Virus record (IMG/VR): IMGVR_UViG_3300033149_005420
Location: 1-39,553 of that record
Direction: 5' to 3' (one strand)
Source: a virus
DNA length: 39,553 nucleotides
Positions 1-39,553 of this stretch are shown one piece after another. The position numbers were made by a program, and so were the translations under genes. Each line of letters opens with the position of its first letter. The first letter of the stretch is position 1. The notes beneath the pieces were generated by a model, which ran no database searches, had not been told where the DNA came from, and worked only from the letters and a program-made list of their open reading frames with translations.

Positions 1-1963
1 CATTGTCTCTATCTTCCACTTGCTTAACCATGTCATCATCAATCTTTGCATGAGTATTTATATCAGTAACGATATTAACAAGCTTACCAACCATAGAGGC
101 CATATTGAACCCATTAAATTTATGGGGTGGAACTTTACAGATATTACTTTCATCATCACCATGAATCATTTTAAGTACTTTTATTAAAGTTGTCTTACCT
201 GTTCCTGATGGCCCAACAAGAGCAAAAAATTGTGGGAAGGTAGGAACTAATGAAGCACCAAACATTTCTTGAACAAGATCAAACTGCTCTTGGTCACCGC
301 TTAGATACTCTAAAAGCCATTCAGAGAATTTATCATTAGTTGCGACAAGTTCAGGATCATACTCAAAATCAACTTTAAATGTTATGAAATCATTTTTAGA
401 GTGCTCAAGGAAATCAAATGAGTAATTACCTTTACTATCAATCTTTAGGTGAAGAGTTCCATTTGAGAAGTTTGCAACATTACTTCTTGGAACAAACATA
501 TCAATTTCTTTTGGTTTTGATGGTACATACATCATAAACATTTTAAAGATATTATCAATTCTTCTTGTTGTTAGAATGTTGTCATAAATTGCATTAAACT
601 TTATTTTAATAAGATCAATTTGCTCATCATTAAGGTGTTGCCAATATCCTTCTTTATAAAAGAATAAATCTTTCTTACCTTGCTTACAGATAAAACCATT
701 CTCAAACTTTTTATATTTGTCATCCCAATCACATTTAAAAGTATCTAAAAGTATCTTACTGACAACATCAAATTCCTTTGGTTGTTTTGCCTGCCCTTGT
801 TCAATAAGAGCAGATTGAGGCATATCAACTGTGAGTGGTCTTTTATCAGGATCAAGCTTTTTCCATATAGAACATTTTGCAGAACAATAAACTGACTTAC
901 ATTCATCCTGACAACCAAAGTTATAATTTCCACCACGCTCATAAATGTTAGAGATAATGGTTGAGACTTCACTCATTGCTAAACCGTTTTCTTGACTCCA
1001 TTTAAAAAGATCAGTTTCACATTTTGATTGAGTTTTACCTGTTCTAAAATAATCATTCACTAAACGCATACAAGCATTATTTCTTCCTACATCATCACAC
1101 CTTGATTCAAGCATTTTTTTGACACACAATTTATCATCAAACTTTTCAAAAGGGCTTGGTGCTTCAATTGTCCCTGCTCTTTCTTTTTCAATCTCATATG
1201 ATTTACGTGCTGAATGTTCTAAAGCTGTTTGAATTACTTCTAGTGATTCACGTTCTCTTCCAATTTTAATTTCTTCTAGAAAATCAAAAGTATTAGGTGC
1301 TTCTGCTGCCTCAATAATATCTTCTATTTCAGATGAGAATAGTTGGTTTATGGGCACAAAGTTTTTATATAAACCTGATTTATCATGTTGAGTAAAGGGC
1401 ACTCTAAATTTTCTATTATAGTTATAGATAGAATCATCAAGTGTTGGATAAAATTCTTTTAAATGTTTTGCTAAATCTTTAAGTTGGTTTGGAAGATGCT
1501 CATTTGCTTCAAGTGGGAAATATCCACAAGGTATCATCACATGAAAACCTTTACTGCCTGAAAAGAAAACAGCAACATCTTTTACATCTAACCATTCAAC
1601 AAATTTTTTAACATCGTCCATTGCATCAGCAGGATCTTCAGCATCAAAATCAAAAGAGATACAACCTAAAGATGCACGTGCATTTCCTTCATATTGTGTA
1701 AAAGTTTTACCATTACATTTATAGTCAGGATTTTTAGGTGTTTGGCCTGACAAGTGATATTCATAAATCTTTTTATTATCTCTATCTAATGTTTGTGTGT
1801 CCCACTCAAGCTTCAGCATCTTCTCTTCAAGATCAAAGTAACAACAAAAAGCTGTAGAGCTATTGTGCCCTAGTATGTGCTCATATAATTGATCTGCTTT
1901 TAAATGCCCTTGGGTTAAGCGTGAAGCCTTTGAGGTTAAAAAATAATTCATGTAATTAGTCAT
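1..1963 (-). CDS. AEP primase / D5-like SF3 helicase, N-terminal three quarters (gene continues at 39553)
   Basis: Replicative primase-helicase that would make primers and unwind the phage chromosome. Translated by hand from ATG 1963, which has an AGGGG Shine-Dalgarno just upstream. An archaeo-eukaryotic primase domain is indicated by the acidic pair in FDFDAED (D105, D107) and the following SGSKGFH (about 135-141), the DxD and sxH motifs of that family. A cysteine cluster CxxxCxxxxCxxxC follows near residues 350-365, likely metal binding. The helicase part has a Walker A motif, GPSGTGKTT, near residue 585. The reading frame is open at position 1 and continues in frame from 39553 to 38949, giving 855 residues in total. 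The gene is divergent from the early operon and has its own promoter. The domain assignment is secure; whether it also synthesises DNA, as PrimPol enzymes do, is unknown. Confidence 0.93.
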   Translation of the reverse strand, partial: MTNYMNYFLTSKASRLTQGHLKADQLYEHILGHNSSTAFCCYFDLEEKMLKLEWDTQTLDRDNKKIYEYHLSGQTPKNPDYKCNGKTFTQYEGNARASLGCISFDFDAEDPADAMDDVKKFVEWLDVKDVAVFFSGSKGFHVMIPCGYFPLEANEHLPNQLKDLAKHLKEFYPTLDDSIYNYNRKFRVPFTQHDKSGLYKNFVPINQLFSSEIEDIIEAAEAPNTFDFLEEIKIGRERESLEVIQTALEHSARKSYEIEKERAGTIEAPSPFEKFDDKLCVKKMLESRCDDVGRNNACMRLVNDYFRTGKTQSKCETDLFKWSQENGLAMSEVSTIISNIYERGGNYNFGCQDECKSVYCSAKCSIWKKLDPDKRPLTVDMPQSALIEQGQAKQPKEFDVVSKILLDTFKCDWDDKYKKFENGFICKQGKKDLFFYKEGYWQHLNDEQIDLIKIKFNAIYDNILTTRRIDNIFKMFMMYVPSKPKEIDMFVPRSNVANFSNGTLHLKIDSKGNYSFDFLEHSKNDFITFKVDFEYDPELVATNDKFSEWLLEYLSGDQEQFDLVQEMFGASLVPTFPQFFALVGPSGTGKTTLIKVLKMIHGDDESNICKVPPHKFNGFNMASMVGKLVNIVTDINTHAKIDDDMVKQVEDRDN

Positions 1964-1997
1964 ATGTTCCCCTGAAAGTATTAAAATCGTGTAAAAG

Positions 1998-2026
1998 ATT
2001 AAACACTATTTATAAATGTTTGACAA
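1998..2026 (-). promoter_or_regulatory. Leftward promoter of the primase gene
   Basis: On the minus strand TTGTCA (2026-2021), a 17-base spacer and TTTAAT (2003-1998), each 5/6 to the sigma70 consensus. Predicted start near 1991, giving a leader of about 28 nt before the primase ATG. Its -35 box overlaps that of the rightward promoter, so the two polymerases should exclude one another. It carries the TTGTCAnACA motif shared with the tail and terminase promoters. Confidence 0.6.
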
Positions 2027-2048
2027 GGAGAGTGTAAAATCATACAAT
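2020..2048 (+). promoter_or_regulatory. Strong rightward sigma70-like promoter (drives candidate small RNA)
   Basis: TTGACA (2020-2025), exactly 17 bases, then TACAAT (2043-2048): a perfect -35 and a 5/6 -10, the best rightward promoter match noticed. Predicted start near G2055. No gene begins until 2240, and a hairpin terminator lies at 2096-2146, so the promoter seems to serve a short RNA or an attenuated leader of the early operon. Confidence 0.7.
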
Positions 2049-2054
2049 TCTTCT

Positions 2055-2146
2055 GCTTACAAAAGCCTTTCTTCCCTGAAAGATTAGTGAGCTATAAGCC
2101 TTGGGGATTGGTTGTTAAACTCTTCTAACCTCAAGGCTTTTAATTT
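2055..2146 (+). ncRNA. Candidate phage small RNA / attenuated leader with anti-Shine-Dalgarno loop
   Basis: About 90 nt between a consensus promoter and an intrinsic-terminator hairpin, with no convincing ORF. A 5-bp stem (CTTTC 2067-2071 with GAAAG 2078-2082) displays TTCCCT in its loop, a C-rich anti-Shine-Dalgarno loop of the kind known in some staphylococcal sRNAs. The reverse complement of 2065-2076 is GGGAAGAAAGGC, identical to 12153-12164 directly before the DNA polymerase ATG. Ten bases of it recur before the genes at 6069, 24101 and 24477. CCCTGAAAG matches the primase leader. AAAAGCCTT (2061-2069) can also pair with AAGGCTTTT (2133-2141), competing with the terminator stem. It may instead be a transcription attenuator, or the fossil ribosome-binding site of a lost minus-strand gene. 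Expression is not shown. Confidence 0.45.
2096..2146 (+). terminator. Intrinsic terminator of the leader/small RNA
   Basis: AAGCCTTGGGG (2096-2106) pairs with CCTCAAGGCTT (2129-2139), 11 bp with one G-U pair, followed by TTAATTTATT. The U-run is modest, so read-through into the early operon is plausible. Confidence 0.55.
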
Positions 2147-2181
2147 ATTCTATAATAACTATCCACATTAAAAATAATTCC

Positions 2182-2210
2182 TTGACGATATCAATTAGAT
2201 ATTGCATTAT
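2182..2210 (+). promoter_or_regulatory. Early-operon promoter with a dyad operator in its spacer
   Basis: TTGACG (2182-2187) and CATTAT (2205-2210) are 17 bases apart; shifting the -10 by one base gives ATTATG with an upstream TG. The spacer contains ATATC-AATTA-GATAT (2188-2202), a perfect 5-bp inverted repeat where a repressor would block polymerase. The -35 is good and the -10 imperfect, so an activator may be involved. The first gene, at 2240, follows a strong CAGGGGAG Shine-Dalgarno. Confidence 0.5.
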
Positions 2211-2239
2211 GCTTTTACAAATTATTCAGGGGAGAAAAA

Positions 2240-2500
2240 ATGTCAGAAAATGTGACTGTAACTTTACCGTACAAAGAGTATGAGAGTTTAAAATCATTAG
2301 CTCATACTAATCTTAGAATAACACAAATTTTAAGTGGGAAAATTCAATCTTTGATTGGTGTAGATTCTAGAACAAATAGATATCTAGTGGTGGGCAAACC
2401 AGAAATAAATGTTTTAGATACGTTAGTTGATATTATGAACGAAGCTCACAATGAGATTTATGGTAATAAAGATCCATACCACAAAGCAAGGAATAAATAA
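2240..2500 (+). CDS. Hypothetical protein, first gene of the early operon
   Basis: An 86-residue protein not recognised. The start follows a strong CAGGGGAGAAAAA ribosome-binding site. It is mixed alpha/beta with no cysteine pairs, signal peptide or membrane segment, and has a lysine- and asparagine-rich tail. Its TAA overlaps the next ATG (TAATG), so translation is coupled to the following gene. Being first behind the early promoter, it should be among the earliest and most abundant phage proteins, a position often held by host-takeover factors; that role is inference from position only. Confidence 0.75.
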   Translation: MSENVTVTLPYKEYESLKSLAHTNLRITQILSGKIQSLIGVDSRTNRYLVVGKPEINVLDTLVDIMNEAHNEIYGNKDPYHKARNK

Positions 2501-2826
2501 TGCAAACAATTAAATTAAAAAAAGAACTTTTTAAATCTGTTAAAGAGTGTAGAAAAATATCTACCACTAGGTTAGGAATGAAACAGTATCATTTGGGGGA
2601 TGCTATTTTTGTTGATCCTGAAAATAAAGACAACAACATAAAAATTTTTATTGGTGGAATGTATTGTTGTCACTTTAACTATCTTGCACATTATGAAAAA
2701 AACTTATACTTTGCTGAAAATTATTCTACACACAAAGAATTTGAAAAAGCATTGATTGAAATATATGGGCCTATAAAAGAAGATCAAATAATGACTGTTA
2801 TTAATTTTTATATAAGAAGTAACTAA
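2500..2826 (+). CDS. Hypothetical early protein
   Basis: A 108-residue protein, not recognised. It starts at the ATG that overlaps the previous stop and ends in TAATG with the next gene. Soluble, lysine-rich at the N-terminus, with an aromatic-rich middle (GGMYCCHFNYLAHY) that has two adjacent cysteines and a histidine. No known catalytic motif seen. Part of the tightly coupled block of small genes at 2240-3260. Confidence 0.72.
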   Translation: MQTIKLKKELFKSVKECRKISTTRLGMKQYHLGDAIFVDPENKDNNIKIFIGGMYCCHFNYLAHYEKNLYFAENYSTHKEFEKALIEIYGPIKEDQIMTVINFYIRSN

Positions 2827-3260
2827 TGAGTTGCTCAATTCATTTCCATACAGAAATAAAAATAAACGGTAAATGGGAACATTATTCAAAGCCAAATATT
2901 TCTACTTCTTATTTTTTGTTTTCATTATTGGCAGGAGTTAGATCAAGTGAGAATTCTCCAAAAATGTTTAAAATGTTTGATGGGATTACACCTGATGATG
3001 TGAATATTGTTACACGAAAAGAGTTAATAGAGTGTTCTGATACTCATTCATTAGTTACTTATAATTCTGAAGAAATTATTGCATTTTATTCTTATATAAG
3101 AGAAGAAGGTATAATAATAGGCAGTAAGCTTTTATGCCTTTGCCTTGAATGGGATTATATAGGGTATATTGATGGGCATTGTTGGGATATTTTAAATGAT
3201 CCTGATGATGCACCTGAATGGCTTGAAGATGTTAGGTGGATAATTGGATTTGATAACTAA
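2826..3260 (+). CDS. Conserved phage hypothetical protein of the 'MSCxIH' type
   Basis: A 144-residue acidic protein starting at the coupled ATG. The beginning MSCSIHFHTEIKINGKWEHY resembles a family of phage proteins that begin MSCDIH, have a K/R-DGKW motif, and then a 'LFSxLAGVR' segment and a proline- and aspartate-rich loop (here ITPDDV). All of these are visible. From memory this family is found in phages of many Gram-negative hosts and has no assigned function. The Cys3-His6-His8 grouping at the N-terminus could bind metal, which is inference. Confidence 0.75.
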   Translation: MSCSIHFHTEIKINGKWEHYSKPNISTSYFLFSLLAGVRSSENSPKMFKMFDGITPDDVNIVTRKELIECSDTHSLVTYNSEEIIAFYSYIREEGIIIGSKLLCLCLEWDYIGYIDGHCWDILNDPDDAPEWLEDVRWIIGFDN

Positions 3261-3271
3261 GGAAACAAAGA

Positions 3272-3499
3272 ATGAGAAAAGCAACACCAAAATCATCATT
3301 TAAAGATAAACACGCAAAATGTAAAAGTTGTGGTGCAGATATAGTTTTTGTGAATAAAGCTTTTCATGGTGCAAGAGTTATTGATCCACGCCCTGTAAAT
3401 TTGATTGGTAGAAAAACTCATACTTGTTCCATGACAGCGTGTAGAGAATTAAGCAAAGAAGAAATTGATAAGATGAACGAAAAGTTGAGGGAGAAATAA
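3272..3499 (+). CDS. Small zinc-ribbon-like protein
   Basis: A 75-residue basic protein with a CKSCGAD knuckle near residue 17, a second cysteine pair (HTCSMTAC, about 51-56) and a charged helical tail. The CxxC...CxxxxC arrangement suggests one zinc site. The start follows AAGGAAAC. It may bind nucleic acid or a host protein; function unknown. One of several tiny cysteine-knuckle proteins in this genome (also 5751, 6740, 26328 and 33905). Confidence 0.7.
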   Translation: MRKATPKSSFKDKHAKCKSCGADIVFVNKAFHGARVIDPRPVNLIGRKTHTCSMTACRELSKEEIDKMNEKLREK

Positions 3500-3672
3500 T
3501 GAAAAGAATAATTTTATTTTTAATGATGATGTTGTTAACTTCTTGTGGAAAATCTTTCACAGTTGAGTGCTATTACAAAGGCAAATTAATGAAAAATTAT
3601 CGAACAACTTTTGCTACTTTTTCTAGTGGTGATGCATATGATAAGTGTATACTTACTAACGAGAGGGAATAA
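3499..3672 (+). CDS. Small predicted lipoprotein
   Basis: A 57-residue protein starting at the ATG that overlaps the previous stop (TAATG). It has a basic N-terminus (MKR), a hydrophobic core (IILFLMMMLL) and a lipobox LTSC with cysteine 16 as the lipidation site. The mature part is only about 40 residues with two more cysteines, which could form a disulfide in the periplasm. It ends in TAATG with the next gene. Early phage lipoproteins are sometimes superinfection-exclusion proteins; that role here is a guess. Confidence 0.65.
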   Translation: MKRIILFLMMMLLTSCGKSFTVECYYKGKLMKNYRTTFATFSSGDAYDKCILTNERE

Positions 3673-3959
3673 TGGAACCAGTATTTAATACCGTCGAAGA
3701 AGCACGCGAATGTAAAGCAAAAGCAGAAGGTTTAGAGATAGCATTTAATGCTGAAATAGATGCAAATGATAAGCTAAGAAATAAACTTAATTCTTTAATA
3801 GAAGAATTACACACAAACAAAAAAGCACTTAAATCTAAAGAACAAGAATTAATGTGTGTTGGAAATGTTGGTAAAGAGCTAAAAGCATCATATGAATGGA
3901 ATAGAACACTTCAAAACCAAATAAATACACTAAAGCAGTGTTTGAAAGATCAACTCTAA
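3672..3959 (+). CDS. Hypothetical coiled-coil protein
   Basis: A 95-residue, almost wholly helical protein with heptad-like leucine spacing from about residue 20 to the end, rich in lysine and glutamate. It starts at the coupled ATG. No catalytic motif. Probably an oligomerising or adaptor protein; function unknown. Confidence 0.68.
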   Translation: MEPVFNTVEEARECKAKAEGLEIAFNAEIDANDKLRNKLNSLIEELHTNKKALKSKEQELMCVGNVGKELKASYEWNRTLQNQINTLKQCLKDQL

Positions 3960-4036
3960 TGAATGTAATTCAGGTAATAGTTTTAATTATTTTTGTGGAA
4001 TTTCTTTTGGTGTGTTGGTGGGCTTCATGGCTTTAA
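3959..4036 (+). CDS. Possible 25-residue membrane peptide
   Basis: This short frame begins at the ATG overlapping the previous stop (TAATG), as many neighbours do, and encodes one long hydrophobic segment (VIQVIVLIIFVEFLLVCWW) ending in ASWL. It overlaps the next gene by about 10 bases. The Shine-Dalgarno is weak and it may depend on translational coupling. It could be a real one-span membrane peptide or chance; its fit into the overlap pattern is the main support. Confidence 0.35.
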   Translation: MNVIQVIVLIIFVEFLLVCWWASWL

Positions 4037-4224
4037 GACACAAAGGATATAATACAACCCTTTATAGGACATCTTTATCTGAAGAATTCTGTAAAAGAGT
4101 TGTTGAACTGATGGAAGAATTTTGTAATAAAACAGATAGATCACCTTGCCAAACATTATTTAATTCAATAGCGAAAAATGAAATAGCAAGATTAATTAAG
4201 GAGAGCTTAAAAGATGGAAATTAA
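4027..4224 (+). CDS. Hypothetical small protein
   Basis: A 65-residue protein. I use ATG 4027, which follows GGTGGGCTTC, rather than the GTG at 4012. Mainly helical with three cysteines, including CNKTDRSPC, which could be a disulfide or metal pair. Its last 11 bases overlap the next gene. Not recognised. Confidence 0.6.
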   Translation: MALRHKGYNTTLYRTSLSEEFCKRVVELMEEFCNKTDRSPCQTLFNSIAKNEIARLIKESLKDGN

Positions 4225-4576
4225 AATTAATTTAAACAACAAAGAACAGGCAAAAGAAGAAGTAAAAAAGATCCAAAAAGCCATTGATGATTTACTTGGG
4301 GTTTGTAATGACCAGAAAACTCAACTTCAAGAAAATGTAAAAGTCATAAATGAAGCTGAAGAGCATATTAAAAATCTTACTGATACTTCAATTGGTTTAT
4401 CTGATTCACTGAAGGCAATTCATCAAATTCTTGGAAGAAAAAAAGATCTATTTGAAGGAGATGAAGAAATAAAAGCAATCATGGATACTCTTTCAACTTT
4501 TGTTCTTGGTTCAGGTGCAATTAAACTTGGTGTTTTAAGTAATAAAAAGGATAAAGAAAATGCCAAATCTATTTAA
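4214..4576 (+). CDS. Hypothetical coiled-coil protein
   Basis: A 120-residue protein. Residues 8 to about 75 are strongly helical with coiled-coil character, then comes a short hydrophobic, glycine-containing stretch (STFVLGSGAIKLGVL, about 91-105) and a lysine-rich tail. The Shine-Dalgarno GGAG lies inside the previous gene. The hydrophobic stretch is too short and polar for a confident membrane span. Function unknown. Confidence 0.65.
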   Translation: MEIKINLNNKEQAKEEVKKIQKAIDDLLGVCNDQKTQLQENVKVINEAEEHIKNLTDTSIGLSDSLKAIHQILGRKKDLFEGDEEIKAIMDTLSTFVLGSGAIKLGVLSNKKDKENAKSI

Positions 4577-4733
4577 AATAACAACACAAGATGGGGAGTT
4601 TTATATTTTTGCTGAAGATATGAGTGATGCAATATACCATCATAGCGATTGCCTTGAATGTGAATTAATAGAATATAAAGTAACTCCATGTGCTTTAAGA
4701 TTAGTAATGAAATCATTGAAAGAAAGGAATTAA
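4560..4733 (+). CDS. Hypothetical 57-residue protein
   Basis: Starts at ATG 4560, overlapping the end of the previous gene, after an AAGGATAAAG ribosome-binding site. Compact, with an SDCLECEL cysteine pair and nearby histidines (YHHSDCLEC), possibly a small metal-binding fold. Ends just before the strong AGAAAGGAAT signal of the next gene. Length and spacing support a real gene; no family recognised. Confidence 0.55.
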   Translation: MPNLFKITTQDGEFYIFAEDMSDAIYHHSDCLECELIEYKVTPCALRLVMKSLKERN

Positions 4734-4735
4734 TA

Positions 4736-5107
4736 ATGGGTAAAGAAAGATTTGATAGAAGCAAGCCCCATGTAGGTATTGGAGCAATGAACATAGATCC
4801 TAAAACTCTCCAAATGAACCAAGTAACAGGGGAGCTTGAGGGGCTAAGAAAAGTTATCACTTATTTATGGGATGGTAACAATGAGGCATTTGCAGCACTG
4901 TTGTTTGTTAAATCAAATTATAAAGAATGGCCTGCAATGATCACATGGATGAAAAGAAATGGTTTGAAGGGGCAAAAGCTTGTTGAGTTTTTCGAAAATG
5001 AATCAAGTGATGGTGGTGGATATCATATGGGAGCTACAAAAATATTAAGTGTATTAAAAGGGTTAAAATTTCAAACTGAAACTGTAAAAATAGGGGAATT
5101 ATTATGA
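4736..5107 (+). CDS. Phage protein with an EF-Tu-like N-terminal peptide
   Basis: A 123-residue protein from ATG 4736, chosen over the upstream alternative start because AGAAAGGAAT lies just ahead. The first residues, MGKERFDRSKPHVGIG, closely resemble the beginning of bacterial elongation factor Tu (E. coli: SKEKFERTKPHVNVG), but the P-loop that follows in EF-Tu (GHVDHGKT) is absent. The rest (about 35-123) is a helical domain with LVEFFENESSDGGGY near residue 83. It is therefore not a GTPase. The resemblance may be mimicry, a captured host fragment or coincidence. TGA/ATG overlap couples it to the lipoprotein transglycosylase downstream. Confidence 0.7.
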   Translation: MGKERFDRSKPHVGIGAMNIDPKTLQMNQVTGELEGLRKVITYLWDGNNEAFAALLFVKSNYKEWPAMITWMKRNGLKGQKLVEFFENESSDGGGYHMGATKILSVLKGLKFQTETVKIGELL

Positions 5108-5754
5108 AAAAGAATTATAAAGAAAGAATTTTGGCCGTTGTGATGTTATTAGTATCATTTTTATTTTTATTAGGTTTAACGATAATGGTTACAGGTTGCT
5201 CAATTGATGATCCTGTTATTCCACAAACACCTGAATCAAAACCTGTTGAGGTTAAGCCGATTATTGTAAAACCTCAAGTTTATAAGTTTAGGTGGGATAA
5301 TCCAACATATACAAAATATTTAGTTGATGCATTAAAATCAAATTCCCTTCTAACTCTCCAAGTAAATGATATTAAAGATTTTGGAACAAATGATGATCCT
5401 ATTGAGTTTTGGGGAAATATATTTGTTGAGATGGCCTATTTTGAAAGTAAGTGGAAGCCTGAAACATATTATAAAGAATCATTTGGGTTATATTCAAGAG
5501 GGCTTTTTCAACTCTCCAAAGTTGATGGGAAAAGATATGGTTGTGATTTCACAACTGAAAAATCTGTTCATAATGAAAAAGCTAATATTGAGTGTGCTGT
5601 TTTAGTTATGGAAAAACTTGTTAAACAAAATGGAAGTATTGCAGGAAAAGTTTCAGGTAAATGGCAAGGTGGGGCAAGATATTGGAGTGTACTAAGAGGA
5701 ACAAGAAAATATACTGCTAAAGCTTTAAAAGCAATTAAAGGGGCAAATAAATGA
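5104..5754 (+). CDS. Lipoprotein lytic transglycosylase-like (SLT/lysozyme-like fold)
   Basis: A 216-residue protein with a cytoplasmic basic start, a long hydrophobic segment (about 11-28) and a lipobox MVTGC with lipidation at cysteine 32. A proline-rich linker (about 37-57) leads to the catalytic domain. There E114 in MAYFESKW and the GLFQ motif (about 133-136) fit the Glu and GLxQ signature of SLT-type transglycosylases. An aromatic, glycine-rich C-terminus (WQGGARYW) follows. It would be anchored in a membrane facing peptidoglycan. It lies with the early genes, far from the late lysis genes, so roles such as wall remodelling or superinfection exclusion are possible; these are inferences. 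The enzyme class is likely, not certain. Confidence 0.75.
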   Translation: MKKNYKERILAVVMLLVSFLFLLGLTIMVTGCSIDDPVIPQTPESKPVEVKPIIVKPQVYKFRWDNPTYTKYLVDALKSNSLLTLQVNDIKDFGTNDDPIEFWGNIFVEMAYFESKWKPETYYKESFGLYSRGLFQLSKVDGKRYGCDFTTEKSVHNEKANIECAVLVMEKLVKQNGSIAGKVSGKWQGGARYWSVLRGTRKYTAKALKAIKGANK

Positions 5755-6044
5755 AAATTAGATGTATTCATTGTGAAGAAATTTATAAATTAGAAGGTAT
5801 ATCATGCCCATCTTGTGGCAAGCGTGGGGGCTTTTTACAAGAACCAAAACTGTTAAATCTAGGTGTATTTACTGTTCATCTTGAAGATACTTTAATCCAT
5901 AAAGAAAGCAGAAATGAATACCAAATAAAAGAAATCCAAGCAAAAGGATTAATGGCAAAATGCACTAAATGTTTAATACCTCAAATAGTGGACAAACCTA
6001 TTTATATTTCAAATACAACTATTGAGGAATACAAAATAAAGTAA
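5751..6044 (+). CDS. Zinc-ribbon protein
   Basis: A 97-residue protein with three CxxC knuckles: CIHC (about 5-8), CPSC (about 19-22) and CTKC (about 71-74). The first two form a typical zinc ribbon at the N-terminus. The ATG overlaps the stop of the transglycosylase gene. Probably a small nucleic-acid- or protein-binding factor; no specific family recognised. Confidence 0.7.
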   Translation: MKIRCIHCEEIYKLEGISCPSCGKRGGFLQEPKLLNLGVFTVHLEDTLIHKESRNEYQIKEIQAKGLMAKCTKCLIPQIVDKPIYISNTTIEEYKIK

Positions 6045-6068
6045 TTAAAATTTTAAGGGGAAGAAAGC

Positions 6069-6347
6069 ATGAGTAACAAAGCAACTCAAGAGCAAAAAGA
6101 CGCTGTAAGGCGTATATTAAATAAAAACAAAAATCAAACATGTATTGAAACAGCACATTATTCTATTGATGAGAAATGCCATGCCATTTTTAATTGGAAA
6201 AAGAATTCAGGCGTAATATTTGATTCCTCATTTGTTGAGTCAATCTATGATTATTTTCTAAAATATGGAACTTGTTCAGAAAGGCAAGTTGCTTCTATAG
6301 ATAATATAATTAAAAGATTTGCAATTGAAATTGATAGGTGGTGCTAA
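6069..6347 (+). CDS. Hypothetical protein with sRNA-complementary ribosome-binding site
   Basis: A 92-residue basic protein, not recognised. It contains four cysteines and several tryptophans (FNWKKNSG, IDRWC at the end). The ribosome-binding site GGGGAAGAAAGC directly precedes the ATG; ten bases of it (6058-6067) are complementary to the candidate small RNA at 2065-2074. Its stop overlaps the next start (TAATG). It follows a 24-base gap, the first real break in the coupled gene series since 3260. Confidence 0.7.
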   Translation: MSNKATQEQKDAVRRILNKNKNQTCIETAHYSIDEKCHAIFNWKKNSGVIFDSSFVESIYDYFLKYGTCSERQVASIDNIIKRFAIEIDRWC

Positions 6348-6562
6348 TGAACAAAAAACTAAAAATCTTAGTTGGTGGGGTAACAGGCTTTAATCCTGAA
6401 TATGTAAAAGATCTTGAAGAAGTTGTTGCTTTTTATGCTGAAAATAAAAATTGGCATAGCCACAACATTATATGTGAGTCTGATGTTTGGATAATAGATA
6501 AAAAGATTGGTATCTATGTTGGTGGAAAACGTGCAAGAGAAGTGAGGGAAAAATATGAGTAA
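6347..6562 (+). CDS. Hypothetical small protein
   Basis: A 71-residue protein from the ATG that overlaps the preceding stop; AGGTGG nearby is the Shine-Dalgarno. The start KKLKILVGGVTGF could be a beta-strand and glycine loop, followed by a helix and the end VGGKRAREVREKYE. No motif specific enough for a call. Overlaps the next gene by 8 bases. Confidence 0.65.
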   Translation: MNKKLKILVGGVTGFNPEYVKDLEEVVAFYAENKNWHSHNIICESDVWIIDKKIGIYVGGKRAREVREKYE

Positions 6563-6743
6563 CATAATCAAATTAACTACTAGAGATTTAGAAGATCTTA
6601 AAAAAGGTGAAGAAGTTACTGTTGGTGATGCAGTACTAAAGATTGATCCATTAGAAGCAAATATATCTAAAGATACTTTTCCAAGATATACATTGGAAAA
6701 TCACGCTGCACTAATGAAGAAATATAACAAGGAGAAAAAATGA
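6555..6743 (+). CDS. Hypothetical small protein
   Basis: A 62-residue protein starting after GAGGGAAAA. It has a short beta-like segment (KKGEEVTVGDAVLKID) and a lysine-rich end. ATGA overlap with the next gene. Not recognised; the small size and tight coupling are the evidence that it is real. Confidence 0.62.
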   Translation: MSNIIKLTTRDLEDLKKGEEVTVGDAVLKIDPLEANISKDTFPRYTLENHAALMKKYNKEKK

Positions 6744-6952
6744 ATCTAATAACTAAATTTTTAACATGGGCCATTACATTAGCAGGAACTATTTCAGGCA
6801 AGATTTGGCATCTATTAAGAGGATGCCAACCATTTTACAAGCTAATTGTTGTTAATGGAAAATTAAGAAGAAAAATATGTAAGCAATGTGGCAAAAGATA
6901 TGACCGTGTAAATGGTAAATGGAAATATTTTGGGAAGTATGGGAATAAATAA
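6740..6952 (+). CDS. Small protein with amphipathic/membrane segment and zinc knuckle
   Basis: A 70-residue very basic protein. Residues 1-27 are hydrophobic (LITKFLTWAITLAGTISGKIWHLL) and may be a membrane span or amphipathic helix. A cysteine knuckle CKQC with neighbouring lysines and tyrosines follows near residue 47. It begins at the ATG of an ATGA overlap and ends in TAATG with the methylase remnant. Function unknown. Confidence 0.6.
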   Translation: MNLITKFLTWAITLAGTISGKIWHLLRGCQPFYKLIVVNGKLRRKICKQCGKRYDRVNGKWKYFGKYGNK

Positions 6953-7083
6953 TGAAAATATTAAATCTATATTGTGGTATTGGTGGAAATAGAAAGCTAT
7001 GGCCTAAAAATGCAAATGTAACTGCCATTGAAATTGATGAGAAAAATATTTTGTGGTGTTCATTCAGTCAAATTTTTCGATAA
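6952..7083 (+). pseudogene. Truncated DNA methyltransferase (N-terminal SAM-binding segment only)
   Basis: A 43-residue frame starting at the coupled ATG. MKILNLYCGIGGNRKLW followed by VTAIEIDE matches the first SAM-binding motif and acidic loop of phage and bacterial DNA methylases (typically M-K-V-L-N-L-Y-x-G-x-G-G-N, then V-T-A-V-E). After IDEKN the similarity ends and a stop comes 14 residues later. Catalytic motifs are absent, so it cannot methylate DNA alone. The simplest reading is an internal deletion that joined the methylase start to sequence upstream of the HTH gene, whose frame begins inside this remnant. Recognition of the family rests on about 30 residues. Confidence 0.6.
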
Positions 7084-7375
7084 AGAAGGGAATGTTCTTT
7101 TTGATGGTGCTTGCACTTTAGGAATGGGAACTGAAAGCCTCACATTAATGACTAACTGGAAGGAAGAAGCAGGTCATACAAGAACAGAAATGGCAAGAAG
7201 GCTTGGTGTATCTTTAACAATGATTTCTCATGTAATGGCAGGAAGAAAAAACCTAAGTAGATCAAACATTGAAAAGCTAAAAGAAATTACAAGGCGTGAA
7301 CAGATCATCAATGGAAATCCTGCTGATGTTGTTTTGCTTAAATATGAATTGGAAGAGTTTATAGAGGGGTGTTGA
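7037..7375 (+). CDS. Cro/C1-type helix-turn-helix protein
   Basis: About 112 residues from ATG 7037; a TTG at 7028 is an alternative start and neither has a good Shine-Dalgarno. Residues about 37-80 form an HTH_3-type domain: RTEMARRLGVSLTMISHVMAG is the helix-turn-helix, followed by a basic helix and LEKLKE-like segment. The C-terminus is acidic. Probable transcription regulator; the dyad at 2188-2202 and the repeats at 24029-24051 are possible but unproven targets. The first 35 residues overlap the methylase remnant in another frame and may not be an original part of the protein. A shorter start at ATG 7148 is also possible. Confidence 0.68.
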   Translation: MRKIFCGVHSVKFFDKEGNVLFDGACTLGMGTESLTLMTNWKEEAGHTRTEMARRLGVSLTMISHVMAGRKNLSRSNIEKLKEITRREQIINGNPADVVLLKYELEEFIEGC

Positions 7376-7376
7376 T

Positions 7377-7598
7377 ATGGCGCAAGGATTACACTATGAA
7401 GATTCACCGTTTTTAGATGAATTTGAAATAGTTAGAATAAAAACTGCTATTCCTGAATTGATGCCTTTTCATAGAGATATTATGGATAGTCTATGGTGTG
7501 ATTTTTCTACAACGTGGCATTGTGCAGGTGGGTTAGGTGTTGAAGATTCTTATATTGAAGATTTCAGAGATTATCTACTTACGGATAAAAGATGCTAA
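7377..7598 (+). CDS. Hypothetical acidic protein
   Basis: A 73-residue acidic protein after GAGGGG, one base past the HTH stop. It is rich in aromatic and acidic residues (FLDEFEI, DSLWCDF, YIEDFRDYL), with a tryptophan-histidine-cysteine patch (TTWHCAGG). It overlaps the helicase start by 7 bases. Small acidic phage proteins are often inhibitors or DNA mimics, but nothing specific supports that here. Confidence 0.6.
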   Translation: MAQGLHYEDSPFLDEFEIVRIKTAIPELMPFHRDIMDSLWCDFSTTWHCAGGLGVEDSYIEDFRDYLLTDKRC

Positions 7599-9088
7599 AA
7601 CTTAGAGATTACCAATTAAAATCACATGAATTAATTATTGAGAATTTTAAACTTAATAAAAAAGTTGTTTTGGTTGTTATGGCAGGTGGTGGGAAATCAA
7701 TCACAGCAGGATCTTTTGTTGCTAAATATATAAAACATTTTAAATTTGTTTTGATGGTTAGAAAAAGAGATTTAGTTGAGCAACTTGCAAAAGATGCACT
7801 TGGTACTTTTGATTTAGATTATTCAATCTTTATGGCAAATCACCCTAAAATGGATTTATCAAAATCAATTCAAGTTTGTTCAAAAGATACTATGCAAAGT
7901 AGAGATACACTTCCATTTGAAGGTGAAGATGATATTATTTTTATTGTTGATGAATGTGATGAAAATACTGATTATCAAAGAGAGATAATAAAAAGATATT
8001 CAGTAAGCAAAAGATTTTTTTATTTTGGGATGACTGCAACACCTTTTAATGGGCTTGATTTTTTTGATGTAGCAATTGAGCCAATAAAGCCAAAAGAGCT
8101 TTTAAAAAGAGGAATTTTAGTTGAATACATTTACCATGTACCACCAATTTTCAACACTGAAGAACTTGAGGTTATCCAAGGGGAATTTGTAACCTCACAG
8201 ATTAATAAGTCCTTAAATTCTCCAAGAATGATAAAAGATAGTTTTGAGTGGTGGTTAAAAGTTGGTGAAAATCGTCAAACAATGGTTTTCTGCATCAATC
8301 AAGATCATGGAAAAAATGTTGAGGAGTACATAAATAATTACTATGGGATGAAAGTTGCTATCTGCCATGATGCTAATACACCAAAAGAAGAAAGAATTGC
8401 AGGAATAGACGCTTTTAAACGTGGTATTTATCGCTTCTTAATAAATATAGGTTTATATGTGCGTGGCACTAATATAATCGAAATAGGGTGCATTTTAGAT
8501 CTTGCCCCAACGCTTAAGCTGAATAGACACATCCAAAAAGTCACACGTGGATCACGTGCAAATCCTGCTTATAATGATTGTCTTTTAATAGATATAGCAA
8601 ACAACTGCATAAATAATGGGCCTGTATATACTGAAAGGGTTATTGATCTAAGTTCAAACTACAAAAAGAAAAAATCAGATTTAGAAAATGTAATGATGCG
8701 TGTGTGTGAAAAATGCTTTAGAGCCGATGAAACTGCTGCCTTTGGTGTAAAAAATATATGCCCTTTTTGTGGGCACTGCAACAAGCCCATAAAGAAGAAA
8801 AAGTTATCTAAGGATGCAGAAAACAAGATCTTTTTAGAATCTGCATCTGAAGAAGCTATTGAACAAAAAAGAATGATAAATGAATTCAAAAAAGCCTTGT
8901 GGAAAAAGAAAAACATTGGTAAAAGATATCGAAATGATATTGCATTGATATATACACAACAGGATTTTATGAAAAAATACGGGCTTGAAAAAATACTAAA
9001 GATAAAAAAAGCAATATGGCTAAAAGATTCAACAGTTGAAGATTATAAAAGAAAACAATATGTGCCATTAGGGGGGTTAGATGTTTAA
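7592..9088 (+). CDS. SF2 DEAD/DEAH-like helicase with C-terminal zinc finger
   Basis: A 498-residue ATP-dependent helicase or translocase for DNA. A Q-like start (LRDYQ) is followed by Walker A MAGGGKS (about 30-36), Walker B DECD (120-123), TAT (148-150) in motif III, and a second RecA domain ending with a motif VI-like QKVTRGSR (about 315-322). A four-cysteine zinc finger (CEKC...CPFCGHC) lies near 370-395, then a lysine-rich region of about 100 residues. Usual phage members of this class are about 450-550 residues. It opens the replication block and probably acts in origin melting, fork restart or recombination. DECD in place of DEAD/DEAH is within known variation. Confidence 0.88.
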   Translation: MLKLRDYQLKSHELIIENFKLNKKVVLVVMAGGGKSITAGSFVAKYIKHFKFVLMVRKRDLVEQLAKDALGTFDLDYSIFMANHPKMDLSKSIQVCSKDTMQSRDTLPFEGEDDIIFIVDECDENTDYQREIIKRYSVSKRFFYFGMTATPFNGLDFFDVAIEPIKPKELLKRGILVEYIYHVPPIFNTEELEVIQGEFVTSQINKSLNSPRMIKDSFEWWLKVGENRQTMVFCINQDHGKNVEEYINNYYGMKVAICHDANTPKEERIAGIDAFKRGIYRFLINIGLYVRGTNIIEIGCILDLAPTLKLNRHIQKVTRGSRANPAYNDCLLIDIANNCINNGPVYTERVIDLSSNYKKKKSDLENVMMRVCEKCFRADETAAFGVKNICPFCGHCNKPIKKKKLSKDAENKIFLESASEEAIEQKRMINEFKKALWKKKNIGKRYRNDIALIYTQQDFMKKYGLEKILKIKKAIWLKDSTVEDYKRKQYVPLGGLDV

Positions 9089-9371
9089 AAAGGGATTAAA
9101 AAAACTTGATGTTACTTTGACAAAAGAAGGGTGCTTATTGGTTGCAACACAAGATGTACCAGAATTTGAGAGAATACAGGCAATAATTTTAAAAGCACAA
9201 AAAGATAATGAACAACCAAAATCTAACGACAAAAAACACATCTTCACAATCCTAGAAAGAAAAAATAAAGAGATTGCAGATCTTACAGATAAGGTTAATT
9301 CATTAACTCTCCATATAAATATAATTGAAGAAAAAGTTTTATCTTTGCGTGCTGAAAGGTTGGGAAAATGA
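9081..9371 (+). CDS. Hypothetical coiled-coil protein
   Basis: A 96-residue protein overlapping the helicase by 8 bases. The first 35 residues are a beta-rich start (LDVTLTKEGCLLV); residues about 52-96 are a coiled coil (NKEIADLTDKVNSLTLHI). It ends with an ATGA overlap into the next small frame. Possibly an accessory factor of the replication proteins around it; not recognised. Confidence 0.68.
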   Translation: MFKKGLKKLDVTLTKEGCLLVATQDVPEFERIQAIILKAQKDNEQPKSNDKKHIFTILERKNKEIADLTDKVNSLTLHINIIEEKVLSLRAERLGK

Positions 9372-9496
9372 AAGCACTAAGACTATTAGCAGCAACTATT
9401 TTTCTTCCTTTACTAGTCACACTAGATTGCTTGTCATTTGTTTGTGGTGTAGCAACCAAGGCAATCAAAGAAGGGTATGAAGAAGGCAAATCATGA
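9368..9496 (+). CDS. Small secreted or membrane peptide
   Basis: A 42-residue frame starting in ATGA overlap with the previous gene and ending in ATGA overlap with the nuclease gene. The N-terminus is a hydrophobic signal or anchor (LRLLAATIFLPLLVTL) followed by two cysteines (LDCLSFVCG) and a charged tail. It could be a lipoprotein-like or membrane peptide. The double overlap is strong evidence for translation. Confidence 0.5.
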   Translation: MKALRLLAATIFLPLLVTLDCLSFVCGVATKAIKEGYEEGKS

Positions 9497-9885
9497 CTAA
9501 AACAAAAATAAACCCTATTGATTTTGATTATTCAAAAGTTAGGGGATCAACAGAAATGCACAACAAGTTCAAAAAAGAATTTATGATTTATTGCTCAAGA
9601 AAATTCCCTGATGTGATGGTGATTCCATATGATGTTGGGTTTTACAGGGCGTATTCTCAACCTGATATTATTGTTAGGTGTGGGCAAGATGGCGTGCCTG
9701 ATACAATTGTTTTAGGTTGTGGGTGGTATCTTCTTCTTGATATGAAAACAGGTAAAAATAAATTCCAAGAAAACCAAAAAGCAATTAAAGCACGCATTGC
9801 TGAAATAAATAAAGGGCGTGAAAGAGTATTTAAAATTAAATCCTCACTTGAAGGGATTTGTCTAATAGGGAATTGCTATGACTAG
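9493..9885 (+). CDS. VRR-NUC / PD-(D/E)XK-type nuclease
   Basis: A 130-residue protein. The nuclease core is suggested by SQPDIIVRC (the conserved aspartate, near residue 56), then YLLLDMKTGKNKFQENQ (about 79-95), where D-x-K and the downstream glutamine match the VRR-NUC signature. This small nuclease often sits with PolA and an SSB in phage replication modules, acting on branched or flap DNA. Overlaps both neighbours by 4-8 bases. The family is likely; the exact substrate is not known. Confidence 0.72.
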   Translation: MTKTKINPIDFDYSKVRGSTEMHNKFKKEFMIYCSRKFPDVMVIPYDVGFYRAYSQPDIIVRCGQDGVPDTIVLGCGWYLLLDMKTGKNKFQENQKAIKARIAEINKGRERVFKIKSSLEGICLIGNCYD

Positions 9886-10396
9886 AGGAATACTAGATGA
9901 TTGCCTTGATCAAATAGAATCAGATATGCTTGATCAAGCAGTTCAACAAAAGAAAATGAATCCAATCCTTGATAAGCAACTTTGGGTTGTACAAAAGATT
10001 GATGGCAAAATCACTTGGTTTGAAAATAAACTTAAAGAGCTTGAAGAAGAAAAACAGCTTGAACTTAGAAAGATGGGTGATTTGCTTGAACTTGCAATGA
10101 AGCAAACTCACGAACTTAAAAACGGTTATACAGTTAAACCAGACAACAAAAGAAAACTTGAGGTTAAAAACCTAGGTGATTTTTTAAAATGGCTTAAGAT
10201 AAATCGAGAACCTCAAGATGTATTTTCTTTCTTGGAAGAGTCCATAAAGAAAACTTCTCTAACACGCTTTTGTAATAAAGAAGCAAATAATCAAAGAACT
10301 AATGGAGAATTAGAACCTAAAATTGATGGTATCAAATTTGGGGTAGTAACTTATAGAAGATTAACAACAGAGAATAAAAAGGAGAAAAAGAAATGA
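9878..10396 (+). CDS. Coiled-coil protein, possibly Gam-like nuclease inhibitor
   Basis: A 172-residue protein. Residues about 44-82 form a charged coiled coil (IDGKITWFENKLKELEEEK), then a region containing NGYTVKPDNKRKLEVKN and a short beta end (IDGIKFGVVTYRR). This order, a coiled coil followed by a small beta-rich domain ending in 'GxVxxR', is like Mu Gam host-nuclease inhibitors and Gp157-like phage proteins. The match is general only. Its place between the nuclease and the SSB-like gene suggests DNA end protection or recombination. Confidence 0.6.
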   Translation: MTRGILDDCLDQIESDMLDQAVQQKKMNPILDKQLWVVQKIDGKITWFENKLKELEEEKQLELRKMGDLLELAMKQTHELKNGYTVKPDNKRKLEVKNLGDFLKWLKINREPQDVFSFLEESIKKTSLTRFCNKEANNQRTNGELEPKIDGIKFGVVTYRRLTTENKKEKKK

Positions 10397-10668
10397 ATGA
10401 AAATGAAGAAGGAACAACAGTTTTAGATCCTGAACTTAAGAAGAAGATGGAAGAAGAAAAGGCAGCAGAAACAGAAAAACTTGCAAAGCTAAAGGCAGTA
10501 AATAAAGCTATTACTGAAAAGTTAAAAGAATTATCTGATGAGTTTGGCCTTAAGATTTACATGGCAGGGTATCACAAAGACACTGATGAAATGGGAATTT
10601 GGAAATCAGAAAATGTTGGTACATTAGATGAAATGGGATTAAGTAAATTAGTTGAAAGTCAATTTTAA
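10393..10668 (+). CDS. Hypothetical protein with N-terminal coiled coil
   Basis: A 91-residue acidic/lysine-rich protein. Residues 14-50 are a helix or coiled coil; about 52-91 form a small beta-like domain (FGLKIYMAGYHKDTDEMGIW). The next gene has the same plan (charged helix, then a short domain), so the two may be distant paralogues. The ATG overlaps the previous stop and is preceded by AAGGAGAAAAAG. Function unknown. Confidence 0.65.
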   Translation: MNENEEGTTVLDPELKKKMEEEKAAETEKLAKLKAVNKAITEKLKELSDEFGLKIYMAGYHKDTDEMGIWKSENVGTLDEMGLSKLVESQF

Positions 10669-10684
10669 TAACAAAGGAGTTATC

Positions 10685-11002
10685 ATGACTAAAGAAGTAA
10701 AGAAAAAAGTAGTAGTAACAAAGAAGAAAGCAACATCAAAAAAGGCTAAAGCACCAAAGAAATCAAAAGAAGAAAAAGAACTTGAAAAGAAGATTTTGAA
10801 GCGAAAGAAAGAAAATGAAAAATACCAAAAACTATATGGAGCATTAGAAAAAGATATATTGGGATTGGCAAAAAAACACAATGTTGAATTGGTTGCAGGA
10901 ATAAGCTTTAATAAAGAAAATATTGTTGCTCATATTTCAAGCAGTACATCAAGTCTTGTGTGTGGTGGATTGGTTAGAATGTTAGATAAAAGAGTAGGAT
11001 AA
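10685..11002 (+). CDS. Lysine-rich protein with a small C-terminal domain
   Basis: About 105 residues from ATG 10685; AAGGAGTTATC before it fixes this start over the longer upstream frame. The first 50 residues are extremely lysine-rich (VKKKVVVTKKKATSKK), followed by a helix and a compact end (VELVAGISFNKENIVAHI). The N-terminus resembles that of the next gene (AKKVTKKTTAKK), and both share the same AAGGAGTTATC ribosome-binding site, suggesting DNA binding or coordinated expression. Confidence 0.65.
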   Translation: MTKEVKKKVVVTKKKATSKKAKAPKKSKEEKELEKKILKRKKENEKYQKLYGALEKDILGLAKKHNVELVAGISFNKENIVAHISSSTSSLVCGGLVRMLDKRVG

Positions 11003-11011
11003 GGAGTTATC

Positions 11012-11941
11012 ATGGCTAAGAAAGTAACAAAAAAAACAACGGCAAAAAAAGCCGTTGCAGTAGTAGAAAAATCAATGCTTGTTGAAGGAAATCTTTCACA
11101 ATCACTTGCAGCACTTGGTGAAGTAGATTCATCAGTCCTTGGAAATGTTGAACTTGATGTTGCTGATGATATGGAACTATTTAAGAATGATATTGTTATT
11201 CCTAAAATCCATTTGATTCAATCAATGAGTGAATTAAGAAAGCAAAAGAAAGCAAATGAAGGTGATTATGTTGATTCAAGAAGTGAACAAATCCTTTTAG
11301 CTGAAGATGATGAAAAGAAATACTTACCTATCATCGTAATTAAGACTTTTAAAAGATGGCAAACTTTCAAGCTTGTCAATGAAGGCAGCAAAATCAAAAA
11401 AGAATTTATCTCTTCTGAAATTATGACTGTTGAAAATGCAAACCTTGAGTATGATGAAGTTATTGAAGGTGAAGATATTGTTAGAAGGCAAGTCATTTCC
11501 TGTTATGTTCTTCTTGGTGATGATGCCCAAAAAGGTATTGTTAAACCGTACATTGTAGATTTTGCAGGTGCAGCAGGTAAAGGTGCAGGGCGTGCATTGG
11601 TATCAGATATCAAAGTTCTAAACACTGACAAAAAAGATCCACGTACAGGTAAATTAATTCGTAAAGGTATGCCTTCATGGGTTGCTTGGTTTAAGTTAGG
11701 GCAGTATGAAACAGCAATGAATGATAATGATTTCAATGCAAAATCTATTGCTTTTGGTGGAATGTTACCACAAGATATGTGGGGATTTTTAAAAGATACA
11801 AAAGATGAAGTCAATGCACTAATACAAAATGATGCTGTTGAAATTGATGATCGTGATTTACATGAGGCAGCAAAAGCAACTACTGAATCAGCTAATGAAG
11901 ATGTTACAAATCAAACCGCAACAACTGATGCAGGGATTTAA
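11012..11941 (+). CDS. Probable single-stranded DNA-binding protein
   Basis: A 309-residue protein with a lysine-rich N-terminal tail (about 1-15), a central domain containing DIVIPKIHLIQSMS (about 60-75) and GDYVDSRSEQIL, and an acidic, low-complexity C-terminus. The acidic tail after a globular domain is typical of phage SSB proteins, and the 'IPxIxLxQ...G' beginning recurs in PolA-type replication modules. Strong Shine-Dalgarno AAGGAGTTATC. Its place directly before the polymerase supports coating of ssDNA at the fork. The assignment is by pattern and context. Confidence 0.65.
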   Translation: MAKKVTKKTTAKKAVAVVEKSMLVEGNLSQSLAALGEVDSSVLGNVELDVADDMELFKNDIVIPKIHLIQSMSELRKQKKANEGDYVDSRSEQILLAEDDEKKYLPIIVIKTFKRWQTFKLVNEGSKIKKEFISSEIMTVENANLEYDEVIEGEDIVRRQVISCYVLLGDDAQKGIVKPYIVDFAGAAGKGAGRALVSDIKVLNTDKKDPRTGKLIRKGMPSWVAWFKLGQYETAMNDNDFNAKSIAFGGMLPQDMWGFLKDTKDEVNALIQNDAVEIDDRDLHEAAKATTESANEDVTNQTATTDAGI

Positions 11942-11943
11942 TC

Positions 11944-12147
11944 ATGGGGATAAAATTACCAAAAATACAAACGCATAAAGCCCTATACAGCAAAAAAGTT
12001 GATGTAAAAACAATTGATAAGATTGATAAGATTGTTAAAAAACTTGACATAAGTAAGTGGATAGTTATTGACAAATTATTATCTGAAGCATTAGGAATAA
12101 AAACAAATAATGCATTGGATTTAAAAAAGTGGCTAAAGGTTAAGTAA
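11944..12147 (+). CDS. Small basic protein, ribbon-helix-helix-like
   Basis: A 67-residue very basic protein right after the SSB-like gene. Residues about 18-55 (KVDVKTIDKIDKIVKKLDISKWIVIDKLLSEAL) have the beta-strand, helix, turn, helix periodicity of ribbon-helix-helix DNA binders. It sits 17 bases before the polymerase, so it may be an autoregulator or accessory DNA-binding protein. Weak family signal. Confidence 0.55.
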   Translation: MGIKLPKIQTHKALYSKKVDVKTIDKIDKIVKKLDISKWIVIDKLLSEALGIKTNNALDLKKWLKVK

Positions 12148-12164
12148 AATAGGGGAAGAAAGGC

Positions 12165-14213
12165 ATGACACAACATTTAATTAATAATGTTAAAGATTTA
12201 AAAGAAGCCGTACGTGAATTAACAAATCATTCACGCCTTTCTCATGACACTGAATGTAAAGGCCCATCAGGAATTGGTGGGCTTTTTCCTTTTCATGGTT
12301 CAAGAAGTTTTTCCCATATTTTTGCTACAAAAGAAGACGAATATTATTTTAATTTTAATACAGGTGGTATTAATCCAAGGTACAAAAATGAGTTACAACC
12401 AATTTTTAATGATACTGGCAGGGTTATTTTTTATATTAACGCTATGTTTGATGCAACTATTTCGCATTTTGATGGTTTAGTTTTTAAACAAAGAATTGTT
12501 GATTGCCCATCAATAGCACGTGTTGAATTTAATCTGCATGATGGTGGAAGATATGCAAAAGATGAATCATTTTTATCATTAGAATATTTAGCAGATTATT
12601 ATTCAAGTGATGAAAATGAAATCAAAGATAAAAATAATTTAGTTAAAGAATATATAAAAGAGCATAATCTTTATTATGAAGAAAGATGTAGATTCACAGG
12701 AAAACTTCTTCCCCGATATGACTTAGTACCATTAGAGGGATTAATGTTTGAGTATGGTTGTGATGATGCAAGATCAACATTTGATACAGGGCAATCAATT
12801 TTAAGATGTATTAATTATAAAGATCAAAAATACCAACACGAAACTAAAATGATTAATGTTGCTAAAAATGAAATCGGATTTACATCTGCTTTAGTTGAAA
12901 TCAAAATAAATGGGGCAAAATGTTGGGTTGAATACACTGAAAAAGCAGTTAAACACGAAAAAGAAAAAGCCTTGAGGTTACACCAAGAAATTGACAACCT
13001 CACAGGTGGAATTAATTTGAATTCTGGCAAACAGGTTGCTGAGTATTTGATAAAACGTGGTGTTACTGTTCCAAAAAATGCACCAACTGAAAATGATAAA
13101 AAAATGCGTGCTAATTGGCTTATAAAAAAAGAAGCCTTTGAAGCGCAGTATAATTCTGGAAAACTAAAACCAAAGCAATTAGAGACAAAACAAAGGCATA
13201 TAGATCAAGCACAAGCAAAAGCAGATGCAGCAGTTAGTGGTAGATATATTACTGACAAGAAAACTCTCCAAAAATTCATGAAAAAATACCCAAAGCTTGA
13301 TTTTCTCTCAAAAATTACTGAAGCAAAAGCAGCAGATAAAAAACTATCAACCTACTACTTGAATTTTTTAAAGTTTAAAGATGCTGATGATATTATTCAT
13401 TGTGAACTTAACCAAGAAAAAGCAATTACAGGGCGATTGAGTTCTTCAAATCCTAATTTTCAAAATCTTCACAAAGAAAAATGGGATGGTACAGATGATC
13501 AATTTTTAATAAGAAAAAGTATTATTGCAAAAGATCCTGATTTTGATCTATTTTTCCCCGATTATAAGGGGCAAGAAATGTATATTATGATTGATTTAGC
13601 TGAAGATATGGCAATTATCAAAGATATTTTGGAAAATGGTACTGATATTTATATTGCAATGGGCAAAATGGTTTATGCTTTTACAGGCATAAAGATTGAT
13701 AGGCCACAAGCAAAAGCGTTGAGTTTAGGCGTGGCATATGGACAAGGGAAGGCTTTGATTGCAAAGAACTTAAAATGCTCCATAGATGAAGCTATGAAGC
13801 TTAAAAATGCCTTTTTGGGATCACTGAAGGGTGTGGCAAGGCTTAACAAAAGAATGATGAGACAAGCAGAAAGAACAAAGAAAATTCATAATCCGTATGG
13901 GCGTGTGAGCTATATTCTTGATAGAAGGTTTGCTTATAAAGCTCTAAACAGTTTAATTCAGGGAACAGCAGCAGATTGCACCAAACACGCAATGGTTGAT
14001 CTACATCAGTTTTTAAAGCCATATAGATCACATATGATTCTTACAGTCCATGATGAAATAATTTTTGAAATCCATAAAAATGAAAGGCATTTACTGCCAG
14101 AAATAACAACAATAATGAGTGCTGCATATCCTCACAAGCATCTTCCTTTAAAAGTAGATGTTGAATGGTCAAAAAATTCATGGGGGGAAAAAATCGAATG
14201 GGAAGGACAGTAA
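12165..14213 (+). CDS. Family A DNA polymerase with 3'-5' exonuclease
   Basis: A 682-residue replicative polymerase. Exonuclease motifs: DTE (D28, E30), INAMFD (about 95), and YGCDDARSTFD (about 205-215). Polymerase motifs: GRLSSSNPNFQN (about 425), motif A DYKGQE (about 466), motif B KALSLGVAYGQG (about 515) and motif C TVHDE (629-631). There is no N-terminal 5' nuclease, as usual for phage PolA. The ATG follows AGGGGAAGAAAGGC, of which 12 bases (12153-12164) are complementary to the candidate small RNA at 2065-2076, so translation may be repressed by it. Last gene of the early operon. Confidence 0.93.
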   Translation: MTQHLINNVKDLKEAVRELTNHSRLSHDTECKGPSGIGGLFPFHGSRSFSHIFATKEDEYYFNFNTGGINPRYKNELQPIFNDTGRVIFYINAMFDATISHFDGLVFKQRIVDCPSIARVEFNLHDGGRYAKDESFLSLEYLADYYSSDENEIKDKNNLVKEYIKEHNLYYEERCRFTGKLLPRYDLVPLEGLMFEYGCDDARSTFDTGQSILRCINYKDQKYQHETKMINVAKNEIGFTSALVEIKINGAKCWVEYTEKAVKHEKEKALRLHQEIDNLTGGINLNSGKQVAEYLIKRGVTVPKNAPTENDKKMRANWLIKKEAFEAQYNSGKLKPKQLETKQRHIDQAQAKADAAVSGRYITDKKTLQKFMKKYPKLDFLSKITEAKAADKKLSTYYLNFLKFKDADDIIHCELNQEKAITGRLSSSNPNFQNLHKEKWDGTDDQFLIRKSIIAKDPDFDLFFPDYKGQEMYIMIDLAEDMAIIKDILENGTDIYIAMGKMVYAFTGIKIDRPQAKALSLGVAYGQGKALIAKNLKCSIDEAMKLKNAFLGSLKGVARLNKRMMRQAERTKKIHNPYGRVSYILDRRFAYKALNSLIQGTAADCTKHAMVDLHQFLKPYRSHMILTVHDEIIFEIHKNERHLLPEITTIMSAAYPHKHLPLKVDVEWSKNSWGEKIEWEGQ

Positions 14214-14311
14214 ATGTATGATAAATAAAAGTGTAATATTAACAGTGTGTGTTTAATATTATGTATGTGTGTGTTGATAAAACTTTTTTGTTTTGTCGTT
14301 GATGTCTCTCG
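14214..14311. other. Convergent intergenic gap with TG-rich and TAATATTA repeats
   Basis: About 100 bases between the polymerase stop and the terminator. It contains two TAATATT(A) elements and short GTGTGT runs, and an AAAAC-TTTTTT-GTTTT inverted repeat near 14279-14294. No ORF of interest seen. Mainly a zone where the early and late transcripts meet. Confidence 0.4.
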
Positions 14312-14339
14312 AAGCCCCTATTTATTTAGGGGCTTTTTT
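14312..14339 (+). terminator. Intrinsic terminator after DNA polymerase
   Basis: AAGCCCCTA (14312-14320) pairs with TAGGGGCTT (14327-14335), 9 bp with a 6-base loop, followed by a T run to 14339. It ends the rightward early operon. On the other strand no T run follows, so it acts mostly one way. The last codons of the leftward lipoprotein gene are part of the stem. Confidence 0.85.
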
Positions 14340-14633
14340 ATCTTGCTGATCTCTATACTTTCTGCTTGCTTCTTTTAATTTTGGTTTTACAATTGTTTGC
14401 CATGTTTCTTCAGAAACACATCTTAGATTTTTTGGGATATCATATAGATGAAGAAAATCAGGTTCATAATTCCATTCACCAACTAATTCATGATTACTTG
14501 TTATATCAAGATTAACTTGGGCTGTAGCAGATTCAGCATACTCTTGATTTACTGCGTACATCATTGTTTTATCAAGTGAAACACAACTAAGAGTTGCCAA
14601 TAGTATTACGCCAATCATCACGATTTTCAGCAT
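14322..14633 (-). CDS. Predicted lipoprotein, possible outer-membrane spanin
   Basis: A 103-residue lipoprotein from ATG 14633, chosen for AGGAGAATTGAAG just upstream. The signal is MLKIVMIGVILLATLSC with lipidation at cysteine 17 (lipobox ATLSC). The mature part is mixed and ends with a charged helix (KPKLKEASRKYRDQQDKK). It is last in the leftward tail/lysis operon, two genes after the amidase. In Gram-negative phages a small lipoprotein there is typically an o-spanin that disrupts the outer membrane; that assignment is from context. It lacks the proline-rich segment common in o-spanins, so other functions are possible. Confidence 0.68.
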   Translation of the reverse strand: MLKIVMIGVILLATLSCVSLDKTMMYAVNQEYAESATAQVNLDITSNHELVGEWNYEPDFLHLYDIPKNLRCVSEETWQTIVKPKLKEASRKYRDQQDKKAPK

Positions 14634-14910
14634 CTTCAATTCTCCTATAAATAGTTTTTCCATTATGAATATCTGCAATCAAATTAAATTTTCTAAATAA
14701 TGGCTCTATAAGTTCACCATCAACTTCTTCAATTAGCTCAACAACCACAAAAGAGACAAGCCAAAGTTTTAATCCACTAAGAGACAGAAAATTTTTAAGT
14801 AGGTTTTTTATAATCTCTTTTTCCAAAAACTTTACAATACGTTTTTTATTGGTATCAGAAAAAAGCCTCTCAATAAGAGAGGCCCAAAAAGATTTATTCT
14901 TCTTTTCCAT
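14587..14910 (-). CDS. Hypothetical protein of the lysis region, possible membrane protein
   Basis: A 107-residue protein. I use ATG 14910 with upstream GGATGGA; a TTG at 14925 would add five residues. It has a basic helical N-terminus, a moderately hydrophobic central stretch (LSLSGLKLWLVSFVVVELIEE, about 45-65) that could be a membrane segment, and a polar tail. It overlaps both neighbours. The place next to endolysin and lipoprotein genes makes it a candidate holin or inner spanin, but it lacks clear holin features. Confidence 0.55.
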   Translation of the reverse strand: MEKKNKSFWASLIERLFSDTNKKRIVKFLEKEIIKNLLKNFLSLSGLKLWLVSFVVVELIEEVDGELIEPLFRKFNLIADIHNGKTIYRRIEDAENRDDWRNTIGNS

Positions 14911-15154
14911 CAAGATCCATCCCAAGTTTTTCTTCTAGTTCATCAACACCTTTTGATAATTGCTCTTTAAATAAAGCTTTCAGCTCTTCTTTTTTAGATT
15001 CATAATACATATTATCAAATTCAGTAGGGATAAGCTCAACAAGCTTTAGCATTACAGGATCAACAGCTTTTTCAAATAACTTATCTCCAAGCTTATCTTC
15101 ATTGATAGTAACTTTTACTTCTACAACTTCTTTAATCTCATCAAGTAAATTCAT
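14894..15154 (-). CDS. Hypothetical acidic helical protein of the lysis region
   Basis: An 86-residue acidic protein with a strong AGGAGG ribosome-binding site before ATG 15154. Mainly helical (EFDNMYYESKKEELKALFKEQL), no signal or membrane segment. Located between the endolysin and the two small lysis-region genes. Not recognised. Confidence 0.62.
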   Translation of the reverse strand: MNLLDEIKEVVEVKVTINEDKLGDKLFEKAVDPVMLKLVELIPTEFDNMYYESKKEELKALFKEQLSKGVDELEEKLGMDLDGKEE

Positions 15155-15162
15155 AGTGCCTC

Positions 15163-15762
15163 CTAAAGCAAAAAATCATCCCAAAAAGAAGCCATTTCTT
15201 CAGGGGATATCCAATCATTATCATTATCTATAAAAAACGATTCGACAAGTAACGACACATTAAAAAACTTCTTTGCATTTTTTAAGTTGTTGTAACCACG
15301 TCCACCTTTTTTAATTGGTAAAAGCCCATTTCCGCGTCTTATCCTATGAGTTGGAAAAACACGTTTAAACTCTTCCACCAACTTCAACGCCTCTTCCTTT
15401 GAGGTTTGATCACCATCAAGATATAAAACCTCAAAACCATATGCTTTTTTGTTGTAAGCATTTTTATGGAGTTCTAGCGAGGCATTAACACCCTTTTTTG
15501 ATAACCTTTCTGCCGCACCATAAACACCACCAATATCACGTGTTTCATACCAAACTTTTCTAACCATAAACAAAACCATCTTTAAGCAAAACTTATACTC
15601 ATTAATTTTGTGGGTTCTGGAAGATGCACCACCACTTTTAAGTGTGTGAGGAACGATAATCCCCCACACAAATTTAAAAGGTTCTGCTTCTCCATAACCA
15701 ATTGAAACAGGTTCTTTTGGTTTTTTAATTCTAAAGATATATTTTTTTATCCATTCCCACAT
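15163..15762 (-). CDS. N-acetylmuramoyl-L-alanine amidase endolysin (Amidase_3-like)
   Basis: A 199-residue zinc amidase cutting the bond between the glycan strand and the stem peptide. From ATG 15762 (Shine-Dalgarno GGGGGC): H39 in IVPHT, E55 in INEYK and H99 in LELHKNA fit the three zinc ligands, and E174 in LVESFFIDN the catalytic glutamate of the Amidase_3 fold. The order and the 'LHxNA' and 'ExxFIDN' patterns are distinctive. No signal peptide, so it needs a holin for access. The longer upstream frame overlaps the previous gene and lacks a good ribosome-binding site. It is followed by small lysis-region genes. Confidence 0.82.
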   Translation of the reverse strand: MWEWIKKYIFRIKKPKEPVSIGYGEAEPFKFVWGIIVPHTLKSGGASSRTHKINEYKFCLKMVLFMVRKVWYETRDIGGVYGAAERLSKKGVNASLELHKNAYNKKAYGFEVLYLDGDQTSKEEALKLVEEFKRVFPTHRIRRGNGLLPIKKGGRGYNNLKNAKKFFNVSLLVESFFIDNDNDWISPEEMASFWDDFLL

Positions 15763-15763
15763 A

Positions 15764-16396
15764 TTAAGCCCCCAACAATGCAGTTTTTTCCACTTCATAT
15801 TGTACAAGTCTTTTCATCCTAAAAACACCGTATGCATCTGCCAATAAAAGTTTAGAATTAGCAAAGGATAAAACGGCTGATTCATCAGAAAAACCAAGAT
15901 CAACATCAATATAATTTGCAGGGCGTTTAACCATCGCTTCCCATGTTGCAGCAAATGCAGATGCGCTTGCATCATTTAATGTACCAAAAACAACATTCAT
16001 TTCTGTATAAATATCTGCAACCATCGTATTATATAAATCAGTGAATACTTTGGCTTCTGCTGCTGCTTGTTCTTTATCTGCAATAGCCTGCAACTTAGTA
16101 TTTTCAACTGTAGAAAATTCAGGGTTATCAATAATAAATCCATCACTATTAATGATAAACTTGTGTGTACCTAGATCACTTACTTCTAAAAGTTTGTTAC
16201 TTACATACTTTTCATTAGGTAAATAATTCCATGCTTCACCATCAAATGCTTTGACTTTTCCAACAACATCTTCAAGCTCACAAATAACATTAGTTGATTT
16301 TGCAGGCTGTAAATATTCATTTTTGTTTCTTGGATTTACTTGAGCAGTAACTTCTCCTACAAAAATATTATTCTCATCGTAACTATAAAAAATCAT
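15764..16396 (-). CDS. Tail fibre assembly-like protein
   Basis: A 210-residue protein following the fibre gene. The start (YSYDENNIFVGEV, then NEYLQPAKSTNV and AFDGEAWNYLPN) is like the N-terminal domain of tail fibre assembly and fibre-associated proteins, where a polypeptide 'YxxD-G-x-G...P...T..P' is followed by 'DGxxW'. The middle has an alanine-rich coiled coil (about 105-125) and the C-terminus is a distinct helical region. Strong AGGGAGGAAG ribosome-binding site. Probably a chaperone or accessory fibre component for the adjacent collar-domain fibre. Confidence 0.68.
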   Translation of the reverse strand: MIFYSYDENNIFVGEVTAQVNPRNKNEYLQPAKSTNVICELEDVVGKVKAFDGEAWNYLPNEKYVSNKLLEVSDLGTHKFIINSDGFIIDNPEFSTVENTKLQAIADKEQAAAEAKVFTDLYNTMVADIYTEMNVVFGTLNDASASAFAATWEAMVKRPANYIDVDLGFSDESAVLSFANSKLLLADAYGVFRMKRLVQYEVEKTALLGA

Positions 16397-16405
16397 TCTT
16401 CCTCC

Positions 16406-18187
16406 CTATTGGTATTTAATGTAATAATTAACTGTAATATTATCAGGTCTTGTTTCAGCATCACCACCACCTGTAATAGAGTGAGAGTGATCACCTGCAC
16501 CACCTGAATCATCACTAAGATCAGGATTCCCACTATCTGCTCTACCTGCTGTATTTGCACCTGAACCTGCTGTGACACTTGCAGAATAAACAAGGTGAGT
16601 ATGATTACCTGAAGCATTAGTTGTGAATGCAATGTTTGGTATTTTTGTTGCATCATTTTGGTATGTCCCAAAAACACGCCCTGTATCTATACCCCTACCA
16701 TTATCAAACCCACGAAAAAACACGCCTCTTCCATCAGGAATATTAAAATGATTGCCGTCAACAGAACCATATTTCACACCAATCTTTTTAAATAATTCAG
16801 GGAATTCGACTCTTCTAATACTTGAACCATCACAAAATAAATGATCATCAGGTGTGATTTCATATGCTAATGTGATTACCCCACCAACAATTCCTTCTTC
16901 TGAATCAGTTATTATTTTAGTGTGGACAATATCACTAGAATTATCATTGAATAAGCTTCCAATTACTCTCCATGAGTGATAAGGATGATAACTTCCTTTT
17001 AGATCTTCCCTATAATAAGGCTTTTCATTTGAAATAACTGGTTCACCTTGATCAGAAAGATAAATGTAGTAAGTTGTATCAGGTGCTTCAACAAGTGGTG
17101 ATTCAAGATCTGTTGTGATATTCCAACCTAGAAATGTATGATCAATTTGTACTTCAGTACCATACACATTTATTCTCCCTTGCATTTCTTTTGATTTAAT
17201 AATCTCTGTGGAAAAAATCTCAATATCAACATTATTTGTATCCTCAAAGTTATTTGAAAAATCACCTGATCTTGAAGCAATTGTATCAGTATCATCAGAT
17301 ACAACATTCCCAATTAAAATTCTGTTTATAATATCCCATGATATGCCTGAATATCTTTTCCAAATTTGATTGGAAATATCAAACCAATAATCACCTGTTG
17401 ATGGTGAAGATGGAGCTGCAAAAGATTTTGAAGGTGTTGTATAACTAATATCAATTGTTGTTCCATTATCTTCAATAAAAACCCAACCAATACGCATTAA
17501 TGTAAGTACATCATTATTAGATAAATTACCACGTGCAATTGGATTACCTGAAGAATCATAGTAAAATCCACGAAAACAATTTGTTATTAGCGCGCTTGTT
17601 TTTAAATACCCTTGTAAAATCTCTCCTGTAGGTGTTTTTAATGCAACAATTTGCCCAACTAGAGAAGTTATTTCACTACCAACATTATCAATAATGATTG
17701 CTGTACCATCTTCACCTGCATACAAACTATTTGACATAGATAAATCATTAACTTGGGCTGTATTATTTGCCGCAGGTGCTGCAACAACGCCTGTTTTATT
17801 TAGGTCTGATGAAATAGATACTGCATCATTATTTATTGATAGTACTAAATCAACTGAAGCACCTAAAATATCAAATGCTAAAGATATACCATCAGCACGC
17901 AAAAAATCAGGTGCCGATGATAAACTTCTTGTTTTCCCTGATACAATCCTATTTGGTAGACTCGTTATTTTACCTGCATCTAATGCAAGCCCATTAAGTA
18001 TAATACCTTTTGCATAAAGATTGCCCCATGGTATAGCAAGCGTTCCTAAACTTTGATTTGGTGTTGGAACACCATTTCCATCACGTCCCACTAATGCACC
18101 TAATAAAGCTAATGTTAACTCATTAATGTGGGAAGCATCAATGATTTCACCATTTGCGTAAGCTGTTTCTAAAGTGTTTAAACTCAT
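16406..18187 (-). CDS. Tail fibre with phage collar domain
   Basis: A 593-residue structural protein that should contact the host. The start (MSLNTLETAYANGEIIDASHINELTLAL) is a typical adaptor of tail fibres. Near residue 465 is a collar domain: HLFCDGSSIRRVEFPELF, GSVDGNHFNIPDGRGVFFRG. A histidine- and glycine-rich C-terminus (GNHTHLVY, GDHSHSITGG) ends in PDNITVNYYIKY, the classic form of metal-binding trimeric fibre tips. A very strong AAAAAGGAGAAAG ribosome-binding site indicates high expression. It probably determines host range. Confidence 0.85.
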   Translation of the reverse strand: MSLNTLETAYANGEIIDASHINELTLALLGALVGRDGNGVPTPNQSLGTLAIPWGNLYAKGIILNGLALDAGKITSLPNRIVSGKTRSLSSAPDFLRADGISLAFDILGASVDLVLSINNDAVSISSDLNKTGVVAAPAANNTAQVNDLSMSNSLYAGEDGTAIIIDNVGSEITSLVGQIVALKTPTGEILQGYLKTSALITNCFRGFYYDSSGNPIARGNLSNNDVLTLMRIGWVFIEDNGTTIDISYTTPSKSFAAPSSPSTGDYWFDISNQIWKRYSGISWDIINRILIGNVVSDDTDTIASRSGDFSNNFEDTNNVDIEIFSTEIIKSKEMQGRINVYGTEVQIDHTFLGWNITTDLESPLVEAPDTTYYIYLSDQGEPVISNEKPYYREDLKGSYHPYHSWRVIGSLFNDNSSDIVHTKIITDSEEGIVGGVITLAYEITPDDHLFCDGSSIRRVEFPELFKKIGVKYGSVDGNHFNIPDGRGVFFRGFDNGRGIDTGRVFGTYQNDATKIPNIAFTTNASGNHTHLVYSASVTAGSGANTAGRADSGNPDLSDDSGGAGDHSHSITGGGDAETRPDNITVNYYIKYQ

Positions 18188-18209
18188 ACTTTCTCCTTTT
18201 TATTACTTA

Positions 18210-19580
18210 TTATGTTAATCCTAAAACTACTGTTCCATAAACTGCTGCGCCATATACACTCCTTCTATTTGGATCAAGCCTTTCAGTATCAATTGAATAT
18301 GCATTGATTCCATAAATAGCAAGCCCATAAAATGTCCCAATCTTCCCAAAAAATCCATCATCTACTTCAGTTCCAATCTGCCTTAATTTGATAATTGTTA
18401 AAAATTTCTTTGGGTTCTCCTTAATTCCTATCACTTTAAACGCCGTATTAGGGCGTATCTTGAGATTTCCAAAGATATATGGATAAACAGCAGTGCCATA
18501 CAAAGCAGTCCCATAGATAGGTAATTTACCACTTCTGTACGGCTTTACACGGTATGGGTAATCAATAGACACCAAATCAAAAAAGTTGAGGTTCTTCACT
18601 TCTGAAGTTTTTGCTTCAACCTCAAGCTCTATTTTTGGGGCTTTCCAATAATTTAAGATATCAGTAGCAATTTGCGCTTGTGTTACAGGATTTGTTATAA
18701 ATGGAAAATTAAATGTTTTTGCATTGTCCCCATATAAATCAATAAAACCTGCATTAGATCTTGAAATGTTTTCTATATTAATTGTATTAAATGCACGTTG
18801 AAGGCCATTATTATAATTTTTAATGTTGATTATATTTTCACGGCCAAATAAATCACCGTGCCCATATAATCTTTTTGTGAATCCTGAATTATATGCTCTT
18901 GATCTTACAATCATATTATCAGTATCTTTTTCGATAACTAAAACAGAATTTGAAACAGCAAATATTTGATCAAGTGCTGCTTTAACAGTTATGTTATCAA
19001 AATATGAACCATCATCTATAACATAATCATTTAAAACATTTATATCTGATTCATTATAATTTAACACTGCAATTATATCTGTTAATTGCAGGAGAGTTTT
19101 TGTTGCATCAGATAACAAAGTTCCATTTGGTATAGAAGCAGCAGGAACTTTTACACGATTAATGATTGAATCATTGGAGAGTAACTTAAACTTGATTTCA
19201 TTTTTTCCAAAGTTAAGCTTGGTTGCTCTATCATCAAGGATTCCCCTAAAAGAAGAATCAGGTGTGTTTGATTCACCATTGAAAAAATTAACTGTTATTT
19301 TTGCCTTATCTCTTGCGTATTTAAACATTGATCTTGAATCATCTATCCCTGAAAATTTTCCATCAAAATTTAAGCAGGTAAGATTTATAGAATCAAATAC
19401 AAAAACACCTATATCAAAATCACCATTATCTACTTCACGTTTGATAGTGCTAATACCTGTATCTTTTACAAAGTCATCAATTTCCACATCTTGAGTCACA
19501 TCAAGTTGATCACCGTACGTATCTTTTGCAATAAGTGGTGTAATTAAAACTTGATATGATTTAGGTCTTATTAATACCAT
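18210..19580 (-). CDS. Tail hub / baseplate-like protein with YG repeats
   Basis: A 456-residue protein between the distal-tail and fibre genes. Beta-rich throughout. The central part (about 180-350) has features of tail hub proteins that bind the tube end and fibre. Three related motifs, IYGTALYGTAVY (about 360), FYGLAIYGINAY (about 420) and VYGAAVYGTVVLG (end), share a YGxAxYG pattern that would give beta-strand/loop units. No hydrolase motif seen. Assigned from position and beta-rich content. Confidence 0.62.
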   Translation of the reverse strand: MVLIRPKSYQVLITPLIAKDTYGDQLDVTQDVEIDDFVKDTGISTIKREVDNGDFDIGVFVFDSINLTCLNFDGKFSGIDDSRSMFKYARDKAKITVNFFNGESNTPDSSFRGILDDRATKLNFGKNEIKFKLLSNDSIINRVKVPAASIPNGTLLSDATKTLLQLTDIIAVLNYNESDINVLNDYVIDDGSYFDNITVKAALDQIFAVSNSVLVIEKDTDNMIVRSRAYNSGFTKRLYGHGDLFGRENIINIKNYNNGLQRAFNTINIENISRSNAGFIDLYGDNAKTFNFPFITNPVTQAQIATDILNYWKAPKIELEVEAKTSEVKNLNFFDLVSIDYPYRVKPYRSGKLPIYGTALYGTAVYPYIFGNLKIRPNTAFKVIGIKENPKKFLTIIKLRQIGTEVDDGFFGKIGTFYGLAIYGINAYSIDTERLDPNRRSVYGAAVYGTVVLGLT

Positions 19581-19589
19581 TATTTATCC

Positions 19590-20432
19590 TTAAATATGTT
19601 CTTCCATCATAATTGATTTGTTAAACCCTAATGTGTACACACCTTTTTCCCATCCGTTTTTCAGCCTTCCAAGAGTTTGCACATTATAGATATCTTGTAA
19701 TCTCCAATTTTTTTGCTCAACTTTAAAATACTTGCTTCCTGTTCTTCCACCACAAGGATAAACAAGAAATGGTTCTTCACGGTCAAAAAGAGTTTCAACA
19801 ATGTCAATATCATTTTGGAATGGGTGTGTTTTAAAAGTTATTTTTACCCTATTAGTTTCATATGTTTTTTGAACAACTAATCTTCTTGAAAGAGATTTTG
19901 CTTTTGTCTCATTTCTATTTGAATCAGGTTGAACACGTGGGAAGCCTTCAAATGTTCCAAGCTCTTTAGTTGCAATTAATTGAGTTAAATATTTTTGAAC
20001 ATCTGCAATTTGAGTTTTGAGGCAGGTTACTTGAATTGAAGAAGTTGTTACTTCATCAAATTGGTAAAATGCTGTATTATATGTGAAAGCTGTTTCATTT
20101 ATTCCTGTTGTTTCAACACCATTTACACCAACAACATTTGTAAAATCAATAAATCCACCACCATTTAAATATTTAATTGAAAATTCTTTGAAATTCATAT
20201 CAACTAAAAATAGTCTATCAATTAATTTTGCTGTTTTAAAATTAACAGTGATTGTTTCAGTTGTTAAATCATTTGATCCTAATGATTCATATTGTGTATA
20301 TCTTGAAATATCAAGAATAAATTTAATTGCATCTTCATTTGAAGATGCTGAAGCATTTGCCCCATCTCTTAAAAGAGCATAGTTTTTTTCAAAAAACTTA
20401 ACACCACCATTTATTGTATTATTACAACTCAT
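19590..20432 (-). CDS. Distal tail protein-like
   Basis: A 280-residue protein directly after the tape measure gene, where siphoviruses encode the distal tail protein. Residues about 50-150 (VNFKTAKLIDRLFLVDMNFKEF, then FIDFTNVVG) have the pattern of a discoidin/galactose-binding-like beta sandwich; the C-terminus is a second beta domain with YPCGGRTGSKYF. Starts at AGGGGAATAAT. It would connect the tube to the hub. Confidence 0.62.
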   Translation of the reverse strand: MSCNNTINGGVKFFEKNYALLRDGANASASSNEDAIKFILDISRYTQYESLGSNDLTTETITVNFKTAKLIDRLFLVDMNFKEFSIKYLNGGGFIDFTNVVGVNGVETTGINETAFTYNTAFYQFDEVTTSSIQVTCLKTQIADVQKYLTQLIATKELGTFEGFPRVQPDSNRNETKAKSLSRRLVVQKTYETNRVKITFKTHPFQNDIDIVETLFDREEPFLVYPCGGRTGSKYFKVEQKNWRLQDIYNVQTLGRLKNGWEKGVYTLGFNKSIMMEEHI

Positions 20433-20444
20433 ATTATTCCCCTG

Positions 20445-23291
20445 CTATATTGTTCCTAAAATTTGGCCTTCTTTTTGTTCTAATGAAATCATTTCTGCTG
20501 CCCGATCCTCAAGGACTATCTCAAGAACATTTGCCCCACTTTCACTTTGATCACCTACAGCTTCCCTTCCTTGGGTGTCTGGAATACCTGCCGCTTGAAT
20601 AAAGTTAGGAGCAACCGCAGCAGGGACAACCAATTCATTTGGTTCAAGCATAGCAGGGAATCTATCACGTGCCCCACCTGATGTTGGTGGAACAAACCCA
20701 CCTGTTGCCATTCTTGCGATATTAGCCTGTTGTTCCCCACCATATGCAATTAATGCTGCTGCTGCTACAGCACCAAGTGCAGGCCCAACAATTGGAATAC
20801 CTGATAATGATGCATAGGCTTTTATAGCACCTTCTGCTGTTGCAATTGCTGCATTTGTGTGTGCTGCTGCTTTACCAATGCCCTTCATTGTCGAGTTTTT
20901 AGAATTTGCAAGTTGAGCAAGTTGACCTGATGTGCTTTTAAATCCTTGTACTTCTTCAGAAGCAAAGAATTTCTTCATGGTTGCAATTGCAGTACCATGT
21001 TTTATTTCATCTTGTAAAAACTGATTTCTTTCTCGTATTTGTCTATTGAGTTTTTCTTCTGCGTTCTTTCTTTCTGCCTCTTTTTTTGTATCAATCTTTT
21101 TTTGGAATATTTCCCTATCTTCTTTATTGAATAATAACTGTTGCTTTTTATCTAGTGTTCTTATTGCCTTATCTAAAGCTACTTTTTCTTGTCGTTTAGT
21201 TTGATCTCTTTCATTTTTTAATGCGTCAAATTCATCAAGTTCAAGAAGTTCTTCTTCATGCTTCAATTTTAAATTTTCAAGGGCAAGTTCTCTTTCTTCT
21301 AAGTTTTTTATATTCCTTGCTTCAGCAAATTCACCTTCAATGTCTTGCCTACGTTGAAGCATAGCAAGTTCTTCTTCAGTAGCACCTTCAGTTCTTTCTT
21401 TTTGTAAAGCTTTTAGATCTTCGTTTTCCGTCTTAGCAAGATCAATTCTCTTTTGTGTTGCTTCAGAGATAATTGCATTTTTTTCATCTTGCTCTTTTTG
21501 AGTTGCTTCTGTTGCAGTTCCCTCTTTTACAAGTTGCTCAGGAGTCAATGGAACAGCTTGAGGTTTAATACCAAAATCAGGAACCTCAAATCCCTTTGCT
21601 TTTTCTGCCTCAATTGCTAAAACACCCTTACCTGCTTCAGGTTGTTTTTCAAAAGCTGTGTCTGTATCTTCTTTTTGCGCTTTTAATTTTTTAAAAAGAT
21701 CTATCTCATCCTGTATAGCTTTTTTATATTTTTCTGCATCTTTTGCAAATTTTGGGCTAAAATCAAGCTCATTAATATCCTCTAATTGATGTTTTAATCC
21801 TGATATTCTTCTTGTTAATTCTTCTGTTGATGCGGTTGTTGCATCAAATGGTGCTTCAAATGTGCTACCTTTCATTGTTAGTAATGAGGCAAGCCCTAAG
21901 AATCTACCACCTACACCTTTAAGCACATTTAAAAGCTTAGGGCCTGCATTTGTTATTCCTGCTATTGATTTATGAAATGCTGAAACTAAAGTTGTTGTTG
22001 ATGGTATTACAGATTTTATTGCAATAAATGCTGCTCTTATTTTTAGGAATGCTAAGACAGCAGCAGTTACGGTTGCAATTGTTCCTGCTATTATTGCACC
22101 CCATTTAAGAAATGAGGCAATTAATGAAAGTGTCTCTTTATCTAATTCAGAATATGCTTTTAATATTCTATTTAGTGCAACTAAAAGTTCTGTAATTTGT
22201 GGGGCTAATTGTTCACCAATATTTGTTTTTAAATTTGTAAAATTATTTCCTGTTCTTACAAGTTCAGCATCTAGTGTGGCAAATGCTTTTGCTGCTTCAT
22301 CATTTAATGCTGTTGCATTCTTAGTTTCATCTGCGGCAGTTTTTAATGCTTTTCCTACTAATTGAGAATTTTTTGCAAGTACTGGGAGAACTTTTAAAAT
22401 CTCATCCCCTTTTAGTCCAAATGATGCAAGTGCTGCTGTTGTATCCCCACCTTCTCTTTGAATATCCCCAAGCCCACTTATAAATGCTTGAAATACAGCA
22501 GTTGAATCTTCTTTAAATGTTTTCTTTAATTGTGCCCCTGTCATTCCAGTAATTTCTGCAAGGTTTTCTAATGATTTTCCCCCTGTTCTTACTGAAGCAT
22601 CAATTGATCTAAATGCACGCCCTACTGCTGAACCACCTAATTGAGCTTGTACACCAACAGATTTTAACGCTGTTGCCATTCCTGCCGCTTGCGCTGCTGT
22701 AACACCAAACACTGCGGTTGATCTTGCTACTTCAGTTGTCATTCTAACAATTTCAGATTCAGTTGCAGCAAAGTTATTTCCTAACTGAACAATGACTGAA
22801 CCAAAGTTATCAATGCTTGAAATTGATTCACCTGTAACATTTAAAATTCTTGTTAATGCTATTGCTGCTTGTTCACCTGATAAATCAGTTGCAACACCTA
22901 ATTTTGCTACTGTTTCAGTAAAAAGAAGAAGATCTTCTTCACCTTTAACACCAAGTTGCCCTGCTGCTTGAGCTATACCAAGAAGTTCATTTGTAGAAAT
23001 TGGTATCTCTGTTGAAAGTTTTTGGAACTCTTTACCAAATTTTTGTAATCTTTTTCCTTCAATATTTGTTGTTTTACCAACACCAACAAGAGCTTTTTCA
23101 TAATTAGCAAATGATTTTGTGACAAGTGCAATTGATCCTGCAAATGCAACAAATGCTGCTGCTGAAATCTTTGCTGTTTTAGTTAAAACTTTTTCAAGAT
23201 TTTTTGTCTCTTTTTTTACTTTATCGAGTTCATCAATAAACTCATCGGCTTTACCTGCAATTTTAATGATTAGGGAATTATCATCAGCCAT
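20445..23291 (-). CDS. Tail tape measure protein
   Basis: A 948-residue protein that sets tail length. A TP901-type tape measure domain is indicated in the first 350 residues (KEFQKLSTEIPISTNELLGIAQAAGQLG and following alanine- and threonine-rich helices). Hydrophobic segments near 370-400 (WGAIIAGTIATVTAAVLAFL) and near 810-850, with long coiled coils (about 480-760), fit the family. The ATG overlaps the stop of the chaperone by 8 bases, so there is no room for a long frameshift product there. By the usual relation of about 1.5 angstrom per residue, the tail would be about 140 nm; that estimate is inference. Confidence 0.9.
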   Translation of the reverse strand: MADDNSLIIKIAGKADEFIDELDKVKKETKNLEKVLTKTAKISAAAFVAFAGSIALVTKSFANYEKALVGVGKTTNIEGKRLQKFGKEFQKLSTEIPISTNELLGIAQAAGQLGVKGEEDLLLFTETVAKLGVATDLSGEQAAIALTRILNVTGESISSIDNFGSVIVQLGNNFAATESEIVRMTTEVARSTAVFGVTAAQAAGMATALKSVGVQAQLGGSAVGRAFRSIDASVRTGGKSLENLAEITGMTGAQLKKTFKEDSTAVFQAFISGLGDIQREGGDTTAALASFGLKGDEILKVLPVLAKNSQLVGKALKTAADETKNATALNDEAAKAFATLDAELVRTGNNFTNLKTNIGEQLAPQITELLVALNRILKAYSELDKETLSLIASFLKWGAIIAGTIATVTAAVLAFLKIRAAFIAIKSVIPSTTTLVSAFHKSIAGITNAGPKLLNVLKGVGGRFLGLASLLTMKGSTFEAPFDATTASTEELTRRISGLKHQLEDINELDFSPKFAKDAEKYKKAIQDEIDLFKKLKAQKEDTDTAFEKQPEAGKGVLAIEAEKAKGFEVPDFGIKPQAVPLTPEQLVKEGTATEATQKEQDEKNAIISEATQKRIDLAKTENEDLKALQKERTEGATEEELAMLQRRQDIEGEFAEARNIKNLEERELALENLKLKHEEELLELDEFDALKNERDQTKRQEKVALDKAIRTLDKKQQLLFNKEDREIFQKKIDTKKEAERKNAEEKLNRQIRERNQFLQDEIKHGTAIATMKKFFASEEVQGFKSTSGQLAQLANSKNSTMKGIGKAAAHTNAAIATAEGAIKAYASLSGIPIVGPALGAVAAAALIAYGGEQQANIARMATGGFVPPTSGGARDRFPAMLEPNELVVPAAVAPNFIQAAGIPDTQGREAVGDQSESGANVLEIVLEDRAAEMISLEQKEGQILGTI

Positions 23292-23961
23292 TTTTCATCC
23301 TTTCTTTATATTCATCTTGTAATCTTTTTAGTGCTTCTAATGCTTGTTGCTCTTGTTCTTTCTCTTGTTCTTCAGATATATCTTCAAAAGTCATTCTTGG
23401 TTTTAGTTTTCTTCCATGAAGTGATGCTTGCACTTCTAATTCTTCATATTGCTTATCACCAATAGTACTAAGAAGCATATGAAGTTGTCTCAAAGTTAAT
23501 TCATAAAACTTATCAAGATCATATCCACCATATCTTTTTGCGATGGTATCAAAATAACCTGCATAGCATGGTTCAGTATCAGTTGTTGATCCTTTGATTT
23601 CTTGTATCTCTTTATATCGTTTTTGATTTTTAATTAAAGGCATTGATTTTGAAATTGATTCATTAAGACATCTATGCATATCTTTTGACCACTCAAGAAT
23701 ACTTTGCTTTGAAGTAAATATGAATTTTTTGAGCTCCTCAAGTGAAAAACCAAATTCTTTTTTGTTTATTGTTAGTATCCAAATTACATTTATAATTTCT
23801 TCAGGTTTTTCTTTTATTGCATCAAAGACTTTGGAGAGTGAACCATATTTTTCTTTGAAGATTACTTCTTTATGGAGAGTTATAAGAGAAATTATTATTT
23901 CTCTATCATCAATTACTAGAACAGGTTTAAGTGGGTTTAGCTCTTCAATTGTGTAACTCAT
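23284..23961 (-). CDS. Tail assembly chaperone-like protein
   Basis: A 225-residue protein ending in overlap with the tape measure start, the usual place of the tail chaperone. The start is ATG 23961 with GGAG eight bases upstream, not the GTG at 23967. Helical with a glutamine/glutamate-rich C-terminus (EEQEKEQEQQALEALKRL). In many siphoviruses two chaperone forms come from a -1 frameshift; here the second frame is closed almost at once by the tape measure gene, so no frameshift product is proposed. It is separated from the tail tube gene by a cassette on the other strand. Confidence 0.68.
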   Translation of the reverse strand: MSYTIEELNPLKPVLVIDDREIIISLITLHKEVIFKEKYGSLSKVFDAIKEKPEEIINVIWILTINKKEFGFSLEELKKFIFTSKQSILEWSKDMHRCLNESISKSMPLIKNQKRYKEIQEIKGSTTDTEPCYAGYFDTIAKRYGGYDLDKFYELTLRQLHMLLSTIGDKQYEELEVQASLHGRKLKPRMTFEDISEEQEKEQEQQALEALKRLQDEYKERMKNG

Positions 23962-23997
23962 CAACACTCCATAATCTAATTGTATAACTTTTAGACA

Positions 23998-24026
23998 GTT
24001 TTAGCATTGTAATTATTGTATGACAA
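23998..24026 (-). promoter_or_regulatory. Leftward promoter for tail and lysis operon
   Basis: On the minus strand TTGTCA (24026-24021), 17 bases, then TGC-TAAAAC (-10 at 24003-23998, extended -10 TG). Predicted start near 23991, about 30 bases before the chaperone ATG. The -10 is imperfect (4/6), but the -35 is the same TTGTCAnACA element seen before the primase and terminase genes. This promoter restarts transcription below the terminator at 24679-24701. Confidence 0.5.
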
Positions 24027-24028
24027 GC

Positions 24029-24051
24029 TGTTGTAACAAAGTGTTGCAACA
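24029..24051. promoter_or_regulatory. Tandem palindromic operator candidates
   Basis: TGTTGTAACA (24029-24038) and TGTTGCAACA (24042-24051), two nearly identical 10-mers in the same direction, 13 bases centre to centre; the second is a perfect palindrome and covers the -35 of the cassette promoter. The arrangement suits a ribbon-helix-helix repressor such as the one encoded at 24280, giving autoregulation. Confidence 0.5.
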
Positions 24052-24072
24052 AATATAAAATAGTGCTATAAT
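24044..24072 (+). promoter_or_regulatory. Rightward promoter of the inserted cassette
   Basis: TTGCAA (24044-24049), 17 bases, then TATAAT (24067-24072) with an upstream TGC that makes a full extended -10. This is the best -10 in the window. The first gene starts at 24101. Confidence 0.7.
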
Positions 24073-24100
24073 AAGTTATAGGCAACAAGGGGAAGAAAGA

Positions 24101-24280
24101 ATGAGCATATTTGATAAAACACTAAAAAACAGCAAAGAAAGAAAAGTTGAACTTGAAATAGTAATTGATAAAAAAGATGATCAGGGTGTTGATGCTTCAG
24201 CAGAAAGAAAAGAACTACATAAAGTAAGAAAACAAATACAAGATTTAGAATTCACAATAAATCTTGCAAAGGAAAAATAA
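24101..24280 (+). CDS. Hypothetical charged helical protein of the inserted cassette
   Basis: A 59-residue protein rich in lysine and glutamate with a helix-turn-helix-like double amphipathic helix but no clear motif. The ribosome-binding site GGGGAAGAAAGA precedes the ATG; ten bases (24090-24099) are complementary to the candidate small RNA. Its stop overlaps the start of the next gene (TAATG). It lies on the opposite strand from the tail genes around it. Confidence 0.6.
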   Translation: MSIFDKTLKNSKERKVELEIVIDKKDDQGVDASAERKELHKVRKQIQDLEFTINLAKEK

Positions 24281-24480
24281 TGAGATTAAAGAAAAATAAA
24301 ACCAATAAAACATCAAGAGTAACTTTTAGATGTGTTGAGGCAGAAGAAAATAAATTGCAGCAAAAAGCAAACATATATACAGATGGAAATTTATCTGAGT
24401 ATATTCTTTTTGCTGCTTTAAATTTTGTTCCAAGTAAAGATGATTTTGAAGAAGAAAAACCAAATGGGAAGAAAGCATGA
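24280..24480 (+). CDS. Ribbon-helix-helix protein, MobC-like
   Basis: A 66-residue DNA-binding protein. The start RVTFRCVEAEENKLQQKA and the second helix GNLSEYILFAALNFVP match the pattern of MobC and related plasmid RHH proteins: beta-strand 'xVTFRxxxxE', helix, then 'SEYIxxxAL'. It has no relaxase partner here, so it is more probably a repressor, and the tandem palindromes upstream are natural candidate targets. ATGA overlap with the next gene. Confidence 0.68.
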   Translation: MRLKKNKTNKTSRVTFRCVEAEENKLQQKANIYTDGNLSEYILFAALNFVPSKDDFEEEKPNGKKA

Positions 24481-24677
24481 AAAATATATCAACATTTAAA
24501 ATTGGCAAAACACTTTGGGAAGTAAAAGAATATTCAGGCACGCAAGAAAATAATTTTGAAGGAAGATTTACTTGTTCAATATTTAAAAATGGTAGAATGT
24601 TTAGTTGCCTAAATGGTTGCCATTATGAAACAGCAAATGAAGCTGAAATAAATATCTTGTTTTATTATTCAGCATAA
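24477..24677 (+). CDS. Hypothetical protein, third gene of the cassette
   Basis: A 66-residue beta-rich protein (IGKTLWEVKEYSG, GRFTCSIFKNGRMF) with a cysteine pair. It starts in ATGA overlap after GGGAAGAAAGC; ten bases of that (24466-24475) are complementary to the candidate small RNA. The gene ends just before the hairpin at 24684-24701. Not recognised. Confidence 0.6.
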   Translation: MKNISTFKIGKTLWEVKEYSGTQENNFEGRFTCSIFKNGRMFSCLNGCHYETANEAEINILFYYSA

Positions 24678-24678
24678 T

Positions 24679-24701
24679 AAAAAGCCCCTCAATTGAGGGG
24701 C
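24679..24701 (-). terminator. Terminator of the head/tail-tube operon
   Basis: A perfect 18-base palindrome GCCCCTCAATTGAGGGGC (24684-24701); on the minus strand it is followed by TTTTTATT, giving a classic intrinsic terminator 31 bases past the tail tube stop. On the plus strand no T run follows, so the cassette transcript may be stabilised by the hairpin rather than released there. Confidence 0.85.
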
Positions 24702-24731
24702 AGTATTATAAAAATCTGAAATCATCCTTGA

Positions 24732-25631
24732 TTAACAAATCCCACTAATACCTTGTTTAGCTCTAATCATACCAACACCATCTTCACAACTATCATAAAC
24801 AAGCTTCATAGCAAGTTCAGGGATTGCAAAAGTTTGCTCCTCAAAAGGAATTGGCATTCCTGAACCAACAACTTTATAAAGCTCAAGCTCAAAAGTATCA
24901 CCATTTGATCTTTTTTGGCCTAAACAAAGTTGACGATGTTCAGGGAAAATTGTTGAGGCAGATCCTAGTTTGATATTTGAAACACCACCATGAGCAGATG
25001 AAACACTGAATCTTGCAGTATCATCAACCGTCATCCCAATTGCACCTGATCCACCAAGCATTTCAACACCAAGCCCAACAATCTCTGTTGCTACACCTAA
25101 TGTAACAATTGTAAGGGGAGCAGCATTAATTTTAAGCTCTTCATTGATATAGCTTAGATCATTTGCAGCACCAAGCTTTTTAAACTCAAGATCTGTAAGA
25201 GCATAGATATCAACAGTTGTTGGTGAAACTGCTCTAATAACATAAAGACCATCTTTTAAATCAACCGTGCTTCCTGCTTTTGCTTGAACTGATGCAATAC
25301 CAGTTGCAGCATCAAAAACTGTTGCATTTAACACATTTTTAAAATCACCAACTGTTCCTGTTGGTGATGCAGCAATTGTTTCAACAGTTGCACCAAGGAA
25401 CAATTCAAACATGAAATCAGGCATTGATTTAACTGTTGCTGTCCATTCACTTGAAATTGTTTTTGCTTCAACTGCCCACGCATTTTTGTTAGATCCACCA
25501 AATAACTCTTCAAATTCTGAAGTCATTGTTAGTGTTCCACCACCAAGAACTTTTAAAATACCATATGGAAGCCCATTAGATATTTTAAAAGGGCAGATTG
25601 AATGAATTCCATAATTAATTCTATTGTACAT
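24732..25631 (-). CDS. Major tail tube protein
   Basis: A 299-residue protein. The start (RINYGIHSICPFKI, then GILKVLGGGTLTMTSEFEELFGGSNK) and the beta-rich, alanine- and valine-rich body fit tube proteins that include a domain mounted on the tube surface. Strong AAGGTGAAAAA ribosome-binding site. The absence of a sheath gene next to it argues for a non-contractile tail. Last gene of the operon before the terminator at 24701. Confidence 0.75.
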   Translation of the reverse strand: MYNRINYGIHSICPFKISNGLPYGILKVLGGGTLTMTSEFEELFGGSNKNAWAVEAKTISSEWTATVKSMPDFMFELFLGATVETIAASPTGTVGDFKNVLNATVFDAATGIASVQAKAGSTVDLKDGLYVIRAVSPTTVDIYALTDLEFKKLGAANDLSYINEELKINAAPLTIVTLGVATEIVGLGVEMLGGSGAIGMTVDDTARFSVSSAHGGVSNIKLGSASTIFPEHRQLCLGQKRSNGDTFELELYKVVGSGMPIPFEEQTFAIPELAMKLVYDSCEDGVGMIRAKQGISGIC

Positions 25632-25645
25632 TTTTCACCTTCCTA

Positions 25646-25828
25646 TTAAATTACTTTTTCGGTTTTAAGATTCTGTAAAAACATTTTGTGAACCTCAAGC
25701 TTTTTCCCTTTTTTTAGGTCATAGTGAAATTCATGTGTATGAATAACAAAATCTTTTAGGGGTTTTACTTCAACAAGTTCACTTTTCTTTTCTACTAAAA
25801 CTTTCTCATTTTTCTTTTCCTTTTCCAT
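25646..25828 (-). CDS. Hypothetical small basic protein
   Basis: A 60-residue lysine-rich protein with a strong GAAGGAGAAAG ribosome-binding site. Composition is almost all charged and aliphatic residues, with HTHEFHYDLKKGKKL in the middle. It lies between the tail terminator-like and tube genes, where Mu-type genomes carry a small gene of unknown role. Not recognised. Confidence 0.6.
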   Translation of the reverse strand: MEKEKKNEKVLVEKKSELVEVKPLKDFVIHTHEFHYDLKKGKKLEVHKMFLQNLKTEKVI

Positions 25829-25842
25829 TCTTTCTCCTTCTT

Positions 25843-26331
25843 TTAATTGGCCGTAACTGAGGCTTTGATATCAATGCCAATTGTTAGAATGATATTTTTG
25901 TTGTCATATGGAAATGCATCGGGCTTGAGACTTGCCATTAGAGGTTTAGCATAACCCCGAAACATATCGGGATTTTTCATGATAACCTGCTTTAATGCTC
26001 TTCTATATCTCAACAATTTATACATTGTTTTTGATCTGTCTTTTTCCCCACGGTCAAAAGTTCCAACTTGGAATGTAACAACAACTTCTTCTAAAAAGTT
26101 ACCAACTTGAACTTCTTTTATTGGTGTATCAACCAAACCGTAAAGGATAAAAAACCCTTTATAATTTAATACTCTTTTATCTAGTGTTTCAAAGATATAT
26201 TTATCTGATGTAATATGATCAAGAACTAAAGCATCACTTTTTTCTGTATTAATACAATCAATTTCACCATTTAATTTGGCTTTAAAAACGGCTTCTATAT
26301 CTTTAATCATAAATTCTTCATCATACATCAT
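25843..26331 (-). CDS. Tail terminator/Mu gp37-like protein
   Basis: A 162-residue protein. A helix-strand start (MIKDIEAVFKAKL) and a strand-rich middle (GFFILYGLVDTPIKE, VVVTFQVGTFDRG) followed by helix (RYRRALKQVIMKN) are like phage tail terminators (Mu gp37, lambda gpU). Position directly after the gpG-like gene and before the tube supports that. Starts in ATGA overlap with the small cysteine protein. Confidence 0.6.
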   Translation of the reverse strand: MMYDEEFMIKDIEAVFKAKLNGEIDCINTEKSDALVLDHITSDKYIFETLDKRVLNYKGFFILYGLVDTPIKEVQVGNFLEEVVVTFQVGTFDRGEKDRSKTMYKLLRYRRALKQVIMKNPDMFRGYAKPLMASLKPDAFPYDNKNIILTIGIDIKASVTAN

Positions 26332-26477
26332 TTTTTCTTCTCTCTTTTTGGCTTTATTTTAGTACTTTTATTGTGCAATTTACAAATTTTAATTATTTTC
26401 GTTATAGTTTTAATCCTTGTTCTTTCATTTACTTGTATTATCTCAATAACACACCCACAAGGCTTTCTGTGAATCAT
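26328..26477 (-). CDS. Small zinc-binding-like protein (49 residues)
   Basis: A previously easy-to-miss frame with ATGA overlaps at both ends, to the gpG-like gene before it and the tail terminator after it. MIHRKPCGCV and KICKLH (near residue 31) give a CxC...CxxH set that could bind one zinc ion, a pattern seen in other tiny phage proteins. The rest is lysine-rich. The double overlap makes translation very likely; function unknown. Confidence 0.6.
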   Translation of the reverse strand: MIHRKPCGCVIEIIQVNERTRIKTITKIIKICKLHNKSTKIKPKREKKK

Positions 26478-27040
26478 CTAACTCTTCCAGTTACTATCTG
26501 CTTAATATGTTCATCAATAATACTTGTCCATCTTTCACGCCTTCCATTGATACTTGAATCACTAGATTTATCAGCAGGCCCACCATCTATAAAAACAAAC
26601 TTTCTTTGTGGAATCTTTTTTCTGATACCATCACCTTGATGATATTTTGCATGGTCAACACGTGTCCCCATTAATAAGGCTTGCTTTCTAAGAGTGAAAA
26701 CAGATCCTTTATTTCTTCCACCAAGAATTGAATTTGATAGCTCCCTAGTTTCACCAACTAAAATTGGATAAGCAAAACCAAGTTTTCTTTCTTTTTTCTT
26801 TTTATAATTTGATGTGGTTGTTGGATTTCCATCAATCCCTTTTGATGGTGCAAGATCTTGATACAATCCTGCACTTTGGAGAGTAAATATCTTTCTATTT
26901 GATTTATAAAAATCTGAAGCAATTAATTTAAATGGAATCCTGAAATCAGAAAGAACATTCCCTAATTCATCAAGCTTTTTTTGGAATGCTTCAGCATTTT
27001 CAATAGTCCAATCAAAAGAGGTTGATCTAGTTGCTACCAA
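26474..27040 (-). CDS. Mu gpG-like virion morphogenesis protein
   Basis: A 188-residue protein starting at TTG 27040, which follows AAAGGGG; no ATG lies near. It has the marks of the phage virion morphogenesis family: a KVA-like start, then GETRELSNSIL, followed by DHAKYHQ and IPQRKFVFIDG ('YHQxG...PxRxF'). In phages such as Mu it completes the tail or joins head and tail. Placed after the gp36-like gene and before the tail terminator. The TTG start suggests lower expression. Confidence 0.78.
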   Translation of the reverse strand: MVATRSTSFDWTIENAEAFQKKLDELGNVLSDFRIPFKLIASDFYKSNRKIFTLQSAGLYQDLAPSKGIDGNPTTTSNYKKKKERKLGFAYPILVGETRELSNSILGGRNKGSVFTLRKQALLMGTRVDHAKYHQGDGIRKKIPQRKFVFIDGGPADKSSDSSINGRRERWTSIIDEHIKQIVTGRVR

Positions 27041-27492
27041 TTATCTGCCCCTTTCTTGAATACTGGTTCAGATGTAGATTGAACGCTCATTCTCCCACGT
27101 TGTGTTGATGTTCCTAGATATACAGCATCAATTAGCTTCATAGTAGGTTCACATTGCCTGCATCCTGCCTTTACAGGTGGAACAAGCTCATTAAGTAAGT
27201 CTTTGGCTTTCTTGCACCACTGTGGCTTCTTATCTGCTTCACCATAGCTGTTTAGTATATCATCCACTATACAAGCAACCTGAAACGTTTCAAGCCTTCT
27301 AAGCACCTTAAATGCTTTTGGATTTTCCCCAACAGTTATTGGCAATTGATACAGAGTACCAATCTTTGCATTTATAACTTCTTCAGCATCATCCAAGAAT
27401 TCTTGAAGTTCTGTATCTGAAACAGCAGCATCGGCATTATCCGCAAAATCCCTAAATAAACTCTTTACATTTGTTGGTGTTGCATAACTCAT
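27034..27492 (-). CDS. Mu gp36-like head-tail connector (DUF1320)
   Basis: A 152-residue protein from ATG 27492 (MSYATPTNVKSLF), preceded by AAAGGG. Longer upstream frames overlap the holin-like gene and have no ribosome-binding site. A helical start with DTELQEFLDDAEEVINAKIGTLYQLP is the DUF1320/gp36 pattern ('SDxxLxxxLxxAxxxIdxyL...YxLP'). ATGA overlap with the holin-like gene. Expected at the head-tail junction. Confidence 0.75.
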   Translation of the reverse strand: MSYATPTNVKSLFRDFADNADAAVSDTELQEFLDDAEEVINAKIGTLYQLPITVGENPKAFKVLRRLETFQVACIVDDILNSYGEADKKPQWCKKAKDLLNELVPPVKAGCRQCEPTMKLIDAVYLGTSTQRGRMSVQSTSEPVFKKGADNW

Positions 27493-27722
27493 TTTATACC
27501 CTTTGTAAAAATAGCTACAACCATGGTTAATAGCCCTGTGAAAAATGTTCCTAAAATCCACCTATGATTGTCAAGCCTTGATTTGTTTTCTATTGTTAAC
27601 CCTTTAACTTTTCCCAAATCAGCTTTACTTGGTACATGCTCAAGCTTTTCATTAATTCTACTTAAATTAGTCAAAACCTCAATCTTAAATTCTTGATCAC
27701 TTAAACACTTTTTATCATCCAT
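27489..27722 (-). CDS. Holin-like membrane protein (XhlA-like)
   Basis: A 77-residue protein with a charged helical N-terminus (EFKIEVLTNLSRINEKLEHV), a central helix and one membrane segment at the C-terminus (WILGTFFTGLLTMVVAIF) ending in KGIK. This order matches XhlA-type haemolysin/holin partners. It comes after a peptidase-like gene, suggesting a second lysis or entry unit. ATGA overlap with the gp36-like gene. The class is inferred from architecture. Confidence 0.6.
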   Translation of the reverse strand: MDDKKCLSDQEFKIEVLTNLSRINEKLEHVPSKADLGKVKGLTIENKSRLDNHRWILGTFFTGLLTMVVAIFTKGIK

Positions 27723-27724
27723 TT

Positions 27725-28330
27725 TTAAACCTCAAATCTTGAGTCAAATACTATCTTAAAAAACTTTTCGTCTAAGAACGTATTATGATCATAAATTTTC
27801 TTACCTTTAATAATTTCTTTGCATTTTAGTTGTAGTTCAGGGTAAGGACGTTTTAAAGAAAATGCAGAAAATTCAAAGCAATAAAAAGCATCAGCACCAA
27901 AACCAAATCCATAATCATATGGGATACCTTGTGAATCAAGAGCGAATTGTTGCACATTAATTTCAAAAGCTTTTTTGTCTGATCTTATAAATATTGGTTG
28001 ACAACAAACAACAACATCTTTTGTTGTTAGAAATGTTACTAGATCAGTTAACACAACACCTTTTCCTACAGCTTCAGCAACATACCTGATTCCATCATTA
28101 AAAATATCACCAACATATGTTCCTGCGTGTGGAATTTTTGCGGGGTTTATTATATTAGAAAGTTCACCTTCTATTTTTGTCAATAAAATACAACCAATGG
28201 AAATTTTATCTCTGTTTTTAAAATAAAATTTTCCTGTTATTTTTTTGCGTGTGAATGGGAAATGTAATTTCCCAATATACTTTATAAAAGGTGTTAAAAT
28301 TAACAAAACAACACTATAAATTTTATCCAT
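27725..28330 (-). CDS. Permuted papain-like (YiiX/NlpC-P60-type) enzyme
   Basis: A 201-residue protein from ATG 28330 (AAGGGG before it). A short hydrophobic N-terminus (IYSVVLLILTPFIKYIG) may anchor it. In the core, IGCILLTK, then PHAGTYVGD (His near residue 70) and later FYCFEFSAF (Cys near 150) show the His-then-Cys order of circularly permuted NlpC/P60, as in YiiX and LRAT-like proteins. It could cut peptidoglycan peptides or lipid/amide bonds. It is next to a holin-like gene but among head-tail connector genes, so it may be virion-bound. The catalytic order is clear; the substrate is not. Confidence 0.68.
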   Translation of the reverse strand: MDKIYSVVLLILTPFIKYIGKLHFPFTRKKITGKFYFKNRDKISIGCILLTKIEGELSNIINPAKIPHAGTYVGDIFNDGIRYVAEAVGKGVVLTDLVTFLTTKDVVVCCQPIFIRSDKKAFEINVQQFALDSQGIPYDYGFGFGADAFYCFEFSAFSLKRPYPELQLKCKEIIKGKKIYDHNTFLDEKFFKIVFDSRFEV

Positions 28331-28343
28331 CCTTGATCCCCTT

Positions 28344-28976
28344 TTATGGCATAACCACTTCATGATAAATTAAATTGAATCCGACTGTCTTTGGTGAAGA
28401 TGTTTTGTTTTTGTACGTTACAATTATCTGCATATACTTATAAACATCAGCATCATAATCTGATTTATCAGAGTAAAGTAATTCTGATACTACAACATCA
28501 AAACCAAATTGATTTAAAAGATAATTGGCAGGCATCCCATATGCTGCTGCTGCTTCTGCATTAATAGGGGATTTAACTAGTAAATCAACTGTATCCAAAG
28601 CATTTGCATCAATTATTTCCAACTTATTTATTTTTGCTTGATTATATGGAACAGTAAATACAATATCTTTATCTGAATTTGCTTCTATTGTATCTCTAAT
28701 TCCGTGCTTTCTCCTAAAAAGTTTTGCCCCACATTTTAAAACTTTTGTTGCAAATGGTTCACGTGAATAAAAGCTTCCCATTTTCATATTGGCAGTAGGA
28801 AGATAATTTGTGGTGTAATCTGTCTCATCATCTTGATCAAGGTGGTGTTTAAAAACAAGCTGCCCATCAACAGCAATTAAAAAATATCTCCCACCTGAAA
28901 TATATGAGAAATGTTCTAGTGTTTTTGTATCCACGTTATTTTTCCAATCTAAATAACTTAAATCAATATTAATCAT
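28344..28976 (-). CDS. Hypothetical virion-region protein
   Basis: A 210-residue soluble, beta-rich protein with GAGGAAT ahead of its ATG. No signal or membrane segment. Aromatic-rich start (LSYLDWKNNVDTKTLEHFSY) and ends with a strand pattern. It sits in a run of unknown genes between the capsid and the connector genes, so a head-associated or accessory virion role is likely; not recognised. Confidence 0.65.
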   Translation of the reverse strand: MINIDLSYLDWKNNVDTKTLEHFSYISGGRYFLIAVDGQLVFKHHLDQDDETDYTTNYLPTANMKMGSFYSREPFATKVLKCGAKLFRRKHGIRDTIEANSDKDIVFTVPYNQAKINKLEIIDANALDTVDLLVKSPINAEAAAAYGMPANYLLNQFGFDVVVSELLYSDKSDYDADVYKYMQIIVTYKNKTSSPKTVGFNLIYHEVVMP

Positions 28977-28978
28977 TT

Positions 28979-29386
28979 TTATTCCTCACTAATTTCAATC
29001 ATGCCCGACACAAAATCACGGCTTAATGAATTTGAATTTGCTTTTGCCACAACAACAATATTTTTTCTGAATAATAAAGGAAAAGATGGTTTAAATTTGA
29101 ATGCGTCTTTTGCATCCTCTACAAAAACAGGAAAATGATCATATTTCATACCACTAGAGCCTTTATTTTTTATTTTATCTAAATCAAGTTCAAAAATAGT
29201 GTTATCATCCACAATAACTTTAACAATAACTTTAGTGTTATTAAATTCTAAAAGCATAGAATAAAAATTCCCTAAATTATCAATTCTCATTATCTCAACA
29301 AAATTTTCAGTTGATTTAGGCAGGTCTATTTTAGTATCTGTTCTTTCTATTTTGTATTTTCCAACTATTCTTGATACGTTGCTCAT
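28979..29386 (-). CDS. Hypothetical virion-region protein
   Basis: A 135-residue beta-rich protein starting with TAATG coupling to the preceding gene and AGGAAGC as ribosome-binding site. Alternation of hydrophobic and charged residues (TKVIVKVIVDDNTIFELDLDKI) suggests a beta sandwich. Not recognised. Confidence 0.63.
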   Translation of the reverse strand: MSNVSRIVGKYKIERTDTKIDLPKSTENFVEIMRIDNLGNFYSMLLEFNNTKVIVKVIVDDNTIFELDLDKIKNKGSSGMKYDHFPVFVEDAKDAFKFKPSFPLLFRKNIVVVAKANSNSLSRDFVSGMIEISEE

Positions 29387-30048
29387 TATTGCTTCCTGTT
29401 CCCAACAGCTAAAAATCTTAATCTTGCTATAGCTGATAAATTATCCTGAATATGTATTTTTATATAGTCATCATTGCCTGCACCATATGTTCCTTTTTTC
29501 TTTATGACAAAAGGACTTGATGGGCCGTACCTTGCAACTAGGGAATCATTACCACTTGCAAAGATGAGTTCAAATGATCTACCTGAACCCCACGTGAAAT
29601 GAGCATCAAAATCTTGTGTTGTTTTTATAGGTAAAAATTGAAATATCTGATTACTCGATTTAATCTCGACTAAAACACCGTTTGTTAGTTCTGAATTTAA
29701 AGATAAAAATTTATCTATTTTTATTCCGCTTGCAAAACTATGGAAGGCAAGGCCATACACTAATAAATCGTAATTTGTTTCGGCTTCAACGGTAAATACA
29801 ACTGTTGTTGTGCTTCCATCTACGTCCATATCTTCACTAGTGCCATTAAATGAGTGTTTAAAGAAAAGATTCCCAACTGCTTCAGGAACTATTGTTGATT
29901 TCACAACTAATTTCCTTGCCCCATCCTCAAGAACTACATCAGCATTGTGAAGCTCATCGTGACCTGTTATTTTTACTGTTTGAACAGAAACAGCCCCCCC
30001 AACTAGTGGGAGAGCTGCAATTGCTATTATAAAAAATAGCTTCTTCAT
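29386..30048 (-). CDS. Secreted-type virion-region protein with signal peptide
   Basis: About 220 residues from ATG 30048 (the upstream ATG 30060 would add four residues). The N-terminus, MKKLFFIIAIAALPLVGGA, is a full signal peptide, unusual in a structural operon; the mature part is beta-rich (KLVVKSTIVPEAVGNLFF and more). No lipobox cysteine. It may be exported to the periplasm or may use the hydrophobic end in virion assembly. Not recognised. Confidence 0.62.
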   Translation of the reverse strand: MKKLFFIIAIAALPLVGGAVSVQTVKITGHDELHNADVVLEDGARKLVVKSTIVPEAVGNLFFKHSFNGTSEDMDVDGSTTTVVFTVEAETNYDLLVYGLAFHSFASGIKIDKFLSLNSELTNGVLVEIKSSNQIFQFLPIKTTQDFDAHFTWGSGRSFELIFASGNDSLVARYGPSSPFVIKKKGTYGAGNDDYIKIHIQDNLSAIARLRFLAVGNRKQ

Positions 30049-30049
30049 A

Positions 30050-30598
30050 TTAAATCTCATTTACTGCTGCTGATACATATGCATCAGATTCTTTATCAAG
30101 TGGTGTATGAAAAACTACCAGTTTTTGTACCCCTGTTTTTCCTACAGTACTAAATTCATCTATATCAAGAAATATTTTCTTGTGTACATTTCCTGCATCA
30201 ACTAAAGCATAGCCTATTTCTTTTTCAGTATCAGCAACACCATAATCATCGACATATACAAATCTAAATAGAGATGCTCTAAAACAATCAACTTGTGCCA
30301 CTGGTTTTGAGTAAAGCTTTTCTAAAGTTAAGTCCAAAGTTAACACCTCTGTTTCAGTGTTTTTGGTTTGTGATGCTCCAACAAGTTTAGCACTGTCTCT
30401 GATAGTTGTACCAATATCAAATGTGATTGGTACTTGCCCTGCTGCACTAAGTTGTGGCATTGTTGCATTCCCACTGGAATCTCTAAAGCCAAATACTGCA
30501 ATCCCATTGATTGCCCCATCAATTACTGTTCCTAAAACAACCTTTGATAATGCAAAAGCATTATTGGTTGCATCTTTTAAAATTTTAAATAATGACAT
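30050..30598 (-). CDS. Hypothetical virion protein, possible head fibre or decoration
   Basis: A 182-residue protein with a strong AAAAAGGAG ribosome-binding site. Hydrophobic start (FALSKVVLGTVIDGAINGIAVFGF) and the segment ATMPQLSAAGQVPITFDIGT resemble head-fibre-like proteins of some marine phages, from memory. It then becomes beta-rich. High expression suggests a structural protein. Confidence 0.58.
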   Translation of the reverse strand: MSLFKILKDATNNAFALSKVVLGTVIDGAINGIAVFGFRDSSGNATMPQLSAAGQVPITFDIGTTIRDSAKLVGASQTKNTETEVLTLDLTLEKLYSKPVAQVDCFRASLFRFVYVDDYGVADTEKEIGYALVDAGNVHKKIFLDIDEFSTVGKTGVQKLVVFHTPLDKESDAYVSAAVNEI

Positions 30599-30612
30599 AC
30601 AAAAACTCCTTT

Positions 30613-30996
30613 TTAGTATAACTCTAAAATTTCTACATCTACACTGCTTACATCAGTCTCAAAAAATATTGATTTACCTGTAAAATCAAGCCCACTCAAT
30701 TTCAAAAATCCACCTGAAGTAATTATTGCTTTCTTACCGCCATCAAAATCTGACTCATCAAAGTTGTATTTTATCTCTGTAACTTTCTCACATCTAATAA
30801 AGATCTGTTTTACACCATCTTGAAAAAGATGTGTGGTTTTAGTTCCTGCTGATGATACATTTTTGATTGTGATTTTTGGGGTAGTGGAAAATAATACTTT
30901 AAAGGCTTCAGAATCAAAAAGGGCATTGACGTTTAAATACATTTCACCATTGATTGTTTTCCAAGCTTCAGGTGAATTTATTAGTCCATTACTCAT
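30613..30996 (-). CDS. Hypothetical virion-region protein
   Basis: A 127-residue protein from ATG 30996 after GAGGGC. Beta-rich with repeated short strands (KITIKNVSSAGTKTTHLF), followed by acidic DESDFDGGKKAI and a hydrophobic end. Could be a decoration or stopper protein. Not recognised. Confidence 0.6.
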   Translation of the reverse strand: MSNGLINSPEAWKTINGEMYLNVNALFDSEAFKVLFSTTPKITIKNVSSAGTKTTHLFQDGVKQIFIRCEKVTEIKYNFDESDFDGGKKAIITSGGFLKLSGLDFTGKSIFFETDVSSVDVEILELY

Positions 30997-31029
30997 CAAT
31001 TGCCCTCATTGTTAAACCAATTCTGATTT

Positions 31030-31257
31030 TTATTCTTTGTCTTTTGCAGGGGCTTTTTTCTTTTTACTTGTATCAAACTCTTCTTTAGAAATTAACCAAG
31101 CAACACAACCTTTACTTTTTAGCTCTTTTAATTCTGCATCAGTCATTTCATAGGTATCAAATTTAATTCCTACTACATGACCACCAATTCTAAAAGATTT
31201 CTTTGGGTGTCTCTTTCTTAATTTCAATTCAACTTTTGTTAATTTTTCTTTTGTCAT
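31030..31257 (-). CDS. Mu gp35 / FluMu-like small protein
   Basis: A 75-residue basic protein from ATG 31257 (GAGG before it). KSFRIGGHVVGIKFDTYEMTDAELKELKS resembles the N-terminal domain of Mu-like gp35 ('xFRRAGxxF...mtdxxLxxLxxD'), including the end CVAWLISKEEFD. In Mu-like genomes this gene follows the capsid, as here. The C-terminus is lysine-rich. Confidence 0.65.
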   Translation of the reverse strand: MTKEKLTKVELKLRKRHPKKSFRIGGHVVGIKFDTYEMTDAELKELKSKGCVAWLISKEEFDTSKKKKAPAKDKE

Positions 31258-31275
31258 TTTAAACCTCAAGATTCT

Positions 31276-31302
31276 AAAAATCCCCTCTCCTAAAAGAGGG
31301 GG
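31276..31302 (-). terminator. Terminator (attenuator) after the capsid gene
   Basis: On the minus strand CCCCTCT pairs with AGAGGGG (31301-31295 with 31288-31282), loop of six, then ATTTTTAG. It lies 7 bases past the capsid stop. It should reduce transcription of later genes, favouring high capsid output. Confidence 0.75.
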
Positions 31303-31308
31303 AAATTA

Positions 31309-32220
31309 TTAAGCGTTTTTAGTTTTAACCATTTTTTGCCATAGTCCATAACCAAATCCAACACGATAATCAATACCATAGTAATATTGCTTTCTCATGA
31401 ATCCGTTATCACTTTCACCTTCAAGTGCTCCAAAAACAGGATCTTGACGCTTCTGCTTGATGATAGGCTTCATCCCTTCAGAGATATCACCCATGTACCA
31501 ATCATTTTTATCATCAAATCTTGATGAATAAGTAATCTGTGAAATTCTTCCTTTCATAGCATTTGAACTATTGTTAATTAGATCAAGTGTATTAAGTCTG
31601 ATGAATTTATTTTTTAGGCTTGTATGACATACAACACCAATCTTCACTTCACCTTCATTCCACGGTTCACCTGTATCATCTTTGAAAGATAACATTGATT
31701 CTTCAGAAGCATCAACATCTGTTTCAAGTTGTGCAAGAGAAGTTCCTGTTCCAACTAAAAGATTTGATTGAACACCTGAATCACCTTCTTCATGGGAAGC
31801 TGAAAAGAATGGTTGACCATCATAGCAAAGTTCTGTTTCACCTTCTTTAAGTGCTTCAATGAAAAGTTTTCTTGGATGAATTTTTGCTTTTCTTGCAAGG
31901 TCATTAATTCTAACAAGAACATTTCCAAGCTGATCATCTTTCAGTGCATTTCTGTCAACTGGGAGAGTTGCTTCATAATCTTTGTTAGGGATTTCATACT
32001 CAAATTCATTCAATGACTTTAACTTTCTTTCATCAATCCACTCTGTTAGTGAAGGTGCTTGACCTAACCAACCATAATTTTCTTTATCTGATGTTGAAGT
32101 TGTTTCCAAAATAAATGGCATAACATCAGAAGGATTTTCTGCATTATTAAAAGCTTTAATAAACGCTGCGTTTAACCCTTTTCTTAATGTAACTAATTCT
32201 TTACCTGCATATGTACTCAT
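31309..32220 (-). CDS. Major capsid protein, Mu gpT-like
   Basis: A 303-residue HK97-fold capsid subunit. The start (GKELVTLRKGLNAAFIKAFNNAE, then FILETTSTSDKENYGWLGQAPSLTEW) and the RKLFIEALKEGETELCYDGQPFF segment are distinctive of Mu gpT-like major head proteins; length fits (about 300). Strong AAGGAAGG ribosome-binding site. Followed by a terminator. Assembles the icosahedral head with the scaffold region of the protease gene. Confidence 0.9.
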   Translation of the reverse strand: MSTYAGKELVTLRKGLNAAFIKAFNNAENPSDVMPFILETTSTSDKENYGWLGQAPSLTEWIDERKLKSLNEFEYEIPNKDYEATLPVDRNALKDDQLGNVLVRINDLARKAKIHPRKLFIEALKEGETELCYDGQPFFSASHEEGDSGVQSNLLVGTGTSLAQLETDVDASEESMLSFKDDTGEPWNEGEVKIGVVCHTSLKNKFIRLNTLDLINNSSNAMKGRISQITYSSRFDDKNDWYMGDISEGMKPIIKQKRQDPVFGALEGESDNGFMRKQYYYGIDYRVGFGYGLWQKMVKTKNA

Positions 32221-32238
32221 GATTTACCTTCCTTTTAA

Positions 32239-32652
32239 TTAAACAGCATAACCGTCAATTTTAACTCTTACTTGTGTTGCAGAAATAAACTCAACAATTT
32301 TTCCTGCTGCCTGTTCATTTCCTGCATCAGCTAACCCAACAATGTTATCATCTTTTGCATAGACAACAGCACCCACGTTTGCTTGAGCAAAACCAGTTCC
32401 ATCCATTAGAAAAGAACCTTTCTTTTCTACTTTACAAATTTTTTCACCTGCAACACCTGCTGAATTATCAACAGTCTCATATGCGACACCTGCAAATGAT
32501 GCACCTGCTTCTGCAGCTGATCTTGCAAGAAATCCTGTTGCATTATGCTTTACTAAAGCCCCTTGAAAAATAAGGAGTGATGCCTCAACAGGTGAAGCAA
32601 TCAATTTTCCTTCTTTTTCTTCTCTATCAATTTTCTTTGTTAAAAAAGCCAT
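32239..32652 (-). CDS. Head decoration protein
   Basis: A 137-residue beta-rich, alanine- and glycine-rich protein immediately before the capsid gene. It contains GVAYETVDNSAGVAGEKI and VEKKGSFLMDG, the pattern of DUF2190-like and other trimeric decoration proteins. Strong AAGGAAGG ribosome-binding site, the same as the capsid gene. Would bind the outside of the head. Confidence 0.75.
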   Translation of the reverse strand: MAFLTKKIDREEKEGKLIASPVEASLLIFQGALVKHNATGFLARSAAEAGASFAGVAYETVDNSAGVAGEKICKVEKKGSFLMDGTGFAQANVGAVVYAKDDNIVGLADAGNEQAAGKIVEFISATQVRVKIDGYAV

Positions 32653-32669
32653 TCTTTACCTTCCTTTAA

Positions 32670-33908
32670 TTAGTTAACAGCGTTGTACTCTTCAGCAGTA
32701 AGATTTAAAGATTTTGCAACCTCAAGTTCTTTCTCTGATAACTCTACATCGCCACCTTTAGGAGCTTCATCAGATCCTTTACCTTTTGTATTCATCTTCT
32801 CACTAAGCGCAAGCACTTCAAGCATCCCTTTACCTTCATTCATGGCATCAAGTTGTGCTTTATTGATTGTTCCTGCTGTGAAAAGTTTTTCATGAGCTGT
32901 CTTCTTTTCAGATAACTCAATAGTTGAATTAAGTTCTTTTACTTTTTCACTTAGTTCAACATTTCTTGCTTCAGAAGCATCAAGCTTGCTTGTTACTTCA
33001 GTAATTTTTCCAGACAGTTCAACAATTTTTTCATTATGAACTGAAAGATCAATTGTTGTGTTTTCTTTACTCACAATTCCTTCCTTTGTTTGTTTGTTAT
33101 TAAGTTCTGTAATAGCTTCCATTTTAAGGAATGGGTAATTTGTCAAAGCCCCACCTAAAAGTGTTGGGCCGTGTTCCATTCCTGTATGTGGATGCTTATA
33201 ATTAAACCTAAATTCAGGGGAAAAATATCTGTACTCCTTTTCGCTTAAAGCAGTAGTACCTTTTGAATTCCAATTGACTTGCCCTAAAAGTGTTTGTTTA
33301 TCAAAAGATAAAAACACATCTTTGAACCACCCGAATGCCTCATTCTTCTTGTGATCCTCATTTACAGCTAAATCAACGCCCGTCACGTTAGACTTAAAAT
33401 TAATTACAAATTGTTCTAAAATTTCTTGGGTAATATTTAATTTACCATATGAAGGGTGTTCACCTTCAGCGACACGTGCAATCTCTATAATATGTGGAAG
33501 CCCACTATTTAGATTTATAGTATCAAATTTTGTTGAAAGATTTACTTCACCTTTTTCATTGAATATTATTACATCAGATGAAGATTCTGTTGATGGGATT
33601 ATATTAGCAACAAATCCTATTGCCCCTCTTCCAATATCAAATTTCTTGTCTGTGATAGTCACAATTTCATCAAGGTCACTAATAGCAACAAAAGAATTAT
33701 CTTCTTCATCAATGCTATAATCCCAAAACCATTTTGATTTTAAATATTCCCTTGCTTCTTCTTCAGTTTTAAATCTTTCTTTATCCAAAACTACTTTGTA
33801 AATAATAGCTTGATCAGAAAGATCATCATTTGCTTCAAAGAATTTTTCAATATCCTCATCCATTTCTAATATTTTCTTTTCTCTGATTAAATCTTTTAGA
33901 TAATTCAT
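32670..33908 (-). CDS. Prohead protease with C-terminal scaffold (Mu gpI/Z-like)
   Basis: A 412-residue protein from ATG 33908 (AAGGATTAAT). Residues about 30-75 are a helical start resembling XkdF-like domains (FKTEEEAREYLKS). Residues about 140-275 match Mu protein I: HPSYGKLNITQEILEQF, VNEDHKKNEAFGWFKDV and YRYFSPEFRFNY, then AGLTNYPFL-like GALTNYPFLKM. The C-terminal third is coiled coil with repeated VELSEK/IELSEK, the scaffold. Protease followed by scaffold is as in Mu I/Z. The capsid is cleaved or guided during assembly. Confidence 0.85.
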   Translation of the reverse strand: MNYLKDLIREKKILEMDEDIEKFFEANDDLSDQAIIYKVVLDKERFKTEEEAREYLKSKWFWDYSIDEEDNSFVAISDLDEIVTITDKKFDIGRGAIGFVANIIPSTESSSDVIIFNEKGEVNLSTKFDTINLNSGLPHIIEIARVAEGEHPSYGKLNITQEILEQFVINFKSNVTGVDLAVNEDHKKNEAFGWFKDVFLSFDKQTLLGQVNWNSKGTTALSEKEYRYFSPEFRFNYKHPHTGMEHGPTLLGGALTNYPFLKMEAITELNNKQTKEGIVSKENTTIDLSVHNEKIVELSGKITEVTSKLDASEARNVELSEKVKELNSTIELSEKKTAHEKLFTAGTINKAQLDAMNEGKGMLEVLALSEKMNTKGKGSDEAPKGGDVELSEKELEVAKSLNLTAEEYNAVN

Positions 33909-34039
33909 TTTATTAATCCTTTTCCTTTGCAAACAGGGCAATCCATGCTTGATCCATTTGGCAAATCAATTTGCCCTGTCCCAAAACATCGTGGGCACGA
34001 TTTTAAATATGTTCTTACTAAATTAATTAATTTTTTCAT
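33905..34039 (-). CDS. 44-residue DnaJ-type zinc-finger protein
   Basis: A small frame with ATGA overlaps at both ends, to the portal (34036-34039) and the protease gene (33905-33908). It has two CxxCxGxG motifs, CPRCFGTG and CPVCKGKG, separated by a 13-residue loop, identical in form to DnaJ cysteine-rich repeats and reminiscent of Mu Com. It could act as a chaperone for head proteins or bind RNA. The double coupling makes translation very likely. Confidence 0.68.
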   Translation of the reverse strand: MKKLINLVRTYLKSCPRCFGTGQIDLPNGSSMDCPVCKGKGLIK

Positions 34040-36291
34040 AATGTAATACTCTTTTTCGCTATAGCTGTTGGTGATAAAGTTGAGATACCTAATTTCTCAA
34101 TACCCTTTGAAACTTTTAAATTTGCTCTTAAATATGATTTGCAATTGTGATGGAGTGGTGGAACATACCTAAGTGATTCAGCATCATTTGTTTTAAATGT
34201 TGTTCCTGCAAGCTCTTTGCATATAGCTGATTTAGGGGCAATGTTCATAAATGTGAATGAATGAATCTCATCCATCACTTCAGGTTCAAAAAAGAAAGTA
34301 TCTCTTCCCTCATTAACCATTAAAGCAGCAGCATTTGTTCCCTTCAAATCAATTTGTGATGAAACAGTGAATTTGTTTGCATCATCTTCCATTGATTGTT
34401 TTATAATGTTTTCATCTGCTGATTTTATTTCAATACCTGAAAAAGAGAAATCAATTTTTCCCTGTAATTCATTAAATGTTGCTTCACTAATTAGATCGGC
34501 TTGCTTTGCAATTAAAACTTGTATATGTGTTGGAAGCTTTGAAAACTCATTCAACTTTATATCAGAAATATCACCAAACTTTTCAACCATTCTAAGCATT
34601 TCACGTTCATGGTTATTTAGTTCAACATCTTTTTTTGTTGGTACTTCAGTTCTTGCCATCTCAATTGAAAGAACAACAGTTTCAGTCAATGAGCGTTTTA
34701 AATCTTTTCTAAGATTGTTAACACCACCCATTTTTACTTTACCTGTTGCATTTTGTTTTTTGTTTTTTGGTAGTTGCTTATATCTTGCCATGACATCATT
34801 GATGTATTTGGCAGAAGCAAATTCCATTGCCTTTCTAAGATCAGCAGCAATTTTTGGTGATTGATTATTGATCAAAGTTACAGGTGTTTTTTTACCCTTA
34901 ATGGAGAGTTCAACTTCTTCTTCAGTTTTCTTTTCTGCATCATTTGGTGGTGGGGTTTTATCATCATCATTTTGTGATTCTTTATTATCAAGCATTTCCC
35001 CTTCAGCTTTTTTTGGAAGGTTGTGTGCTTTTCTAATATGATCTTCAAGCTGCTCATCAGGTGTAATAACTTGAGCTTTTACATATCCTGTAACTACTTC
35101 CATCAATTCTTTACCTGCTTCATCGGCAATTCCTGAATGAACTAATTTTGGCATAACCTCAACCGAATCCCCAAAATTCATTCTAACAAGTTGAGGAATT
35201 AACTTGAGATTAAATGGATCTGCAATTTTATCTGCAAGGTACTCAATTCCATCTCTGAAAAAATCAGCACTAATTCCTGTTGAAGATCCAACAGCACTAT
35301 TTCCACCAATTCCCATTTCTAACCACATGGCAACAAGTGAACCTGATATTTCTTCATTTTCTGCTTTGATAGCAACTTGAACTTTTGCAGGATCAAAAGT
35401 ATTTGATTGGTCAAGCTTCAATTCATAATCAGCAGGCAAAATAATATGAGCTGATTCTGCTTGAGTGTATGCTGTTAATGTATCAACTGCTTGTTGATAT
35501 TCATCTGAGTTATATTCTATTGATGCAGGAAGATTAAGAACAGGAACACCAATTGCACCTTTCTCAATACCTATTGCTTGAAGCTGCTTATATAAAAGTT
35601 TTCTTTTATAATTTCCATAAAGCATTCTACAAAAAGGGTAGCCATTATCATTCCCTTTTTTTTCGTTGTAGAAAATGATTAATGTATCTGCTTCCATCCA
35701 TTCATTTACTTCAACATCACCTGATTGTAGTTGGTGAATTTTTGCAAGAATTCCTTCTTGTGTAAAATTCCATTTATCTAAAGTTCTCTGATCTCTGAAA
35801 GCAATATTTGCTAAACCAGTATATGCACCAAAAACTTTATCAATCATATTTTTATGGATCACTTCAAATACTGCGTGTCCATGCCATGGGAATGTAAGCA
35901 CTTCATCAAGTTTTGCTGTCCACCCATCAGGAATATTTGAAAAAAGAATATGATCAATTAAAGCTGCTACTTCAACGTCTTTCTTTTCCTCACTTGCAGG
36001 TTCAATGCTCCATGATGCAGATTTGATTGGATTATTTACTGCGTGAATTAATTTTCTGATTTGTGAATCAGATAGGCACATTTTAAAATAAGTATCTTGA
36101 CCTGCTTCACCAACTAATTCTTTTAGGTAATCATTCTGGACAGTATCAGCAGTGATTAAAGTTCCTGATTTACCTTTTGGTTTTAGATTTACTTTTGGGT
36201 TTTCTGTTTCAACAAATTCTGAAGATAGGTTGATTGATTTTTTAGGAGATTTGATTTTGTTAAGATGCTTTTTAGTTCTTTTTTTTGACAT
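34036..36291 (-). CDS. Portal protein fused to MuF-like head protein
   Basis: A 751-residue protein. Residues about 30-480 match Mu gp29/DUF935 portal proteins (LSDSQIRKLIHAVNNPIKSASWSI, FPWHGHAVFEVIH, and QAIGIEKGAIGVP). The C-terminal part (about 500-751) is MuF-like: it ends with AICKELAGTTFKTND and VPPLHHNCKSYLRA ('C..L.G..F...PPxHxxCR'). A lysine- and proline-rich linker (about 440-470) joins them. In Mu these are two genes (gp29 and F), so this is a natural fusion. It forms the 12-fold gate for DNA packaging. Ribosome-binding site GGGGACACTG. Confidence 0.88.
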   Translation of the reverse strand: MSKKRTKKHLNKIKSPKKSINLSSEFVETENPKVNLKPKGKSGTLITADTVQNDYLKELVGEAGQDTYFKMCLSDSQIRKLIHAVNNPIKSASWSIEPASEEKKDVEVAALIDHILFSNIPDGWTAKLDEVLTFPWHGHAVFEVIHKNMIDKVFGAYTGLANIAFRDQRTLDKWNFTQEGILAKIHQLQSGDVEVNEWMEADTLIIFYNEKKGNDNGYPFCRMLYGNYKRKLLYKQLQAIGIEKGAIGVPVLNLPASIEYNSDEYQQAVDTLTAYTQAESAHIILPADYELKLDQSNTFDPAKVQVAIKAENEEISGSLVAMWLEMGIGGNSAVGSSTGISADFFRDGIEYLADKIADPFNLKLIPQLVRMNFGDSVEVMPKLVHSGIADEAGKELMEVVTGYVKAQVITPDEQLEDHIRKAHNLPKKAEGEMLDNKESQNDDDKTPPPNDAEKKTEEEVELSIKGKKTPVTLINNQSPKIAADLRKAMEFASAKYINDVMARYKQLPKNKKQNATGKVKMGGVNNLRKDLKRSLTETVVLSIEMARTEVPTKKDVELNNHEREMLRMVEKFGDISDIKLNEFSKLPTHIQVLIAKQADLISEATFNELQGKIDFSFSGIEIKSADENIIKQSMEDDANKFTVSSQIDLKGTNAAALMVNEGRDTFFFEPEVMDEIHSFTFMNIAPKSAICKELAGTTFKTNDAESLRYVPPLHHNCKSYLRANLKVSKGIEKLGISTLSPTAIAKKSITL

Positions 36292-36345
36292 CAGTGTCCC
36301 CGATTAATTTCCATATATGAATTTATTATTACTTAGAACGCAAAA

Positions 36346-36374
36346 ATTGTAAATCCATATTTATTACTTGACAA
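36346..36374 (-). promoter_or_regulatory. Leftward promoter of the portal/head genes
   Basis: On the minus strand TTGTCA (36374-36369), exactly 17 bases, then TACAAT (36351-36346). One of the best promoters in the window. Predicted start near 36339, about 48 bases before the portal ATG. Confidence 0.65.
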
Positions 36375-36405
36375 GAACAATAACAGATAGTTGTATTGAT
36401 GCACC

Positions 36406-36433
36406 ACCCCATATAATGGGCATTATATGGGGT
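36406..36433. repeat. Perfect 28-bp inverted repeat upstream of the portal promoter
   Basis: ACCCCATATAATG (36406-36418), GG, then CATTATATGGGGT (36421-36433): 13-bp perfect arms. The centre is about 80 bases upstream of the predicted portal transcription start. No T run follows on either strand, so it is not a typical terminator. It may be a regulator site, an RNA processing hairpin at the terL end or a packaging-related element. TATAAT occurs on each strand within the arms. Confidence 0.85.
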
Positions 36434-36500
36434 AAAGTTATACTCTAAGATCAATTCTAAGCTGTTTTTGAAAGAAATACATGAAAATATACGTGTTTAA

Positions 36501-36520
36501 GGCTTAAATGGGCTTAAATC
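36501..36520. repeat. Tandem 10-bp repeat
   Basis: GGCTTAAATG (36501-36510) and GGCTTAAATC (36511-36520), exact for nine bases. A weak hairpin, CAACAA with TTGTTG (36520-36525 and 36531-36536), lies between this and the terL stop. With the 28-bp inverted repeat this makes the 250-base gap 36292-36541 unusually rich in structure. Confidence 0.7.
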
Positions 36521-36541
36521 AACAAAAGAATTGTTGTGGCA

Positions 36542-38083
36542 CTATGTTCTCAGGTTGCCTGTTCTCAATCCTGACTGCCTGATCTTCTTCTTACCAAAAT
36601 TCTTACTAAACCTTTCAGTTGGTTTATTGGCTTCTTTCATCCCACCACCTGAACCAATATTATCAAGATACTCAATTGCTTGAGTTGCAGAATCAACCTG
36701 ATCATCATGCTTACCATTTGGAAAAACTTTTAACTCATTAACAAAATCTTCAATCCATGGGCAGATTGATTTATGGGGAAGATAAACATCACCTGCATCA
36801 AACAAGGGGGCAACAGATTCAGCACGCTCAACTTTATCACCTGTGGGTTCAACTGCAATAACACGTTTTACTTTTGCTTTTTTTAATCGGTCAATAATTG
36901 CTGAACCATTTGCTTTATCCTCAACCAACAAAGCTTTGTAATCCAAATGATTATTCGTAAATGTTTTAACAGATGTTTCAGTATCAGAGTAACCCATCCT
37001 TGCACGAACCATATCAGGAAAAAGATAAATATCTTTTGTGCTATTTCTTTTGCCCCATTCAGTACCAACAACAAAATCAACTTTGTTCTTTTTTGATTTG
37101 GATTTTTCTTTGAATGTCATATCCCATGAATGAACTTTGTAAAAACTATCTTCAGGAATTTCTTTGTAATATTTAAACTTCTTAAATATGTTCCCTTCTT
37201 TTGGTGCAGGTCTTTGCTGATACTGACCTGCAAAAGTCATTGCATTAGATACACGCATTGACTCAAGTTCTTCTTCAGTATGTTTATCAGGCCATAAAGC
37301 TTCACCTATTTCACGTAAATCATATTCACTAGGCCCATCTTCATTTATCGCAGGAAGATTGATGTGAGTAAATTCTAATTCTGTACCACCACCAAGAAGA
37401 AAACCAACAGGATCATCTTCATGCAATCTTTGCATAATTAAAATTAGTGGTGTTGTTCTATCGTTCAATCTTGATTTAATAGTTTCGGGAAATCTATCAT
37501 TCACATTTGCACGTGCTGTATCTGATTTTGCTTCATCAGGCTTGAGGGGATCATCAATGATTAATGCACCTGCAAATTCTTTTGATCCAAGAATACCTGC
37601 ACCAAATCCTGTAACTGCGCCACCTGCTGCTGTTGCTGAAAATTCTCCATCATCTTCAGTTTTCCATTTCTTTTTTGCAGTAGTATCTTTTCTAAGTTCT
37701 ATATTCCAACGCTGTTGAAATTCTACTGACATAATAATTGTTTTAACTGCTGATGAATTATCTGCGGCAAGAACATCTGAATACGCAAGGTGTAAAAAAT
37801 TACATTTAATATTTTTAGCAAAACACCAAGCAGGCCATAACTTAACTACTTCTTCAGTTTTTGTGTATCTAGGGGGCATGGTGATGATTGTATGATGTAA
37901 TTTTCCTGAATGAATATCCATCATAATTTGTGCAAGTGTTCGATGATGCCAATTAATTAAAAAAGGTCTTTTGTAAATTACTTTAAACACCCAAAGAACA
38001 AATGCAAAAAAATCTTCTTCAAGTTCTAATGTTTTTAATTGAAAATCAATTAATTCTTCTGATGGTATTTTAACTTTTTGCAT
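36542..38083 (-). CDS. terL: Terminase large subunit
   Basis: A 513-residue packaging motor. ATPase: Walker A-like MPPRYTKTE (about 69-77), Walker B LIIDDP (about 170), coupling motif ILIMQRLHEDD (about 215). Nuclease: SWDMTFKEK (about 320), VEDKANG (about 390) and KHDDQVDSATQ (about 470), acidic residues of the RNase H-like fold. Ends in a basic tail (RQSGLRTGNLRT). Overlaps terS by 14 bases. The ATPase lacks a classical GKS/T loop, as in other terminases with the variant R-x-x-K/T form. Confidence 0.92.
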   Translation of the reverse strand: MQKVKIPSEELIDFQLKTLELEEDFFAFVLWVFKVIYKRPFLINWHHRTLAQIMMDIHSGKLHHTIITMPPRYTKTEEVVKLWPAWCFAKNIKCNFLHLAYSDVLAADNSSAVKTIIMSVEFQQRWNIELRKDTTAKKKWKTEDDGEFSATAAGGAVTGFGAGILGSKEFAGALIIDDPLKPDEAKSDTARANVNDRFPETIKSRLNDRTTPLILIMQRLHEDDPVGFLLGGGTELEFTHINLPAINEDGPSEYDLREIGEALWPDKHTEEELESMRVSNAMTFAGQYQQRPAPKEGNIFKKFKYYKEIPEDSFYKVHSWDMTFKEKSKSKKNKVDFVVGTEWGKRNSTKDIYLFPDMVRARMGYSDTETSVKTFTNNHLDYKALLVEDKANGSAIIDRLKKAKVKRVIAVEPTGDKVERAESVAPLFDAGDVYLPHKSICPWIEDFVNELKVFPNGKHDDQVDSATQAIEYLDNIGSGGGMKEANKPTERFSKNFGKKKIRQSGLRTGNLRT

Positions 38084-38519
38084 TATTCTTTTCTGCCATA
38101 ACTTTCAACGCAAGTAATTCTTCCTTGGATAGTTTTTTAACATCAATAGAATTTTCCATGCTTCCAGTTATATGAACATTGCTTGTCTCTTTTTCTTTTC
38201 CGAGTGAGTGATTTAAAAACCAATTGATTTGAGTTGAATCACCTGAATTAATTGCATTTAAAAGTGATCTAATAATCATTGCATCTATTGCAGGAATAGT
38301 TTTACTTTTTAAAAGTTTTGTTAGTTGCTTTGGTTCAGTGATCATATACTTATCTAACATCACTTTAAAATCTGTTCTGGTTTTCAAAGAAAGTTCTTTT
38401 TCCTCTTCAGTCATTTTCGGTCTACCAATTCCAACTGATTCTTTGTTCCCTTTCTTAAACACATGGCCTGTTAATTTTCGTTTTGTTTTTTTCTTGGTAA
38501 CTTTTTTGGATATTGGCAT
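38070..38519 (-). CDS. terS: Probable terminase small subunit
   Basis: A 149-residue protein just before terL, in the usual position. It has a lysine-rich N-terminus, VFKKGNKESVGIGRPKMTEEE like DUF5681-type small terminases, and helical middle and end (IPAIDAMIIRSLLNAINSGD). It would recognise the packaging site on the phage DNA. First gene of the late operon, with a strong promoter 52 bases upstream. Confidence 0.78.
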   Translation of the reverse strand: MPISKKVTKKKTKRKLTGHVFKKGNKESVGIGRPKMTEEEKELSLKTRTDFKVMLDKYMITEPKQLTKLLKSKTIPAIDAMIIRSLLNAINSGDSTQINWFLNHSLGKEKETSNVHITGSMENSIDVKKLSKEELLALKVMAEKNNAKS

Positions 38520-38570
38520 ATCTGATTTTTCCCTGTTTTAGATTCCCACTTGGAGAGTTTTCTTTTTTTC

Positions 38571-38598
38571 AGTATAACATTTATTTTTTGTCTGACAA
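38571..38598 (-). promoter_or_regulatory. Leftward late promoter before terS
   Basis: On the minus strand TTGTCA (38598-38593), 16 bases, then TGT-TATACT (-10 at 38576-38571, extended TG). It has the TTGTCAnACA element. Predicted start near 38564, leader about 45 bases, within which ACTCTCCA occurs. Confidence 0.65.
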
Positions 38599-38617
38599 AT
38601 AGTTCTACAAATTTAAA

Positions 38618-38691
38618 CCTCAAGAACAGGGCAGGCATTTTTTCTGCCACTCAAATCCGTTCCCACACTTTTAGAAAAAGCCTCAAGAACA
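38618..38691. repeat. Direct repeat CCTCAAGAACA
   Basis: Two exact copies of an 11-mer (38618-38628 and 38681-38691), 63 bases apart, flanking a small hairpin (GGCAG with CTGCC near 38631-38647). In the non-coding region upstream of the late promoter. Confidence 0.75.
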
Positions 38692-38699
38692 CACTCTCT

Positions 38700-38920
38700 T
38701 TTATATATACATACTTTATTATCAATAAATATATATATAAGTACCCTAATATGAGGTTTTCTTTAATAATTTCAATAACTTAGGGTCAGGGCATTTTGCA
38801 GTGCAACAACCGCCAATAGGGTGTTTATAACTGCCCTAAACGTGACACATCGAATTATATTTGTGTAATGCGCTGAATCAGTTGATGCTATGTGTTTAAA
38901 TTGATTTTATGTGATAGGTG
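38700..38920. other. Non-coding region with AT-rich tract and CCCTAA/TTAGGG elements (candidate origin)
   Basis: A gene-free stretch between the late promoter and the primase end. An AT tract (38700-38740) is followed by ACCCTAA (38743-38749), TTAGGGT (38780-38786), ATAGGGT (38816-38822) and GCCCTAA (38833-38839), with ATAGGGC and GCCCTAT as the terminator arms further right. TTGCAGTGCAA (38796-38806) is a perfect inverted repeat. Clustered short repeats beside an AT tract next to the primase gene resemble replication origins; this is inference only. No ORF seen. Confidence 0.4.
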
Positions 38921-38950
38921 AAAATAGGGCAGAAATATTTGCCCTATTTT
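38921..38950 (-). terminator. Terminator of the primase gene (bidirectional form)
   Basis: AAAATAGGGC (38921-38930), ten-base loop, GCCCTATTTT (38941-38950): a perfect 10-bp stem with T and A runs within the arms, so it can act on both strands. It overlaps the primase stop codon (38949-38951). Confidence 0.85.
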
Positions 38951-39553
38951 AGATTGAATCTGATCCTAAATCTTGACCTGATAACTCTCCAAGTCCACAT
39001 ATTTTAAAAATACCATCAGATTTTTTGGCAGAATAACCCTTGACTTTTAGCATATCAAAGAATTTATTTCTTCCAATTTGTTCAATTCGTGATAATCCTT
39101 CCTCTTGCCATTCATGGAAAAGTGACCACATTTTAGATCTATTTATTTTATAATCTTCATTGATTTCAAGTTTAACGATTGACTCTCCAATATCAATCCC
39201 TTCATATAATGCATCATTTAAAAAGATCTGAACAATATCATCTTTAGTTCCCCACTCTTGAACTGATTCAACTGAAGCATTTGATTTAGAAAAGAATCCT
39301 TGATTCTCACAAGCTAAACGCATTAAGCCAGAAACAGCAAAGTTGATTATCCCTTGAGGATCAGCATTAAAAAGAATAGAGGCAATAGATCTGTTTCTTA
39401 CACCACCAAATACTTTAGTGAATTTGATAATACTCCATCTTCTATTCATTGCACCTGAATAGCCTTCAAGTGTGTGAGGCATATCATTAGCACCAAAGAT
39501 ATGAAGAGCAGGAAGAGGGGCATAAATGTCCTCAAGCCCCTTTCTCTCTATCC
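38949..39553 (-). CDS. AEP primase / D5-like SF3 helicase, C-terminal part (gene starts at 1963)
   Basis: This is the end of the gene that begins at 1963 on the minus strand and crosses the window edge in frame. The first codon here (split between 1, 39553 and 39552) is a glycine, giving DNGIERKGLEDIY and then HIFGANDMPHTLEGYSGAMNRRW, the SF3 helicase sensor and arginine-finger region typical of D5-like proteins. A winged-helix-like C-terminus (about 730-855) follows. Starting translation at 39482 would delete the helicase motifs, so the joined 855-residue product is preferred. Confidence 0.92.
   Translation of the reverse strand, partial: IERKGLEDIYAPLPALHIFGANDMPHTLEGYSGAMNRRWSIIKFTKVFGGVRNRSIASILFNADPQGIINFAVSGLMRLACENQGFFSKSNASVESVQEWGTKDDIVQIFLNDALYEGIDIGESIVKLEINEDYKINRSKMWSLFHEWQEEGLSRIEQIGRNKFFDMLKVKGYSAKKSDGIFKICGLGELSGQDLGSDSI

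Follow-up and report, generated by a model that had tools for sequence, protein, structure and literature searches.

Temperate phages are known to make RNAs that silence the phage's own genes, most of them acting on a single target. The CI immunity RNA of phage P4, a temperate satellite, is a short structured RNA directed against the phage's own early transcripts, as the candidate RNA described here would be, but CI works by termination of transcription in the leader of one operon.

The C4 antisense RNA of phages P1 and P7 is a small phage RNA with complementary stretches in its loops, which blocks translation of the phage's own mRNA by pairing in the region of the ribosome-binding site (RBS) (PMC12197685). 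The candidate is likewise small and carries loop-borne complementarity around the RBSs of its own phage's mRNAs, but C4 controls an antirepressor in temperate phages, whereas the candidate matches several early and replication operons in phages in which no tyrosine or serine recombinase family was found. Its best targets are primase, the first early gene and polymerase, not an antirepressor gene of a temperate phage, and the Rfam C4 family gave no match around the locus at E values up to 5, nor in three relatives at E values up to 1. In small RNAs of Gram-positive bacteria (the Rsa family, RNAIII) an accessible UCCC in a hairpin loop pairs with the Shine-Dalgarno (SD) sequences of several mRNAs (PMC3861533); the candidate shares with them a C-rich loop complementary to several SD sequences, but those RNAs are bacterial, whereas the candidate belongs to a phage, and its loop and the private RBS motif of that phage change in step. 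T4 RegA, a translational repressor which competes with ribosomes at the initiation regions of many phage mRNAs (PMC3014915), is similarly one regulator of many initiation regions, although RegA is a protein and the candidate an RNA. Lambda PreS, a phage-encoded trans-acting small RNA which regulates host dnaN (PMC12197685), is of similar length, acts in trans as is predicted for the candidate and likewise bears on replication, but its target is host dnaN while the candidate matches phage mRNAs. The literature searched, which included few subscription journals, held no report of this RNA or of an RNA directed against the RBSs of several operons in a lytic phage.

The phage genome and the candidate small RNA gene

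The stretch of DNA analyzed, hereafter called the window, comes from an uncultured virus of bacteria and has 39,553 bp with a G+C content of 32%. Its primase gene is split between the two contig ends (1-1963 and 38949-39553) and, when joined across them, reads as an uninterrupted protein of 855 residues, and therefore the record is most likely a complete, circularly permuted genome; no end repeat of at least 10 bases was found in the window. It encodes a family A DNA polymerase, a helicase, a Mu-type portal, a terminase, head proteins, a tape measure protein and an endolysin. Searches with the polymerase and the primase identified six further distinct contigs:

G001: 3300028045_000003
G004: 3300017989_000342 (with the near-identical G005)
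G002: 3300048881_000221
G003: 3300031216_000031
G006: 3300017782_000066
G007: 3300022690_001581

Since no tyrosine or serine recombinase family was found in these seven genomes (window and six relatives), the phage is probably lytic, and the same absence weakens a reading of the small RNA in terms of lysogeny immunity.

The small RNA locus lies between the leftward primase gene (ATG at 1963) and the rightward early operon (first gene at 2240), with the following features:

2020-2048, plus strand: promoter of the small RNA, TTGACA-17-TACAAT, sigma70-type, matching 11/12 consensus positions
2055-2149, plus strand: small RNA gene with a predicted transcript of ~95 nt, from its fold and a layout shared with six related contigs
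2055-2092, plus strand: 5' hairpin in the fold, with outer stem 2055-2060/2087-2092, inner stem CUUUC 2067-2071/GAAAG 2078-2082 and loop UUCCCU 2072-2077 (the anti-RBS)
2096-2149, plus strand: terminator-type hairpin and U-rich tail in the fold; relatives have a different, fully paired terminator in the same place
2182-2210, plus strand: promoter-like site of the rightward early operon, TTGACG-17-CATTAT, a 9/12 match, with TTGACGA kept in G001 and G004

A sequence-only reading of this DNA had proposed a near-perfect promoter at 2020-2048, a short non-coding RNA ending in a terminator, and a 5-bp stem presenting the loop UUCCCU, and the parts it named are all present in the sequence. The promoter is the best of its region and the sole 11/12 match within the first 6 kb, where the total number of promoter-like sites is as in shuffled sequences (29 versus 29.3), and TTGACAAG is kept at the promoter position in the window, G001, G002, G003, G004, and G006. 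The RNA (2055-2152) folds with -31.5 kcal/mol against -19.2 ± 3.3 for its shuffles (z -3.8), none of 200 being as good. In the predicted fold the outer stem GCUUAC/GUGAGC, whose first base is the predicted start at 2055, encloses CUUUC-UUCCCU-GAAAG, and the terminator hairpin at about 2096-2139 is followed by UUUUAAUUUAUU. A simple terminator scan missed this hairpin because its loop limit was 8, while the fold recovers it. No family was found by Rfam at the gathering score in the whole window, and nothing by ARAGORN.

It may be noted that AAGCCTT occurs twice in the window RNA (2061-2069, 2097-2104), both copies being able to pair with the 3' arm of the terminator; a switch through pairing of AAAAGCCUU (2061-2069) with this arm was considered and set aside, as it is not conserved in G001. 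The rightward early promoters of the window (2182-2217), G001 and G004 have TTGACGA followed by ATATC-type repeats, a possible operator.

Complementarity to ribosome-binding sites in the window

The RNA is complementary to the following sites of the window:

12153-12164, plus strand: RBS of the DNA polymerase gene (start 12165), 12/12 complementary to 2065-2076 and adjoining the ATG, -24.7 kcal/mol
1970-1978, minus strand: RBS CTTTCAGGGG in the primase leader (gene start 1963), CTTTCAGGG, 9 Watson-Crick pairs, -17.4 kcal/mol
2225-2237, plus strand: RBS of the first rightward early gene (start 2240), 13 pairs with one G-U, -20.8 kcal/mol
6058-6067, plus strand: RBS of gene 6069 (92 aa, no assigned function), GGGAAGAAAG, 10 pairs, -20.8 kcal/mol
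24090-24099, plus strand: RBS of gene 24101 (59 aa), GGGAAGAAAG, 10 pairs, -17.8 kcal/mol
24466-24475, plus strand: RBS of gene 24477 (66 aa), GGGAAGAAAG as read from the sequence, 10 pairs

All six complementarities had been pointed out in the sequence-only reading and are exactly as it described them. The polymerase duplex is the strongest among the gene starts of the window, and the leader of 2240 is matched best, among seven RNAs compared, by the RNA of its own phage. Polymerase (12165), 6069, 24101 and 24477 are matched through the other stem arm than primase and 2240. Gene 24477 is absent from the automatic gene list and was hence left out of the statistics. The counterpart of 24101 in G001 (L080:5418) is a similar small gene with a AGGGGGAAGAA leader. 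Cis-encoded antisense RNAs of the sar, OOP or CopA type lie opposite their target and are fully complementary to it over a long stretch; the RNA gene of the window is situated outside its target genes and, with the exception of primase, its targets are remote, while an overlap with a long primase leader is possible. As side observations, a small basic protein, by eye of ribbon-helix-helix or mobilization type, is encoded at 24280-24480 between two RNA-matched genes, in a region forming an isolated rightward operon within leftward late genes, and the second early gene (2500-2823) has a weak match (E 3e-5) to a PHROG annotated as RNA-binding protein, a possible partner of the small RNA.

Whether this pairing exceeds chance in the window alone depends on the null chosen. 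Shuffled controls, of the kind which the earlier reading had suggested, were favorable in duplex energy, where nine gene starts reached -14 kcal/mol or lower with the real RNA against a mean of 1.8 with shuffles (1/100 shuffles reached nine), and also with the UUCCC core fixed, where the five best duplexes had a mean of -20.3 against -14.5 ± 1.4 (0/600). They were not favorable when the opening of the hairpin was counted and net energy was compared with unstructured shuffles, the top-five mean then being unexceptional (32/300). Taken by itself the window would not prove the case, because in net energy shuffles without the hairpin do equally well. In full-length co-folding with 61 gene starts of the window, the five highest ranks went to polymerase, 2240, 6069, primase and 24101, and exact 8-mer matches to RBSs are concentrated in the C-rich loop region of the RNA. 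The bare UCAGGG core occurs in the window at nine further sites besides the RNA and two RBSs, and has many other genomic matches in the first clade of phages (window, G001, G004).

Conservation of the locus and of its predicted pairing in related phages

On the strand opposite to the divergent primase and upstream of it, a hairpin with a C-rich loop followed by a terminator is present in the window and in 6/6 relatives; the TTGACA promoter is clear everywhere except in G007, where it is poor. The RNA sequences have diverged to the point of sharing only short islands while the layout is unchanged. The stem under the loop reads CUUUC/GAAAG in the window, CCUUC/GAAGG in G001, UAUC/GAUA in G004, GACUA/UAGUC in G007 and otherwise GUAG/CUAC (twice) and CUAG/CUAG, so that its arms vary yet remain paired in all seven phages. 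The loop is carried by the 5' hairpin in the window, G001, G004, and G007; in the second clade (G002, G003, G006) it caps the terminator hairpin. The C-rich sequence (UUCCCU, CAUCCC or UACCC) is predicted to be exposed in six of the seven RNAs, the exception being G004, whose loop stem is weak and outside the minimum-energy fold. More distant searches gave little. The primase relatives L093-L095 had no obvious RNA copy, a DNA similarity search with the locus in phage records gave no match, and the first rightward protein as query gave no relatives. Pattern scans of IMG/VR for promoter plus loop returned mostly chance matches (the first G001 only, the second G002, G003 and two unrelated contigs). 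Primase and polymerase alignments in GTDB genomes revealed no prophage or host, and tblastn against phage isolates gave nothing closer than distant primases (19 records) and generic polymerases of family A.

This layout bears directly on the best surviving alternative, which we nevertheless consider unlikely, namely that hairpin and terminator are an attenuator in the 5' leader of the rightward operon and that, on read-through, UUCCCUGAA pairs in cis with the RBS of 2240. The RNA is indeed upstream of the first rightward gene and codirectional with it in the window, G001, G004, and G007, and it matches that RBS best; the first clade, however, has a separate TTGACG promoter past the terminator, and the matches to primase, polymerase and remote operons require action in trans. 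In G002, G003, and G006 the RNA has leftward genes on both sides and is thus free-standing, with no rightward operon following it, and an attenuator could therefore fit the first clade only.

In the first clade UUCCCUGA in the RNA is accompanied by UCAGGG(G/A) in the primase leader and in that of the first rightward gene, while in the second clade the RNA has GUACCCCUA, the RBS has TAGGGGTAC and the leaders have AGGGGTA or TAGGGG. When each of the seven RNAs was compared with each of the seven primase-operon leaders (that of G003 being represented by the 69-residue gene which precedes primase), own pairs had at least 9 Watson-Crick pairs in 6/7, and the observed match was reached by 2/5040 permutations by total match length and 14/5040 by energy; for the first rightward gene the own RNA was the best of seven for 6/7 leaders (2/5040 permutations), although all these figures overstate independence because the phages fall into two clades plus one outlier, the weaker member. 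The first rightward genes of G002, G003, and G006 were noticed through the pairing and then confirmed by gene order, and opposing short frames before them (two in G003, one in G006) were treated as spurious, from which a small selection effect is possible.

In answer to the earlier reading's caveat on anti-SD sequences, a further comparison held the five central bases (UUCCC, AUCCC or ACCCC), shuffled the flanks and scored the two orthologous targets. The real RNA paired better in every genome (joint p 0.0025, 0.002, 0.0085, 0.031, 0.0045, 0.006, and 0.009), with a summed energy of -250.5 against -159.0 ± 10.0 (0/2000); the primase pairing of G007 taken alone was no better than its shuffles (p 0.28). 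The complementarity to the SD regions of several mRNAs thus goes beyond chance and beyond the anti-SD core, and it is the comparison of related sequences which settles whether the pairing seen in the window exceeds chance. Sites with TAGGGGTAC are almost confined to RBSs and the RNA, numbering four in G002 (the RNA and three RBSs), five in G003 (the RNA and four RBSs) and four in G006 (the RNA, two RBSs and one intragenic site). Nested co-folding ranked the expected two targets on top in G001; it also put the first rightward gene at the head of the list in G004 and gave primase the second rank in G007. It did not rank the targets in the second clade, where the loop lies in the terminator hairpin and pairing would have to be loop to loop, which the nested method cannot model.

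Two targets are constant across the relatives, the gene that opens the leftward primase operon and the one that opens the rightward early operon; polymerase is a strong target in the window only. The earlier proposal that one RNA could delay primase, polymerase and early cassette together fits the pairing in the window, but does not extend to the relatives as far as polymerase is concerned. Its broader proposal of a dedicated RNA with a loop complementary to the RBSs of primase, polymerase and first early gene is strengthened by the conservation of the locus, by the compensation in its stem and by loops and RBSs that have changed in step across the seven phages. Further matches in the second clade involve the gene directly after helicase (G002 6120 and 6305, G003 10593, G006 11936) and the genes that begin another leftward unit (G002 669, G003 near 6501, G006 near 7906). 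The matched genes are mostly promoter-proximal early genes, as would be expected for control of the early program.

Small palindromes with a GGGG tip surround several RBSs of the second clade (TTGTA-GGGG-TACAA, CAGTA-GGGG-TACTG, CGTA-GGGG-TACG, and also TGTA/TACA arms), located as follows:

L082:18410, palindromic RBS site
L083:681, palindromic RBS site
L084:3708, palindromic RBS site
L084:6501, palindromic RBS site
L084:10579, palindromic RBS site

Their sequence suggests RBS hairpins which would present the SD in the loop. The same palindromes could instead be operators, a phage repressor binding an imperfect DNA palindrome (TTC-N-GAA or GTA-GGGG-TAC) both at the leaders and within the RNA gene, which we regard as slightly less probable than an attenuator. 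The arms, however, differ from site to site and yet remain complementary, as would be expected of RNA hairpins more than of fixed half-sites; the sites of polymerase, 6069 and 24101 form no palindrome, every target has the spacing of an RBS to a start codon, and the RNA copy is always the C-rich strand within the predicted transcribed hairpin. Lower still we place the main alternative of the sequence-only reading, that the locus is a fossil or unrelated minus-strand RBS beside an ordinary terminator and its anti-SD matches are due to chance. Any anti-SD sequence will match several RBSs, and the net-energy test in the window was weak; we nonetheless reject this explanation, because no reading frame lies at RBS distance in 7/7 phages (no start codon with a frame of at least 40 codons on the minus strand of the six phages scanned, and the same by eye in G007), and the compensated stem, the promoter and the hairpin followed by a terminator are conserved, with covariation of loop and RBS. 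That the RNA binds RBSs so as to activate or stabilize mRNAs, by opening RBS hairpins or blocking nucleases, is the least probable of all, since the predicted duplexes span the SD core as far as the start codon and should exclude the ribosome, even though some target RBSs of the second clade lie within small hairpins.

Proposed mechanism and significance

We argue, with a probability of roughly 70%, that the locus encodes a trans-acting antisense RNA which lowers translation of early and replication operons. Comparison of the seven genomes demonstrates, at the level of nucleotides, a conserved locus with compensated stems and a matched loop and RBS, and from it we infer transcription of the small RNA, repression by it, and the direction and timing of this control. 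Soon after entry, host RNA polymerase would transcribe the RNA strongly and constitutively from its own sigma70-type promoter, and an intrinsic terminator would end it at ~95 nt. Its 5' stem would present UUCCCU, and the C-rich loop would nucleate pairing at the G-rich SD core in leaders of the same phage. From there the duplex may spread to the 3' arm of the stem at primase and the first rightward gene (UUCAGGG...) and to the 5' arm at polymerase, 6069, 24101 and 24477 (GGGAAGAAAGGC). The duplex would cover the RBS up to the start codon, thereby excluding the ribosome and lowering its loading on the first genes of the divergent operons and on polymerase. The outcome would be an RNA brake or timer on replication, limiting or delaying early and replication proteins; alternatively, a cell carrying one such phage may be less permissive to a second phage with the same code. 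A more tentative and rather doubtful extension is that in a lytic lineage one RNA, and not a protein repressor, is the master brake of early and replication operons, with kissing loops between the RNA and hairpin-borne RBSs in one clade and with a private, co-drifting loop-RBS code which could define superinfection-immunity groups.

In the present case an apparently lytic lineage has a candidate RNA that corresponds to RBSs in several early operons, the match being kept while both sides change; such an RNA would be a counterpart of T4 RegA. The match of loop and RBS amounts to a testable RNA-RNA code. It also offers a route by which similar RNAs may be searched for, as short promoter-terminator units with a loop complementary to the phage's own unusual RBS motif.
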